A DNA stretch of 64,000 nucleotides from Trichomonas tenax (Eukaryota > Parabasalia > Trichomonadida > Trichomonadidae), in assembly GCA_023091735.1 (NCBI GenBank), contig JALKBU010004900.1:1-64000 (forward strand), given 5' to 3'. Made by a program: the position numbers and the translations under genes. Below, one piece after another: positions 1 to 64,000 of this stretch. Position 1 is the first letter of the stretch. Each line of letters starts with the position of its first letter. Below the pieces are notes generated by a model. The model was given only the letters and a program-made list of their open reading frames with translations, was not told the DNA's origin and ran no database searches.

Positions 1-526
1 GCCACAACTACTCATAATGAAGTCTTCTTTGGCTTCCAACATTGAGTTCAATCCATTTCAACCTATTGACACTTTTCCATTTTTCCCGCGCAATCACGTC
101 ACTTTCCTTTATATTTGACATTCTGACACTATATGCCAAACATAATTTACATGTTAGAAAAGCACGTTGTTCTATTTTGTCCCAGTCCCATAAATGACCT
201 AATATTTCATGTGTTGTTCATATTTATATTCAAGTTAATAATTTTGCAATTCTAATACCTCTGATCTGCCGACCTTTCTCTAAATTTTGTAAATTTCAAA
301 AAATGTTGGAGATTTTGGAAAAATTAGAGAATGATATATGAAAGTTACAGGAGTGTTATATTATGCCATATTTTAACATCAGCTAAACCTGAGATTCCGA
401 CTTTTTTCACATAACCTTTTGTTTTATTGTCAAGAAGGCCACAGACGGATTCAGGGGAGTGCATGTTTGCGAATAGTGTTAAAGAAAATCTCCCATCAGG
501 AATAACCGTTGTATGACATTTTTTTC
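1..526. other. Intergenic, no gene seen
   Basis: AT-rich spacer with frequent stops in all frames. No RNA gene, repeat or long inverted repeat was recognised. The last 20 bases hold a run of T after GACA that may be the Inr-like start site of the next gene. Confidence 0.5.
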
Positions 527-940
527 ATGACATCGATTTTTCGCATGACAGTCAATGGCGGACAGTCCATTCCGATCGAATTCAAGGAATACATGATGGT
601 TACTGTCTCTAAAGGCATTTTAATCACTCGTCCAGATCCATCGAGGCCAGTAATCGTTACAATCAAATACCGCTCCATTGGCGATAACGGAATTTCCTCG
701 TTCGAGAAGGAAGAGCAGTTATGCAGATTCGAACCAGGACAGACAGATGTCGTCATTGAAAATATATACTACGATACACAAAATCCAGAAATTAGAATTC
801 CAGAGGGTTGTATGGTAAAGTTTGAAGGTATCTTCACTTCTTCAGAAATGTTTGCAGATCACGACGAAGAGGAAGCATCTTCATCTGAGTCTCATGATGA
901 AGAGGAAGATGAAGATTTCCAGGCAGAGGAGTCGGATTAA
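527..940 (+). CDS. Nucleoplasmin-like protein with acidic tail
   Basis: A 137-residue protein. Residues about 7-105 look like a single beta-rich domain with the pattern of nucleoplasmin-like (NPL) histone-chaperone cores: an LCRFEPGQTD strand-turn and then a second half ending KFEGIF. A Ser/Glu/Asp-rich acidic tail follows (DEEEASSSESHDEEEDEDF). NPL proteins form pentamers that bind histones through acidic tails, so a nuclear chaperone role is inferred. The frame is open upstream, but only from a TTG codon. ATGs lie at 527 and 545, and the domain would be intact from either. The stop codon overlaps TAAA. The family call rests on domain size, the acidic tail and partial motif similarity; it could be another small beta-sandwich protein. 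Confidence 0.55.
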   Translation: MTSIFRMTVNGGQSIPIEFKEYMMVTVSKGILITRPDPSRPVIVTIKYRSIGDNGISSFEKEEQLCRFEPGQTDVVIENIYYDTQNPEIRIPEGCMVKFEGIFTSSEMFADHDEEEASSSESHDEEEDEDFQAEESD

Positions 941-1334
941 AGTATTTAAATTATTGAAATACATTTTTACCTTCCAAGTACGTTGTCAACTAAATACAAA
1001 ACACACTAAATGATGAAATTAAATTAGTAATTATTATTTTTTATAGCGTCAATCGTTTCCACAATAAGTTTCAGGCCATGGATATATTCATAGGATTGTT
1101 CTAAAATACCCTCGATTCATGTCTTCATGTTTAAGATTATTTCGATGATGAATTAAAAGCATGCCATGTAAACATCCATTATGACACATAAAGTATCTTT
1201 TTGTCATCTAAATTTTTGTCAAATAAAATCAATTTTTGACAAATAAACGTAATAAATGTAATTTTACCAGAGATTAAAGATTTAGTTGGTATAGCAGTAT
1301 ATTAGCATTTTTATTGTATAAAAATGTGACATTG
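941..1334. other. Intergenic, no gene seen
   Basis: AT-rich spacer between two plus-strand genes. It holds scattered TGTCA/TGACAAA words near 1190-1240 but no supported RNA gene or repeat. Confidence 0.4.
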
Positions 1335-4163
1335 ATGAATGATAAAAATCAATATCTTGATCAATCAATCCATGTTGATCCTCCAATGAAGATTGACAAG
1401 CAGCCAAGTTATGCGTTAAGCCAAGCAAGACAAAATAATGAAAAAGAAATTAAATACGAAGTTCAATCTTTAAATCGTGCAAAGAAGTTTATTGATTCAA
1501 TTTCAATGAATTCAAGAACACTTATAAACGATAGCGATGCTACTCCTGTAATACAAAGCCAACTTCGCCCATTGATTTCAGGGATTGAAGCAAATTATCC
1601 AAAATTAATTGCCGCATGCACTCAATTCTTCGCGTATATTACTGAAAAGCGTAAGAAAGGATCTCGTATTGCATTTTCTACAGGCCCTGTGTTACCCACA
1701 ATGAAAGAATTTTCGAGCTTCTGGGATCCTTTTGTTACTTCAATTCATGACTTTTCACAACGAAAACAGCTTCCACACACCAAAGAGATCAGTGTTAGGT
1801 TTCAAGGTATTATGTTATCACTTGATACAATCCAAAAATATAACTCTGAAAGAAAACATCCGAATGCAGCGATCACTGCGTGTATTCAAAGCATGAAATC
1901 GCTATGCACAAGGTTGTCTATGAGCTGCTTAGAGTTATATCAAAATCCTGCTTTTCCAAACTTCAAAGGCGCTGTTATGGAGCTTTACATCAAAGACGTT
2001 GATAGCTTTCAGCAAATTTTAATGGATGCGTTCAGAAACGAGTTGGTTCAATGTGGTCTAACATCAAATGATTACCAGCGTGTTAAAATGACCATTGTTG
2101 GTAATATAGGATTAATCAATAGTGCTTTGAAAGCGTCTTTCAAGTTTTCTAGTGATGTCAATCATATTTGGGATGAAATTTTGGCTTTCCAGAAAGAAAC
2201 CCAGTGGGTGATTGACGAAATTTATAGTAAGTTCTGCGTTTTTAGGCAGGAAGGATATGAGGGCATTCCAGAAGAAGTTCCTGAACAAAAGAAAGGGCGA
2301 AAAGAGAAAGAATTGCCAAAAGTTAAGTCTTTAAGTAAGATTGTTGAATTCGTTGGTGGTGAAATCAGTTCATCCCTGGCAGTAATTGACTTAGAGCCAA
2401 GATTGAGAATGTTCTTAAGGGAAGTTCTTCCATGTTTGAATCAAACATATGATCCTGAAGGAGATGCACTTGAACAACTTTTACTTGTAGAGAAAAACAT
2501 AAGGTCATTATCAGATACAATAAATAAGCAGTCAGTAAGTATCAAGGAAAATGACACACTCCTCGAAGAACTCAACAATGAATTATACGAGAATCAGGTT
2601 GAGTTTGATAAGAAACTTCAATCTGCAAAACAAGTAAATTTAACTAATATCAAATCGATCGAAGATTTAAAGAACGAACTGTCAAAAATCAAAAAAGAGA
2701 ATGAAGAATTCTCGAGCAAATTACGAGAAAAGGAAGAAGAAATTGAAAAACTTAAACAAAAGGAAGATCCAGAGAAATACAAATCATTTTTATCTGAAAT
2801 GAATACAAAATTGTTAACATTTTTCAATGTAGAAGATTCACCATTCGATTTTGATAAATTTTCTGGAAACATAGATAAAGTTATTAAATTAACAAGCAAT
2901 CCTATCAAAGAGACTCCATTACCACGCCCGGAAAATGTTTTACTCACAGAGCAAGAACCAGATAAAGAAATTGCAACACATGAAGAAGATAAGAAAGAAG
3001 AACTAGAAATTATTCAACCAGAAGAGAAGAAAGTCGAAGATATTAAACCACAAGAGTCGCAAACAGGCACTCCTATACAAACCAGAAAAAGAACAAGTAT
3101 TCTTGCATTTTCACCAACTTCAAACCTTAAGAACGATGAAGAAAAGAAACCACAACGAGCTAGAAAAATGACTCTTCAGCCCACAAGAGCAGCGAGTAGT
3201 GTTAGCGACATGACAAGGCGTGAAGAATTTAACTATGAGAAACTACGTCCAACTCTTGAATTGTTAGATATTCTTTCTGGACTTGATTCAACAAATTCCA
3301 AATTGCAAAGTTTGGGTAATTTCAAAGATTTGATTCAAGAACGATGCAACAAAATCCAAGACGTGTACAATATTCATTATGACAAACTCAATGAAATGGA
3401 AGAAGAAATAGCACATTGCCAAGAGCAATTCGTGGAAATAGGAATTATCAATCAAAATTCCGCTGATTCACTTCGAATTTTGATTGAAAAATATAAATCT
3501 CAAGTTGATCCATTAAACAATGAAATTAAAGATTTGAATAATCAATGTTCACAGAAAGATGCTGACTTCAAAACATTGATATCAAGAATTAAAGCACTGG
3601 CCAAAGCTTCAAATGTCGAGTTTGATCCAAAGAGTGATGTCCTTGAAATTATGGAGAAGATTCAAGAAAACAACACCAAGCATACCAAAACATATCAAAA
3701 TCTAGAAGATACAATAGATAAACTCAGAAAGTCTATACAGGACATCGAAACAAGATTATTAGCAGTATCATCTGACAAAATTGACGAAAATGCGGATGAT
3801 GATTCCATCATTAACAGCATCAATTCAAGGCTTGACATTTTACTGGAATCTTCATATTCAGAGGATTTCATTCGTGTTTCACAAATCAACGAGATTTTCA
3901 AGAATGTGGTTGATATCAGGAATAGGACACCATTGGACTATATGAAATCGTTTGTTATTGATTATGAAAAGTGCAGGAAGTCAATTAATTCAGTTCAGAA
4001 ATTCCGACATTTCATTGAGAAGATTGATAGAAATCAGCCTCTAACGACTGATATAATTAAAGAGATGAATGATATAATTGCTGAAATTAACTCAGAGGCA
4101 GAAATTAAGGACATAGTAATTACAATTAATGAACTTTTCCTTCTTTTCTGTAAAAAATTATAA
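1335..4163 (+). CDS. Large coiled-coil protein, 942 residues
   Basis: A long alpha-helical protein. Residues about 1-380 are mixed helical sequence. Residues about 390-480 are a strong coiled coil rich in E, K, N and L. A charged, low-complexity linker with a PEEKK/EEDKKEE character and several S/T-R-K basic patches follows at about 540-630. Further coiled-coil segments run at about 640-830, and the C-terminus is helical. There is no signal peptide, membrane segment or enzymatic motif. Such proteins are common in trichomonads, where many are cytoskeletal (costa, axostyle, pelta), but nothing here identifies the location. The longest frame begins 21 bases upstream at TTG; the first ATG is used. 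The stop codon sits in TAAA. Confidence 0.8.
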   Translation: MNDKNQYLDQSIHVDPPMKIDKQPSYALSQARQNNEKEIKYEVQSLNRAKKFIDSISMNSRTLINDSDATPVIQSQLRPLISGIEANYPKLIAACTQFFAYITEKRKKGSRIAFSTGPVLPTMKEFSSFWDPFVTSIHDFSQRKQLPHTKEISVRFQGIMLSLDTIQKYNSERKHPNAAITACIQSMKSLCTRLSMSCLELYQNPAFPNFKGAVMELYIKDVDSFQQILMDAFRNELVQCGLTSNDYQRVKMTIVGNIGLINSALKASFKFSSDVNHIWDEILAFQKETQWVIDEIYSKFCVFRQEGYEGIPEEVPEQKKGRKEKELPKVKSLSKIVEFVGGEISSSLAVIDLEPRLRMFLREVLPCLNQTYDPEGDALEQLLLVEKNIRSLSDTINKQSVSIKENDTLLEELNNELYENQVEFDKKLQSAKQVNLTNIKSIEDLKNELSKIKKENEEFSSKLREKEEEIEKLKQKEDPEKYKSFLSEMNTKLLTFFNVEDSPFDFDKFSGNIDKVIKLTSNPIKETPLPRPENVLLTEQEPDKEIATHEEDKKEELEIIQPEEKKVEDIKPQESQTGTPIQTRKRTSILAFSPTSNLKNDEEKKPQRARKMTLQPTRAASSVSDMTRREEFNYEKLRPTLELLDILSGLDSTNSKLQSLGNFKDLIQERCNKIQDVYNIHYDKLNEMEEEIAHCQEQFVEIGIINQNSADSLRILIEKYKSQVDPLNNEIKDLNNQCSQKDADFKTLISRIKALAKASNVEFDPKSDVLEIMEKIQENNTKHTKTYQNLEDTIDKLRKSIQDIETRLLAVSSDKIDENADDDSIINSINSRLDILLESSYSEDFIRVSQINEIFKNVVDIRNRTPLDYMKSFVIDYEKCRKSINSVQKFRHFIEKIDRNQPLTTDIIKEMNDIIAEINSEAEIKDIVITINELFLLFCKKL

Positions 4164-4628
4164 ATTGTTATTTGATTAAAACTAATTTTAAAAATATGTG
4201 AGTGTGGGTATTAAAATGTATCTTGATGTATTGAAATATCATTGTTATTTTTGTTTTAGAATGTAGTTTTCCAATTTTGAATTTAGCTCGAATCACTCCG
4301 AGCTCTGCTATCAACAGAGTGTTATTTTTCATTGCTAAACTCTTTGATACTGATCTTATTAATATCTTTGAAATGATTGTTTGATTCTTGCAATAGAATT
4401 TAATATGGAATATGATGCCCAGGTTCTAGATTTATATTATGGCACCTCTAGGAAAGATGGAATTATGTTTTTAGGTTCAGGTTTTACAATTTTTTAAATC
4501 AGATTAAAATCTATTAAATTTTGTACTGTTAATATTTTAAAAAGTGAATTCCGATGACAATGCATTGCCTTGCGAAGAATATTTTTCATGTTTGATTTGG
4601 AAGGTTTCGTCACTTTTCAAAAACAGAA
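4164..4628. promoter_or_regulatory. Intergenic with small hairpins and Inr-like site
   Basis: Two short stems lie near 4287-4319: AGCTCG pairs with CGAGCT, and CTCTG pairs with CAGAG. TCACTTTTCAAAAACAGAA directly precedes the ATG at 4629 and fits the trichomonad Inr pattern TCA-pyrimidine-T/A. No gene was seen. Confidence 0.4.
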
Positions 4629-4847
4629 ATGGGCTGCTTTTGCTCTAAAGACGAATTAACATTGGAATTCAGAAGCTTTCCACGCAGCACTGTTTCATCT
4701 GTTGCTGACGGAGGAAAAGTACTTGGCCAGAATTATCTGGAGCCGCCGTTATTAAAGGAAGTTAATTTTGCAGTTATTAGCGACGATGCAGAGCTCATAA
4801 ACGACGATGAAATTAATCAAATATTAGAAGAAGACAGTGACGAATAA
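4629..4847 (+). CDS. Small dually acylated membrane-anchored protein
   Basis: A 72-residue protein beginning MGCFCSK. Gly2 with Ser6 matches the N-myristoylation consensus, and Cys3 and Cys5 are ideal palmitoylation sites, so the protein probably sits on the cytoplasmic face of a membrane. The rest is soluble and acidic and ends NDDEINQILEEDSDE. Small MGC-type anchors of this kind include LAMTOR1/p18-like scaffold subunits, but no specific homology is claimed. An Inr-like TCACTTTT lies 16-23 bases before the ATG, which supports a short-leader transcript and this start. A second small acylated protein (8806-9039, minus strand) has a similar EIN...DSD tail and may be a paralogue. Confidence 0.7.
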   Translation: MGCFCSKDELTLEFRSFPRSTVSSVADGGKVLGQNYLEPPLLKEVNFAVISDDAELINDDEINQILEEDSDE

Positions 4848-5237
4848 TGAACTTTAGTTGTTTATTTTTAGATAATGTTTCTCAAACCTATTTACATGCG
4901 TTATAAGTACTATATTAAATTATACGTTATAAAACTTTATTCTACATTGTATTAACGTTCTTATATTAAGTTATATATCTGAATTATCATTAATATCACA
5001 ACAAAAGGTCATAAGTAATGAATTGGAACTACATTGTTGCGGGAAAGTATTAAACTTAATGAGTTTATACTATTCAAAAAAATTAATTTAATTGATATTT
5101 ATTTTTTATTATCAACCTTAATGTGTTAACAAAAATATAGTAGTGGATGTTCTTAGTTGTTTACCTTAAATAAAAACATGGAAACCAATTTATACGTTTG
5201 AAATATTTGCAATTTCTTCGATTTTATCAATTTCTTT
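4848..5237. other. Intergenic, no gene seen
   Basis: Extremely AT-rich spacer with no supported gene, RNA or repeat. Confidence 0.4.
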
Positions 5238-6896
5238 ATGTTTTTAAATGTGTCAATATATTGCATTATTGTTCGTACCATCAAAATCGAAAAACAAAAA
5301 CCTGATCAAAATGTCAAAATCTATGTCAAATGTCAAAAACAAAATTTGGATGTTTCTTTTTCTTTTTTTTTAATGTATGATACGCAATGTCTCAATATTT
5401 CACTATGTGAAAGCATAAATTGTGTATATGCAGCTATCCCAAATCTTGTATATGATAAAACTAATATATCAACATTTGTTCTACATCAATTTAATGATAC
5501 CAAGACATATACGATAGATATTAACGTAGTTGGAACAATATTTCACGAGATTTCACTCAACGGAGCTTCAAATTTTAATCAAATACGTTTTTTTGGAAAA
5601 GAATCAAATATCGACATAATTATTTTAAAAATAAACGAAATTATAGACACAGATCTTGTTTTTGATCATGTTGGAGTTGCATTTGATGCTGGAGACAGTA
5701 ATTCTATTACAATATCGATTTTGGTCCTAATTAATTGCTATTACTTTACATCCACAGCGAAAAATCTTTTCTGCAATGATTTATCTGTACTGCTCGAGAG
5801 CATGATGGCCTTTAGCTTCATAAAGTGTGAACTGATTCCACTTTTTGATACTCGTAAGACATCAATTACAAGCAATTACACTCTAAGTCTTGATATCCCT
5901 AATACATCGGTAACTGTATTTGACATTCCCGATCTGAAAACATTCGGATTTTTTGATAATAGATTGAGGCATCAAAAATAACCTCGTTGAAAGTCGCGAT
6001 TTTTTCTAGAACTAATACTTCTAGACAAGAAGGCGAACTATTCATAGCGGATATCGGAATTATTTTCTATGCTGCATCTGTTTCAATTGTCAAACACATA
6101 GTATACCCTCTACGTCACTAAGATAATTTTAATATTACTTTCAAAATATGTGTTTTTAGCAAATTATATTGTTGAACAATCTCTTATGGTTGGAAAACAG
6201 CACCTCGAATATCAAAGTTAATATCAACAAATTGATGTCTATAAATAACTACAGATTTTTGGTCAACTCATGGAATTTGTTATATGTAGAGGATATGTAC
6301 ACAGTAAGTCCCATTAACTACGCATCAAAACTAAATAATTTCAAAAACCTTCATATTAAACAGGATTACGGACCAGAAATCAACTTCTTTAACCCAGAAA
6401 GTAACAAAACAGCAATCAATTTTGATCTGGCCTTCTCCATATTCAAGTTACCTAAAATAAAAATGACAGATGGAAGGTATGAAGATATGCATATTAATTT
6501 CTACCCTATTTCAAAAGAGTCGGAGTTATACGAATCAAAATGTATTAAGGCTAATCCAAGCCTGTACCTAAAGCCATACCCTAAATATGTGGGGACTCGA
6601 TAGCATGCAATTCATGGGATGTTAAACTTGCCACAAAGTTACCATTTTGGTCTGATTATTATCGGCTTAAATGCATGGAATATGAAAACACAACATGTCT
6701 AGTTGGTAAACTTGATGAATCATATCAAACTAGACATCTCTATCTATATATTGTTGTTTTTTCATTGATCCTAATTGTTTTTATTTTCTTTATGTTCATC
6801 CTTTGTTTGAGATTAATTTTCTACAGTTGCTTTACGAAATCAAAACGTGATTATTATAGAAGTCCATTCTCCTCAGCTGGGGGTGTTATGTTATAA
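5238..6896 (+). pseudogene. Decayed surface-protein gene with C-terminal TM
   Basis: Three plus-strand coding stretches (5238-5981, 6169-6603, 6675-6896) lie in two frames, and a further readable segment at about 5965-6120 bridges the first two in another frame. Together they read as one protein broken by frameshifts and stops. The first part is Asn/Ile/Asp-rich and beta-like (for example KTYTIDINVVGTIFHEISLN). The last part has an extracellular ENTTC segment, one long hydrophobic membrane helix (YIVVFSLILIVFIFFMFILC) and a short basic tail (KSKRDYYRSPF). This layout, a long ectodomain with one C-terminal TM and a small tail, is typical of large trichomonad surface-protein families. No intact start or signal peptide was found, so the 5' end may be missing. 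Confidence 0.6.
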
Positions 6897-7059
6897 AATG
6901 TATTTATGTTCTTTACTTTCAAATTAAGATATATATATATAATTTTAATTTTTTAAACCTTAGCATAACATCATACGAATAAGTTCCATATGCAAGGTGG
7001 TATATTGATCATAAGAGATACGCTCCAGGTCGTGGACATTGAGTTCTTCTCGAGAAAAA

Positions 7060-7159
7060 ATTTTAAAATGTCATGTAAATATTTTTTGTCATGTAAAATG
7101 TCAATCAAAGTAGATAAAGTTGCCGATCATAAAATTTAGGTGAAAAGTGACTAAATAAA
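7060..7159 (+). promoter_or_regulatory. Upstream region with TGTCATGTAAA motifs
   Basis: Two copies of TGTCATGTAAA(A/T) lie about 60-95 bases before the ATG at 7160. The proximal AAAAGTGACTAAATAAA abuts the start codon. A role as promoter elements is inferred from position and recurrence in the window. Confidence 0.35.
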
Positions 7160-8554
7160 ATGTTAGCGATTTTCCTGCTTGGTTACACGATCACAGGCAA
7201 AGGCACGCTCAAGAGGATATTTGCCTCTAATTCTAAGTCTTTTGGTTTTGAAGTTGGTGGAACATATAACCTTACAGCGACAAATTTGGCGATTCCCAAA
7301 TTAATGATGGGCTTGATTACAGAATCAGATTACATAAAGCTAGATGTTGCTTCTTTAGATGTATCTAATTGTACTGATGACGATATTCCCAGCATTTCTA
7401 CTATTTATCAAGTTTACAACATATCTTCGAAGTCTGACATCGTCAAATTAGCAGGAACCATTGAAAAGAAGGATGTTTACTATGTATATTATTATGGTTG
7501 CTATAACAAAACTTTTTCATTCTCATGGGATCACATGTTGAAGAACCCAGATTCTTATATTGACTATCGCTACAAGCCTTTGTATACAATTGCACCAATT
7601 ATTCTTAGTATCGTTGGTGTATTATTTATTATTTGGCTTATTAATTGGTTTATGAACTTCTCTGTTCAAATTTACATTCACTACATGTTCACTGGTACTC
7701 TTGGTGCTATAGTTTTGAGTTCAATTGGCTATTTAGCCTATATTTACATTGCAAAGAATTATTCCACCCCAATCTTCGGCTATGTTGTATTCTTTGCCAC
7801 TGCAATCATCAAATACATTGTATTATTAGCTACTATTCTTATGGCCTCTAAAGGCTGGTGCATTCTCATCGATACAGTCAAATACTGCGAATTCTTCACA
7901 TCTTTTATTTATTCAGCATGTGCTATTGCAGCATTTGCAGTTGTTGCCTATACAAACTTTGTAATGATGATTCAAGCTATAATTGTCGTAATAGGACTTA
8001 TCTTCTTCATTTTATACATGCATTCACTTATAACATCTATCAACAAGCTTAACATAATGATACTTGCTCACATGATGGTTATTCAGCAATATGGAATCGA
8101 TCCAACTTCAACACCACTCGAACAAAAGAAGAAGATGTACCGACTATTCAATATTCTACTTATTTCTATAACAGTTTGTATTCTTATATACCTTGTTGTT
8201 AGTACCTTTGTTGATACAACATTTTGGATTGGTGATTTAATGAAATCAATTATTGAAATATATTTCATGGTTGGTATTCTCTTCATTTTCCATATTAAGA
8301 GTACGGATGGTGATGGCTATACAAGAATCAATGATTCGCAAGATCCAGGAGAAGAATTCTCTCTTGCCGATATTGAAGCAGCACAACAGGGTGATGGACC
8401 AATTACCCCAGGCCAAGGCATACAGTGGCGTTCTGGTATGAAATTACCAACAAAGCCTCAGATTGTTGAAACTCCAAAGCAAATCAGTATCGAGTCTCCT
8501 GATGGTGTTGAAGAGATTGAAATCACCCCAGGATCCTATAATGACAAAGCATAA
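7160..8554 (+). CDS. GOST-type seven-TM protein (GPR107/TMEM87-like)
   Basis: A 464-residue membrane protein. An N-terminal hydrophobic signal (MLAIFLLGYTITG) is followed by a lumenal, Cys-containing domain to about residue 140. Seven membrane helices run from about 146 to 390, and a hydrophilic cytoplasmic tail follows (DGDGYTRINDSQD onward). The helix sequence around IHYMFTGTLGAIVLSSIGYL and ASKGWCIL resembles the GOST family (GPR107, GPR108, TMEM87; Lung_7-TM_R). Those proteins sit in the Golgi or at the plasma membrane and act in trafficking or as receptors and channels. The ATG is preceded by AAAAGTGACTAAATAAA, nearly the same leader as the 9101 gene. The stop codon overlaps TAAA. Confidence 0.7.
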   Translation: MLAIFLLGYTITGKGTLKRIFASNSKSFGFEVGGTYNLTATNLAIPKLMMGLITESDYIKLDVASLDVSNCTDDDIPSISTIYQVYNISSKSDIVKLAGTIEKKDVYYVYYYGCYNKTFSFSWDHMLKNPDSYIDYRYKPLYTIAPIILSIVGVLFIIWLINWFMNFSVQIYIHYMFTGTLGAIVLSSIGYLAYIYIAKNYSTPIFGYVVFFATAIIKYIVLLATILMASKGWCILIDTVKYCEFFTSFIYSACAIAAFAVVAYTNFVMMIQAIIVVIGLIFFILYMHSLITSINKLNIMILAHMMVIQQYGIDPTSTPLEQKKKMYRLFNILLISITVCILIYLVVSTFVDTTFWIGDLMKSIIEIYFMVGILFIFHIKSTDGDGYTRINDSQDPGEEFSLADIEAAQQGDGPITPGQGIQWRSGMKLPTKPQIVETPKQISIESPDGVEEIEITPGSYNDKA

Positions 8555-8805
8555 AGGGGATATGTGATGTAATGATTAAACAAACTATTATTATGAATTA
8601 TATTTTTCTTAACTGTTTTCCAATACTCTCAATACAAATGGCACTATGTTTTTAAATTTCCATGATTATAGTTTGTCTATTTGAACTTTTATAAATCTTT
8701 AAAATGGTAGTGTATCACAGGCGTTAAAGTAAAGTAAATGAAACAAAATACATTGGTTTTATTCAACTATTAATATAATAATCAAATTATATAGAAACAT
8801 CCGAA

Positions 8806-9039
8806 TTATTGGTCACTATCGCTTAATTTTGAGGCGTAAGCATTGATTTCAGCATCTGTAAGTGTTTCTGGATCCGAAATTATATCAGAATTAACCTCAG
8901 CCGCAGGTGCAAAAAGCGGAATATCGGAATCGGACCTTGCATCGACTGGAATGACATCTATTGGATTTGCTTTTGGAACGTGAAGGTTTGCATAAAAATC
9001 ATTTTGCTCAGTAAAACGAATTGAACAACAGTGCCCCAT
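8806..9039 (-). CDS. Small acylated protein (MGHCCS N-terminus)
   Basis: A 77-residue protein beginning MGHCCSIRF. Gly2 and Ser6 form a myristoylation signal, and Cys4 and Cys5 are likely palmitoylated. The reading frame is open 99 bases further upstream, but that extension overlaps the divergent gene at 9101, and the MGxCCS start is a much better N-terminus. The body is acidic and ends TDAEINAYASKLSDSDQ, resembling the EIN...DSD tail of the 4629-4847 protein. Only about 60 bases separate this start from the divergent 4TM gene, so the two probably share a bidirectional promoter. The function is unknown; a membrane-tethered adaptor is inferred. Confidence 0.65.
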   Translation of the reverse strand: MGHCCSIRFTEQNDFYANLHVPKANPIDVIPVDARSDSDIPLFAPAAEVNSDIISDPETLTDAEINAYASKLSDSDQ

Positions 9040-9100
9040 AACTCTGCAATAAAAAGTGCCAATTAAGAAAAAAAATTGTAAACAAAGGTGACAAAATAAA
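9040..9100. promoter_or_regulatory. Short bidirectional promoter
   Basis: These 61 bases separate two divergent starts. They hold AAAAAGTGCC at about 9051-9060 and GGTGACAAAATAAA directly before the plus-strand ATG. The second motif matches the leader of the 7160 gene. Confidence 0.5.
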
Positions 9101-9724
9101 ATGGATCCAGATTTTGGAATCCGCACTTGGTATCTCAAGCCCTCCTTCTATTTCAAAATAGTTTGGGCCTTGTTCAGCCTTTCCATCATAATTTACAACA
9201 TTGTTCTCTTATGGATGACACATGATGGCTATTTCAACAAGGCAGTTGGCACAGGCCCAAATACATTGGCTGCTTTCATCTTCATTTTCGTTTTAATTTC
9301 CATTACTGGAAATATTATCACAAACTTTAAGCTTATTCCGAAATTCCACAAATATATCCTTTACGCTTCATGTGGAACAACAGTTTTCACGATGCTTCTT
9401 GGTATAATCTATGCCTCCGTCTACGGAAACAATACCTATGAGGACCAGGCGGATACAAAGATTTTCAGCTACATGTTCAAGTATCCAAATAACCCAGAAA
9501 CAATCTGGTTCAAGAATCACGTTTCTGGTACAGACTTTGGTGCTGTTTACGATTATGCTGATCATAGATGCACTGGTGCAGGTGAGGCTCTTCTAGGTCT
9601 TTTGATTACCTGGTTTATCCTTCAATGCTTCCTTTTGTTCTTGTTCCTTCAGGAAAATGAACTCGCTGGTTACGCTAATGCTGAACCCCTCAATCAAGGC
9701 AACGAAGAAAACTATAGCAAATAA
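9101..9724 (+). CDS. Four-TM membrane protein (tetraspanin/MARVEL-like)
   Basis: A 207-residue protein with four hydrophobic helices at about residues 18-40, 52-72, 82-108 and 160-185. A short N-terminus, a large loop between helices 3 and 4 (about 108-160, with one Cys in HRCTG) and a short acidic Asn-rich tail complete it. The topology fits tetraspanin or MARVEL-type proteins. The diagnostic CCG motif of tetraspanin loop 2 is absent, so the family is uncertain. Codons are relatively C-rich in the third position, suggesting good expression. It is divergent from the small acylated protein and has almost the same leader as the GOST gene upstream. The stop codon overlaps TAAA. Confidence 0.65.
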   Translation: MDPDFGIRTWYLKPSFYFKIVWALFSLSIIIYNIVLLWMTHDGYFNKAVGTGPNTLAAFIFIFVLISITGNIITNFKLIPKFHKYILYASCGTTVFTMLLGIIYASVYGNNTYEDQADTKIFSYMFKYPNNPETIWFKNHVSGTDFGAVYDYADHRCTGAGEALLGLLITWFILQCFLLFLFLQENELAGYANAEPLNQGNEENYSK

Positions 9725-11240
9725 ACATTGAGGTTTAAGTTTTTCTTATTCCTTAACTGATAATTATTTTGATATACAGAAAATATTTTTTAAAATATTC
9801 TTTATATATAATTAGATTTCTCGGGACCTTTTCGATATCAACTGATAGTTATATATGCAACTGCTTTACCAAATAAAAATTGGTGATTAATCGAGAAAAT
9901 GCTGTTTGTCTAAAATGAACATTCTTTGATCAATATCTCTTTATCTGTGAGTAATATAGAAAAGTGCAAAGGTAACATATATGTAATTTTAAATAGAGAT
10001 TAGAATGAATTGTATTTTGTAACATTTTGTTGAGTTTTTGCGATTTGCTAATAGTTCATTTCTTCGAATATTTGTTTTTATGCCTGGCTTATGTTCGACT
10101 TTCCCTCCCACTTCTTGGGGTGAGGATGGCCAAGGGGTCAAAACATCATGTTATCGGTAAATGAAAAGATCAGAGATTGACATTTCGAAATCTAGATTTT
10201 GGCAAATTTTATCATAAAAATTGCTGACTACATAGATTGTACATTCTATTTTCCTTCTTAGAATGTGATAAAAAGGTGTTAACGGTCGAAATTTAATTTT
10301 GACATGTAAAATCAAATCTGACATATTCCAAAGTTCAAATGATGTATTGATGTTTTTGCTCTATATATGTATATTATTCACTCAAAGTCTGCCTGATATT
10401 ATTCTTGAGATTTGCCGATTTATTTGCTGTGTAATCTAAGAAATATGACGATATTTATGTCGAAGAATATAATACCTAATGAATTCATGACGGGAAAAGC
10501 AGTCAATCAAGCTTTATTTGCAGCTTATATCAATGATAATAAAAATACCCTCTAATTTTGCTATATTTATTAAAATCATGACAAAAGCTAGTGCATACAA
10601 CACATTTTTGCTGAAAATGGCTAATTACATGTTTCCCTATATATAACTTTTAAATATCTATTATTTAATTTTTGATGAAAGCCCTTTTTTACAAGTATTT
10701 TAATATTTTGAATAAATTATAACTGGAAATTTATGAAAAATATACTCATTAAATCCATTATCACACTCACAGTTTAATAGTGGTCTTAATCAAGATGAGC
10801 TAGATCATTGATAGATAAAGAATAGAGCGATATAGGCCTTTCCAGTAGTTTGATATCTTCTCATATATTTATAATTGGGTGGATCTTTGTGATCTATGCA
10901 AAAGCACATTAATTTTGTTATTAAAATCCATATCTGAAACTTGTTTATCCCTATCTCGATGGTTGTTAAATATCATCTGGAAATGTCGATTGAGATGCAT
11001 AACAATTTAATCATTTTTGTGTGCAAAAACAATTCACTGAAGGAATAGGTTATGAGGAATTGGAAAAAATGTCTCAGATTTTTTCGAAATTTTTCAAGAT
11101 TTCGAAATTTTGCAAAATCATTTCTTTTTATTGTGATATACGGAATATTCACCAATTAGATTATATTTACCCGAAAGTCAAAAAAATGTGGTAAGACCAC
11201 GGTGTTTTACAAAAACTGCCTTAGCCACTTTCTTGATCTA
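9725..11240. other. 1.5-kb intergenic region
   Basis: No supported protein gene. It holds one TTTTGACATGTAAAATC motif near 10297. A short GC-richer island lies at about 10083-10146 (CTTCTTGGGGTGAGGATGG and neighbouring sequence), bounded by AT-rich DNA. The last bases before the next ATG hold CCACTTTCTTGATCTA, a possible Inr. Confidence 0.4.
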
Positions 11241-12599
11241 ATGGCTGCTAATATTTTCATTGGCGATCTTCCATATAACATAGGTGATACCTTCCTTAAG
11301 AACTTCCTTGGTGAATCCGGTACTGCTCCACCAACAAGTGTCATTCTTAAACAACACCAAGTTCTCAAATACTCCTTCGCTTTCGTCACATACGACAACC
11401 ACGAAGAAGCAGCCAAGGCCATTCGCGAGCTTAACTACACAAAGCTCGACGGTAAGCCAATTCGTATCTTGTGGGCCGACGCTGAGACAAAGAATCTCAT
11501 CAGGTCCGGCAAGGGCGCTCTCTTCATCAACGGCCTTGATGAAAGCATCGAGGTTTCCCAGCTCCATGATGCCTTCTCTAACTTTGGTGAAATCATCTCC
11601 TGCAAGATCCCATTAAGTCAATCAAAGTCCCGCGGATATGGTTACATCCAATTCAGAAGAGAAGAAGATGCTGAGAAGGCTAAGATCGAGCTCTCTGAAG
11701 CTTCCATCAATGGTAAGCCAATCAGCATTGAGCCATACAGAAAGCACAGCAGGAAGAACCCAGAAGATGACTACAAGAACGTTTACATCAAACCACTCCC
11801 AATCGATCAATTCAAGACAGACAACGATCTCAAAAAGATATTCGAGCAGTTCGGCCCAATCCAGAATCCACACCTTCAGCTTGATGCTAATGGCCAGCCA
11901 CTCGGTTTCGGTTTCTGCAACTTCGTTAACCACGAGGATGCTGTCAAGGCCGTTACAGCGCTTAACGGCAAGAAAATGTTCGGCGTTGAACTTCAGGTCA
12001 ACCGCTCCATGACAAAGTCTGAGCGTCTTGCATTCAACAACCGCAACCATCTTGAAAAGATGAACAAGTTCGCTAAGGAAACAGAAGGCCGTAACCTCTA
12101 CGTTAAGGGATTCTCCAAAGAGGTCACAGACGAGGAGTTCAACGCCTATTTCGCCAAGTGGGGTGAAATCGAGCGTTTTAAGATCGAACGTGATGAGCAC
12201 CGTGAGTCCAAGGGCTTCGGTTATGTCCTTTACAAGACAAAGGAAGCCGCTCAGCGTGCTATTTCCGACGCTATCCTCGAGCCACTTCACGGTGATAATC
12301 CATACCTCGCTATCTGGAAGACAAAGACAATTCGTGGCCGCGAGAAATCTAAGAAGGCTGTCCCACATGCACCAATTGCTCCAGAGATGGCTATGACCCC
12401 AATGGCCATGACACCACGTCCATTCGTTCCAAACCCAGATGATCCAAAGGAGCAATTGAAGCAGAAGTTAATTGCTCTTGGCCTCAGAGGCAAGGACCTC
12501 AAGGAAAGGCTTTCTTCAGTTTCCGAAATTCAGGCTAAGAAGCTTGGTGAAGATAATGATTTCTTCAACAGGTGGTACGATCTCAACAAGAAGATATAA
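11241..12599 (+). CDS. Four-RRM RNA-binding protein, PABP-like
   Basis: A 452-residue protein with four RNA-recognition motifs. The RNP2/RNP1 pairs are IFIGDL/YSFAFVTY, LFINGL/RGYGYIQF, VYIKPL/LGFGFCNF and LYVKGF/KGFGYVLY. The arrangement of four consecutive RRMs and a C-terminal linker rich in Pro and Met matches cytoplasmic poly(A)-binding proteins. The final helical block (PKEQLKQKLIALGLRGKDL) sits where an MLLE domain would be but lacks a clear KITGMLLE core. Codons are strongly C-ending, unlike most neighbours, which indicates high expression. The frame extends 39 bases upstream only from GTG; the MAANIFIGDL start places RNP2 where PABPs have it. The stop codon overlaps TAAA. Confidence 0.85.
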   Translation: MAANIFIGDLPYNIGDTFLKNFLGESGTAPPTSVILKQHQVLKYSFAFVTYDNHEEAAKAIRELNYTKLDGKPIRILWADAETKNLIRSGKGALFINGLDESIEVSQLHDAFSNFGEIISCKIPLSQSKSRGYGYIQFRREEDAEKAKIELSEASINGKPISIEPYRKHSRKNPEDDYKNVYIKPLPIDQFKTDNDLKKIFEQFGPIQNPHLQLDANGQPLGFGFCNFVNHEDAVKAVTALNGKKMFGVELQVNRSMTKSERLAFNNRNHLEKMNKFAKETEGRNLYVKGFSKEVTDEEFNAYFAKWGEIERFKIERDEHRESKGFGYVLYKTKEAAQRAISDAILEPLHGDNPYLAIWKTKTIRGREKSKKAVPHAPIAPEMAMTPMAMTPRPFVPNPDDPKEQLKQKLIALGLRGKDLKERLSSVSEIQAKKLGEDNDFFNRWYDLNKKI

Positions 12600-12664
12600 A
12601 TTTGATTTTGATACAATAAAGATTAAGATTACATATTATCTTAAAATCGACCTTCCTATTTGTC

Positions 12665-12886
12665 TTAAAGGTGCACTTCGACCAATTTAACACCCTCTCA
12701 AATTCTAAAGTTATTTTGTTTTTATTGGGAAAAATGCGAAAATAAAAATAGAATTTTTTTTTAACTTTTCGAGTAAATATATATCACAATGGTAATATCA
12801 AATATGCTCCATGATAAAAAAGATCCAAAACTTGATTTAAATCAGATTTTGGAAATATATTTTTTATCGGCGAAGTGCACCCTTAA
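12665..12886. mobile_element. MITE-like element with TTAA target duplications
   Basis: The 214-bp non-coding element at 12669-12882 is flanked by TTAA on both sides (12665-12668 and 12883-12886). Its ends are inverted: AGGTGCACTTCG on the left, and CGAAGTGCACCC on the right (reverse complement GGGTGCACTTCG), 11 of 12 matching. TTAA duplications are the hallmark of piggyBac-type transposition. The interior has no coding potential. It lies just past the 3' end of the RRM gene. Confidence 0.55.
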
Positions 12887-13030
12887 CCCCAAACAACTGA
12901 AAAGCTATGTGACATTTTTGTAAACCTCAGAAAGACAACTTAATTCATATTGACTTGGTTAGTACGCATTAAGAGAAACAAAAAGATATGATTTCTAACA
13001 TTATAAGGCTTTGTAAAATCCGACGCTAAT

Positions 13031-13041
13031 CTCATTTTTTT
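13031..13041 (+). promoter_or_regulatory. Initiator (Inr)-like element
   Basis: TCATTTTTTTT sits 7 bases before the ATG at 13048 and matches the trichomonad initiator TCA-pyrimidine-T/A, with the A as the predicted transcription start. Confidence 0.5.
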
Positions 13042-13047
13042 TCTGAA

Positions 13048-14235
13048 ATGAGTGGGTCTGTCCTGAAGGAAGGCTGGGGCACGAAAATGGGCGGCTTTTG
13101 GAAGACTTGGAAGAGGCGTTGGTTCGTGCTCACAGATGGGATTTTGGAGTATTCCAAACAACCGGGCGTTTTACCACAAGGAACTATAAACATTTTAGAG
13201 TCCCTCGACATCAGACCGTCAAAGGACTGCAAGAAGCAGCCAGCTTTTGAGATTGTCTGCCCTCATAGAACTTATTATATCGTCACCGATAGAGAAAGTG
13301 AAGTCGGTGAATGGGTCCAGGTCCTTAATAACGTCAGGCTGAATAAAGTCGGGAACAAGACAAACAAAACACCGTCAGATTACCAAATCATCAGATACCT
13401 CAAACATGGAATACATTCGACTGTTTTGGAGGTCAAAGACACAACAAATGATAAAACATACATCGCCAAGCGTTACCCGATAGAATCTGCGAATAATCAG
13501 CAAAAAATTATCGAAAAATACAGAAATTCTCTTCTTGGAAAGGACATTCCATATGTTTGCAAGCTCGTTGACATAGTCCAGGATGAAGAGTGCATATTGT
13601 TCATATGTGAACAAATGTCTACAAATCTTCAAAATGTGATCCGAAAGAACCAAATTGGATCTCAAATTGCAGACTCATTGTTCGGAGAAATACTCACTGG
13701 ACTCAAAAATCTTCACCAATTAGATATAGTTTATGGAGATTTTCATATTTCAAATGTTTTAATCGATTATCATGGTCATATTTCACTTTCGTTACCAGGG
13801 TTCATCTTCCCAATGAATCCCAATCAAGAAAGATATATTGCATATATGTCTCCTGAATACATTAATTCACAGCCGATTTCACCAAAGTCAGATTTTTGGT
13901 CAGCTGCAGTTATTTTGTTCCAGCTCTATGCAGGCTATGTACCATTTGTCTCGTGTGATATCGAGTCATTAAAACAGGAGATAAATAATGCGATCTATTT
14001 TCCAAACATGATTCCTGTCGAAAAGCAGGAGAAGCTGAAGAAGGCGCTTGATCCAAAGTTAGAGGAAGGTGCCCTTAACGATTCTACGATTCAGCTCTCA
14101 AATGTTGATTCGCCAACATTTTTAGTTGATCATATTCCAAAGCAATCTGATAACAAGAAGCCTCTAGACCTCCAGGATTCGAACACAATTTTGATTATAT
14201 TTTCAAAAGGAAGCGCTTTTGTTGATGGATTCTAA
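13048..14235 (+). CDS. PH domain plus degenerate kinase domain (pseudokinase)
   Basis: A 395-residue protein. Residues about 5-105 are a PH domain (KEGWGTKMGGFWKTWKRRWF start, WVQVLNN final helix) that would bind phosphoinositides. Residues about 112-310 have a protein-kinase fold but with broken catalytic signatures. The Gly-rich loop is KHGIHSTV; the VAIK lysine survives (YIAKRY, about residue 143); HRD reads YGD (about 228) with the following Asn kept; DFG is replaced by LPG (about 248). An MSPEY motif and DFWSAAVILFQL are still recognisable. The order PH then kinase is that of AKT-type kinases, but loss of the DFG Asp suggests a scaffold. TCATTTTTTTT lies just upstream of the ATG, a textbook trichomonad Inr. 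Confidence 0.8.
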   Translation: MSGSVLKEGWGTKMGGFWKTWKRRWFVLTDGILEYSKQPGVLPQGTINILESLDIRPSKDCKKQPAFEIVCPHRTYYIVTDRESEVGEWVQVLNNVRLNKVGNKTNKTPSDYQIIRYLKHGIHSTVLEVKDTTNDKTYIAKRYPIESANNQQKIIEKYRNSLLGKDIPYVCKLVDIVQDEECILFICEQMSTNLQNVIRKNQIGSQIADSLFGEILTGLKNLHQLDIVYGDFHISNVLIDYHGHISLSLPGFIFPMNPNQERYIAYMSPEYINSQPISPKSDFWSAAVILFQLYAGYVPFVSCDIESLKQEINNAIYFPNMIPVEKQEKLKKALDPKLEEGALNDSTIQLSNVDSPTFLVDHIPKQSDNKKPLDLQDSNTILIIFSKGSAFVDGF

Positions 14236-14295
14236 TTTTTTTTTGTATTTTCAAAACATAATGTTCATAAGCGATTAAAACAATTTATACAAATA

Positions 14296-16866
14296 TTAAT
14301 TATTGGATGATTTCTTTTTCGGAACTTCAAAAGGTTTATCATCCTTGATAGAGTCGAAAACGGAATCGAAAGTAAATTCGTTTTCCAAAGATTCCCATAT
14401 TTCCTCACCGATAGAAGGAAGCGATGGAAGTGGGAAAGCCCACTTATCAGCTGACGAAGATGTTTTACGGTGTTTCTTCCTTTCCCTCAAACTTCTAATT
14501 GGAATATCTGCTTGGTTATCATTTTGAGGTAATGTCGGAGGCTCAACATTTAAGTCGCCAGCATTGGCTATTGTTGACCTCATATTTGAAACATCACCGC
14601 CATCGCTCATGCATTGGGGATCTTGAACATGATCTAGCATTTTCGGTGATATAGGAACGGATCTATTTCGTCGTTTTGAAGACATCGGGGCAACATAATC
14701 ATCTTCTTGCTCATCAACAAATATAGAAACATGCTTCCGCATTCTAGGTGACTGCGGTGCGTTTGTCCAATCAATCTTTGTCTGGATCTTCTGCCTTCTA
14801 CGTTTTGTCTTGTAAGGACGAAATAGTTCTTTTGTTGGACTTGGAATGACAATATCTTCAGCAGGCTGAGCAGTGAAATTGAAAATTTCTGCCGATTTTG
14901 CATATCCAAGTTCGAATAATCTTTTGTTCGCATCAAGACTGCGGAAATTGTTATACCCTATACCAGTTGAGTCAATGTAGCTTGGAAACCTTGGTTCTCT
15001 TTCATCGAGGAAAACAGACAAGGAATTAATATCATTGTCATTTGTTGAATTCAAGTTCATGGTATTATAAAATTCCAATAACAAGTTATCCTTATCTTCC
15101 TCAGCTTGTGACGCAATGAGTATAGCATCTGTTAAAGGAAATGATAAAAAAACTTGACTATTAGCCGTAGCTTCTAGGAACTCTTTGAAGACAGGGAGAG
15201 ATTCAGGATATAATCCATCTGCAACTAAGACTTGAAGATTCGATTCGAGTAAGTCTTGAACAAATATAATGGAGTCATCTCCACCTCCGTTATACGATAC
15301 ATCCAAGTAATATAAGTGTGAGTTCATTACTGCTTCAACAATCACAGAAATCAGTGATTCTAAAACCATATATTTTCGACCTCTAATCGAGAGAGATCCC
15401 AGGTTTGAAGCACTACTGATATAATATGCGAATTGCTGGACAATATCAGGAGTGGAAGATCGAAAGCAGTAATTAACAGATAAATATGATAAATCCTCAT
15501 TGGCGAGAAGAAAATCAATTAAATTTTTGTTCACTGGGTTTTTATCCCAAACTAATGAGCAAACTGTTCTTAGGGTTGTTTGCTGAAGATAATTAAAGAA
15601 ACAGTCCCAATCCTTTGCTGTGGACTTTGCATTGATAGCTGATATCCTCACACTTTTTTCTTGATAGTTATTCTCTAGCATCTTAAAAAAGTGTGTCATT
15701 CCTTCGTCCATCCATTCAATATTATCTACACATATTGATTCAAGATTTGGGGGTAATGTGGTTGAGTCTAACGAAGCAACATCGATATTATTATTTGCAG
15801 ATAAATTTATCGATGTTAAGTTTGATAATTTATATTTGGATATAGATGACAACACATCAGCAATATCCAGGTCGCATTTTTCAAGAGAAAGAACGCGAAT
15901 ATTTGGTATATTTGGAAAGATTAAAGAGAGTCGAATGTTTGATGAGAAATCTAAATTCAGATATATCAATATATCTCCAATTCGACTATTTATGAATTCG
16001 TTACAGAAGAATTTCATGTTTTCATCAAGAATCGCTTTCTGAAAGCCTAAAGATCTGATTTCTTTTGCAATCACAACTTCTTTCAAATGATTTAGTTGTG
16101 AATCTGAAAAGGCTGAGTTTGAAAATGTTAATCCTTGGAGATTTATATTATTATTTTTCATTATATGATTGAGATAAACATTAAACGATCCTGTGGCTTT
16201 TCCGTTTATATGTATGTGTTGCAAATTTGACTTTTCACGTGATATATATGAAGCTTGATGAAAAAGATCAAATCCTTGTATTTTGTTGAGTTCAACACTC
16301 ACCACATTCTTTATCAGCGGAAGAATGTCGCAAAGTATCGGAAGTATCGACTTTTGATTGTTAAATTGTCGAAGAGAGACAAAAGTCTGTGAAAATATTA
16401 GGAAAACTGTTAAACTAATTTGTATCTCGTGATTCCACTCTATGTTTTTTAGTTTAGAAAATATGTTTGCACGTGAGAGAATTGATTCTGTGGTTGGTTC
16501 AAAAATTATATTTTTGTATGGTGTAAATCCAAGAGAAAGAAGTTCATTTGGCTTTAGAATTCGCTGAATTGCTTCTGATATTGCCATCAGTATCTGATTA
16601 ATTTCTTCAGAGAAGCAATTAAATTTGGTATTTCCAAAACTTAACTGTATATTGTATGCAGAATACTTAAAATCAGATATCTCTAGCCATGGAAACTGAT
16701 ATAAAAGTTTCGATTCTGCAATTTGGTAGAATAAAATATAAGGTGATGTGCAAATGATGATCAAATCAACAGCATTTTTGGCCAATGATATCTCTTGGAC
16801 TATACCAACATACGTAGGCTCCAGACCTTTATCCTTTGCATCCGAAATAGCAGAGGAAAAAGTCAT
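14296..16866 (-). CDS. CARMIL-like PH-LRR protein
   Basis: An 856-residue protein. Residues about 15-110 resemble the CARMIL-type PH-like domain. Residues about 160-560 are leucine-rich repeats of the ribonuclease-inhibitor style (for example LSNLTSINLSANNNIDVASL and YYLDVSYNGGGDDSI). The C-terminal 250 residues are disordered and basic, with RRRQKIQTK, SSKRRNRSVP and RSLRERKKHRK patches. CARMILs bind actin capping protein and regulate actin assembly at membranes; a similar cortical actin role is inferred. A capping-protein-interaction motif was not identified. The gene is divergent from the 17038 gene, with a 170-base spacer. A shorter paralogue lies at 50528-52684. Confidence 0.75.
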   Translation of the reverse strand: MTFSSAISDAKDKGLEPTYVGIVQEISLAKNAVDLIIICTSPYILFYQIAESKLLYQFPWLEISDFKYSAYNIQLSFGNTKFNCFSEEINQILMAISEAIQRILKPNELLSLGFTPYKNIIFEPTTESILSRANIFSKLKNIEWNHEIQISLTVFLIFSQTFVSLRQFNNQKSILPILCDILPLIKNVVSVELNKIQGFDLFHQASYISREKSNLQHIHINGKATGSFNVYLNHIMKNNNINLQGLTFSNSAFSDSQLNHLKEVVIAKEIRSLGFQKAILDENMKFFCNEFINSRIGDILIYLNLDFSSNIRLSLIFPNIPNIRVLSLEKCDLDIADVLSSISKYKLSNLTSINLSANNNIDVASLDSTTLPPNLESICVDNIEWMDEGMTHFFKMLENNYQEKSVRISAINAKSTAKDWDCFFNYLQQTTLRTVCSLVWDKNPVNKNLIDFLLANEDLSYLSVNYCFRSSTPDIVQQFAYYISSASNLGSLSIRGRKYMVLESLISVIVEAVMNSHLYYLDVSYNGGGDDSIIFVQDLLESNLQVLVADGLYPESLPVFKEFLEATANSQVFLSFPLTDAILIASQAEEDKDNLLLEFYNTMNLNSTNDNDINSLSVFLDEREPRFPSYIDSTGIGYNNFRSLDANKRLFELGYAKSAEIFNFTAQPAEDIVIPSPTKELFRPYKTKRRRQKIQTKIDWTNAPQSPRMRKHVSIFVDEQEDDYVAPMSSKRRNRSVPISPKMLDHVQDPQCMSDGGDVSNMRSTIANAGDLNVEPPTLPQNDNQADIPIRSLRERKKHRKTSSSADKWAFPLPSLPSIGEEIWESLENEFTFDSVFDSIKDDKPFEVPKKKSSNN

Positions 16867-17037
16867 TCATTCACGTTTATTATAAAAATGAAGGGGTTTG
16901 ATATTAAATAAAAGGGGTTCGTTACAAAAATTAAATCCAAAAATTAAAAATGGCCAAAAAAATCGCTTTTTATTGAAAAATTATAGGGCCGTGAAAACTT
17001 TAAAAGGGGAAATAATTGTTCGTTTTTTATTTGAAAA
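16867..17037. promoter_or_regulatory. Divergent promoter with AAGGGG motifs
   Basis: A 171-base spacer between two divergent starts. It holds GAAGGGGTTTG, AAATAAAAGGGGTTCG and AAAAGGGGAAATAA. Similar AAATAAA...GGGG words precede several other starts in the window. Confidence 0.4.
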
Positions 17038-18672
17038 ATGGATGATGATGAGTATAATGCGCCTGCTGCGGGAGCTATAAGGCCATACCAGGCGCCACCT
17101 CCGCCTCAGGCAGTAGATCCAGTACTGGATTCGAAGGCGATGCAACTAGAAACTGAAATACGACAACAAAATTCCTCAATTAAATCGATTTTAGAAAGTT
17201 TGAAGCATATGGAGTCTTCCCAGCTGCCGAGCATGGCAACAACACTCCAAAATCTGAGAACTTCCATAGAAAGAGTCGTTGTTGCTGATATACCGAATGC
17301 TGTTAAACCTGTTGAAGACGATGTAACACGCGTCAGGCAGAAGTTTGATAAGTTTTCTGGCGAAGCGCAGAATAAATTGCAGTTTTTAAATGAAAAATTA
17401 GCTGATGCGTCATCAAATATTGGACAAGTGCTTCAGAGGTACGGAGACTTGACGACAACAACAAGAACAAACGTCGCCGAAATTGATGCCGAGCTTCAGA
17501 GACAAAGAGATACATTAGATAACGCTTCTGCACGTTTGAACGGCTTAGAAGCAGGAATGGGACAAGCCGATGAGATCTTGAGATCACTCAGAACAGAAAT
17601 ACAAAACTTAACAAGAGCTTTTAACGAAAAACTTTCTCAATTCCAAGGTGAAACAATAGCTTCATTTGGAGCTACATCTGCATCGCTTGGAGCTGCTCTT
17701 AAGAACGAATCCAAGGTCCGCCAGCAAACAATGCAGCAGATTCAAAAGCAAGTTAATGATGTCAATAGACAAACAACAGATGTCGTTTCTAAAATGCTTG
17801 CTTTCCTAACAACAACAAAGAATCAGTACCAGTCATCACTCATGGCTCTGTCTAAGGCTGCCAAAGAAGGTTTAATTTCGTGCAGCTCTTCCTCCGCTGA
17901 TGGATTTGGACAGCTTGCATCAAGAATGGACCAATTCGTTGCTGATAGTAATGCGCAGTTTTCCACACTTGAAAGTGATGTTAATTCGACAATTCAAGCT
18001 CTCAAGAATCATATCGTTACTACAAGCCAAGGCCTTGAAGCCGCTCTCAACTCTGTTTCACAGTCGCGCGTTAACAGTGAGCAGGACATCGTGGCCCGTT
18101 ATGATGAACTCAAGACATCTTTAACACAGCAATTACAACAGCAGTCTGAGAGAATGGAGAACCTTGTCAATCAGACTGTTGCTAACTGCACTAGCGAGCT
18201 TGACAGAATTACTGGAACAGTTAAAACACAGTTGGCTGAAGTCAGACAGCAGATCGAGCGTGTTCAGCGATTAGAGGCTCGTCTTAATGCTGTGAACAAT
18301 GCTGCTGTACAGACAAGATCACAGCTTGCAGAACAAATCAACCAGATTTCACAGAGGTACACAGAACTCACATCATCCGTCGAAAGACTTCAAGGAGATT
18401 TCAGAAAGAAAGTCGACGAGGTTGAGACGAGAATTGAGCTCTTTGAGGCCCCAGAAAGCAGGCCAAACTATGCAACAAAGAAGGAGCTTGGTGATGTTAT
18501 CCAAAGAACTCAGCAGATGTTTGATGGAAGGTTCGAAGAAATCGAACAACAAATCGGTCAAGTTTTTGGACATATATCAGAGTTGACTTTGAAAGGCACA
18601 AAGAAACCGACTTCAGCCGGAGAACCCGGCGCGGAAATCCTCAACAAACTTGTTAGTGAACAAAACAAATAA
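17038..18672 (+). CDS. Coiled-coil protein, likely cytoskeletal
   Basis: A 544-residue protein. It has an acidic start (MDDDEYN), a short Pro-rich segment (YQAPPPPQA) and then almost continuous coiled coil from about residue 33 to 515, rich in Q, E, L, S and T, with a short basic tail. There is no signal peptide, TM or enzymatic motif. The long parallel-rod composition resembles trichomonad filament proteins, but no homologue can be named. Codons are moderately C-ending, which fits an abundant structural protein. It starts 12 bases after a run of T and is divergent from the CARMIL-like gene. The stop codon overlaps TAAA. Confidence 0.75.
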   Translation: MDDDEYNAPAAGAIRPYQAPPPPQAVDPVLDSKAMQLETEIRQQNSSIKSILESLKHMESSQLPSMATTLQNLRTSIERVVVADIPNAVKPVEDDVTRVRQKFDKFSGEAQNKLQFLNEKLADASSNIGQVLQRYGDLTTTTRTNVAEIDAELQRQRDTLDNASARLNGLEAGMGQADEILRSLRTEIQNLTRAFNEKLSQFQGETIASFGATSASLGAALKNESKVRQQTMQQIQKQVNDVNRQTTDVVSKMLAFLTTTKNQYQSSLMALSKAAKEGLISCSSSSADGFGQLASRMDQFVADSNAQFSTLESDVNSTIQALKNHIVTTSQGLEAALNSVSQSRVNSEQDIVARYDELKTSLTQQLQQQSERMENLVNQTVANCTSELDRITGTVKTQLAEVRQQIERVQRLEARLNAVNNAAVQTRSQLAEQINQISQRYTELTSSVERLQGDFRKKVDEVETRIELFEAPESRPNYATKKELGDVIQRTQQMFDGRFEEIEQQIGQVFGHISELTLKGTKKPTSAGEPGAEILNKLVSEQNK

Positions 18673-19037
18673 ATTATGTATTTTAATCTATGAAATTATA
18701 TCATTCATGTATTTTTAATCCACCAAGAATAATATGATATAATTTAAAATACTTTGATATATTGAAATAATTAACAAATTTTAGAAAGTATTTTGATTCT
18801 TACATGTAATGATGGTGTTGGTTCTTTTTGGCATTTCTGTGCGTTCCCTCTGTAAACATGGCAAGTTGTCAAGTCGGTATTATTGATCCCAATCTCTCAA
18901 TTCGATGAATTCCAAAATGAAATTGCCAAAAATGAAAACTTTTTCATAGAATATTCATAAAATCACCCGAGATGACTATTGATCCAATAAAAAGTTCCAT
19001 GTAAACAAGGCGTTTTTTTCTAAACGGCAAAAAACGC
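18673..19037. promoter_or_regulatory. Intergenic with start-proximal hairpin
   Basis: The last part holds TCCATGTAAAC (18996-19006). A perfect 9-bp inverted repeat also lies here, GCGTTTTTT (19010-19018) and AAAAAACGC (19029-19037), ending exactly at the CK2 ATG. No gene was seen. Confidence 0.4.
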
Positions 19038-20060
19038 ATGGACTACGATCACAACAATGTGCTAATATCGGTGTCGAAAGTCTATGCAGATGTCAACCAG
19101 CAGAAGGGCCCTGATTGGTACGATCACAAATCTTACGAGCCACAGTGGAGTCTCCCCGATCATTACTCACTTATGAAGAAAGTCGGGCGAGGAAAATACT
19201 CTACTGTTTTCAAGGCGATGCATAAAAGAAGGACTGAATGCGCAATTAAAATATTAGTTCCATTAGATCCTAAACGTTATCTTCGAGAAATTAAAATTTT
19301 AACAAACCTCGCAGGACAGAAAAACATTGTCAGATTGCTCGATCTCGTCAAGGACCCAATGACTGGAATCTATTCGTTCGTTTTTGAGTGGGTAGATTTC
19401 TATGATTGGCGTTCATTATACACATCTTTCACAATAGACGACATTAGGCTTTATATGTATAAATTATTATGTTCACTTGACACTGCACACTCGAATGGCA
19501 TCATGCACCGCGACATAAAACCACAGAATATCGCTATAGACAAAGAACACAGAAGGCTGAGACTCTTGGACTGGGGTCTTGCAGACTTCTATCATCCAAA
19601 ACAGAAATATAACTCTCACGTTGCTACTAGAGTCTTCAAACCGCCGGAGCTTTTGATTTGTTATCCTTATTACGATTATTCGATGGATATATGGTCTGCT
19701 GGCCTCACATTCTCGATTATGATGTTCAAGAGGATTGTTGTAGAGTGCGGAGAAGATGATCCAGACCAGCTGTTGAAAGTTGCAGATTTAGTCGGTGGAT
19801 CAGGCATTTTGAACTACGCTGACAGCCTTGGTGTTGAGCTTGACGACAGAACAAGGCAGCAATTGCTGAGAAGACAAGGAACAGGCTGGGATAAGCACAG
19901 ACAGAAAATATCTCCTGAACTGTGCCCACCTGAAGCCTTGGATCTCCTCAACAGGATGATGACCATCGACCATCGTGAGCGTATTACCGCTAGAGATGCG
20001 ATGAAGCATGCTTTCTTCAAACCGCTCCTTGAGCCTCTGAACCGTCATGGAAAAATGTGA
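19038..20060 (+). CDS. CK2A: Casein kinase 2 catalytic (alpha) subunit
   Basis: A 340-residue serine/threonine kinase, the usual CK2 alpha length. It has the family-specific DWG in place of DFG (about residue 178), HRDIKPQN (about 156), and an activation segment ADFYHPKQKYNSHVATRVFK, very close to the CK2 sequence. The Gly loop is GRGKYSTV and the catalytic Lys is in CAIKIL. The N-terminal SVSKVYADVNQQKGPDWYDH corresponds to the CK2 segment that packs on the activation loop and keeps the enzyme constitutively active. CK2 phosphorylates acidic Ser/Thr sites on many nuclear and cytoplasmic proteins. A 9-bp hairpin sits right before the ATG. The gene ends with TGA. Confidence 0.95.
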   Translation: MDYDHNNVLISVSKVYADVNQQKGPDWYDHKSYEPQWSLPDHYSLMKKVGRGKYSTVFKAMHKRRTECAIKILVPLDPKRYLREIKILTNLAGQKNIVRLLDLVKDPMTGIYSFVFEWVDFYDWRSLYTSFTIDDIRLYMYKLLCSLDTAHSNGIMHRDIKPQNIAIDKEHRRLRLLDWGLADFYHPKQKYNSHVATRVFKPPELLICYPYYDYSMDIWSAGLTFSIMMFKRIVVECGEDDPDQLLKVADLVGGSGILNYADSLGVELDDRTRQQLLRRQGTGWDKHRQKISPELCPPEALDLLNRMMTIDHRERITARDAMKHAFFKPLLEPLNRHGKM

Positions 20061-20405
20061 ATAATTCGTGTAATAAAATATTTTGATCAAAATACGAATT
20101 TTTAAATCTCAAAATATATCACCAAAAATGTACCCATATTAGATGCCAAGTATAATCTGGAGACTTATAGGTCTTCAAAGCCCATAAATTTGGTTCATCT
20201 ATTTGAAATATATCATAATACGAGAAAGCATTTCAAGTGATATAATGTATATGATATTTTTTTGGACATAAATTAATAATAATAAGATGTGATTAGTTTA
20301 ATTTCAAAATGATTGCGTATTTTTTGAAATTTTGTTGAAAAATATGAAAATATAAAGTTTTTCGTCAATTCAAGTTATAACTTTTTGTCTATTTTTACAT
20401 ATTGA
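20061..20405. other. Intergenic, no gene seen
   Basis: AT-rich spacer between two plus-strand genes. No supported RNA, repeat or regulatory element. Confidence 0.4.
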
Positions 20406-23300
20406 ATGTCAAATGAGCTTCTAGAGGTCATCGAGGACCTCACAGCTCGCATGTTTAACCCAAAAGAAAATGAATTAGCTGGGTTAAACGTCATTAAAAG
20501 CAAAATAATCTTCAATCCAGAAAATTTAGAATATTTGGTTAAAATTCTGACATCACTACACTGTACAGATCGCACAAATTTATTTCTAATCGATGCAATA
20601 CATAATCATGTTAGACTTTATTTTTCGAGTGTTGATATATACAACTTAGTTCAACGATTACTACAAAACCCAAAAGCCAATCTGTTTGTGGGTAATTTAG
20701 TTTCATACTTTGCCAACTTAATAGCCTTTTTAATTTTGATAGATTATAATTTAACAGCAGAATTAATTATGCCACAAATTCCAGATATAGAGTTCGAGTC
20801 AATCGTTATCAGAAACATTATAGATTATTTACTATCAGATTCATTTAATTTTTGTCCTGAAAAGTATTTGATTGATGAAAAACTTAAGAATCAGCCCAAA
20901 TCTTTAAGAAACCCAACAAGGTCGACTTACAAATTTGAAATGAAATCGCATTTTTTGAATAATTATGTTGGCGATTTTTTTCAGGAAATTTTAAGTATTC
21001 TTGATAAAAACCCAGAACTTGGTGTATCATGTCTTAACAAAATGATACTTTTCCAGAACAAACAAGATGAATCTTCGTGTTTCATGATTCCATCAGAATA
21101 CATCGAAATACTGAAGAAAAGACGCATTTTTAATGAACTATATGGATACTTTAAGTATGCGCCAAAGGAATTTTCATGCGAAATACTCAACTTATGCTGC
21201 ACGATTTCAAGATTGCTTTATCATTCGGAAGATATTGATTTTGTGAATGAAATGTTTTCTGTTTTGATTTTATTTCTGCAATCAGAGAATTTATTTCTTT
21301 CGCATTTGAACATAACACCTATCTCCTTTTGGATAGAGTCAATTCAAAGTTTGATTCCAGTTATCGATACAAAAGACATCATTTTCGAACTATCAAAATA
21401 TTCTTTAAATTTGTTCATTAAAGTTAATCCCATTCATTTTTTAGAGCCTTTTAAAGCAGTTCTCAATTTAGCAATGATGTATTACGAAAGAACAAAGGAT
21501 GAAGCGTTCAAAGAGTTTATTCAGACTTCATTTATATCTCTATTGGATTCCATATTCGAATCAATTCCTAATTTATATCGAGACATCCTATCTGAACTTC
21601 ATTCCTCTAATTCCATGTTAATTGAGACTTTTGCGTTATTATGGAAATATAGAAATGAAAGCTTATGCAATTACTTATGTGATCAACTTTCGAAAATAGT
21701 ACCAGAAGACTTTTCAGATGCAAATGTTGTAAAATTCTGCTTGATAATGGAAGTATTAATGATTTTCTTCGAGCATAAGATCTACATCAACTCGTATCAG
21801 TATTTCTCATCTTTCTTGTACGGAATTATGAAATATTCTGAGAAAGCCAATTCAGTTTTACCAAAAATTGATTTTAGCAAAACATCTACAATTAACTTCG
21901 AGTTTATTCTAGATTATTTATTGCTATTTTATAAGACATATCGAAGCAGTGAAGACTTTTCTGTTGTGTCAAAATTAACTAATCACAAATATGAATTGAT
22001 ATCAATAACATCATTTAACATTGCAATGTCATGCATTAATCATAACTTATATCCAGAAAAAGCGATTCAGTTATTGAAATCGATTTTTGAAGCCAATATA
22101 ACAGAAAACCACGCCATTTACTCAGACAAATTAACAAGGTATTTAAATTCAATTACATTAAAGACAACAGATGACATTTTGTTCAAAGTTTTGGCTGGAA
22201 TCCATCATTTTTATCCAGATTTACAGAACAACATTTTATCTTTGATACCAACTATTTCGGGCACAAAAACTGATGCATACTCTATATTCTTTGGTATACA
22301 TGGTGAGATTTTGGCCTCCTTAACTAAACCAAAAGGGTGGATTCGGGAATGTTCAGCAGTTTTGGATCAATTGAAGCAGTTAATGAATTCAATAAGAAAT
22401 ATCGATCAAATATCACAAGAAACAATGTCAAGATTCTTTAAGTTTGTTATTAAAGTATCAAAAACATTCCCTAATTCGGATAATTGGCCATCAAGGAATA
22501 CAGTGAGATTCAAGCTATTTTATTACTTCATTCATATTATAAATGCATTTGCAATGAAAATTTTGAACAGTGTTGTTGACAACAAACAAAATCTAATACG
22601 AGAAAACTTTGATATTGCTACAAATTGCGTTAAATCAATGAATTATTTATTAGATTCTTCAATCGGTAATATCGGGTCAATGATTGCCTTAAATGATGGA
22701 GTTTTCGTCGATTTTGTTATCAGAGTGTGTTCAGTTATTGGCAACATCAATATTAACTCTTTGCTCCCTTTTCCAAAATTCCATTTTACTTTTATTAGTT
22801 TTATCAGGAGTGTTCTTCAATATTTAGGGAGAATCGTGAGTTTAAATGAAACAGTGAGGAATGCTTTTCTATCGTACCTTAAAATACCTTTCTTCATCCC
22901 ATCACAAGAAATGCTTGATCATACAGCGCCTTGTTTAATTTTGATGTTACAAAACGTTGATCAGAAACTTTTAGAGCCTCATTTCGTGATGAGTTTAAAT
23001 TCAATTTGTTTCTCCATGAATGATATTACTTCACTTGGTGCTTTTATTTGCATGTTTAATAATATGGACTCTTCATGTGCGATCACAATATCTGCCAAAT
23101 ACAGTTCTTACTTTCAAGGTATGAAACTCCGAAGGAAAGTTCGTTCTGTTTTCAATCATCTTTTTGAAGGCGAAGAAGGCGAAACAGATTCAGAAGGAAA
23201 TTTAGTTCAAATGGTTGCGCTCCAGCAGTTTGCTACTGGTATAAAAATGATTGGTGTAAGAATTGATGCAATCGAAGAATTATTACTGTATTTCCAATAA
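20406..23300 (+). CDS. Importin-beta/exportin-like helical solenoid
   Basis: A 964-residue, almost wholly alpha-helical protein without low-complexity or membrane segments. The N-terminus (residues 1-120) has the helix-turn-helix rhythm of an importin-beta N-terminal region. An STYKFEMKSHFLNNYVGDFFQEIL segment near 175-200 and repeated helical pairs over the rest resemble exportin-7/RanBP16-type karyopherins. Those proteins carry cargo through nuclear pores with Ran. The basis is fold pattern and length, so another HEAT/ARM protein is possible. Codons are AT-rich, as in most neighbours. Confidence 0.5.
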   Translation: MSNELLEVIEDLTARMFNPKENELAGLNVIKSKIIFNPENLEYLVKILTSLHCTDRTNLFLIDAIHNHVRLYFSSVDIYNLVQRLLQNPKANLFVGNLVSYFANLIAFLILIDYNLTAELIMPQIPDIEFESIVIRNIIDYLLSDSFNFCPEKYLIDEKLKNQPKSLRNPTRSTYKFEMKSHFLNNYVGDFFQEILSILDKNPELGVSCLNKMILFQNKQDESSCFMIPSEYIEILKKRRIFNELYGYFKYAPKEFSCEILNLCCTISRLLYHSEDIDFVNEMFSVLILFLQSENLFLSHLNITPISFWIESIQSLIPVIDTKDIIFELSKYSLNLFIKVNPIHFLEPFKAVLNLAMMYYERTKDEAFKEFIQTSFISLLDSIFESIPNLYRDILSELHSSNSMLIETFALLWKYRNESLCNYLCDQLSKIVPEDFSDANVVKFCLIMEVLMIFFEHKIYINSYQYFSSFLYGIMKYSEKANSVLPKIDFSKTSTINFEFILDYLLLFYKTYRSSEDFSVVSKLTNHKYELISITSFNIAMSCINHNLYPEKAIQLLKSIFEANITENHAIYSDKLTRYLNSITLKTTDDILFKVLAGIHHFYPDLQNNILSLIPTISGTKTDAYSIFFGIHGEILASLTKPKGWIRECSAVLDQLKQLMNSIRNIDQISQETMSRFFKFVIKVSKTFPNSDNWPSRNTVRFKLFYYFIHIINAFAMKILNSVVDNKQNLIRENFDIATNCVKSMNYLLDSSIGNIGSMIALNDGVFVDFVIRVCSVIGNININSLLPFPKFHFTFISFIRSVLQYLGRIVSLNETVRNAFLSYLKIPFFIPSQEMLDHTAPCLILMLQNVDQKLLEPHFVMSLNSICFSMNDITSLGAFICMFNNMDSSCAITISAKYSSYFQGMKLRRKVRSVFNHLFEGEEGETDSEGNLVQMVALQQFATGIKMIGVRIDAIEELLLYFQ

Positions 23301-23760
23301 ATATTTATATTATTGTTTGTAAACCATTATTTTATAATAATTTTTCCTGATTTCGCATTTAAGATGCGACTGACATGAAAAGTGACATCCGAGGAAAATG
23401 ATTTTCAACATCATATGAATATTGAATGCAAAATGTACTGACGCGGCTTAACGTACAGTAAATTTTATTTTTGAATAAAAATAAGACCATTTTATTAGCA
23501 ATAGTATGTACATTATATATGCTTAGATGACTTTGTCTTCATCGCTGAGACTAACAGCCACGCTTAGCTAGCATTTTGAAATCGTTTAATAAAAAAAAAT
23601 CCTTAACAGTAATAATATAGTAAAAATGATGTAATAACTATTTATTAATATTATAACTTTTTCGGGTGAGCATATTTGAAAATATAATTCATTTTTTCAA
23701 CGAAATTTTCAATAGTTTACATTAAATTTAAAATGAATTAATATAAACAACAATTTAATA
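23301..23760. other. Intergenic between convergent genes
   Basis: A 460-base spacer with a slightly GC-richer patch at about 23526-23572. No supported gene. A GTATGT...ACTAACAG pair resembles trichomonad splice signals but lies outside any coding frame. Confidence 0.4.
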
Positions 23761-26037
23761 TTAAGAATGCAAACAAATATATGCAGCTTCAACATCAAAG
23801 TTATCTCCATTGTCATTAACTATAAAATCATTTCCAGACTTCTGTACGACAACACCCCTTCCACTTCTATTTGCAGTCATGTAAATACATTTTTGACCTG
23901 CTGATGTAGGAGGAATGGCTCGAATCTTTGAGATTTCATATGAATTCAACTCACCTGTGTCGTGTCTTACATTTGCAGTGTTGCCAGAGACAGTCATTAT
24001 TGTTCCAAATATGCGCGTACCAGATATCCTCACTCTTGCACCCGGAATCTGGAATTCAAACTTAGGCTTTAATTTTAATTCATTTGACCCGCAAACAAAA
24101 TACGACTTTTCAAGTCTCAACAAAACACGATCATTGTAAATCTGTCTGACGATTCCATAGAGGCTTTGAGACGAATAATTGACTTCATCACCGACTTTCA
24201 ACGAATTTCCATTTTTGTCTTTCGCTGATTTGGTGGCTGTTTCCTTTTTATATCCAGCATTGACATCAACGCATTTTGGAATATTGTCAAAGCTTAGCAG
24301 ATGTATCATATCTTCAACAATATTAGTAACAAAGAATGGCTCGCAAGTATCATCCATCATGATGACATCATACCTGTTAGGCGCCAAAGATTCGAGTCTG
24401 GAAGTCTCCACAGGCCTGCTGATGTCAAGCTTTATAACATTCACGCCGTCAATGAAATTTGAAGGGCAAACAGCTGGCGGCGGCTTTGATACTTTTTTCA
24501 GCGTGTTGACATTCAAGTAGAAATTGGTTGGCAGAGACACCAAATCAGCAACACCTGATGCATTGACTTTCAACAGTCTGAAAATCATTCCAGAAGTTTT
24601 TCCTTCTGTGCTTTCCAAATAATCACCAGGTTCAAAATTAACATCATTTTTCTGCTGCTCCTGCATCTTCTGCTTCTGCAATTTTTCCTCTCTTATCCTG
24701 TTGACCTTTTCTGTTATTTGCTGTTTAGGCGAATGTGGGTCTTCACTACTTGTTTCAGTTGATTTAATTTTCTGATATCTCTTCATAAAATTGTCCATTC
24801 CTGGTTCTCTTTGAACAACATTTTCGTTGAGATATCTTAAGCCTTCGATTCGCTTTTTCTCTGCAACAGCTTCTTCCTCCTGTTTTCGTTTCTTTTCTTG
24901 TGCTTCTCTGATTTTCCTTTGCATTTCTTCTTCCTCACGTTTCTTTCTTTCGATTTCTGCGTCTCTCATTTCTTCTTCTTTCCTTCTGTCTGAAATAGCC
25001 TTCAGAGCCGCCATCATGTTATCGTTGTTATCACTTTTTGGTTTCGGTTTTAGTTCTGGTTCTCCCAAATTTTTAATAAAATTTGAAAACGGACTATTTT
25101 GAGGAGGTTCTGGCTGATTAGGCATATATATTGGAGATGATTGTGCTCTTGATATATTCGTTATTGGAATTTGAGTTATTTTGTTGGGAATTAGTTTTTC
25201 CTCAATTTTTGGCTTAACTTCAAATTTTGGTTTAAGCTTACTATTCTTAAGTGTCTGTTCGAAGCAGAAATGTGTCCTTGGAGGAAATCTATCGATTTCA
25301 TCTTTTGTTGGATGATACCAACAAATTAAGTCGTCGAATTTCTGTTGAATTATTTGATACAGTTGAATGTAGTTTCCCTTGTTCCATTGTATGCAGTTCT
25401 CTGTTTGAGGATTATCATAGCTCGTCCTGACTTCACCAGTTGGAAGCTTTCTTTTTAGTATAGACTCGATTTTATCTTTGTCAAAAGGCGTAGGACTTGG
25501 TTTTTTTTTAGCATGCCCTGGATTATTTAAATTATCATAATCAATCATTGGCCAAACTCGTAATAAAACCTTTTTCATGTTCGTACTGAGAGATATAACC
25601 TGTCCTACATTACCGCGGTAACTGGGATCTGTAGTTTTAACTATCTGAGACGGCAATAATCTCGAATGCACTGTAAAATCACAAAAAATAGACATAATTT
25701 CTGAGTTAGTTAGTTGTTTTATATCTGCATCTATATTATATTTCGCTATAAGACTACTGACTACCGACTTATCTAAAGATTCAATAAAAAGGGCGTCAAT
25801 TTCTGTAGGTAAACTAAAAGAACTCAACACCCTCTCATCATTCAGTTGATGCATCAACTCAAATATCTGCAAATGATCGAGAGAAGAGATAATAATTTTA
25901 AATATTTTTGGAAAATTGTTTGAGTTAACTATTCTATTCTTATCAATATCACCAGAGTAACTCATATCACTAGTTGTCGCCCTTGATGGACCTAGTGTGC
26001 GGCTAAATTGATACCCTCCACCAAACAGAAGATCCAT
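23761..26037 (-). CDS. SPT5-like transcription elongation factor
   Basis: A 758-residue protein with the SPT5 pattern. There is an NGN-like domain (about residues 40-130, including ALFIESLDKSVVSSLIAKY) and then KOW1 (about 138-175), in which RGNVGQVISLS is followed by LLRVWPMIDYD, like the SPT5 KOW1 linker. A long charged coiled-coil insert runs from about 280 to 460. Further KOW-like modules begin FEPGDYLEST (about 480), LKVGDEVNYSS (about 620) and GARVRISGT (about 675), and one more lies at the C-terminus. SPT5 with SPT4 binds RNA polymerase II and controls elongation and RNA processing. The usual SPT5 acidic N-terminus and C-terminal repeats are missing, and the insert between KOW modules is unusual. 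Confidence 0.6.
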   Translation of the reverse strand: MDLLFGGGYQFSRTLGPSRATTSDMSYSGDIDKNRIVNSNNFPKIFKIIISSLDHLQIFELMHQLNDERVLSSFSLPTEIDALFIESLDKSVVSSLIAKYNIDADIKQLTNSEIMSIFCDFTVHSRLLPSQIVKTTDPSYRGNVGQVISLSTNMKKVLLRVWPMIDYDNLNNPGHAKKKPSPTPFDKDKIESILKRKLPTGEVRTSYDNPQTENCIQWNKGNYIQLYQIIQQKFDDLICWYHPTKDEIDRFPPRTHFCFEQTLKNSKLKPKFEVKPKIEEKLIPNKITQIPITNISRAQSSPIYMPNQPEPPQNSPFSNFIKNLGEPELKPKPKSDNNDNMMAALKAISDRRKEEEMRDAEIERKKREEEEMQRKIREAQEKKRKQEEEAVAEKKRIEGLRYLNENVVQREPGMDNFMKRYQKIKSTETSSEDPHSPKQQITEKVNRIREEKLQKQKMQEQQKNDVNFEPGDYLESTEGKTSGMIFRLLKVNASGVADLVSLPTNFYLNVNTLKKVSKPPPAVCPSNFIDGVNVIKLDISRPVETSRLESLAPNRYDVIMMDDTCEPFFVTNIVEDMIHLLSFDNIPKCVDVNAGYKKETATKSAKDKNGNSLKVGDEVNYSSQSLYGIVRQIYNDRVLLRLEKSYFVCGSNELKLKPKFEFQIPGARVRISGTRIFGTIMTVSGNTANVRHDTGELNSYEISKIRAIPPTSAGQKCIYMTANRSGRGVVVQKSGNDFIVNDNGDNFDVEAAYICLHS

Positions 26038-26285
26038 TATATTCTACCAAAATTCTCTGAAATTTTAAACATCATTAGGGGCTTGTAAACATCTTAATTT
26101 TCTATACTAGTACGTTTATTATTTACAAACTTTTCAATCTGATAATGCAGGGGATGGTATCACTTTTGACTTCAAAATAAAGGGTCTTGTAAATATTTGA
26201 AATTGCAATATAGGGCGTCAATCAAATAAAGAGGGGCACACCCGAAATAAATGGGAATCCCTTCGATATCGAATAAAAGTGCCAA
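26038..26285. promoter_or_regulatory. Divergent promoter with GGGG motifs
   Basis: A 248-base spacer between divergent starts. It holds TTAGGGGCTTG, AATAAAGGGTCTTG, AATAAAGAGGGGCACACCC and finally AATAAAAGTGCCAA directly before the plus-strand ATG. These resemble the elements upstream of 16866/17038, 28574 and 44806. Confidence 0.45.
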
Positions 26286-27248
26286 ATGTTTGCGATATTC
26301 GCTTTAATCTCGTTGCTGAAGACCTTCGATTCAACTGAATACGAGAATCTTAACTTCTACAGGATGATAGGTGTCGAGGATAAGACAAGCATCCAAGATG
26401 TTAAGAAATCATACAAAAAATTCTTAAGAAACAAGAAACACATCACTGATCCAAGTCCAAAAACACAAAAATACTTAGAAACAATGGAAACAATATATCA
26501 CGTCTTGGGTAGTAACAATTCAAAGCCTCTTTACGACATGTTTGGTACAATTTTCTTAAATCTTACAGATTTCAAGGTTGTCGGCTATCAAAGCGATGAA
26601 GGCCTTGCTGGGATGGCCAAAATTTACGGTCAAAACTCAAATCAAATGAATAATTTCGGAGGGACGATTTATTTCCCAATAGTTTTCGATTTAGAAGATT
26701 TTTATGATGGTGTAACTAAGAACGCCACATTAGTCCGTATTGTCGAGTGTAAATGTCCAGAAAAGAAGACAAAATGTGACGAATGCAAGAACAATCCATT
26801 CGTTGATGAGATTTATCAAAATCCGGTCACTCTTCCTAAGGGAGCATCAGAGTTTTACAGAATCCTTGCAGGACAATCAGGTGACACAGATTTAGCACGT
26901 GGTGCATCTGATATCATTTATATTGCTCAATCAAAACCGCACAAGACGTTCGAAAGACATGGAAGAGACTTATACATGAACTTAACAGTTCCATTTGAAA
27001 CAGCTTTAAAGGATGATTACACTACAATCATCGGTATTGATGGACTTTCAGTCCAGGTTTCTCTTGTTGATGCACAGGATGGAAAAGTTGTGGTGGTTCC
27101 AAATCAGGGACTTCCAGACTTCTTCATTAAAAACACTCGTGGTGATCTCTACGTGACACTACACATTGAATTCCCTAAGGAGCTTAATGAGGAGCAAAAG
27201 GAGAAATTCGGAAAGATGTTCCCAGATGATGACAGCTTCTATTTATAA
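26286..27248 (+). CDS. ER-type J-domain protein with degenerate HPD
   Basis: A 320-residue secreted or ER-lumenal protein. A signal peptide (MFAIFALISLLKTFDS) is followed by a J-like domain at about 22-90 (FYRMIGVEDKTSIQDVKKSY at the start, LYDMFG at the end). A small Cys cluster ECKCPEKKTKCDEC (about 154-167) and a C-terminal beta-rich DnaJ substrate-binding region with GDLYVTLHIEFP follow. This is the order of ERdj3/DNAJB11-type co-chaperones. The HPD tripeptide that stimulates Hsp70 ATPase is not present at its place, which reads KKHITDP. The protein may not activate BiP in the normal way. No KDEL-type tail is seen; it ends DDDSFYL. The stop codon overlaps TAAA. Confidence 0.75.
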   Translation: MFAIFALISLLKTFDSTEYENLNFYRMIGVEDKTSIQDVKKSYKKFLRNKKHITDPSPKTQKYLETMETIYHVLGSNNSKPLYDMFGTIFLNLTDFKVVGYQSDEGLAGMAKIYGQNSNQMNNFGGTIYFPIVFDLEDFYDGVTKNATLVRIVECKCPEKKTKCDECKNNPFVDEIYQNPVTLPKGASEFYRILAGQSGDTDLARGASDIIYIAQSKPHKTFERHGRDLYMNLTVPFETALKDDYTTIIGIDGLSVQVSLVDAQDGKVVVVPNQGLPDFFIKNTRGDLYVTLHIEFPKELNEEQKEKFGKMFPDDDSFYL

Positions 27249-27425
27249 ATTTTGTTATTTTTTATATGAAACAATAAGAAATATAAAACAATTGCTTTTA
27301 ACATTCTCCTATATATCAGCCCATAGATCAAACCAATTTGAGATAGATGTAATATAAGAAAAAACTATTTCTTTCATATTTCATATTTATATAGAAACAA
27401 ATTAAATATAACAAAACACAATAGA

Positions 27426-28574
27426 TCAATTCTTATTCTCATGCAGTTTTTGCTGATAGAAATGAATCTGCTTGTCAATGACCTCAATCATCTTTACCCA
27501 TTTATCCATTGTAACTTCCATTTTAGTGTTAAACTCATTGATTTTGTTATCCCATTTTTCATTGAAGCAATTGAACTTGTTATCTAACTCAGTATTCTTC
27601 TTTTCATATTTAGCTTCTGCAGCCTTCTGAATTCTCTCTGTCTCCTTGTTTTCAGCCTGTTCTTGTGCCTTGGCAATCCTTTTATTCATGACTTTAACAT
27701 TCGAATAATTTCGGGCTTTGACATGTTTCTGTTTTTCACTCTTCAGACTTTCAACTTCGGCGAAGTTAGTGTGGCGTTTGAAGTCCTTCTGTTCTATATA
27801 ATCTTCCTCAGCAATATATTTCTGCATCTCTGAATCTTCCAAAAACTTTTCTTTGGCTTCGTTATATTGATGGATAAGAGCTTGAAATTCAAATCTAAGA
27901 CGTTCTTCTTCCTCCATTGATACTTTTTGTATTGATTCACGTTTTTTCAGAAGGTCATCTAATCTTTTTTGCTGACGAGCTGCATTTGGATTTGGTTTCT
28001 TACTGAATATGTCTGCAGCTTTGTCTAGTTGCTTAGACCTCTCGAAATTTTCAGCGTCTATTGATTCTGTATGAAGTTCTTGAATTCTTGCGAGAAGTTT
28101 TTGTTTATGATCTTCTGTTACTGATTTTATATCATTTCCATCAATAATAGATTGAATTTCTTCATCTAATTGTTCATTGTCAGTATTTTCAGTTGCATTT
28201 TCATTTTGTTTTTTAATATTGGAGTTTTCCGAAACACAAGACAATTTCGGTGTTGAAGCATTATCAATGGTTGAGCACTGAGACGGATTAGCAGAAAATC
28301 TCGTGCTAACGGTCGAAGTGCTTCTATTTGACTTTGCTGGTGATTTCCTTGGAGATTTTACTGGCTTCTTTGGCGTGATCATTGGCGCTATGCAGTTTAA
28401 TGCTGTAATAAGATTTTTGATTCGATTCTGTCTCCCGAGATCATTTTGTTGATTTGCTTCTTGCTTTTTAACAGAAAGGACTGTTATATATGACATAGCG
28501 TCATCGGGAAGGATAGAAGAAACATCCATCGAATTTATCAGTTCCTCTGTCAAAGAATCAAGTTCAGAATCCAT
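27426..28574 (-). CDS. Charged coiled-coil protein
   Basis: A 382-residue protein. An acidic N-terminus (MDSELDSLTEELINSMD) is followed by a helical region to about 65, a basic Pro/Ser linker (TPKKPVKSPRKSPAKSNRST, about 66-90), a disordered segment and long coiled coil from about 140 to 380. The SPRKSP cluster could be phosphorylated. No enzyme or membrane motif was seen. It may be cytoskeletal, but that is only composition-based. It is followed downstream on the same strand by nothing that suggests co-transcription. It lies near another coiled-coil gene of similar size (28925-30019). Confidence 0.7.
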   Translation of the reverse strand: MDSELDSLTEELINSMDVSSILPDDAMSYITVLSVKKQEANQQNDLGRQNRIKNLITALNCIAPMITPKKPVKSPRKSPAKSNRSTSTVSTRFSANPSQCSTIDNASTPKLSCVSENSNIKKQNENATENTDNEQLDEEIQSIIDGNDIKSVTEDHKQKLLARIQELHTESIDAENFERSKQLDKAADIFSKKPNPNAARQQKRLDDLLKKRESIQKVSMEEEERLRFEFQALIHQYNEAKEKFLEDSEMQKYIAEEDYIEQKDFKRHTNFAEVESLKSEKQKHVKARNYSNVKVMNKRIAKAQEQAENKETERIQKAAEAKYEKKNTELDNKFNCFNEKWDNKINEFNTKMEVTMDKWVKMIEVIDKQIHFYQQKLHENKN

Positions 28575-28924
28575 TTTTTATTTTTTTTGGAAGCAGCCCC
28601 TAAATAAAAAGGTTTGCTAAATTAGACATCAACAGACTTGAAAATTGAGCGAAAAAGCATTTGCATTATATATAAATAGCGATAGAGAGTCATTTCCTAT
28701 TAGTTTCATTTCAAAATTCCATTTATTTTCATTTCATTATTGAACTTATTTAACGTATATCTTGACGATGCTATTCACCTGTGTGACATCTTGTTTGATA
28801 TTAATTGTCTTGCATTATTTTTGATATTATTAGCAGAGAATATCTAATTCATTGAAACGAACAAGGTAATTGAACATAAATAAACAAATTTAATGGTAAA
28901 TTACAAACAAACATAACAAAAAAA
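28575..28924. promoter_or_regulatory. Intergenic with AGGGGCTG motif
   Basis: On the minus strand, TTTTTATTTAGGGGCTGCTT lies about 25-45 bases before the ATG at 28574, similar to motifs before other starts. The rest is AT-rich with no gene seen. Confidence 0.4.
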
Positions 28925-30019
28925 TCAATTGTTAGGGATAATGAGTGACTTCGTAAGGTCCTGCATTGTATCAACAAGGAAAGTATCACCAGCATTAGCT
29001 TCAACAGCTGGTATCGATGTCTCTTCTTCTTGAATGTCAATTTCTAGCTCTGGTTGCTTTTCAACTTCATTTACTTCATTTCTAGATGTCTTTGCAGGTT
29101 CAGTTAAGTTCCTCTTCCAGTTATCTCTTCTATTCTTTATCTGTATCTGATTTTCTTTATCACTAATCATATCTTCCAAATATCTCACTTTATCTTCATA
29201 ATCTTTTTTTAATTTCCTTAATTCAACCGAAAATCTGACTTTTCTATGCTCGGCTGATATCAAGTGACGTTTCTTCTGTGATAGAATCTGATCTGTCTGT
29301 GAAACTTGTGGAAAATCGTTAACCAAATCCATATATCTTTGAATCATATCAGATTCTTGTTTCTGTAACTCTGCTAAACTGGTTTTGAGAACAGAAATCT
29401 GTTTTGATTGATTTTGGATAATGTACGTGCTATCAGAGTCCATTAACTGTGCATATTCGTTGTTATTTGAATTAATTTGAACTTGTATTTGCTTACATTC
29501 AATTTGCAATTGTGCGAGTACAGTTCGCTGGTATAAGATATCTGAATTCAGTTTGTTCTGCGTTTTCTCAGAATAAGCAGCTCTAACTTTGGCAAGTTCG
29601 ATTGCAAGTTGTTCTGATGCGGTATGAAGAGCAGCTAACTGCGCAGATAGATTATTCGACGATTGAAATATATCAACCATACCAGGTTGTATTTCAACGT
29701 TGTTGATTCCAAAATATTGTTGTTGAATTTCGTTGATTTGATCGTTTAAAGGCTTAACTTCTTTCTTAAGTTGATCTACTTCGCTCATTAATTGTCTTTT
29801 CTCCTGTTCTAGCGCCAGTGGATCTTGAAACTCAGATACTTCCTCCAATGGAGGGAGATATTTATCACGAGCAGATTTTGGGAACTTCTTTTTCGACATT
29901 AATTGCCCTGCCGGGTGTTTAGAAAAGAAGTTGCGAGGTGATCGAAATTTTGGAAAGTTTTTCATTTTTTTTATTTTGAAAATTTTTCTAACGGAAATAA
30001 AATCTTCATCATCTGACAT
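28925..30019 (-). CDS. Coiled-coil protein with basic N-terminus
   Basis: A 364-residue protein. MSDDEDF is followed by a very basic region (KIFKIKKMKNFPKFRSPRNF, then SKKKFPKSARDKY, to about residue 55). Coiled coil runs from about 70 to 300, rich in Q, L, E and N. An acidic Glu-rich tail follows (about 315-364). The basic head could bind tubulin or nucleic acid; this is inference from charge only. The start ATG lies inside a TTTTACATGTCA word that recurs elsewhere in the window as TGACATGTAAAA. It ends with TGA. Confidence 0.7.
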   Translation of the reverse strand: MSDDEDFISVRKIFKIKKMKNFPKFRSPRNFFSKHPAGQLMSKKKFPKSARDKYLPPLEEVSEFQDPLALEQEKRQLMSEVDQLKKEVKPLNDQINEIQQQYFGINNVEIQPGMVDIFQSSNNLSAQLAALHTASEQLAIELAKVRAAYSEKTQNKLNSDILYQRTVLAQLQIECKQIQVQINSNNNEYAQLMDSDSTYIIQNQSKQISVLKTSLAELQKQESDMIQRYMDLVNDFPQVSQTDQILSQKKRHLISAEHRKVRFSVELRKLKKDYEDKVRYLEDMISDKENQIQIKNRRDNWKRNLTEPAKTSRNEVNEVEKQPELEIDIQEEETSIPAVEANAGDTFLVDTMQDLTKSLIIPNN

Positions 30020-30244
30020 GTAAAATTACATTTGCCACATACTTGTCAGTTATTGAATTTCATTGATGAATTTATTCTAGAATCATATGCATTGTTGTTG
30101 GGGGTATAAATGTTGCGTATATTATTCCGTCAAACGAAAAATAACACTTTACGTGTCAAATTTGACCTATGAATCCGACATATAATAAAAAGGGCGTGAC
30201 TCCAAAAGTGACTTCATGGTGTTGTAGGTTTGCTTTTCTTATGA
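30020..30244. other. Spacer beside retroelement 3' end
   Basis: It holds AATAAAAAGGGCGTGACTCC and CCAAAAGTGACTTC (30184-30213), similar to promoter words elsewhere. The 3' boundary of the retroelement lies somewhere in this stretch; no target duplication or poly(A) tail was seen. Confidence 0.35.
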
Positions 30245-32262
30245 TTATGCTAGGAAGTCTGTTTCATCGATCTCCTGTTGGCTTCCAGAATCTTCTGCGA
30301 TACTGTTTGCCAGTGTTGAATCATCTATAGTGTGTTCACTCTGTGTTCCACCTTCTTGGGTGATTGAGTTTTGTGATGATACTTCTGATGCGATCGAGTC
30401 TTGTGTTTCACCTTCTTCGGTGAGTTCATTGTGTGTAGACTCCTGTGTTTCGTTCTGCTCAGCGTCTTCTTCGGCTGCTGAGCTGTGTTCTGTGTTGGCT
30501 GGTGCTGTGGCTTCTGCTTCTTGGGCGTTGCCTGATGCATCTTCGTCTTCGTTGGAGGTGCCTTCCTCTTCTTCAATGAATGGTGCTGTGTGGCTTGAAC
30601 CAAAGTTTCTTGAGTGCTGATGATGGAAGATGACAGCTGATGCTTCGACCATAGCTTTGGAGATTCTCTCTGCGACTTTTCTTGCTATCTTCTTTTCTAA
30701 GTGACTTGAAAGCTCTCGAACTGTGTCTGTTGGAACGTGTCCGAGTGATGAGACGACGATTGTGTGGAGTTCAACTTCTCGCTATGATATTCTTGCTGTT
30801 GTTGCGACAAATTCTTGATATTTCAACTTCTTCGGTTCGATTCTCATCTTGAGAGTGTTCCTTGTAACACTTTCTCCATTAACTATTGTTTCGAACATTG
30901 TGTTGTATGGTGCTGTAAATTCAACAATGTGGGCGATTTCCGTGTTCTGATCTATGAAGATGATGTCTGGTTTCAATAGTTGGAGCTCGCCTGGTAGTTA
31001 TTCGATTTCTTCGTTGTCGATCTCTTCTTCATCAATGATCTTCATAGTGCCCATGTCCATTGAACAATTCTCTCTGTAATAGTCTGGGTGGAACTTGTTT
31101 GTGATCTCTCTTCTGAGGATCTCTATGGAAAGATTATGACACCAAGTATACTCTTGAAACTTGTTCGGACGGTATCCGTTGAGAATGTGAGAAAGAGTTC
31201 CCGACTTGTTGTCGTGGAAGGGGCAATTTCCGTCCTCCATGAGACCCTAGGCCCTGCAGTTAGCAGGAGTTTTGAGGATGTTTGCTCTAGCTTTCACAAG
31301 GAAACAGAACAAATTGTCGTTGATGTACTTCCCTCCTTAGTGAGGTTTAGACGAGGAGTCGAGGTTTCCTGTTGTTGAGTGGTCTCTTGCAATTCTCTCG
31401 GGTGATTGTAGTGTCTTCAGCCACTTCTCGGCTAGGATATAATTGATTAAATCTCTCGCTTGGGACACATTCCTGATTGATTTGAACTGGATGTCATTGC
31501 TTTGGATTTGGATCTCATCGTTGAACTCTCTGATCCTTAGGTCTAGATTTTTGCATGCTTTGAAGGTCCTCTCGATCATAGAGTTCATCTTGCGTTCTGG
31601 ATGGCTTTCTGCAATCTCTCCGTCTTCGACTATCCAGCAGAAGAAGCATGCTTCGTCGTTGTTCGTGATGATCTGGACTCATCTGTTCGCTGTCTCCTCT
31701 GCGAGGCTCATTCTTGCAAGTGTTCTGATCTCTGTTGAACTTGATACCCACATTCTGATGAGTTGTGAGCTGGGAAAGATAGTATTTGTCAACCAGGTTT
31801 GGGATTCCGAGTCCTCCATACTTAGCTGGGAGATATCTGAACTCTTTGGGGAGATTCGGGGTGTGAAGTTCTTCGATTACTCTTCCATTAATATACTCGT
31901 CTAACTACTCAATCTCGGTGAGCGAGAACTGGCCGTTGACCATGTGGTAGTCTTGAAGAGGCAGAATGTGTGTTCTGAGCATCTCGAACTTTTGCGAGAT
32001 TGAGAGCTTCGTTCCGAATGCTATGGTGATCCTTGCTTTGACTGTGTTGAAAGTAGTCTGACAACTTCTGATTCTCGCGATGCGGCTGCCTGAGATTGGT
32101 GCACCAAGATACGTAAGACTGTCGTGGATATCCTTGATCGGGATCTGTTTCTAGTGGTTTCTTCCGAACTTCAGTATTCTCTCGATGTCTTGGTTCACGA
32201 TGCCGATTGAGTGGCATTTGTCAATGGCCTGTCCGGAATTTTCCACAAAAGTGACAGAAAAT
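30245..32262 (-). pseudogene. R2/NeSL-type non-LTR retrotransposon, 3' half
   Basis: Broken minus-strand coding of the C-terminal half of a non-LTR retrotransposon, spread over several frames. In order it reads: RT thumb-like sequence (KCHSIGIVNQDIERILKFG, then LTYLGAPISGSRIA); a middle region with KEFRYLPAKYGGLGIPNL; a damaged CCHC zinc finger (NCRA, stop, then CPFHDNKSGTLSHILNG and WCHN); and a restriction-like endonuclease with KPDIIFIDQNTEIAHIVEFT, the PD-(D/E)xK core. It continues VVSSLGHVPTDTVRELSSHL and an acidic Gln/Ser/Glu-rich tail. A C-terminal restriction-like endonuclease defines the early-branching R2/NeSL/CRE-type retrotransposons. The GC content is higher than in the flanks. 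Stops and frameshifts show it is dead. Confidence 0.75.
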
Positions 32263-34163
32263 TTTGGATGCGGTATGAAGGAGTTATATTCAGAGTTTGA
32301 TACTTAGGCAGAGTATCAGAGTTACATAGTGGCATAATACCACAAAGTTTGAAGGAAAAGTATATTTTTTGGTGCAAAAAATCTAATGCTGTGGAACATA
32401 TATTGGAAAATAATTAGTTTTAATGCATGCACTTGTGGAGTTTATGGCACTGATTATGTGTATGTAGTTAATAATTAAATATAAAGATGTTTGTATGCAA
32501 TGCAAAATAATATGCTCAATTTTAAACGATGAAATGTGTGTTTGAGATGTGTATTGATATCTAATTGATATACTTATATGTTATTGAGTATGTGTTATAT
32601 CATTTATAGTGTTTTTTGTGTGATTAATTATGTGATTTCAGAATTTGTGTGTTTGGTAGGTGTGTGATATTCTCGTATGTGTGTAGTTTGATGTGATATG
32701 TGTATGAGCTGTATATAGCTACTCTGTGTGGTGATGTCCAAATCATCAAGTATTTAAAAGTGACAGCTTCATATGCTCATTGTGGTCGCCATTTCTATAC
32801 CATTTGACTTCTTTTGTACTTTGCATATACGACATTATACATTTATATATCTGTGTTGTATGCCTCTATATGTGTGTTAAGGTGTGATTGCATCGATTGC
32901 ACAAAATATAACGCTATAAAGTTGCCCGTGCACAATTGATGTGAATTTCTCAAAGTGACTTCAAAAGTTGTTTGTGAAGACTTTCTGTGCTAGAACCATT
33001 ATATATAGTATGTGTAGATTATAATTCGAATGTGATTTTTAAAAACAATATGTAATGAGATATATTCAAATTTATTATTTCATTATTTTTTACTTCTATA
33101 TATATACATAGTTGTTTGCAATCCTATATATTATCATTACATTAGTTTGGATTGTTTATATTAATTATTTGTGGAGTTGTTTGCTTTTCCTTTTGCAAAA
33201 GGTGACGTGTTTGATGTGGTAAAACAAACGTTTCCCAGAGGTGTGTGTTGTTTGTATTTGATATATGTCAACATATAATATATAGATAGATATGTGTCAA
33301 ATGTGTTGCATATTGTACCATCATTTTTCAATGCTTCAATAAAAAGTTTACACGTTCCAAGTTACGCCGAGTAAAATATGATAAATTTGGCATGTAAAAC
33401 AAGCCTCTTGTGTGTTTTAACTAATATCACTTTAGATATATAATATATATTGTGTTAAATATATTGATAGTGTGTTTGAGTGATTTGAAGCGACTTGAAA
33501 AATATGATAAAATATTTAAAACGGAAATCGGTATTTTTCTGTATTTAGGGGTTTTGGGCTCTATAGAGTCTATTTGTATGTGTTTTATTGTGCTTAAAGA
33601 ATGTTTTAAAAAGCTAAATAATTTCGACTAAAAATAAGCTTTTATTCAAATCTATGTATATAAACCTATAGCTATTTGCCTGCTAAATGTCATATCCCCG
33701 AGCGTGGTCCCGGAAAGCTGAGTTGGCCGAGTTATAAGACGTTTTTGCTAACTTTCTATACACTGAATAGTTTGTGATCAAAATGGTCACAGTAGGCCTT
33801 TGCCCTATAGGATTTTTCCCCACATTATCATTGGTCTCCACTATTGGAATATGTAAATTGAATTAAGTAATTACACCTGAAAATCGGATTTTCTCATATG
33901 TATAGATAGTATAAGATGTGCTATATCATAATCGACTCATTATTTTCTCATATATCTATCATACATCGAGAAATTAAACTACAAAATATTTTCTGACACA
34001 TCACATTTGACATGTAATTTGATGTGATGAAAGCGAATATTGTAAGATTCGAAAATAAGCTATAAAATTGTAATTATAGGGTATGCTATGCATATAGATA
34101 TTATTTATCCTACATAAATCAACTTTGGAGCACACTATTGGAATATTATTTCGATATTCGAGT

Positions 34164-34260
34164 GAAAGTTGTTTATATTGTCCAATACACAGTGTAAATG
34201 TCATTAAAGTCACGCTTGAATGGTCTTTACACTGTGTATTGGACAATAGAAACAACTTTC
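34164..34260. ncRNA. Hairpin 1 of candidate small-RNA cluster
   Basis: Inverted arms 34164-34198 and 34226-34260: 35 bp with a single mismatch, 27-base loop. The arm core reads TCCAATACACAGTGTAAA. The size and loop fit a pre-miRNA-like or hairpin-RNA precursor. Transcription and strand are not known. Confidence 0.5.
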
Positions 34261-34288
34261 AAGAATTCATATGATTAATAACATTCAA

Positions 34289-34382
34289 GATTCTCTGGTT
34301 GTTCTTGTTCAGTGCAGAACTGGGACTAGCTGTTTCGTTTCCATGTCCCAATGCTGCAATGGACAAGAGCAACCAGAGAATC
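34289..34382. ncRNA. Hairpin 2 of candidate small-RNA cluster
   Basis: Arms 34289-34326 and 34345-34382: 38 positions with 33 Watson-Crick pairs, two G-U wobbles and three mismatches; 18-base loop. The mismatched but paired pattern, including wobbles on the plus-strand transcript, is typical of evolved pre-miRNA hairpins rather than fresh inverted duplications. Confidence 0.5.
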
Positions 34383-34389
34383 TCGAAAC

Positions 34390-34501
34390 GCACTTCAAAA
34401 CGTTGTATTTCATGCTATAATTACAGTGATAATGCCACACAGCAGTTGCAGTGGTGCATTGTCACTGTGATTATAGCATGAAATACAACGTTTTGAAGTG
34501 C
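34390..34501. ncRNA. Hairpin 3 of candidate small-RNA cluster
   Basis: Arms 34390-34429 and 34462-34501: 40 positions with one mismatch, which would be a G-U wobble on the plus-strand transcript; 32-base loop with further GCCAC/GTGGTGC pairing. It begins only 7 bases after hairpin 2. Confidence 0.5.
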
Positions 34502-34560
34502 ATTAAAATATCTGATTGAAATGTTGTTTTTCCTAGTATGAGTGAATTTCAAAATGTCGT

Positions 34561-34661
34561 CAATATCTTTGTTATCTAGTCATCTTCACGGTGCTGAAGC
34601 CACAAAGCAATATGTTGTGTGACTTCAGCACCGTGAAGATGACTAGATAACAAAGATATTG
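34561..34661. ncRNA. Hairpin 4 of candidate small-RNA cluster
   Basis: Arms 34561-34599 and 34623-34661: a perfect 39-bp stem, extended after one mismatch by CAC/GTG; loop of about 23 bases. The sequence is unrelated to the other three hairpins. Confidence 0.5.
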
Positions 34662-34943
34662 CAAACGAAGATTAATATTTATATGTTTATAAAGCTAATT
34701 GCATTAAAATCATAATATACAACGTATTGGAGTCATTATTATGTTAAAATATAGAGAATTTGATATTTTTGACAGATTGACGTGTAAAAGATAATAAATG
34801 ACATGTAAAATATTTTTTGGACAAAATTTATGATTAAAGTTTGAAAAATATTTTTATTGTATATTCATATTCTAATCATGTGTTAAATGCTAATAAACTT
34901 ATAAAAAGTACACATTAAGCGAGATAAATATAATTAAAATAAA

Positions 34944-35027
34944 ATGTCGATATTATGGTTAGTTATTGTAGGCTTATATTCAACAGCGTATGTGGTAATA
35001 TATATTATCATCATAATTCGAATATAA
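34944..35027 (+). CDS. Possible 27-residue membrane micropeptide
   Basis: A short ATG frame preceded by AATTAAAATAAA, like the leaders of the 7160 and 9101 genes. It encodes MSILWLVIVGLYSTAYVVIY followed by an Ile-rich end and an Arg, that is one membrane helix. Random AT-rich DNA can give such frames, so confidence is low. Confidence 0.15.
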   Translation: MSILWLVIVGLYSTAYVVIYIIIIIRI

Positions 35028-35234
35028 CAATCAGAAGTGCCTGAATATGCAAAAGAAGGAAAAAGTGAAAAAAGTGACCATTTTTAAGTTCAAACACATA
35101 TTGTTACACATATAATATACATTCCAAATACCACATATTACATTTCTGAGCCATTTCAATATTTGATAAAGCAAATTGTCGGGATGCAATAGCATTATAA
35201 ATATGTTTGTATTTTATTGTAAACTATACAATAA

Positions 35235-35522
35235 TCTGATCAATTACTTCCATTCTTAGCAGAGATCTTCATCAATGAATCACGTATCTTTGCTAGCTTT
35301 CAAATTGAACTAAAGTTAAGATCATTGGCCTATAATCCTAGTTCAATTATGCTAGGATTAGAAATACTAAAAGAAACCATTGACATCGCTTATAAAACAA
35401 GCGATGTTATGATGAAGACTATTATCGATCTTCATTTACCAACGGCTGTTGAGATACAAATCATGAAGGAAATTACAGAATTTATTTCCACACATGCTCC
35501 AGATGAGGTAGTAGAAATGTAG
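35235..35522 (+). pseudogene. 5'-truncated gene fragment, unknown family
   Basis: Ninety-five codons are open from a stop at 35232 to a TAG stop at 35520-35522. The protein-like composition is unlike the surrounding DNA (for example LAEIFINESRIFASFQIELK, then IMLGLEILKETIDIAYKTSD). There is no ATG in the first 38 codons. The sequence looks like the helical C-terminal end of a longer protein that was captured or left behind. Short inverted repeats (ACATCGCTT/AAGCGATGT) inside it are probably coincidental. Confidence 0.35.
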
Positions 35523-35849
35523 AAGGAAAAATGAAGGAAATTAAACTTACTTATAAATTGGAATAAATAATTTTACTTGTCAAATTTTTATTGTTTGCAT
35601 GACTTTTTGACATGTAAACTTTTCACTTTTTCTAGAAAGGTAAATGACTCATTTACAGATTTAGAACAAAATGTACGTTATAGTAACAAGCTTTTTACGT
35701 TATATTCGTGTTAAAAACTCTATGTCATGTAAAGTTTACACGACAGTTTTGTAAAATGAAAAATAGAGAAATTTAGATAAACTCGAGTTTTTAAATAAGG
35801 TTATCATCTGGATATACATGAATGTCGATAATATGAGGAAGTTAGTGAT

Positions 35850-38792
35850 GGCATGTGGGGATATAAATCGTGCGTCATGATGTCTTTGAACGTTCCTATG
35901 AAGCCTTTGGCATCGAGAGCCTCGAATATCATCTGGTCCGGGATGGACTCAAACGCATTAGATAGATCTATTATCGTCAAGATTATCTGTTGGCTTGTCC
36001 TCTTGGCGTGATAAATGAGCTCGTTGAGTGTGGCATTGAAATCACTTGGTCCACCTCCGTCTTTAATGAATCCTTTCTAGCAAAGATGGAATATCATCTT
36101 TCTCTAGTTCTCGCGCATGAGGAAGGATGAGATGCAGCTCATGATGATTCTGTAGAAACAGCTTGTTATTCCGATTGGTCTCCAGTTTCCTGGTGAGTCT
36201 GGTGGGAGTTTCTTTGAAAGGAGGATTGTCTTAGATGATTTCCAACTTTCTGGGATATGCTTTGTGTTGATGATAGATTGCATGACTATTTGGATGAGCT
36301 TGACTCCTCTGCTGTTAGCTATCTTGAAGATCGCATTCGAGATCGAGTCCAGCGGCTGATGTGCGATTCTTGGATCGGAGAACTTCATCAATGTACTCTT
36401 TCATCAGAACTTCTTTCTTGAATTTTTCATCGAAATCGTCTGTTGGAACTCTTTCTGGGATCGTGAATTTATCGTTTGGGAGTGGTGTGTAGTCTGCTGG
36501 TTCTTATGAGAATGATGCGCCTTTGTGATTGACGAAAATTTCAACTGGAAGTGGGTTCTCAGGTGATGGCTTATCGAAAAGATGATTCGCAACTTTCTTC
36601 GGGTTGTCTTTGAATTCGCTTCTGATAACTTCTTTATCTCTTTTCGTGTTAGTAGAGTGCTTATCGATGACATCGATTAACCATTGGATCTTTGGGCGGA
36701 ATGTATCTTCTTTTTCCTTGACGAGGTTTCTTACAGTCTCTATGTTGAGGTTTAGAAAGATGTCTGAAGTCCATTCTTCATTTTCTAACTTGAACGTCTC
36801 GACTATCTCTGCGCATGTTCTTTCGAACTTGTTCATCATCTTGGATGGGAGTGCGTTTGTGACTTCGTCGGCTGTGGTGGTTTTTAAAGTTTTATTGAAA
36901 CAAGGATGTCATGTGCTCTGCTGAGTAGCGTCTGGACTCTATGTGTTCTGGAGCTGATATGGGCATGATCGATCGCTCTTTGTTCCTCTGCTGTTCTCCT
37001 GTAGCGCTGTCTCTCTTGTGGCATTGCTCTGATTTCAAGCGTTGTTGTTATGAATTCACGAATCTTGATTCCGAGGTATTGTGTGGCAAGATCTAGGAGT
37101 TCTCTGCTGTCTGGGATATCTGGTGTGAATGGAAAGTATTGTAGCGCTGCTGGAATGAGTGTGTAATCGAAGAAGCTTGTGATGTGTGTGCGAAGCTTCT
37201 TGCGATGCTCCTCTGTTAACTTTGGGATTCTGAGGTTTCGGTCTTCATCTGCTGCGTGTTGGCTGCATTTCTCTCTGAGATACTCTGACTCTGGCTCTCA
37301 GCTTTCCGTTGATTGGATAGAGTATGACTTCTTCTGGCGTTGGGAGAGGTGTAACTGTCCATTTCTCGTTTTTCTTGATCTCGCCTGCAATCTCGGCTGT
37401 TGACTTCCTTGCTGGATCGTTAAAGTTGTATATGGAGTACATTACGAGTCTTGGAAGACGTTTACCGAGCGCTATGAATTTGAGAATGTCAGGTGCATTT
37501 GCATCATCAGCGATTGCTTGTCTGATGTTGTATGCAAGAGTCATGTGCGACCACTGATTGACTGCATTCTGGGGGTTGTGTGCTTTCGGCTGCTTGAGAG
37601 TGTTGATGATCATTGTGCATAGAATTTCAGATTCTTCTTGTGTGCTGATGTGAAGGATGTTCTCGTTTGTGTTTGCTTCGTGAATTTCGATCATTGAATG
37701 TGCGTTTTCGAATTCTGCCAATGTTGTGTCAGCTTGAATCTTTGCAATGATGTTTCTTCTCGATGTGTTAATCCTTGCTGCTGCTGGAATCGTAAAGAGT
37801 CTATTCATTTGTTGATGACGTTGGTCTTCTGTCATTCCATCTGTTGCGTTGAAGCTTTCTCTGACATCTGTGAATATTCTTGATAGCTGGCTGTTTGGGC
37901 AAAGGCTAAACAATGTTTGAAGTGTGTTTGTTGTTGCTTGGAAATCGGTAATTTCGTTTGATGCACGGTAATCTATTAAGAGTTGTGCAAATTTTCTTGT
38001 GTTCTTGGAACCAATCTTGAGTCTGGTTCATTCTGCTGAGGCTTCTTGAATCTTGAATTCCGTGAGAATCGTATCTTTGAAATATTCTTTTACAAGAGGA
38101 ATTCGTCCGTAAGCGGCCCAGCGAAGAACGTTGGCGATGATGTCTGGGTACTTTGAAAATTTGTCATTGTGATATTCGCGAAAATGCTGTAATTTTGATT
38201 GATAATCTTCACCATGTGCTTCGCAGTTCGGGCAGTTGCAGTACCATTCCGTGCATAGAAGGTCATCGCTGTCTATCGCTGCTCCTTGTGTAACTTTTAG
38301 TCCAAAGTATCGTTCGAGGTATTTATGATCGTAAGCGTGCGTAGTTATAACTTCTGTAGGATCTGCGTTGTTGTGGTTTGTAAGCATGTGCGTTCTGAGT
38401 CTGTCTGTAGTTGTGAAATCGAAATATGAATTGCAGAAAGGGCATTTAATCTTTGTAAGCAACATGTTAGTTCTATCGACTTCTGGAAAACACAATAACG
38501 TCGTAATTGGTAAGTTTCCAATAAATTCTGAGAAGTTTTCTGGAGATTCGAAAACGTTTAGTGCGAGGCTTGGGTTCTGAATAGTATGAATCGAATTGGC
38601 TATCCAAGGCAGCAAGGTATTGATAGTCTTCGAGTCTTTCTCTGCTAGTCATATAAATATCAAATTCGTATCTATATCATTTTGAGTAAAAAGAGGCTCT
38701 TCCCCAAGTCTCTCGAGGTCCCTGCTGGAGGCAATGTCGTCTATGTGTGTTAGAACGGTGTTTGAAAAATTTCTGTTACCGTCCATGTACAT
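35850..38792 (-). pseudogene. R2/NeSL-type non-LTR retrotransposon, 5' half
   Basis: Broken minus-strand coding of the N-terminal half. From the ATG at 38792 it reads MYMDGNRNFSNTVLTHIDDI to an in-frame TGA at 38649-38651. It then continues in the same frame through two C2H2-type fingers (CPFCNSYFD...HMLTNHN and CNCPNCEAH...HFREYH, 38.2-38.5 kb). After frameshifts, a long linker region (37.25-37.91 kb) and a helical segment (36.5-36.84 kb) follow. RT motifs come next: WKSSKTILLSKK and NWRPIGITSCFYRI (about 36.2 kb), then motif A IDLSNAFESIP with the catalytic Asp kept (about 35.97 kb). Coding stops near 35.85 kb at the foreign insertion. N-terminal fingers bind the target DNA in R2-like elements. 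Confidence 0.75.
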
Positions 38793-39405
38793 GCGAATAA
38801 AAACGATACGAATCAGATTTGTAAAAGTTTATTAGAAACAGCACAACCATATTCAGAGAAAAATAGATGAGTACATAATAGCCCTTCCTTCAAATATCTA
38901 AATTGAGAGAATTTTGATGTGTAATCTTATTTGAAACAGTAGGTAGTCTCATTGGCTTTATCAAACTGTTTTGCGTTAATATGATTAACTTCATGGATGT
39001 TAATCTTGCTCACTTCGTTCTTGGATTGTTATGTTCTCAATACTTTTTGGGAAATATCTTGTTTTTAATGTTTTGCTTCTTGGTCGGGGTAGGAGTCAGA
39101 ATTATTTTGGTGGAGTGATGATTTGATCACCTTTTGTGGTATCTCTTATTGAGTGTAGCATCAATTTTGCACATTGCTTTAAATTTCGCATGTCGAGTGA
39201 TGGGAATTATCTTCTTGTTTTGGAAGGTTGCAGTTAAGTTAGTTTTGGTTGTTTTGTATGTGTTAACATCGCTCGCTTGCTTATCATTATGGATGTTAAT
39301 CCTTATCCTTGTGGGATAGGCATCATCCTATATGATTTAGATGTTGAGGAGTGGACTGACCCATCAAACTCTGTGTTGTTGCGCTTTGGTCGAAAGACCT
39401 TTTAC
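38793..39405. other. Region between retroelement and upstream fragment
   Basis: No convincing gene on either strand. It may be the 5' untranslated part of the retroelement or decayed sequence. Confidence 0.3.
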
Positions 39406-39879
39406 TTAAGTTATGAAAATGGAAATGACGGACACAGTTGGGTATGCAACGTCAACAATGATGTTGCAAGCAGGTTTGGCGCAATTTGAACACTGTGTTT
39501 TGCCTTCTGCGGCCACCCAATTCAGGACTGTGCTTTGCTCTATGTTGTTCGGTGTGTCATCTTGATAATCGATGTATGCAGTGATTGTTAATAGATCTTC
39601 TCTTGCTCTAGCTGAAATTTCTTCGATGGACTGTGCAATATGCTGATTGATAACATCGTTGATGCTCGTAGACTTTGGCTGCTCTGACAGAGATCGAACG
39701 CCTTCCTTCTCCTGAAGATGATAATAAATCGCCCTTCCTTCTGTGCTCGCTGCCCTGCTGACAAGCGTCGCAGATGATTTGGTAGTTGCGTGAGCGACTG
39801 CTCAGCATGATTGGACTTCCTGTGTTGTAGCTGAAATTTCTTCGATGGACTGATCTTCTCTTGCTCTAGTTGAAGTTTC
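39406..39879 (-). pseudogene. Coding fragment with SIEEISA repeats and CxxC
   Basis: 158 codons read in one minus-strand frame with a single in-frame TGA and no usable ATG. The protein has two copies of a QSIEEISA(T/R) block, once as ATTQE and once as ARAREDLL. A DDTPNNIEQSTVLNWVAAEG segment and a Cys motif CSNCAKPAC follow, ending in a hydrophobic stretch before the TAA. The duplicated block is visible in DNA as direct repeats at 39594-39633 and 39829-39880. It lies upstream of, and on the same strand as, the retroelement and abuts a truncated tRNA-Ser. It may be an older piece of the same element or another mobile gene; the family was not recognised. Confidence 0.4.
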
Positions 39880-39880
39880 T
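39594..39880. repeat. Direct repeats of about 20-30 bases
   Basis: AGCTGAAATTTCTTCGATGG occurs at 39610-39629 and 39829-39848. GATCTTCTCTTGCTCTAG occurs at 39594-39611 and 39852-39869, in swapped order, as expected for a tandem unit with the intervening copies diverged. Confidence 0.6.
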
Positions 39881-39947
39881 TTGAGCCTATGGGGGATAAA
39901 CCCATAAGGACTCAAATCCCACGCCTTAACCACTCGGCCATAGTGCC
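39881..39947 (-). pseudogene. Truncated tRNA-Ser (UGA) fragment
   Basis: On the minus strand GGCACTATGGCCGAGTGG begins a tRNA. A 7-base acceptor strand, a D-arm GCC...GGC with AGTGGTTAA, an anticodon loop TTTGAGT giving UGA after the conserved U33, and a class II variable arm GGG...CCC are present. Sequence identity to a tRNA ends in the T-loop (ATAGGCTCAA); the 3' T-stem and acceptor strand are missing. The anticodon stem also has mismatches. It is therefore a dead 5' fragment, either a tRNA gene cut by an insertion or a tRNA-derived retroelement head. Confidence 0.6.
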
Positions 39948-40638
39948 TTACATAAAATGTGCCTCAGGATAACCTTTGATTTAAACAAATTGCTTTTCCA
40001 TCTAAATATCACCAAGAAAATAAGTCTTATAAATGAATTTGGATGTTTAAAACATAATAAACACATTATGTTCAAGCAGATACAACATTTTCCACTTATA
40101 TACACTCAATATATAGCACAATATAAATCAAAAATAACAATTGTTCTAATACTTCCATATTTTGGGATTTATGTCCTCTCTTTCAATTCTTTCGAGTGGG
40201 AAAAAATACAACTAATATAATCAACACAATATTGCAATACTAAAACAATCAAAACATTACAAATATCGGCCTGTTGCCATGAAAAATTGTGAATATTCGA
40301 AAAAAGTTTCTGCTGTGGTGCATCATACCACACTGAAACCGAACAACTGATAAAACGACGATTCTTCAAAAGCAATGAAAATTGTTTAAAAATTATTTGA
40401 TAAATTAAATCAACACATCACAAAATCACTAAAATATCCATGTTTGTCCGATTGAAAATTGGTAATAAGAGAAAATGATTTACATGAGTGTATAGAGTAA
40501 TATTTTAACGAGATTAAAAATTCTTTGTAAACTATTCAAAAATCCAAATCAATAATAATATTCACTATCATTATTATAACGAAAAACATAAAAAAAGTGC
40601 CCAAAACGATATAGCTCATCGTTTTTGCTTTAATCAAA
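39948..40638. other. Intergenic before the transporter gene
   Basis: AT-rich spacer without a supported gene. Near its end it holds AAAAAAGTGCCC (40591-40602). TCATCGTTTTTGC (40617-40629), just before the ATG, is a possible Inr. Confidence 0.4.
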
Positions 40639-42024
40639 ATGGAGCTTGAAGAGATCGTCAATGATCCAGAGATGGCCCCAATGCCAGATAATCAATCCAA
40701 AATTGGAAAGGTAGCGATTGGTATTGATGGTTTGCCCATTCAGCAGGCTCCAGATGTCCCAAGACAAGAGGAAGAAGATATTAATGAAAAAACAGAAAAA
40801 TTAGAACCAAAGAAGACTGTCAGCTTCCTTGGAACATGTTTTAATCTGTTAAACTCCGTTTTAGGAATTGGTCTGTTATCTGTTCCGAATTCTTTCATAA
40901 ATTCAGGAATTATCATGTCGTACGTAGTTTTAGTCATCATGGCAATTCTATCGTATTTCTCTACAAGTATAGTTATCAAGCTTCAGTATGAAACCGGAAC
41001 TGAGGGCTTCGATGAGCTTGCTTTAAAGATCCTTGGCAATGCTGGTTCTATCATACTATCTGTGTTAACGCTGTTGTTCCTGTCGTGCGGTCTTCTTTCT
41101 TATCTAATTGTTGCTGGCGATATGTTGAAGTCGTGGTTGACACTTGCTGGATTGAATTTGGGTACAAAAATATGGTGGAGAGCTCTCCTCATATTCTGTT
41201 ACGCTATTGTTTTGCCAATTGTACTTACAATTCCAAGGAATATATCATTCTTACAATATTTCTCGACAGCAACTGTGATTTGCATCGGATTCTTCTTAGT
41301 TGTCATGATTTATAAGGCATTTTCTATTATTCCGAAGAAGGGAATGAATTCTACCGTTGACATCTGGAAACTTGACTTCAAATTGTTCTCAACATTGTCG
41401 ATTGATTCAATTACTTTCTCACTCCCATGTGTTGTACTCCCATCAATGAAGCTTTTCGTCCCAGACCTCAAAAAGAGACAAAGCGTTGTTTTAACAACTA
41501 TTATTTTCTGTTTAGTTATTGTCGGCGTTACAGGCATCACTGGATATTTAATATTCGGTAAAAATACATCTGACAATATCTTAAACAGCTTCGAAAACAA
41601 TGATATTGTGATCATCATTGTTCGTGTTGGTTTCTTCATTGTTGTTACATGCGCTTATCCATTACTTAGCCAGGCTGTGCTCGGAAGCTGGTCACAGCTT
41701 ATCTTTAAGATTAACAGCCCCAATTCACTTCCAAATGGAAAGAGATACTTCATTTTAGCTCTTACAAATGGTATTCCACTAATTATTGCTATGTTCCTTT
41801 CACAAATCAAGCCAGCTCTCGGTGTTTCTGGAGCTTTAGGTGGCTGCATTGTTAACTACATGTATCCAGGCATCCTTTACTTCAAGAACTCCAAGGAGAA
41901 ATGGACTCATTGGAAGAACATCCTTTGCTTGCTTCTTGCTGCTTTTGGCTTAGTTGCTGGTTGTATTGCCACATACTTGGCCATACTGGATGCTATTGCT
42001 GCTTTTTCTTCAAAATCGGCTTAA
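40639..42024 (+). CDS. Amino-acid transporter, AAAP/SLC38-like
   Basis: A 461-residue membrane protein. A soluble acidic N-terminus (about 1-58) is followed by about eleven membrane helices. The first helix has the AAAP signature FNLLNSVLGIGLLSVPNSF (Aa_trans family), with an unwound GIGLLS segment that binds the substrate. Loops contain conserved-looking SCGLLSYLIVAGD, TIPRNISFLQYFS and ITGYLIFG. Family members move neutral or cationic amino acids with protons or sodium across the plasma or lysosomal membrane. Trichomonads rely on amino acids for energy, so import is plausible; the substrate cannot be told. The frame is intact and the length usual. Confidence 0.85.
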   Translation: MELEEIVNDPEMAPMPDNQSKIGKVAIGIDGLPIQQAPDVPRQEEEDINEKTEKLEPKKTVSFLGTCFNLLNSVLGIGLLSVPNSFINSGIIMSYVVLVIMAILSYFSTSIVIKLQYETGTEGFDELALKILGNAGSIILSVLTLLFLSCGLLSYLIVAGDMLKSWLTLAGLNLGTKIWWRALLIFCYAIVLPIVLTIPRNISFLQYFSTATVICIGFFLVVMIYKAFSIIPKKGMNSTVDIWKLDFKLFSTLSIDSITFSLPCVVLPSMKLFVPDLKKRQSVVLTTIIFCLVIVGVTGITGYLIFGKNTSDNILNSFENNDIVIIIVRVGFFIVVTCAYPLLSQAVLGSWSQLIFKINSPNSLPNGKRYFILALTNGIPLIIAMFLSQIKPALGVSGALGGCIVNYMYPGILYFKNSKEKWTHWKNILCLLLAAFGLVAGCIATYLAILDAIAAFSSKSA

Positions 42025-42546
42025 GCTTCACATATATATTTTAGTTTATATCCTTTAGATAAATTGTTTAATTTCAATATTCATTATTTTGAAAAACTTC
42101 TTTAGTATTTAGCTATACATCTTATTTATTCGAGCTAACATAGGGCAAATATACATGCAATAACATTTTCACTTAAGAAATATGTTCATTTCGCTTAATA
42201 TCTCCGCATTTTCATATATTATCAATTAGTTTGTCTAATAAACCCAAATTGACGACACCAGCTTAGCTTCTTGATTTTCTGCAATTATCCATTCACTTTA
42301 TCCAGTTTGCAGTGAATGGATAAATTTGAGAAAGCGTTTTTTGCTGATCTTATTTGAGATTTGAATTATGCACATCATCTGCTTTATAACAAATGCAAAA
42401 TTACATATATGACCAAGAAAATTGGGTGAAGCTTTCATTAAATTGGATATTGGATTGCACAGATGTAGTGGATGATATAATCAAGAAAAATAAGAAATTT
42501 TAAAACTAATTTCGCAAAATAAAATTGAATGATTCACAAAATTTAA
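42025..42546. other. Intergenic with 13-bp hairpin
   Basis: A perfect inverted repeat, TTATCCATTCACT (42285-42297) and AGTGAATGGATAA (42311-42323), has a 13-base loop. Otherwise AT-rich, with no gene seen. Confidence 0.5.
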
Positions 42547-44271
42547 ATGAATAAAACTTTAGCAGCTCTTTCACTCAGTTTAAATCGATTCCCATTTTAC
42601 AATGGCATCGCTAACAGTGGCAGAGCTTCCGTTCATTTCCACAATTTCAAAGTCAGAAATTCATTTTCATCTTTTATAAATATCAATTCTTATTCGGAAA
42701 ATCTCAAAATCTCCGGATCTTCATTCAGTAGATTCCTCAGGTCTGCTATCAAAGTTGATTCATCAGCAGATATGACTAGCGTCATGCAGGCCAGCCATAC
42801 CAAAATCGATGCTGAGAAATCCGATGTTTTCATTATTGACACTTCTTTTACGCATTGCTATGATATGTCAGAAAATGGTGGCGCTATACACTTCGATAGA
42901 AAGACCCTTTCTGTTACAATGGATAGAGTCTTCTTTACTAAATGCTCCACAGCACAATCAGGCGGCGCATTCTACGCTTCTTTTGATAACGCAACTATAA
43001 TGAGAACATGCTTTGAAAAATGCGAAGCGTTAGAAAGTGGACACGCATTTTTCTTAAATCTTAACACAAAGGAGTTCACGGCTAATTTCACAGAAGTTTC
43101 AATCATGCACTGCTGCCCAGCCGAATCCAAGACAGGTAAGGCTGCAGCTCTATTTTTAACAGGTAATTATAGACTTCAATTAACGAACACATCAGATAAC
43201 CACGCCAGAGGCTTCGCTGCAGCCTATGGTTCTCTCGGATCAAATTCACTTCTTATATCTTTCAACGAATTTCAGAATTGTTCCTCAACAAACGTTTTGA
43301 GAATGTTAGACCTTCAGAAATCGCTTTTAATCGGCTTTTCTAACTTTTTAAACAACAAGGCTTCAACGTCCCTTGTTGAAACATCTGCTGACAACCTCTT
43401 CACCAATATTGTCTTTATTAATAACCAAGCCCCACTTCTTTTCAGTGGAGATCCAACAAAGTTAGTTGTTGCTGACAGTTCTATAGACACCGAGACTAAT
43501 ATGGACAAGGCAGAGACACCAGGTCTCATCATCTCAAAGGATATTGATCCTCATGCGATGAACTTCGTCTTTGTTGGACATTGCCGTGTCGTTGCCGAGC
43601 AAGAAGGTATCGATGGTCCAGCCAGGATGAAATCCATCATCAAAGAGGTTCCACAGAAGAATATTGCACATTTCGAGAAAATATCACAGAACCTTTCATT
43701 CATTCCACCATCAATCACACCACGCCAGGTCCTGAAAACAGAAGAACCAGAAATTGAACCAGATGTCTTCACACATCGTCCAGAAAGACACGGTCCAACA
43801 AGAACTCGTAGAGTCTTCAATCCAAACATTGTTGACCCAGATCCAAACAGATCACATCCAGCCAGAAACAACACACATCCAAGAGTTGGTGTAATTACAC
43901 CAGTTAATGTCCCAGTTCGTAACATCCCGCAGGATACAAAGTCAAGAGTGAACCAGCCAAGAGTTATTGCTCCAACAGCTAGCTTTTCACCATCAGAGAC
44001 GTTCTACAAGTCTAGAACATTCCTTCCATCTCTCCAGTTCACCGCATCTCAGTCACCTGCCCAATCATTAATTCCATACGTTTTATATTCGGCTGCAGGC
44101 TTCGTAGTTTTCGCCGTTTTGACCTCCTTCTTGTTCTTAAAGAGTAGTGATGCAGGATATAACTTAATGACACCATCTGAATCTGCAGACTCTCGTATCT
44201 CTGATTATGCTTCATCCACGAGTACAACAATCACAATGACTGCCGAATCCTCAACATCTGTTGTTGTCTAA
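42547..44271 (+). CDS. Pmp-like beta-helix surface protein with C-terminal TM
   Basis: A 574-residue protein. Residues about 25-330 have the repeat rhythm of a right-handed parallel beta-helix, with GGAIHF and GGAFYA repeats and FxxC/N turns (FTKCSTAQSGGAF, FNEFQNCSS, FLNNKASTS). These resemble chlamydial polymorphic outer-membrane-protein (Pmp) repeats, which trichomonads also carry in surface families. A Pro/Arg/Thr-rich stalk runs at about 370-500. One TM helix (about 505-530, PYVLYSAAGFVVFAVLTSFL) and a Ser/Thr-rich cytoplasmic tail follow. A classical signal peptide is not evident at this ATG, so the true N-terminus or secretion route is uncertain. Role inferred as adhesion or surface coat. 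The stop codon overlaps TAAA. Confidence 0.75.
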   Translation: MNKTLAALSLSLNRFPFYNGIANSGRASVHFHNFKVRNSFSSFININSYSENLKISGSSFSRFLRSAIKVDSSADMTSVMQASHTKIDAEKSDVFIIDTSFTHCYDMSENGGAIHFDRKTLSVTMDRVFFTKCSTAQSGGAFYASFDNATIMRTCFEKCEALESGHAFFLNLNTKEFTANFTEVSIMHCCPAESKTGKAAALFLTGNYRLQLTNTSDNHARGFAAAYGSLGSNSLLISFNEFQNCSSTNVLRMLDLQKSLLIGFSNFLNNKASTSLVETSADNLFTNIVFINNQAPLLFSGDPTKLVVADSSIDTETNMDKAETPGLIISKDIDPHAMNFVFVGHCRVVAEQEGIDGPARMKSIIKEVPQKNIAHFEKISQNLSFIPPSITPRQVLKTEEPEIEPDVFTHRPERHGPTRTRRVFNPNIVDPDPNRSHPARNNTHPRVGVITPVNVPVRNIPQDTKSRVNQPRVIAPTASFSPSETFYKSRTFLPSLQFTASQSPAQSLIPYVLYSAAGFVVFAVLTSFLFLKSSDAGYNLMTPSESADSRISDYASSTSTTITMTAESSTSVVV

Positions 44272-44805
44272 AATTTTTGTCGTAAGAATTATTTATCTTT
44301 TTTTATCATTCAAGCATTTATAACCCCACGAAATCACCAAATGCATATGAGCATAAACATGAGTAACATTTTCATTTTGCAACAAAATTATAAAAACAAA
44401 AAAAAACAAAATTTGACAATATCATCGATAATTATATTAATAAAATGAAAGCATGGATACAATATCATCATCTTTCATTTGTTGAATCGTAACAATGATT
44501 TTCATTTGAATTGTTTATCGACAACAAAATTCAATTACTGAATCAAGCTTTCAGGGCCAGCAAGCTACCACTTGCGCATATAGGTTATAGCATGGCCTTC
44601 GAAAGCAAAGAAATCAAAATGAAATTAGTCGTACATTTTTTTACGTCACTTTTTGTCAAAAGGAATAAGTCGTACATTTCTTTTTTATCGAATAAATCGT
44701 GATTTAGCTACATGAAAATTCAACGCAGAATCGTTTTAAACTTTACAACCCCTTAAATAAAAAAACGCTTACAAGTATAAATGAAGGGGATGGAAAATTG
44801 AAAGA
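44272..44805. promoter_or_regulatory. Intergenic with AACCCCTTAAATAA and GAAGGGGATGG
   Basis: A GC-richer patch at about 44540-44605 stands out, but no gene is supported. Upstream of the next ATG lie ACAACCCCTTAAATAA (44746-44761) and ATGAAGGGGATGG (44780-44792), resembling the GGGG words near other starts. Confidence 0.4.
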
Positions 44806-45318
44806 ATGAAATGCTACTTTTATCAAATATTCTCAAAAATGGATCTCAAAGATGTTGATCCCAACTCCAGGAAAGTCCCGAGAAACTTTCTAACAGATGA
44901 TGAAAAGAAAACTATTATCAGGCTCATGAAGAAAGGATTAAGTCCCACTCATATTGCTCGAAACTTAAATCATAGTGTACGACAAATTAAGAATTTCATA
45001 CATGAGAAAAACAAAAACATGGAAAATAAGTTCACTCGTGAACAAGACAGAATTATTATCGAACAAATTAAATTGGGAAATCAATCTCCATCTGTGATTG
45101 CAAAACTTCTTCAGAACAAAACTGATTGGATGGTTAGGAATAGGATCAAGCTTTACAAACGAAGATTTTGTGGAATTGAAAATCTGCCTGACATTGAGCT
45201 ATTTCTTGACCAGTTCTATGGGCATGAGGAAAGCTTCGACTGCTTGAAAATTTTTGATTCAATGTCTTTGATTATCAACAAGATATCATATTCCGAGCAT
45301 TTCTCATTTGATGAATAG
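44806..45318 (+). CDS. Myb-like DNA-binding protein
   Basis: A 170-residue protein with two Myb/SANT-like three-helix repeats. Repeat 1 is at about 33-75 (LTDDEKKTIIRLMKKGLSPT, then ARNLNHSVRQIKNF). Repeat 2 is at about 82-130 (FTREQDRIIIEQIKLGNQSP, then AKLLQNKTDWMVRNRIKLYK). The regular Trp residues are mostly replaced by Leu, Ile or Phe, common in the trichomonad Myb family, which regulates transcription. The C-terminal 45 residues are unclassified. Two in-frame ATGs, 44806 and 44839, are both possible; the second (MDLKDVD) loses only a hydrophobic leader that is not needed by the domains. It ends with TAG. Confidence 0.75.
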   Translation: MKCYFYQIFSKMDLKDVDPNSRKVPRNFLTDDEKKTIIRLMKKGLSPTHIARNLNHSVRQIKNFIHEKNKNMENKFTREQDRIIIEQIKLGNQSPSVIAKLLQNKTDWMVRNRIKLYKRRFCGIENLPDIELFLDQFYGHEESFDCLKIFDSMSLIINKISYSEHFSFDE

Positions 45319-46165
45319 GATTTTCATCTAATTACTGTTATTTGTTTATGCATGTTAAAATATTTTTTACTTATGTTTATTTTATAACAATAATTCAAAT
45401 ATTGCCAACATTATTTAAAGACATACTCTGTTTTAGATTTATCAGCATGCTTTGAGCATATGGTGCAACAATTTGGTCACTGTGCTTAAATTTGAAATAC
45501 AATATTAGCAATGAAAAAATATTTGATGGTGATTAATTGTGTGTTTTACAACCGAAACTCGATCTACAGCTAGTAATTGACGACGGTAACCCATATTTAC
45601 TATATATTTCAACACAAAAGCAAATGATTCGTTTGAAAATGATTTTTACATATTCTAGCCATCAACCATTGTCTTTCTGAACGAATCATTTATACAACTA
45701 CGATATACAAGACAATTTGCAGCAATTACAAACTTCAAAAACAATCAACAGAACAAATTTGATCAAAAAAATTGTCTGATTTTTTTTGTTAAGTAGTTAA
45801 GATTCGCACATGTGATAGATTGCTTCCATATTACTACGCATGAGGGTTTAATAATCTATTTTGCCGTTTTCAAAAAAATATCGTATATCATCTATGTAAC
45901 AGCGTGTTTTATGGTTTTGAATTATGGAATGCTATATCATAGTATGTGTACCAAATTGATCACCTAATATTGAATTTCCATCCAACAAGTGAAAAATTGA
46001 TATCAATTTGTAACATGTAACTATTTTACTTTGCCTTAATATGTTCCAAGAGCTCTCAAAACCGTATCGAAGACATTTATTGAAAGACTTCTTTCATGCG
46101 ATGCATTTAATTATACAACTGATTGATATGTAATTTGACTTCATACCTACCGAAATCTTATTACT
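45319..46165. other. Intergenic with one medium hairpin
   Basis: AT-rich. The inverted repeat AAATGATTCGTT (45622-45633) / AACGAATCATTT (45680-45691) has a 46-base loop with weak further pairing. No gene seen. Confidence 0.4.
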
Positions 46166-46289
46166 TTGCATACTCTTTGTTGTTATTGTTGTTTTTGTTT
46201 TGTTTTACAAAAGAATTATTGCTTATTGTCCAAGTTTTGTGGATATCAGATTAGATATTATATTTTAGGTATTTTTCCTTCTTTCATGT

Positions 46290-46694
46290 ATGTACAGAGA
46301 TATTGGTCGTTGTTTTCTGATGATTGCCAGCCTTGTTCGCGATTTTTCCTTCCTACACCTTGTGAAAATACTACTGGAAGACCAAATAATTTCTAAATAT
46401 CTCACTGAATTTTTCAATGCGTCCTTTAAGGTTATTTTAATGAAAGAATTTAATGAGGAAGTACTTAAAGACTTATTGTGGAGATATATGAGTATTAATG
46501 TTCCTACACCCAAATTCATGTTATACCAATATATACAATACTTGTTTGAAAGCTCAATCTAAACTCTTTTGATGAGAAAATATTCGTCAGGGCTTTATAA
46601 TCGTTTTCCCTCAGAGTTCCTCTCAACATGGGCCACATTTGGGCTTCCAGATTATATTGATTACGTAGAAAACACTATACATTTCATATTATAA
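46290..46694 (+). pseudogene. Frameshifted gene fragment, unknown family
   Basis: An open frame of 90 residues from ATG 46290 (MYRDIGRCFLMIASLVRDFS onward) ends at 46562. Coding-like sequence continues in other frames: NSFDEKIFVRAL and then RFPSEFLSTWATFGLPDYID up to a TAA at 46692-46694. The pieces read as one helical protein end broken by frameshifts. No family recognised. Low-copy gene decay is the simplest explanation. Confidence 0.4.
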
Positions 46695-46883
46695 TTGAAA
46701 TATCAATAACTATGTTAAACTTGTTCATTATAAGTTATAATATAACAAATGAAAAGCAGTGTTATGCTTTTCGCATATGATAGCATGCTTCCATTGCTAT
46801 GTTATGTGCAAAATTGAAAACTCTAATTTTAAAAAAGTACCAAAGATTTTTGAAGCAACCGTTTATAAATTTTCGAAGTGAAG

Positions 46884-49352
46884 ATGCTATTCATCCTATT
46901 ATCACAAGTACTATCACTCGAAAACAAGCCTGTTTATCCAAAACCAATATGCACAGATGGAACCGAATTCAATACGTATACTTACGCTTGCGAAACTAAA
47001 TGGTTGAAACCTGCAAACGCGATTTACAACTTTGATACAGAAGAATTCTCATGCAACGAGACTAACCAAGCTGTTCTATTCAAGAATGGTGATCAGGTCT
47101 GCACATTAGTTGATAACATCGATTACACACAATATACTGAAATTGAATACCACAAGCTATATTACAACAATGATTTAATTAGCGATTTTACTGCAAACTA
47201 CATTAATGTAACATACTTGAATAAAATTAAGGAGAGTTACGCTATATGCAAGTCAGTTCAATTAAAATCACACAAATCCTGTCAAGTTGTCGCAAATTAC
47301 TATGCTTCAACAGGATATGTTGAGACAAACAAAGCATACACTACATATACAAACCTATTCTTGCCAAGCACAAAATCAGGTGGATTATACGGATATTCAT
47401 ATTGGCTGAAAGGAATCCCGTGGGTATCATATCCAACATCAATTAGCCAGGTTAATGACAATGATTTAATTACATCAACTTTCAAATATCAGGATGTTTT
47501 AACTTTCATCCTCGCCAGATACGATTATGACGGTAATTTCATCGGATACAAGAAGATGACAGATAACTTTGTATACTGTGGTGGAAACAATAACGTGACA
47601 CAGATATGGAGAGTTATTGGAAGTAATTATGAAAGCCAGTGCCAGTTAAACATCACCGAGCTCAACTTCCAGGACAACCACTATATGTATGAGCCATTCT
47701 TCCTAGAAAATGGTGTCCTTCGCCCTGTTCCAGTCATGGTTAATGGTGCATCATCGACAAGGCCATACAGAAGGTTCTTCATAACCGCTGATTACGTTAC
47801 TAATAACAAGATTATATATGCATCAAATATCAAAATGACAATAACACTTCGTGAAGGAACTCACGATGAGATTCTTCCTCCTTTGTTTGAAATTACTTAT
47901 AAATCAGTATCCATGACAACGACAAACTCCCACCCATTCGAGTTTTCCGTTACATATGCAGAGATATTCAAGACATTCTGGAGATCCGTTATCATTGTCT
48001 CTGCTGTCTTTGGTGCTCTTGCATTTTCATATTTCTTGTTCAAGGCATTCACATATGTCCAGCACTTTGGTGAAGATGGTATCGATGGCAAGGTTATCAT
48101 CGGTTTGTTTGGTGAAATCCTTCACATTGTCGGCGTATTGCTGTTCTTCATCGTGTTTGTCTTCTCGTTCTATATTTTGTGCTTCTTCAAATGGCAGAAG
48201 AGTCTTTTCATGTTCCTTCCTGATGCAGATGACCTGTTCAACCTCACAATTATGCAGTGGGTTGCTTTTGCATGCTTGTTTGTCTCTGTTGTTATCAAGA
48301 TTATACAAACAGCGTGCACAGATGTTTTCCTCATCGATTGGGAAACGCCAAGAGAGAAGAATCAACCAGTATCATCTTGGCGTCGCTTGATGATTTCTAA
48401 CGAGTTTGTTAGATTGTTCACCACAAGATCATATAATATCCCAACTACACTGATTATCATGCTATTCATTTTGACCGGATTCAAGACGAATCTTATGGCT
48501 TCTCCGATTCCATATACGCTATTGATTGATTTAGGAATCCCATACAAGATTTTAACATTTGCATACACAGCATTCTTGTGGTTGATATTCATGCTCGCAG
48601 AATGGATATTTACCACTTTCCTTAGATGGGGTATCCTTGGTAGCCCATTCACTAACTTCCTCGATCTTTGTGCTATGGCAAACTGCTCAGTCATAATGAT
48701 GGTATCAAATTCTTACGGCTATTACTTGCACGGCAGATCCGTCCATGTTCAGGCTGATGATAATATGATGTCACTTCATAATCAACTCTCTCAAGAGCAG
48801 GAAGGAAATATAGGTTTGAGAGGTTTGGTTCCTGGCACAACAGATCAAGTCTTTGAGATTTATTTGACACAGAACTTCAGAGCTGCGTTTAGACAGACAT
48901 ATGATTCAGTCCAGTCAGTTGTCAGACCTCGCGCCCTTGCAGGAGAGAAGAATATCACATGGGCATCTGTCTCATTAGAAGCTCTTCAGTCATACGACCA
49001 CCTCAACGCCTTCTTACAGAAATTTATTAGTGATGAAGCTCAGTATGAGGTAAAGCCAGCTCCATTTTCTCAGGCTTTCTTGGGTATTGCTCCGGCTGTT
49101 CAGGATAGAAGTGTGTTCCTCATTGAGAAGGATATCATGTTCAAGAACTCAATGCTTGCCGGAATTGAGTGGACATTGATGATATTCTATGTTCTTCTTT
49201 TCTGCGGTATTGAAACACAAACAAATTCACCACCAATTGCTGCCTTTGTGACATTCCTTGTTGATCTATTCATTGTCAAGGTTACTAAGGCCCGTGGCAA
49301 ATCAAATATCGCGAAGAAGTCTTTGATCGATAATAGATTCATCATCTCATAA
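46884..49352 (+). CDS. TMEM67: Meckelin (TMEM67/MKS3) homologue
   Basis: An 822-residue membrane protein. A signal peptide (MLFILLSQVLSLE) and a Cys-containing ectodomain (to about 360) are followed by several membrane helices starting at about 365, 406, 450, 520 and 560, and one near 765. The meckelin signatures are clear: DVFLIDWETPREKNQPVSSW (about 480) and, after the helices, FLDLCAMANCSV followed closely by YGYYLHGRS (about 590-617). Meckelin is a Frizzled-like protein of the ciliary transition zone in the MKS complex and is linked to ciliopathy in animals. Its presence suggests that a transition-zone gate component exists at the trichomonad flagellar base. The frame extends 6 bases upstream from GTG only; ATG at 46884 is used. 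Confidence 0.85.
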   Translation: MLFILLSQVLSLENKPVYPKPICTDGTEFNTYTYACETKWLKPANAIYNFDTEEFSCNETNQAVLFKNGDQVCTLVDNIDYTQYTEIEYHKLYYNNDLISDFTANYINVTYLNKIKESYAICKSVQLKSHKSCQVVANYYASTGYVETNKAYTTYTNLFLPSTKSGGLYGYSYWLKGIPWVSYPTSISQVNDNDLITSTFKYQDVLTFILARYDYDGNFIGYKKMTDNFVYCGGNNNVTQIWRVIGSNYESQCQLNITELNFQDNHYMYEPFFLENGVLRPVPVMVNGASSTRPYRRFFITADYVTNNKIIYASNIKMTITLREGTHDEILPPLFEITYKSVSMTTTNSHPFEFSVTYAEIFKTFWRSVIIVSAVFGALAFSYFLFKAFTYVQHFGEDGIDGKVIIGLFGEILHIVGVLLFFIVFVFSFYILCFFKWQKSLFMFLPDADDLFNLTIMQWVAFACLFVSVVIKIIQTACTDVFLIDWETPREKNQPVSSWRRLMISNEFVRLFTTRSYNIPTTLIIMLFILTGFKTNLMASPIPYTLLIDLGIPYKILTFAYTAFLWLIFMLAEWIFTTFLRWGILGSPFTNFLDLCAMANCSVIMMVSNSYGYYLHGRSVHVQADDNMMSLHNQLSQEQEGNIGLRGLVPGTTDQVFEIYLTQNFRAAFRQTYDSVQSVVRPRALAGEKNITWASVSLEALQSYDHLNAFLQKFISDEAQYEVKPAPFSQAFLGIAPAVQDRSVFLIEKDIMFKNSMLAGIEWTLMIFYVLLFCGIETQTNSPPIAAFVTFLVDLFIVKVTKARGKSNIAKKSLIDNRFIIS

Positions 49353-50527
49353 TCAAAATGTGATTTTGAACTATTTATTGTTTGTTAAAGTTAATTAAAT
49401 CATATTTATTAGATAATCAGTTAATTCCTCACCTGTCTTATGTCGCCAATCAAGATTTCAAACCTTTTGATTGTGATCAAATAATATTTTCATGATTAAA
49501 CTTAAATATCTGCCTATATCAATTATGAACTATCATATGCAATAGTATCCAAGCAGTTTGAACCTATGAAAATGGTTGAAAATATTGATTTATATGAATA
49601 ATAAAAAATTCACGAGCGATGTCCATGATAATATATGTTACACAAGCACATCATGCTTTGATCAAAACACAACTCAAGTATGTATGTTATCGATAAAATG
49701 AAATTCTTGAGAGGAACAAAAACCAGCACATAGATCTCTATCACTGTTCAGCAAAACCTTTCCCAAAGTGTAATGAATCCCTCTGATTAAAGCCCTTCTC
49801 ACTCCCTTCCTCCCAATGATCGTGGCAGCTATACATCGTATCTCGATACCCAATAGATAGAAAAATCTGGAAAATTTCTTAAATTTCATCACCAATTTAC
49901 CTATTCATTCATGGATACTATCAATTAATGTTGAGTATATTACTACACATTAATAATGCATGTATATATTTTTAGAAAACATCGCATATATAGTTGAAAT
50001 TAGTTAAATCTAATTCGTATCTCCAAAAGTTAGGTTGCTGCAGCATTCATATTACAGCTACAGGTTCATGTCTATACTGACACTATATCTACGAAAGATG
50101 ATGCAATAAAATTGGTTACAAATATTTTTATATATAGTGACTAAACGAAGCTTATGAACATATATAAAAGTCAAAATAATTATATATTGCTCGCTTAATA
50201 ATGCAAAATTCCGAATTTTTTAAAAAAAACACTATTAACTTCAATATAGTCTTGATTATGAATTTCTAACTGATTCATTACATATGTATATCTAGTAGTT
50301 AAAAGAATTTTTATGTGCGTTTAGCTGCTACACAATAGGACATAAAGATAATCTGAACTTTTTCCATCCGAGGGATAACCTTAAAGAGCGAGAAGGTCTT
50401 TCTCTGATTGAGTTGACAAAAATCATCCTTTCAAATTTTTGCCTTGAAACATGATAAATGGATTCAGCGCAGAGTGTAGATGCAAAATATTTGATTTGTC
50501 AATACATGAAAAATTCAAAAAATACAA
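49353..50527. other. 1.2-kb intergenic region with GC-richer island
   Basis: Mostly AT-rich. An island at about 49735-49860 has clearly more G and C than its surroundings and gives a fortuitous 73-residue minus-strand frame. A second patch lies at 50364-50415. Neither matches a tRNA, 5S rRNA or snRNA that I recognise. Confidence 0.35.
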
Positions 50528-52684
50528 ATGCTACCGAATGAACAAGTGGAGTCACTCCACCCATTCTTTAAAGTCCCGACTGTCAAGGTCTTCTGGAGTG
50601 GGTTCGTGCAGAAAATGGAGAAATCTAATTCTTTAAACCAGAGATTTCTCGTTATCTCATCTCCTGGTATATTTTTCTTCGAAAAGTCGCTGCTTGGCGG
50701 CTACAAACTCAACCAAGCTGTTTCGTACTCCGAAATGAAGGGAATTCAGTCAATAGACGACAAAATAATTATTAATGCACGTTATTACAAAGTAGAAATC
50801 GTAAGTTCATCGTACCCCCAGATTATAACGTTTATCATGGGTATACAAAACAGTCTTTTCGTTCCATTTGAACTAGAACTACCAAATGATTTGCGCGAAA
50901 GAATTTTCGATGACATGTTCATTTTCAACACACAATCTCCGCTATGTATCAGATTCTTATCTCTCTCAATGCCACTGCTGGACACAGTTGATGCAGAAAT
51001 AATCGCAAATGCCGCGGCAACATTAACAGAAGTCAATGATTCTTATGATTTCAACAATTATATAATCAACGAGTCATTGCTCGCAACATTGGCGGATGCT
51101 ATTGTCCTAGATACAGAAATTAAGACGATATCTTTTTCATCAGTAACTTTTTCTCAAATTGTTGAGCCTCTGAAAATCATTTTGTCATTAAATAGATACA
51201 TTCACACAATAAACTTCACTGGAATTATATTCAAAGGTGACTCATCGGAATTAGTTTCTTTCTTCAAAATCAACGTTGTTGCACCTATAACTCGAATTAG
51301 ATTCAATCACTGCGAATTGTCATCGAACAAATTTACTAACTTCCTCCTCGCTTTCTCGAAATTTAAAAGCAAAATTTATTCAATTAAGTGCAAAGATTGC
51401 ACTTTCTCAGTCGAAACTATTACAGCTTTATTCACTTGCCTCTTCCAATCACCAAGTTTCCCTCAGCTTCGCGAATTTAACATTTCTGGTGAAGCATTAC
51501 CTCAATGCGCTCAAGATTTGGCTATTGAGTTACTTGATGCTTCTAAATGCCATTTTCCACCAGAATTTAATTCGATTCAATTCATTTCTACGAAATTCAA
51601 CGGCACCCAACTTATTGAGCAATTTGCTACAATGAAGAATCCTATTACGTCACTTGATGTTAGCAGATCAATGTTTAAGATTGAATTATCAAATTCTATT
51701 TCGACATTCTCGAGATTAACTAAAATTAATATTAGTAGTTCATGGACAACACCAGATTCATTATTGTCTCTATTCTACGCAATATCTCGCTCAAATCCGT
51801 CAATATCAGCAATCATTGCCGATCACCTTCATATGTCTGAGGCTAATTGGGCTAATTTCTATGCTAAATTCAACGGATTATACTGTCCATCTATTAGACT
51901 TTTGTCTTGGGAAAACAACTACATCCGTGATAATGAACAAATCGAGCAATTCTTCAATTTCCTGAAATGCATGAAGAATATCATTGACCTTTCTTTATCC
52001 AACACCGTCAACTCTTCTAAGGAGTTCATTGAACCTCTTTCAAAGTGGATCAGTTCAACGCACATCCAGAGATTCGTTATGCGCGGATACGACAAAACAG
52101 CATTCGGAAATGACTTTGTTCCTGTTCTTCAGGCTCTTGTAGAAAGAGGCTCTATCATAGCACTCGATGTTACTGGTCAAGGCTTTGGAGATGAGGGCAT
52201 TGAGTTGATTGTTGAAATGCTTAAAGGTGGCTTAACATCTCTTGCTTTTGATGAACAGAAACCAACTACAACAGGTCCTCTATTCGAGGCGATGTCATTG
52301 ATTGCTGCAGATAAGATGGACTTTGCTCTTTGGCCTGAGGAGAACCTGAAGCGCGCCATATCAAAGACACCAATGCTTAAGCGCCCAGAGATCCAGAAGC
52401 AGGCTGGCGATCTCAAGCAGCTATTCATTGAACGCTGGAATAGAGAAGTTCATGACTGCCTCTCTATTAAGAACAACTTCTTCGGAAAGTCGAAGGTTCC
52501 AAGAATAAGATGTCATCCAATTGGACCAATAATGACTCCAAAGGTTTCATACGAAATACTCAGTCAAACACCAGAAAATATCCAGCAATGTCTCACAGAG
52601 ATATTCGGATTCTTCCGTGAAGATGCATTGACAACCCAAGTCAGCCGCCTCATCGAGAAGTATATGTTCAACACTATCATTTAA
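50528..52684 (+). CDS. CARMIL-like PH-LRR protein (shorter paralogue)
   Basis: A 718-residue protein. Residues about 15-115 form a PH-like domain (VFWSGFVQKMEKSN start, FIMGIQNSLF end) like that of CARMIL capping-protein regulators. Residues about 180-590 are leucine-rich repeats (ITRIRFNHCELSSNKF, ITSLDVSRSMFKIEL, IIDLSLSNTVNSSKEF, IIALDVTGQGFGDEGIELIV). The C-terminal 120 residues are helical and lack the long basic disordered tail of the 14296-16866 protein. It probably acts in cortical actin control, with PH-mediated membrane binding inferred. The codon bias becomes more C-ending toward the 3' end. Confidence 0.75.
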   Translation: MLPNEQVESLHPFFKVPTVKVFWSGFVQKMEKSNSLNQRFLVISSPGIFFFEKSLLGGYKLNQAVSYSEMKGIQSIDDKIIINARYYKVEIVSSSYPQIITFIMGIQNSLFVPFELELPNDLRERIFDDMFIFNTQSPLCIRFLSLSMPLLDTVDAEIIANAAATLTEVNDSYDFNNYIINESLLATLADAIVLDTEIKTISFSSVTFSQIVEPLKIILSLNRYIHTINFTGIIFKGDSSELVSFFKINVVAPITRIRFNHCELSSNKFTNFLLAFSKFKSKIYSIKCKDCTFSVETITALFTCLFQSPSFPQLREFNISGEALPQCAQDLAIELLDASKCHFPPEFNSIQFISTKFNGTQLIEQFATMKNPITSLDVSRSMFKIELSNSISTFSRLTKINISSSWTTPDSLLSLFYAISRSNPSISAIIADHLHMSEANWANFYAKFNGLYCPSIRLLSWENNYIRDNEQIEQFFNFLKCMKNIIDLSLSNTVNSSKEFIEPLSKWISSTHIQRFVMRGYDKTAFGNDFVPVLQALVERGSIIALDVTGQGFGDEGIELIVEMLKGGLTSLAFDEQKPTTTGPLFEAMSLIAADKMDFALWPEENLKRAISKTPMLKRPEIQKQAGDLKQLFIERWNREVHDCLSIKNNFFGKSKVPRIRCHPIGPIMTPKVSYEILSQTPENIQQCLTEIFGFFREDALTTQVSRLIEKYMFNTII

Positions 52685-52809
52685 CTTTCCTTCTTTCTTT
52701 TGTTTTAAATTCTTATGTTCTTTAATACCATATTTTTGCTGCAAAAATGGTTATGTCACATTTCTAAATCATGAATTAACCTTATGTTCAATAATTAAAC
52801 GTGCACTAA

Positions 52810-55167
52810 ATGAGTTTAGAAGGTTTAATAAAAAATCTCTCAGACCTTCTAACAACAGCAGGAAGAGGCTCCATAAGGACACTCGACATGGATCCTATAT
52901 GGAAGTCTATTTTCCAGTCAAATAAACAAGCGAATGAGTTAGAAAAAGTTTCAACATTGATAAAAGAAATATATATGTTAAATTCAAGTTTAAGAAATCA
53001 AAAATACAAGACTCTTGATGCGATTGTCAATAATTTTTCAGATCCGCAGATTCAAGTTGACCAAAGATATGAAGCATCTTATTCAATATTCAAATTACTT
53101 CCATTCTACAGTGATGAAAACATCGTAAAAGTGTGTATAAGTATGATCGAAATACTTTCAGCCTTTACAGACAATAGAAAAAATATTCCATATGATTTTG
53201 TCAACGATTTTTCACTATATGACAACTTGAATGAAGAGAGTTCGAGAAAAGTAATCGAACAGTTCAGAATGATTGTGGGCCATACGTATGAAAATCCAAT
53301 GATTTTGGTATTTATGACAATTTTTCCATCATTGTCACAAGTTGATGAATGTTATGATCTCGCATATGAGTCTCTAAACTCTCTTCTTAATGGAAAGGCT
53401 CTAAGTGTTTCCATTGCCTGTCATTTAGCACAGCATCTTTGCGAAAATTCAAGGTGCGACATGATCACTGAGGACTTGTTCCAGAAGTTCATTGGACTCA
53501 TGAATGTCGACGATGATGAAATCTCACATATAGCATATGATTCTGTCATCAGATCAATGATGACAAAAGAGTTTTATTTGAATGAGTATTACATGAAAAT
53601 ATTCATCGAAAATAGAACTAAAATTGCTCCGAAGAATCTGAACAGAATATACTCGGTTTTGACATGGTACACAAAGCCAGATGACAACGAAGAACTTCAG
53701 GTCGAATTAATGTATCAATTAGCAGTATTATTGCATGGAATAATTACCTCACCAGATATAAACGATTATGAGTTAGGATACGCATTCTGCTGCCAGGCAT
53801 CTGTAATTGACACAGTAGAGGAGTCAATCAAAGACTTCTACAAGCAAGAACTGAAAGTAGCAAGGAATTTTGTTGCAAGAAAACTGGTTCACGCATATCC
53901 AGGAATTTCTGCATTTGTATGCTCCATTTCTACATTTATAGGACCGAGAGGCGCTGAAAAGATCTCAGAAATTGTTCCTGAGATATTAAAGAGTCTAGAA
54001 TCTAACAATCTGGATGTTGACGAGAAATTAATCATTGCAAAAAGTTTATCAATAATGGTGGGAACAGGAGATCAGCACATATTAAGAGAGCCAATCACTA
54101 GATCCGCTGACTATTTGATGAATGATTCTGATAAAAGATTATCCATATGCGGCGCTGAAATGATTGTTCATTTGGATGTGATGGTTGCTGCCACATGTCT
54201 TTCAGAAGTCAGTGCTTCAATTATTGGAATCATTGAGACGGACAAAGATATTGATGTTGTTGTTGCAATGTTTAGAGCACTCAAAACACTGATAAGAAAC
54301 TTTGAATTTGAATCATCTGCATTCTCAAGCATAATAGAAATGATATCAACAAACACACTTCCATGCTCCCCAATTATTGTTGCTGTCGAGAATTCTTTTG
54401 CAATTTTCCATTTCTTTGAAATATTCATCGAAAAGTATCCTGGAGATTGCTTGAACTTGGCAAAGACTCTCGCTCAATGGATGCCTGATGCCTCCAACAC
54501 ACAGCTGAAAAATATTGTCAGGCCCCTGGCGTCATGCTTCAGGAATGAAATTGTTCCAAGAAGATTAGCAGAGAGGTGCCAAGAGAAGTTCTTCGAGGCG
54601 CTGAATGATCTCGATATTTCTTACATCAAAGTCCATCAAGCAATCCTTGAGATTCTCTATCTTATGATCAAGGAAACAATCGATGGAATGGAGCTGCAAA
54701 GTTTATATAATGCAGTCGAGAAAGTTGTGGCAATATATGATCATCCAAGGAAAGGCGAAGATTTAGGCCCTGGAATTGCTTATGCGACGTGTATTGTTAT
54801 GATATTATATACTGTTAAGAATGTTACGATCAATGAAAACGTTTTGATTAATCTTGTGACACTTGAGATGCCATTCGACCCTATTCTTGGGATGTGTGAT
54901 GATGGCCTCAGATATCTCCTTCAAGTCCTGAAGAAGCCGAGTAGCTTTGGAAAGGAAAGAGTTAAAGCATTCAAGATAGTTTCTGATATCCTGATGCTTC
55001 CTGACGTTGCAAGTCGAGAATATGGTTACAGAGATGATAGTATAAAGAAGGCGCACAAAATGCTTGTTGATGAATGTAAGAATAATCCGGATGTTTCTAA
55101 TGGACTGCAGCATAAGTATGAGAAGAAAACTGTTACGACATTATCTTTTGAAGAGCTCATTAAGTAA
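52810..55167 (+). CDS. HEAT/ARM-repeat solenoid, karyopherin-like
   Basis: A 785-residue all-helical protein with a regular pattern of amphipathic helix pairs from residue 1 to about 760, no TM and no low complexity. The segments VRPLASCFRNEIV and FIGPRGAEKISEIVPEI look like HEAT repeats. Size and pattern fit transport receptors of the importin-beta superfamily or other large HEAT scaffolds. The N-terminal importin-N signature is not evident. It follows the CARMIL-like gene by 125 bases in the same direction and is convergent with GlyRS (80-base gap). The family assignment is tentative. Confidence 0.45.
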   Translation: MSLEGLIKNLSDLLTTAGRGSIRTLDMDPIWKSIFQSNKQANELEKVSTLIKEIYMLNSSLRNQKYKTLDAIVNNFSDPQIQVDQRYEASYSIFKLLPFYSDENIVKVCISMIEILSAFTDNRKNIPYDFVNDFSLYDNLNEESSRKVIEQFRMIVGHTYENPMILVFMTIFPSLSQVDECYDLAYESLNSLLNGKALSVSIACHLAQHLCENSRCDMITEDLFQKFIGLMNVDDDEISHIAYDSVIRSMMTKEFYLNEYYMKIFIENRTKIAPKNLNRIYSVLTWYTKPDDNEELQVELMYQLAVLLHGIITSPDINDYELGYAFCCQASVIDTVEESIKDFYKQELKVARNFVARKLVHAYPGISAFVCSISTFIGPRGAEKISEIVPEILKSLESNNLDVDEKLIIAKSLSIMVGTGDQHILREPITRSADYLMNDSDKRLSICGAEMIVHLDVMVAATCLSEVSASIIGIIETDKDIDVVVAMFRALKTLIRNFEFESSAFSSIIEMISTNTLPCSPIIVAVENSFAIFHFFEIFIEKYPGDCLNLAKTLAQWMPDASNTQLKNIVRPLASCFRNEIVPRRLAERCQEKFFEALNDLDISYIKVHQAILEILYLMIKETIDGMELQSLYNAVEKVVAIYDHPRKGEDLGPGIAYATCIVMILYTVKNVTINENVLINLVTLEMPFDPILGMCDDGLRYLLQVLKKPSSFGKERVKAFKIVSDILMLPDVASREYGYRDDSIKKAHKMLVDECKNNPDVSNGLQHKYEKKTVTTLSFEELIK

Positions 55168-55247
55168 TGTTTGTTACTAAAAACTTGTTTTTTATTCTAA
55201 AGTTGAAAATATTTGAAGATAATAAAGTTTATTGATCTATTTTGAAT

Positions 55248-57176
55248 TTAGGCTTCTGGACGATCGAAAACTGGAAGATCCTTTGTAGCATCCTCCCAGG
55301 AAGCACCACGGACCATGTTGTTGATGGCATCAATGGTCTGCTGGACTGTGCCTCTGACCTGCTTCATGGAGTCGCGCTCTCTGAGTGTGACTGTCCTGTC
55401 CTCGACTGTCTGGTTATCGAGAGCAATGCAGAATGGGATACCGATTTCATCGGATCTGGAGTACTTCTTACCGATGGAGATGGAAGAATTCTCGACCTTG
55501 TTCATGAGCTCGTGCTCTGTGAGCTGCCAGTGGATGTCGTCAACAAGCTCGTTTGGAATCTTGGATGTGACTGGGCAGACAGCAACCTTGTATGGAGCCA
55601 TGAATGGCTTGAATTTGAGGATTCTGCGGTCATCTCTGATTGTGAAGGACTGCTCGAGTAAGCATGTCATGATTCTGCCAACACCGAACGATGGCTCGAT
55701 AACGTTTGGAACGAACTTGCGTAACTTGACCTCTCTGATCTCATCAACAATGTTGTACATTGGGTATGTTAAGACCTTGTCAGTAACTGTGATGTTTGTG
55801 AGTTCCTCGAACTTGGCCTTGTTCTCTGGAGACAAAGCAGCGATGGTCTTGACGACTGTCTTGGCATCTGGCTTACCACCGAGGATAGCCTCACCCTCGG
55901 CAACCTTAGCCTGGATGGCCTTGATCTCCTCTTCTGTGAGCTTCTCGAGAGCGGCTGTGATGGCTGGAAGGCCCTTGCCGAAGGCCTTTCCAAGGTGAGC
56001 CTTGACGCCCTGGATGGAGAGGTGGTGCTCCTTGACTGGTGTGTCGAGTTCAGCTGTGCAGTAGATCTGCTCCTTGTTGGAGAACTTGATGTGCTGTGTG
56101 AGGTCATAAGACTGGCGGTCAGCGATACCGACGCACTCGAGCCAGCCGAGGGATTCTGTGTAGATTTCAGCATCCCAGCACTCCTTGGAGTAGTGAGCCT
56201 TCTCGTTCTTGCGGTGCTTTCTGAACCTGATTGTCTCTGGCTGGATACCGATCTCGCAAAGGAACTGGTAGACACGGCCCATGTAGTAGCCGAGTGTTCT
56301 GTGGGAGATGATACCCTCGTTGAGAGCCTTCTCGAGTGTCATGCGGATTGTGACACGCTTTGTCTCATCTTCCTCTTCCTGGAGGTAGTCTGGGAAGAGT
56401 GTAACTTCGATGTCCTTGACGCGATCGAACTTCGGGAAGTCGTTGATCTTCTCTGGATCAGCAAAGTGCTCGATCTCAGCCATCATGAATTCACGGCAGC
56501 GGACGAGACCGTTACGTGGGGAAATCTCGTTACGGTAACCAGAACCGATCTGAACAGCAGCGAATGGAAGTGAAGCGCGGTTCTGCTGGTAGAGACGGAT
56601 GAAGTCTGTGAAGATGCCCTGAGCTGTTTCTGGTCTGAGGTATGCCTCGATGGAACGAGCGCCTGGGCCGACGCGTGTACCGAACATGAGATTGAAAGCC
56701 TCTGGTGTGGAAAGCTCGTTGCCTTCTGGGGACTTGATGTCGTACTTGGCCATAATGTCGATGAGCTGCTCACGTGTCATGCCGTCGACGTCCTCAGCGT
56801 CCTTCATGAGCTGATGCATCTTAGCCTGGTCCTTCTCCTTCTCGGCGCGGGCCTTGAGGACACCAGAGATGTACTGGTCAGCTCTGTAAAGCTGGGAGTT
56901 GACTTTATCGGTGAGCATGTAATCAGAGAATTTGGCTGTGTGGCCAGACGCGTCTAAGACTGGGCGTGGTGTGAGGGCCGGGCAGCGGACTGGCAACATG
57001 TCATCCCTGAGCATGAAGTGCTTCTTCCACTTCTCGAGGAGGTTATTTTCGAGGAGAACGCCGTTTGGTCCGAGGTCGTACAAACCGGAGACAGAGTTGT
57101 AGATTTCGAAAGCTGGGACCCAGAAGAAACCTGCTGTCATAAGGTCTTCTAATGTTGTGCGATTGTCTTTAGACAT
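55248..57176 (-). CDS. GARS: Glycyl-tRNA synthetase, eukaryotic alpha2 type
   Basis: A 642-residue class II aminoacyl-tRNA synthetase that charges tRNA-Gly. Motif 1 lies around YDLGPNGVLLENNLLEKWKK. The glycine-specific RPETAQGIF follows, and motif 2 is GYRNEISPRNGLVRCREF (about 212-230). Motif 3 EPSFGVGRI (about 500) binds ATP. The C-terminal anticodon-binding domain starts near APYKVAVCPV, with IGKKYSRSDEIGIPFCIALD. The N-terminal WHEP domain of animal enzymes is absent, as in many protists. Codons are strongly C-ending, like the RRM gene, showing high expression. The stop codon overlaps TAAA. Confidence 0.97.
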   Translation of the reverse strand: MSKDNRTTLEDLMTAGFFWVPAFEIYNSVSGLYDLGPNGVLLENNLLEKWKKHFMLRDDMLPVRCPALTPRPVLDASGHTAKFSDYMLTDKVNSQLYRADQYISGVLKARAEKEKDQAKMHQLMKDAEDVDGMTREQLIDIMAKYDIKSPEGNELSTPEAFNLMFGTRVGPGARSIEAYLRPETAQGIFTDFIRLYQQNRASLPFAAVQIGSGYRNEISPRNGLVRCREFMMAEIEHFADPEKINDFPKFDRVKDIEVTLFPDYLQEEEDETKRVTIRMTLEKALNEGIISHRTLGYYMGRVYQFLCEIGIQPETIRFRKHRKNEKAHYSKECWDAEIYTESLGWLECVGIADRQSYDLTQHIKFSNKEQIYCTAELDTPVKEHHLSIQGVKAHLGKAFGKGLPAITAALEKLTEEEIKAIQAKVAEGEAILGGKPDAKTVVKTIAALSPENKAKFEELTNITVTDKVLTYPMYNIVDEIREVKLRKFVPNVIEPSFGVGRIMTCLLEQSFTIRDDRRILKFKPFMAPYKVAVCPVTSKIPNELVDDIHWQLTEHELMNKVENSSISIGKKYSRSDEIGIPFCIALDNQTVEDRTVTLRERDSMKQVRGTVQQTIDAINNMVRGASWEDATKDLPVFDRPEA

Positions 57177-57340
57177 CGAAAATTTGTTTTTTTCTTGGCC
57201 AAAAATTTTGTGAGGAATATTATCGGCGGAATTTTGAATTTAATCATTCCCGTTCTATTTGGAGCATGTTCATGTTGATTTCTTAAAAAAATATCTAAGC
57301 TCTTGATAATATTGCAAATACCACATCATCACATGACATA

Positions 57341-57808
57341 CTACACATATTTCACTCCAAATTTGAAAAATACCAAGTAGTTCTTTAGAATTCGCAAATT
57401 ATGATGAACGGTTCTGAATAGCTTCGTTTTATTATTTAATTCTGTACTTAAATCTTTATTATTAATATTAATTTCTTGAGTATTAATCTTACCAACTGTT
57501 ATAGATGTTTGTTGTTCTGATTCTTCATTTATTTTTAAATCATGATCATCAGGTGTTTTGGTGAAACTAGTTAAATTATCATTTATTGAACATAGCTGTC
57601 TAAATACTTCGGCAACTGTAAAAGTAATAAGTAAATCATTATTTTTCTCAGTACCTTCAAAACTAATATTATTATCTTTAATCACACTATTAACATAATT
57701 CAATAAAACATCATAACTAGGAAATAGCTTATTGAACTTTTCAGCAATTGTTGGTTCAGATACTACAGTATCTTCTTCTTCAGTAACTTCATTAATATCT
57801 CTAGTCAT
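57341..57808 (-). pseudogene. Tail-fibre-like fragment, N-terminal-type part
   Basis: A 155-residue frame from ATG 57808. It is very rich in Asn, Thr, Lys and Ile, with AT-rich codons unlike the GlyRS gene next to it. It contains KINTQEININNKDLSTELNN, the ING/NNKDL-type repeat seen in phage and giant-virus fibre proteins, and two helical blocks (EKFNKLFPSYDVLLNYVN, VAEVFRQLCSIND). It starts head to head, with 57809 as the joint, against a plus-strand fragment that has a tail-collar fold. I infer that both came from one fibre-like gene that was split and partly inverted. It could still be an expressed short gene. Confidence 0.4.
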
Positions 57809-58174
57809 AATACTTCATCAAATCAAACAGGAGGAAGTAAAAAGATTTCAGTAAATAATTTACCTTCACACAATCATTACTTTTCAGGTTCTACATCAAC
57901 GGCAGGGAATCATACTCATTCAATCACTTCGTATTCTTCAAATTTTGATTATAATCATGGTAATTATGAAAGTAATTATATGACTGATGTAATGTCGATA
58001 CTTAATGATATTTTCTGGGACGATAGAAATAAAGCACCTTATAAAAGAAATACTTATACGAATAATGATGGAAATCATACGCATAGTGTTTACGGAAATA
58101 CTGCAAATACTGGTTCAGGTACTGATTACATGCCTCCATACATTACTGTTTTTGCATTCATAAGGGTTGAATAA
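57809..58174 (+). pseudogene. Phage tail-fibre/tail-collar-like C-terminal fragment
   Basis: An open frame without a start near its beginning, ending in TAA at 58172-58174. The sequence has the hallmarks of a tail-fibre tip: SVNNLPSHNHYFSGSTS, NHTHSI, GNHTHSVYGN, TGSGTDYMPPYITVFAFI and a final RVE. Paired HxH motifs plus a PPY-hydrophobic end define tail-collar/short-tail-fibre tips of phages and related fibres in some giant viruses. In those fibres the His pairs often bind metal in a trimer. In a protist genome it probably derives from an integrated virus or Maverick-like element; that source is inference. The DNA is AT-rich like an acquired segment. The 5' part is missing. Confidence 0.6.
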
Positions 58175-58180
58175 AACTGA

Positions 58181-58632
58181 ATAAATTTCTCTCATAAACA
58201 CCAAAAATAATTATTAAAATTTGCAAACCCCTAAACCTTTTCGCTTTCTTTTCCTAGTTAGTTAGTTAGTTTATGAAATCATTAATTCCCTATAGAGGAG
58301 CGTGGGCTCTTTTTAAGAGCTTGATATTTTATAAAGTCATAAGATTTACAATTAATAATAATGTTTGTTTTTGAAATTAATGAAAATTTTAATATTCATA
58401 AATTTCTCTCATAAACACCAAAAATTATTTTTAAAAATTATGAAGTCATAAATTCTATCACTAATGATAAAATAAATTATATCATATATTTAAAATAAAA
58501 AATTAACGCTGATTTTGAAATTAATGAAAATTTTAATTCCATATAGAGGAGCGTGGACTCCTTTTTAAGAGCTTTATTTTTATAAAGTCAGGAGTTTTAC
58601 AATTATTTTTAATGCTGATTTTGAAATTGTCA
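58181..58632. repeat. Two diverged AT-rich repeat units with hairpins
   Basis: ATAAATTTCTCTCATAAACA occurs at 58181 and 58398. ATAGAGGAGCGTGG occurs at 58292 and 58543, each followed by a CTC(C)TTTTTAAGAGCT palindrome able to form a short stem. A TGAAATTAATGAAAATTTTAAT word also repeats. Two units of about 220-250 bp are implied. They follow the tail-fibre-like stop and may be element 3' ends. Confidence 0.6.
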
Positions 58633-58679
58633 TGTAAAATAGTTTTTATCATAAGTTTGCCGCGTAATGTGTCACTTTT

Positions 58680-58726
58680 AGAAATTTGTAGAGCTACGGC
58701 GAAGTCGTAGCTAGTGCGAATTTCTC
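58680..58726. repeat. Imperfect hairpin
   Basis: AGAAATT...AGCTACG and CGTAGCT...AATTTCT pair with a small internal bulge and a 7-base loop (GCGAAGT). It sits just before the mariner fragment. Confidence 0.4.
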
Positions 58727-58739
58727 ATTACTAACTGTA

Positions 58740-58910
58740 ATGAAGATCCACGTCGCCGAGATGCACCCAACCACAGTTGATGCCCTCGAAGTCTGCGTTC
58801 GTCAAGTCTGGGATAATATCAGTGACGAATTACTCCAGCATCTCTGTAAATCGATGGACACTAGGTTGCGCTCCTGCGTCGAAGCCAAAGGCAACCAAAT
58901 TAACTACTAA
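58740..58910 (+). pseudogene. Tc1/mariner transposase C-terminal fragment
   Basis: Fifty-six residues ending in TAA read like the end of a mariner transposase: TTVDALEVCVRQVWDNISDE, then LLQHLCKSMDTRL and CVEAKGNQINY. This matches the family pattern of a helix, a DSM(P/D)RR-like turn and a final EAKG. The catalytic DDE part is missing. Mariner elements are known in trichomonads. The codons are GC-richer than those of neighbours. Sequences related to TTCC(A/G)CAAAAGTGACAG lie just downstream at 58953 and, inverted, at 59030-59046, and may be terminal-repeat remnants. Confidence 0.65.
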
Positions 58911-59624
58911 AAATTACTGTTTGTGCCTCCAATATGGAGTTGCACGAAAGTGTTCCACAAAACGTCAGATTTTTTTCTTATGTTTACATTACATTTGAAG
59001 GGGAAAAAGTGAGAATTGAGGAGTCGACCCTGTCACTTTTGCGGAAGTGTTTCGTGTTGGACTTTACAGCTATATTTTATGAGAGTTTTTATGATTGTTA
59101 TGACCAATATTAAGAGATGTTAAGTTTATGTTGCTATGTATCTATATATTTATTATTTCCAAACATCGAATATTTAATAATTTTTGATAAAATGACTTTT
59201 ATCTGCAAATAAATAAGAAAATATCCATATTACGCGGATATTATATAAAATTGACAGCGTATGCTGCATAATTTCCATCTATTATTGGTGATCACATTGG
59301 TGAGCATTTGGATTCTCAGCGTCACTTTTCGGTTAAAAGTGAAGAGATTTTGATATTCTAAAATGAGCTGATTTTATTATAATCTGCATTCATATATGAT
59401 GATAATTACATGCTTCGAATCTTAAGATGATTTTTAAATTAAGGTTCTGCCTCCCCACCTCTCTTAAGACTTGGAATTTCCCAATAAAATTTTGTTGAAA
59501 AGATCAGGTAAGTGAGCATATGATGTACATTAACGAGAAATGAAAATGATAACAATTTGGGAAACAACTCGCCTATAAAATGATTTAATCAAGCTTAATC
59601 AAAAATATCTAAGAGTATTGTGTT

Positions 59625-59887
59625 GGGTATAATAAAGAGTCACGGAAAAGTGATGTGTTTACATGGCAAATGTATTTCATTTTGACATGTAAAATTGGTT
59701 AATTTATAAAGTATACATTTGCTTATAAGTTCAATTAAACTTGTTATAGCATCTGCAAATCTTATTATAGAATCTATCAAGCTTGTTAGAGAGTCTATTA
59801 AGCTTGAAATGACAGACTTTAAATGTCAAAACATATTTATAACTGCCATGTAAACACATCACTTTTTCGTGACTCTTTATTATACCC
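59625..59887. mobile_element. MITE-like element, 44-bp terminal inverted repeats
   Basis: Ends 59625-59668 and 59844-59887 match in inverted orientation at 43 of 44 bases, starting GGGTATAATAAAGAGTCACG and including GTGATGTGTTTACATGGCA. Further inside, TTTTGACAT(G/T)TAAA is also inverted. The 263-bp element is non-coding. No clear target duplication (left TT, right TA). Its inner TGACATGTAAAA is the same word found scattered across the window. Confidence 0.65.
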
Positions 59888-59918
59888 TACAGCGGCATAA
59901 TATAGTGTAATAAAAACA

Positions 59919-60026
59919 TAAACTACATTTTTTAATCTAGGTACTCTACGGGCGTATTCCTCACAATATTGAGGGAGCCCCTTGAAAAAAATTGAGAGGA
60001 GTACCTAGATTAAAAAGTGTAGTTTA
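59919..60026. mobile_element. 104-bp hairpin MITE with TA duplications
   Basis: Ends 59921-59946 and 59999-60024 form a 26-bp inverted repeat with one G-U-type mismatch (left end AACTACATTTTTTAATCTAG). The element is flanked by TA at 59919-59920 and 60025-60026, the Tc1/mariner target signature. It has a 52-base interior. It lies close to the mariner fragment, which could be from its mobilising family. Confidence 0.6.
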
Positions 60027-60432
60027 AAATGAATGAATTTAACTAAAAATGCGAGAAAAGATTTTTCAATGATTTACAAGTTCTTTTGAGGATGAAAAGT
60101 GGTTCGATATCACTTTTATTAACTTTAAGAAATAAAAATCTTCAAAAATAATGACTCGTATGCATTTGGTGAAGAAAAATGAATACCGACCCAATAATGA
60201 TTGTTTCATCAAAAGTTGAGTTACTTTTTAAAAAGTAAAAATTCTCCAAACATTTTATTTATGCATATGCCGTGCAGCAAAAATTGTTAATAATTTCATT
60301 ACATCACTCAGAAAAATATTTATCGGAAAATACCCTGCGATCATCTATTATTCATGTTTTTAATGTAAAACATATTCAATACTGTGGATATAAGAAAAAA
60401 ATTGTTATCGTTTGACTTTGAAAAAAAAATAA
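60027..60432. other. Intergenic before the kinase gene
   Basis: AT-rich. TTTGACTTTGAA lies about 12-24 bases before the ATG at 60433. No gene seen. Confidence 0.4.
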
Positions 60433-61812
60433 ATGGAAGGAGCACCAGTTCCCCAATTTATTGGAAATTACCAATTAAAGGATAAGCTGGGATACGGTGC
60501 CTTCTCTTCTGTTGTACGAGCCATAGATACACGAACACAAATTCCTGTCGCGATTAAAATTATTGATAAAGCGAAAGTTAACATTCAGACCTTGAGACGC
60601 GAGGAAGATCTCTTAATGAGACTAGATCATCCATTTTGCGTGTCATTTTACGAATTTTTAGAGGATGAACATAATTATTATCTTGTCATGGAGTACGTCG
60701 AAGGCCGTACAATCTTCAAATTGATCAATGCCAAGGGTGCTTTGCCTGAGTGGCTTTGTCGCCATGTTTTTTGTCAATTAATTTGCGCATTAGATTATTT
60801 ACGAACAACATTAAAGTGCGTTCATCGAGATATTAAAGCAGAAAACATCATGCTTGATCATAGCGGCAATATAAAACTCATCGACTTTGGTTTAAGTAAC
60901 ATATTCGAAAGCACAAATGCACTCTTAAGCACAATTGTTGGTTCGCCAGCATATGCACCACCAGAAATGTTCAATGGTCAAAAGTACAATGCAAACGCTG
61001 ATCTTTGGAGCGCTGGTGTTGTTCTTTACGCTATGTCAGTTGGTAAGCTTCCATTCCAGGATCCATGTTTTAAGACTCTCGTTCAAAAGATTACAACTTT
61101 AGAACCAGAATATCCGGAGGAAATGTCGCCTTTGCTCGTTGATTTATTACACAGAATGTTAATGAAAGATTTTAATTGTAGAATGTCTATCGCGAAGATC
61201 AGAGATCATCCGTGGTTTATCAAGTATAGATTTTCACCAATTATGAAAGCAGATTACGGTATCGACCAACACTATAGGATTCATGTTAATGATGACGGTG
61301 ATGAAGATGTCATTAAGAGGCTGCGAGACGTTAACATCAACGGTATTCAACTTATGAAACTTGCAAGAAATAATATTTTCACAACTGAAGTGGCTCCATT
61401 TAGAATTGTTCACCGTTACATTATCAAACAGAAGATGAAGGGCATGTATAAACAAGCACAAGATGATGATGGAAAGGATTCAGCAAAGAAATTTACTCTC
61501 TCGCTTCCACCACCAGCACAGAAGCTTGCTACTCCAAGCTTCTTGAATTTTCAACGCGACCCATTCATTGGTAGAAGACGCTCAATGATCGGTATGGGTC
61601 ACCCAATTCCGATTCCAGAATCAGCCAAACCAATCGTGGGAGATGACTCTATCTCAGTCACAAAGTCGGTAAAGTCGGTACCTTCCCTTAAGATCCTATC
61701 TCCTTGTAAACTTGCAGCCCTTCAAACTATTTCTCAGATATCAAGTATAGATCAATTGAAGAAACAGTTCATTGCTACCACATTTGAGGTTCCTGATGCT
61801 GCGAACAACTGA
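60433..61812 (+). CDS. CAMK-type serine/threonine kinase (AMPK/SNF1-like group)
   Basis: A 459-residue protein with a full catalytic domain at about residues 11-265. The Gly loop is GYGAFSSV, the lysine is in VAIKII, HRDIKAENI is at about 131, DFGLSN at about 149, and the activation segment ends SPAYAPPE. The subfamily look (HRDIKxENxxLD, GxPxYxxPE, PWF at the domain end) is CAMK-like. The C-terminal 190 residues are unique, without a recognised UBA or KA1 domain. They end in SISQIDQLKKQF-like helices and contain RRRSMIG, a possible basic phosphosite. All catalytic residues are present, so it is probably active. It ends with TGA. Confidence 0.9.
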   Translation: MEGAPVPQFIGNYQLKDKLGYGAFSSVVRAIDTRTQIPVAIKIIDKAKVNIQTLRREEDLLMRLDHPFCVSFYEFLEDEHNYYLVMEYVEGRTIFKLINAKGALPEWLCRHVFCQLICALDYLRTTLKCVHRDIKAENIMLDHSGNIKLIDFGLSNIFESTNALLSTIVGSPAYAPPEMFNGQKYNANADLWSAGVVLYAMSVGKLPFQDPCFKTLVQKITTLEPEYPEEMSPLLVDLLHRMLMKDFNCRMSIAKIRDHPWFIKYRFSPIMKADYGIDQHYRIHVNDDGDEDVIKRLRDVNINGIQLMKLARNNIFTTEVAPFRIVHRYIIKQKMKGMYKQAQDDDGKDSAKKFTLSLPPPAQKLATPSFLNFQRDPFIGRRRSMIGMGHPIPIPESAKPIVGDDSISVTKSVKSVPSLKILSPCKLAALQTISQISSIDQLKKQFIATTFEVPDAANN

Positions 61813-62046
61813 ATGTGATGTTTTGTATATTTTTCCGAAATTTTATTAATTTCAGCTTATTTGTATAAATTTTTATTAATTGCATTATATTGTTTTTAAT
61901 TAAAATTACCATACTCGAAAATTATTAATTTTTTAATTGAGCTAGAAAAATTATGATTTATGGCTTTCTATCTATTCCCATCTTCATATATAGGCGATCG
62001 ATAGCTTATTGACACTGATTTAAAAACAGTATATTATATATTTTAT

Positions 62047-63105
62047 TCAACAAGAATGAGATTCCATGCAATTTTCGCAAATTGGGTTTCCACAATTACT
62101 ACAAACAGAGGATGTAATGTTACCACAAAAGCAACATACATTAAATTCTGGTTTTCTATTTTCATTTTCGAGTGATGAAAGGCGACGTTCGAGCTCAGCA
62201 ATGATCATTGACATATTTACCACAGAGTTTGATAATTTCTTAACCTCGTCCTTTGATGCATATTCTTCAATTGGTTTTTCAGCTTCTAACTTTTCTTCGA
62301 CTTCAACTTTGGACTTTGCATCATCTTCCTTCTTTTCCTCATCGTGGATATATTTTGAAGTTAAATCCTCTTCGCAATTACCTGTTTCGAGTAATTGAAT
62401 GATTTCTTTCACATTTAATGACTTTGCAATATCCATAGCAGTAAGCTGGTCATTGTTTGAAATGCTGACATCGGATTTTGCATGAAGAAGGATTTTAACC
62501 ATATCAACATCAGAAGATTTAGCTGCAGAATGGAGAGGTGTACTACCAGATGAAGTAACCTTTGAGCAATTGGCTGGTGCATATGTGGATTTAATTGGAG
62601 TATTATATTTAACAAATTCAGTATTATATACAATATCAGGCAAAGGAGATGTCAATAAGAGGGCCTGAGCATGAAGATGGTTTGAGGCAGCAATATGAAG
62701 AGCAGTATTTGTTGATACTGCACCAGTATGCGTTTTAAGTGTAATATCTATATTTTTTTGAACTGTTTCGTATTGCAAAAGTACTTGCATGCATTTATAA
62801 TCACCTGTGCATGCTGCATAATGTATAGGATACCATCCATTAACAGGTGTATTAAATGATGGATGAAAAGTATTGATCATATACTGTAATATTTCAGCTT
62901 GCTCGCAGAGTATTACCAAAACTATTGGGGTTGGTTCACTTATATAAGTAAATGGATAGATTTTTGATTTATTGATAACTTTAATTTGCCTTTGGAGGTA
63001 GAATGGCTTATCAATTTCCGATTGCTTCAGCCAGAATGTCTTAACTTCACCTAATTTCCCATTCTGGATGGCATCAATAAAGCGCAACTCAATACTTCTT
63101 TCCAT
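62047..63105 (-). CDS. Ankyrin-repeat protein with C-terminal zinc finger
   Basis: A 352-residue protein. Ankyrin repeats run at about 55-250 (NGWYPIHYAACTGDYKCMQV, TALHIAASNHLHAQALLL, STPLHSAAKSSDVDMVKILL, MDIAKSLNVKEIIQLL). An acidic charged coiled-coil linker spans about 255-320. A C-terminal Cys/His cluster, CCFCGNITSSVCSNCGNPIC followed by ENCMESHSC, has the spacing of a small treble-clef (B-box/RING-like) zinc finger. Ankyrin proteins are a very large trichomonad family; the zinc end suggests a protein-interaction or ubiquitin-related adaptor, which is inference. The frame extends 24 bases upstream without ATG; the first ATG at 63105 is used. Confidence 0.8.
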   Translation of the reverse strand: MERSIELRFIDAIQNGKLGEVKTFWLKQSEIDKPFYLQRQIKVINKSKIYPFTYISEPTPIVLVILCEQAEILQYMINTFHPSFNTPVNGWYPIHYAACTGDYKCMQVLLQYETVQKNIDITLKTHTGAVSTNTALHIAASNHLHAQALLLTSPLPDIVYNTEFVKYNTPIKSTYAPANCSKVTSSGSTPLHSAAKSSDVDMVKILLHAKSDVSISNNDQLTAMDIAKSLNVKEIIQLLETGNCEEDLTSKYIHDEEKKEDDAKSKVEVEEKLEAEKPIEEYASKDEVKKLSNSVVNMSMIIAELERRLSSLENENRKPEFNVCCFCGNITSSVCSNCGNPICENCMESHSC

Positions 63106-63631
63106 CAATAAAAAAATAAATAAAAACAAGCAGAAAAAAACTATTTTCTCACCAAATTTCGACTTTTTTTAACTCGGATTTAACTTGATTTAAAAGTTTA
63201 AATATATGATAGTGTAACATATTATCAATATTTTCTTTTTGCTAATCTAATTGTGTTAAAAACCGATCATATAGTAATTTTTTGATAAAATTCTTATCCC
63301 ATTAATAGAGGAGATTAGTGAGAATGGGTGTTAGACATTAGGTACTCTATGAGAGCTTTAGGATTGTTATATCATGAATCCAGTCTTGGTATATTTGCTC
63401 AGACACTTAATTTGTGACTTCAAGCGCAAAATCTTGTGAAATGATGAAAATACAAATGGGTGATGCCAAGCTTCAATGCTGAGTGTTTTTTTCCCATCAC
63501 TGTCAATAAATTTGTTGATGAGCTATGTTTTTTGTCTTGAAAATTTAATATACAACTGACGTAGTATCGAAATCATCATTTATTCAGTCAAAAATTTTTT
63601 AACAAAAACCGCAAAATATTTTTTTTAGCCA
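63106..63631. other. Divergent intergenic region
   Basis: A 526-base spacer between divergent starts. GGTACTCTATGAGAGC near 63340 is similar to the TAGGTACTCTACGGG of the 59.9-kb MITE. No gene seen. Confidence 0.35.
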
Positions 63632-64000
63632 ATGGACAAATCACTGAATTTGGTTACAAACTTTATCTGCAGATATGATCAATTCCTGAAGGCGAAATAT
63701 TTTGTCGACGTCAAGCTTGTTTCGAACGAAGGAACATATGAAGCTCACAGAATCCTTCTCGCTCGCTACTCAAAGTGGTTTGCAAAGACACTCAGCGAAC
63801 AGCCAGACGATGCAGGCTCTTTCAATCTTCCAACTAACCCAGAAGGAGCAATGGGATTGTTATTGAAAATTCTTTATACAAATAATGCAAAATTATCGGT
63901 TGTCACAGCACCAGCTCTTCTCAAGGTTGCGACATTCTACGAATTCGTTGATTTCAGAATGCAAGTCGAGAAATATATTGAAGAAACTTCATCGAACATC
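63632..64000 (+). CDS. BTB/POZ-domain protein, N-terminal part
   Basis: The frame runs from ATG 63632 past the end of the window (123 codons seen). It has the BTB core: FVDVKLVSNEGTYEAHRILL (about 28-47), LARYSKWFAKTL, then a GLLLKILYTNNAKLS strand-helix and a LLKVATFYEFVDFRMQVEKY end. BTB domains dimerise and serve as cullin-3 adaptors; many trichomonad BTB proteins carry ankyrin repeats further on, not visible here. Start chosen as the first ATG, with TTTTTTAGCCA before it. 3' truncated by the window edge. Confidence 0.85.
   Translation, partial: MDKSLNLVTNFICRYDQFLKAKYFVDVKLVSNEGTYEAHRILLARYSKWFAKTLSEQPDDAGSFNLPTNPEGAMGLLLKILYTNNAKLSVVTAPALLKVATFYEFVDFRMQVEKYIEETSSNI

What the first reader, a model, noticed from the sequence alone, without database searches (positions are those of the whole stretch)
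34164..34661. Cluster of four long, unrelated RNA-type hairpins
Within 500 bases there are four successive inverted repeats with 35-40-bp arms and 18-32-base loops (34164-34260, 34289-34382, 34390-34501, 34561-34661). Their sequences are unrelated to each other, so this is not a tandem repeat. Hairpins 2 and 3 carry differences that would be G-U wobbles in the plus-strand RNA, and hairpin 2 also has internal mismatches, as expected from selection on RNA structure. The cluster lies in foreign DNA inside a dead retrotransposon. A polycistronic miRNA/hpRNA precursor is the leading idea.
Basis: partly seen in the sequence, partly recalled or inferred. Interest (0 to 1): 0.85.

Follow-up and report, generated by a model that had tools for sequence, protein, structure and literature searches.

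The report
Dispersed multi-hairpin repeat of a trichomonad
The four hairpins are real, but they are one copy of a repeat scattered through the genome of an unnamed relative of Trichomonas; the repeat carries ordered sets of long hairpins whose two arms tend to change together, and whether it makes silencing RNA or is a selfish DNA element is not settled.

Summary
In detail: four hairpins with 43-46-bp arms at 34163-34661 (z about -26). The reading changes. The cluster matches at least 40 places in a 53-Mb parabasalid genome: it is a non-coding dispersed repeat (type A). Ten of 21 A-type sequences examined keep H1-H2-H3-H4 in order; nine of the ten have a fifth hairpin, Hx, lost in the window. 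At least three more array types exist. B shares the left module, and in five of 13 loci the right one, but has other hairpins; E shows an Hx-like plus H3/H4-like block twice; C is the commonest. The hairpins are not all unrelated: H3, H4 and E2 are detectable paralogues. Arms covary in H1, H2, H3 and Hx, not clearly in H4, B1, B2. The wobble argument for RNA fails: with strand-symmetric pairs, G-U and A-C mismatches are about equal (163:152; 98:116 in C). One Argonaute and one tandem-RNase III protein were found, so Dicer processing is possible. Best reading: a mobile multi-hairpin element whose transcript would be a Dicer substrate (0.45). Main rival: palindromes maintained at DNA level (0.3). 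No RNA data were available and no target was found.

The parts
34163..34261 (+). Hairpin H1 (43-bp arms, 13-base loop)
   Evidence: 14 copies aligned
34284..34387 (+). Hairpin H2 (43-bp arms, 18-base loop)
   Evidence: 16 copies
34390..34501 (+). Hairpin H3 (46-bp arms, 20-base loop); 6 of its 13 outer pairs are unpaired in 12 or more of 20 sequences
   Evidence: 19 copies
34540..34545 (+). Point where other copies have about 60 extra bases carrying most of hairpin Hx; apparent deletion in the window
34561..34661 (+). Hairpin H4 (44-bp arms, 13-base loop)
   Evidence: 16 copies
34009..34157 (+). Left module directly before the hairpins; present with A- and with B-type arrays
32635..34008 (+). 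Rest of the left part of the repeat; matches of several copies start near 32635-32644
34662..35239 (+). Right module; many other copies go on past 35239 with shared sequence, where the window copy is interrupted
35240..35649 (.). A second small dispersed repeat lying at that interruption (35305-35649 also in L009 and L019)
35686..35881 (.). About 200-bp high-copy dispersed repeat
35877..38648 (-). Upstream pieces of a broken non-LTR retrotransposon (35877-36199 matches a relative; the rest inferred from open frames)
30245..32228 (-). Downstream pieces of the same retrotransposon (31740-32228 matches a relative; the rest inferred from open frames)

Best explanation
The cluster is one decaying copy of a mobile, non-coding, multi-hairpin repeat. 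A copy has a left module, an ordered array of long hairpins and a right module, and no protein gene was found in it. Arrays change by duplication, loss and replacement of hairpins. In the lineages that spread, the two arms of several of the hairpins were kept complementary. Shown here: dispersal, shared order, paralogy of some hairpins, covariation of some, and presence of an Argonaute and a tandem-RNase III protein. Inferred: that it moved as an element, is transcribed through the array, that each hairpin is cut by the Dicer-like enzyme, and that the products load Argonaute, chiefly acting on copies of the element itself. How the element moves is not known.
For: The 498 bases match, in whole or part, 40 places on 39 contigs (40 of 55 candidates scored). 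B: 19 places, whole or part (19 of 19 scored). C: 40 places (40 of 240 scored). E: at least 21 places with E hairpins (40 of 72 scored, some of them A-type places sharing the right module). Ten of 21 A-type sequences carry H1-H4 in order, nine of the ten with Hx. Of 17 loci chosen for the left flank, 13 carry B1, 11 carry B2 and none an A hairpin at 80% coverage; L043 aligns to part of H1. E1-E2-E1b-E4 is an Hx-like plus H3/H4-like block present twice, followed by the same right module. Arms: within-copy mismatch 0.184 against 0.208 between copies, difference 0.025, 95% interval 0.015-0.035, 299 pairs. H3: 16 pairs changed on both sides against 8.4 in shuffles, 0 of 500 reach it. Hx: 50 doubly changed cells against 20.7, 0 of 500. 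H3 to H4: 11 compensatory pairs against 2.1 expected. In each hairpin the loop diverges more than either arm, 0.27-0.40 against 0.15-0.30, in 12 matched copies. Argonaute with PAZ and Piwi, and an 820-aa frame with two RNase III domains.
Against: No G-U excess (163:152:116; 34:21 on subfamily consensus, not decisive), which selection on a single-stranded RNA would be expected to leave. Covariation is unclear or absent in H4, B1 and B2. For Hx two of five covariation measures are reached by 83 and 64 of 500 shuffles. In H4 to E4, H4 to E2 and E1 to E1b compensatory pairs hardly exceed expectation (1 against 0.5, 1 against 0.9, 0 against 0.1). Arms are not clearly slower than all non-hairpin parts: the H3-H4 spacer diverges at 0.140 and the left module at 0.165, and a separate set of 12 right-module copies at 0.170 against 0.345. 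No RNA data. No target: 44 of 44 H3-core matches lie in A-type places. Trichomonas vaginalis is reported to have miRNA at only 0.0046% (PMC7844918, passages).
Confidence: 0.45

Rival explanations
1. The hairpins work or persist as DNA. The repeat is a non-autonomous mobile element whose palindromes matter for copying or integration, or have no role, and arms are kept alike by template switching or gene conversion between them rather than by selection on RNA.
For: Mismatches are strand-symmetric, and both strands fold about equally well. In the window the outer 13 pairs of H3 are all Watson-Crick, while 6 of them are unpaired in 12 or more of 20 sequences; L009 shares the 5' arm but has lost the 3' arm. 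One templated event could give that. Many copies, arms mismatching at 18% on average.
Against: Loops diverging more than arms and a conserved left module are not predicted by arm homogenisation alone. The H3 extension could instead be ancestral. No terminal repeats or target duplications were established for this element, and no transposase was among the families listed near copies.
Confidence: 0.3
2. A polycistronic miRNA or hpRNA gene with a regulatory role for the host.
For: Hairpin lengths suit it; one arm is more conserved than the other in H2 (0.155 against 0.247) and H4 (0.153 against 0.303); Argonaute and Dicer-like proteins exist.
Against: Tens of dispersed, decaying copies of each array type; no H3-core site outside arrays; of 16 H4-core matches outside the places, 11 lie in E-type places (two of them read), 2 are A remnants on reading and 3 were not read.
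Confidence: 0.15
3. A chance cluster of separate palindromic MITEs nested in one place.
For: Each hairpin alone looks like a palindromic MITE, and other small repeats lie next to the array.
Against: The same hairpins in the same order recur in other copies, with shared modules on both sides.
Confidence: 0.04

Closest known systems
Drosophila hpRNA / endo-siRNA loci (listing and abstract starts seen: PMC10292708, PMC10317233)
   Same: Hairpin RNA sources; a Dicer-like and an Argonaute protein are available here too
   Different: Those are loci that silence selfish genes; here the hairpins sit in a dispersed decaying repeat, no target is known and no RNA is shown
Trichomonas vaginalis ~34-nt piRNA-like small RNAs over repeats (PMC7845603, passages read)
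   Same: Parabasalid; PIWI-like Argonautes; small RNAs map to repeats; the 43-46-bp arms here could hold a 34-nt product (my inference)
   Different: No hairpin origin is described in the passages seen; Dicer dependence stated there as open
Trichomonad miRNA candidates (PMC3995805, PMC7844918; passages read)
   Same: Stem-loop precursors reported in trichomonads
   Different: Few (three in T. gallinae) or of very low abundance (T. vaginalis); not described in the passages as ordered arrays in a repeat family
MITEs (general knowledge, recalled)
   Same: Non-coding, palindromic, dispersed, many copies
   Different: Several different hairpins in fixed order between two modules; no terminal inverted repeats or target duplications shown

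Membership tests
microRNA precursor cluster | Precise small RNAs from the arms, with star strand | not testable with these tools
   No RNA reads available
microRNA precursor cluster | Arms conserved relative to the loop | tested here: met
   12 copies: loops 0.27-0.40; arms 0.15-0.25 and 0.30 for the H4 3' arm; but some non-hairpin parts are as conserved as arms
microRNA precursor cluster | Match to a known RNA family | tested here: not met
   0 Rfam matches at gathering score in the window
microRNA precursor cluster | G-U wobbles tolerated on the RNA strand more than A-C | tested here: not met
   163:152 and 98:116; 34:21
hpRNA / endo-siRNA source | Dicer-like and Argonaute proteins in the genome | tested here: met
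hpRNA / endo-siRNA source | Arms complementary to a target elsewhere | tested here: inconclusive
   one core each of H3 and H4 tested; none found, 3 H4 matches not read; other arms not tested
MITE | Each hairpin a separate insertion | tested here: not met
   shared order in 10 of 21 A-type sequences
MITE | Terminal inverted repeats and target-site duplication of the whole element | tested here: inconclusive
   Ends fuzzy; at the retrotransposon junction about 320 bp of host element appear to be missing
Non-LTR retrotransposon (flanking host element) | Reverse-transcriptase domain | tested here: met
   Relative L052: RVT_1 at 6.3e-13; window pieces only weak, below the cut-off

The most novel reading that the evidence does not exclude
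A parabasalid genome carries well over a hundred mobile hairpin cassettes: shared left and right modules with an exchangeable, duplicating set of hairpins between them. Their transcripts feed a minimal one-Dicer, one-Argonaute pathway, and new guide hairpins arise by duplication and arm-to-arm copying.
Probability: 0.25. Interest if true: 0.85.

Novelty: new variant of a known kind. Interest (0 to 1): 0.58.

Why it matters
If transcribed, these arrays would be a natural, high-copy substrate for the barely understood small-RNA pathway of parabasalids, where miRNAs are disputed and the origin of ~34-nt RNAs is open (passages read). If not, they are a natural system for how long palindromes stay palindromic over deep divergence. 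Either way the family gives many copies in which the two can be told apart.

Tried and rejected
G-U excess: a first count on RNAalifold pairs gave 213 G-U to 70 A-C (sums over seven hairpin families). That is an artefact, because alifold itself prefers G-U columns; with Watson-Crick-defined pairs it vanished. I dropped the claim.

Targets: 11 near-identical H4-like sites outside the A places looked like targets, but the two that were read are another array type, E, and the other nine lie in E-type places.

Clean insertion: the junction in the retrotransposon is not a simple insertion. The comparison bridges two contigs by a 61-bp match, so it is tentative.

C array as a compact element: matches often ran 16-377 of the query, but the flanks also align between copies, so those are not true ends.

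Proteins near the arrays: 61 of 119 open frames of 110 aa or more from the loci were scanned. 72 Pfam families matched; of the 25 shown none is a transposase, the rest I did not see.

Weak links between hairpin types: the B2 profile finds H1 at 0.006 (one decoy, at 0.9), H1 finds B2 at 0.034 and H3 at 0.044 (one decoy, at 0.07); left open.

Collections and papers: the H3 core has no exact match in viral contigs. Eight full-text searches on small RNAs, repeats or hairpins in parabasalids, in protists or in general showed no such array in their listings; two more returned no paper. Only open-licence papers are held, so this is no proof of absence.

Full report
The organism. The window lies in a 53.4-Mb assembly of 1528 contigs. 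Its glycyl-tRNA synthetase is closest, among named species, to Histomonas meleagridis (50%), Tritrichomonas musculus (49%) and T. foetus (48%); unnamed proteins reach 64%. I infer an unnamed parabasalid.

The observation. Four hairpins are present at the stated places, far beyond chance on either strand. Counted by position, they have 39 of 43, 37 of 43, 44 of 46 and 43 of 44 Watson-Crick pairs; the 13 others are 6 G-U, 3 A-C and 4 other.

A dispersed family. The 498 bases match, in whole or part, 40 places on 39 contigs; 40 of 55 candidates were scored. Copies lie near ordinary host genes: 61 of 119 open frames from the loci were scanned, and the 25 families shown of 72 are host-type, such as ankyrin, kinase and WD40, with no transposase. 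Beyond the repeat the flanks of copies mostly do not match each other. In the window and the twenty loci, ten of 21 sequences carry H1-H4 in order at 80% coverage, and nine of the ten have an extra hairpin Hx between H3 and H4. The window lost most of Hx: alignments jump at 34540-34545.

Modules with different hairpins. A search with the left part found further copies. Of 17 fetched for that flank, 13 carry a hairpin B1 of about 112 bases, 11 carry B2, and none carries an A hairpin at 80% coverage, though L043 aligns to part of H1. They share the left module by selection; five of the 13 B1 loci also match the right module within the short stretches fetched. The B pair matches 19 places, in whole or part, 19 of 19 candidates scored. 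A third type, C, has at least four hairpins; 40 of 240 candidate places were scored. A fourth, E, has at least 21 places with E hairpins, 40 of 72 candidates scored, some of these being A-type places that share the right module. E reads E1-E2-E1b-E4 and then the right module; E1 and E1b resemble Hx, E4 resembles H4, E2 resembles H3 and H4. So an Hx-like plus H3/H4-like block occurs twice there. A further set D was seen in two loci and not followed.

Paralogy. Profile searches link H3 with H4 (E 9e-4 and 3e-4) and H3 with E2 (1.7e-7); none of 300 palindromic decoys reached E 1 with either profile. Links of H1 with B2 and H3 are weak and left open.

Arm coevolution. Over seven A and B hairpin types and 299 pairs, arms of one copy mismatch at 0.184, arms of different copies at 0.208 (difference 0.025, interval 0.015-0.035). 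The interval excludes zero for H1, H2, H3 and Hx, and includes it for H4, B1 and B2. For H3 (19 copies and E2), all five covariation measures exceed all 500 shuffles and every slid version. For Hx (17 copies, E1 and E1b), three of five do; pairs with a change on both sides (83 of 500 shuffles reach it) and further pair types (64 of 500) do not. Related sequences can beat shuffles without structure, as the tool warns. Between paralogues, compensatory pairs exceed expectation for H3-H4 (11 against 2.1), H3-E2 (8 against 1.4), Hx-E1 (5 against 0.7) and Hx-E1b (3 against 0.9), but hardly for H4-E4 (1 against 0.5), H4-E2 (1 against 0.9) or E1-E1b (0 against 0.1). C hairpins point the same way: 0.160 within against 0.193 between, mostly from C4.

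RNA or DNA? A first count with RNAalifold pairs showed many more G-U than A-C, but the method favours that. With pairs defined by Watson-Crick consensus, G-U to A-C is 163:152, with 90 pair columns each, and 98:116 in C. On subfamily consensus it is 34:21, which is not decisive. So there is no clear sign that one RNA strand was under selection for folding. On the other side, in 12 matched copies the loop of each hairpin diverges more than its arms: loops 0.27-0.40, arms 0.15-0.25 except the H4 3' arm at 0.30. The left module is at 0.165, the H3-H4 spacer at 0.140, the H1-H2 spacer at 0.251, the farther left at 0.29, the right module at 0.345. The last figure depends on the copies: 12 right-module copies aligned on their own gave 0.170, and 29 left-module copies 0.200. 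The pattern suits an RNA precursor but does not prove one. In the window the outer 13 pairs of H3 are all Watson-Crick, while 6 of them are unpaired in 12 or more of 20 sequences; this could be an arm-to-arm copying event or an ancestral state.

Machinery. One Piwi-domain protein, with PAZ, and one 820-aa frame with two RNase III domains were found; Pfam reported no helicase or PAZ domain in the latter. In T. vaginalis, ~34-nt small RNAs over repeats are reported (PMC7845603, passages), and miRNAs at 0.0046% (PMC7844918, passages). Whether Dicer is involved is stated in the former as open.

Targets. The H3 core, with up to 3 mismatches, has 44 matches, all in A-type places; the reversed control has 1. 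The H4 core has 68, control 0; 16 lie outside the places: 11 in E-type places (two were read), 2 A remnants on reading, 3 unread. No target is shown; the other arms were not tested.

Surroundings. The flanks are pieces of a broken non-LTR retrotransposon on the minus strand; a relative has a reverse-transcriptase domain at 6e-13. Between 32228 and 35877 the window appears to lack about 320 bp of that element and holds instead the hairpin repeat and two other small repeats.

Verdict. A real, ordered hairpin array, covarying in part, that belongs to a dispersed modular repeat family. What keeps the arms paired is open. I favour a mobile element whose transcript is a Dicer substrate at 0.45, DNA-level maintenance at 0.3, a host miRNA-type gene at 0.15.

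Noticed in passing
window 59627-60026: Two further inverted repeats with longer spacers (arms 42 and 28 bp). By eye the second resembles a ~120-bp insertion in the right module of L020, at which the two flanking matches overlap by 6 bp, as a MITE with a target duplication would.
   Followed up: partly
window 35686-35881: A ~200-bp repeat found at many places, the best at about 90% identity, many matches ending at 35881; SINE-like in size.
   Followed up: no
L009, L023, L024 and L068-L079: Array type C, with at least four hairpins and 240 candidate places (40 scored), looks commoner than the A array of the finding.
   Followed up: partly
L013 2858, L015 1946, L020 2910 (oriented); L011, L014, L016: Left ends of several copies begin with short palindromic motifs of the CACTTTTT/AAAAGTG kind, in L017 repeated; could be promoter or terminus.
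   Followed up: no
window 57815-58737 and 1-195: Other stretches of the window recur in fetched loci (L016; L012, L014) at 81-96% identity.
   Followed up: no
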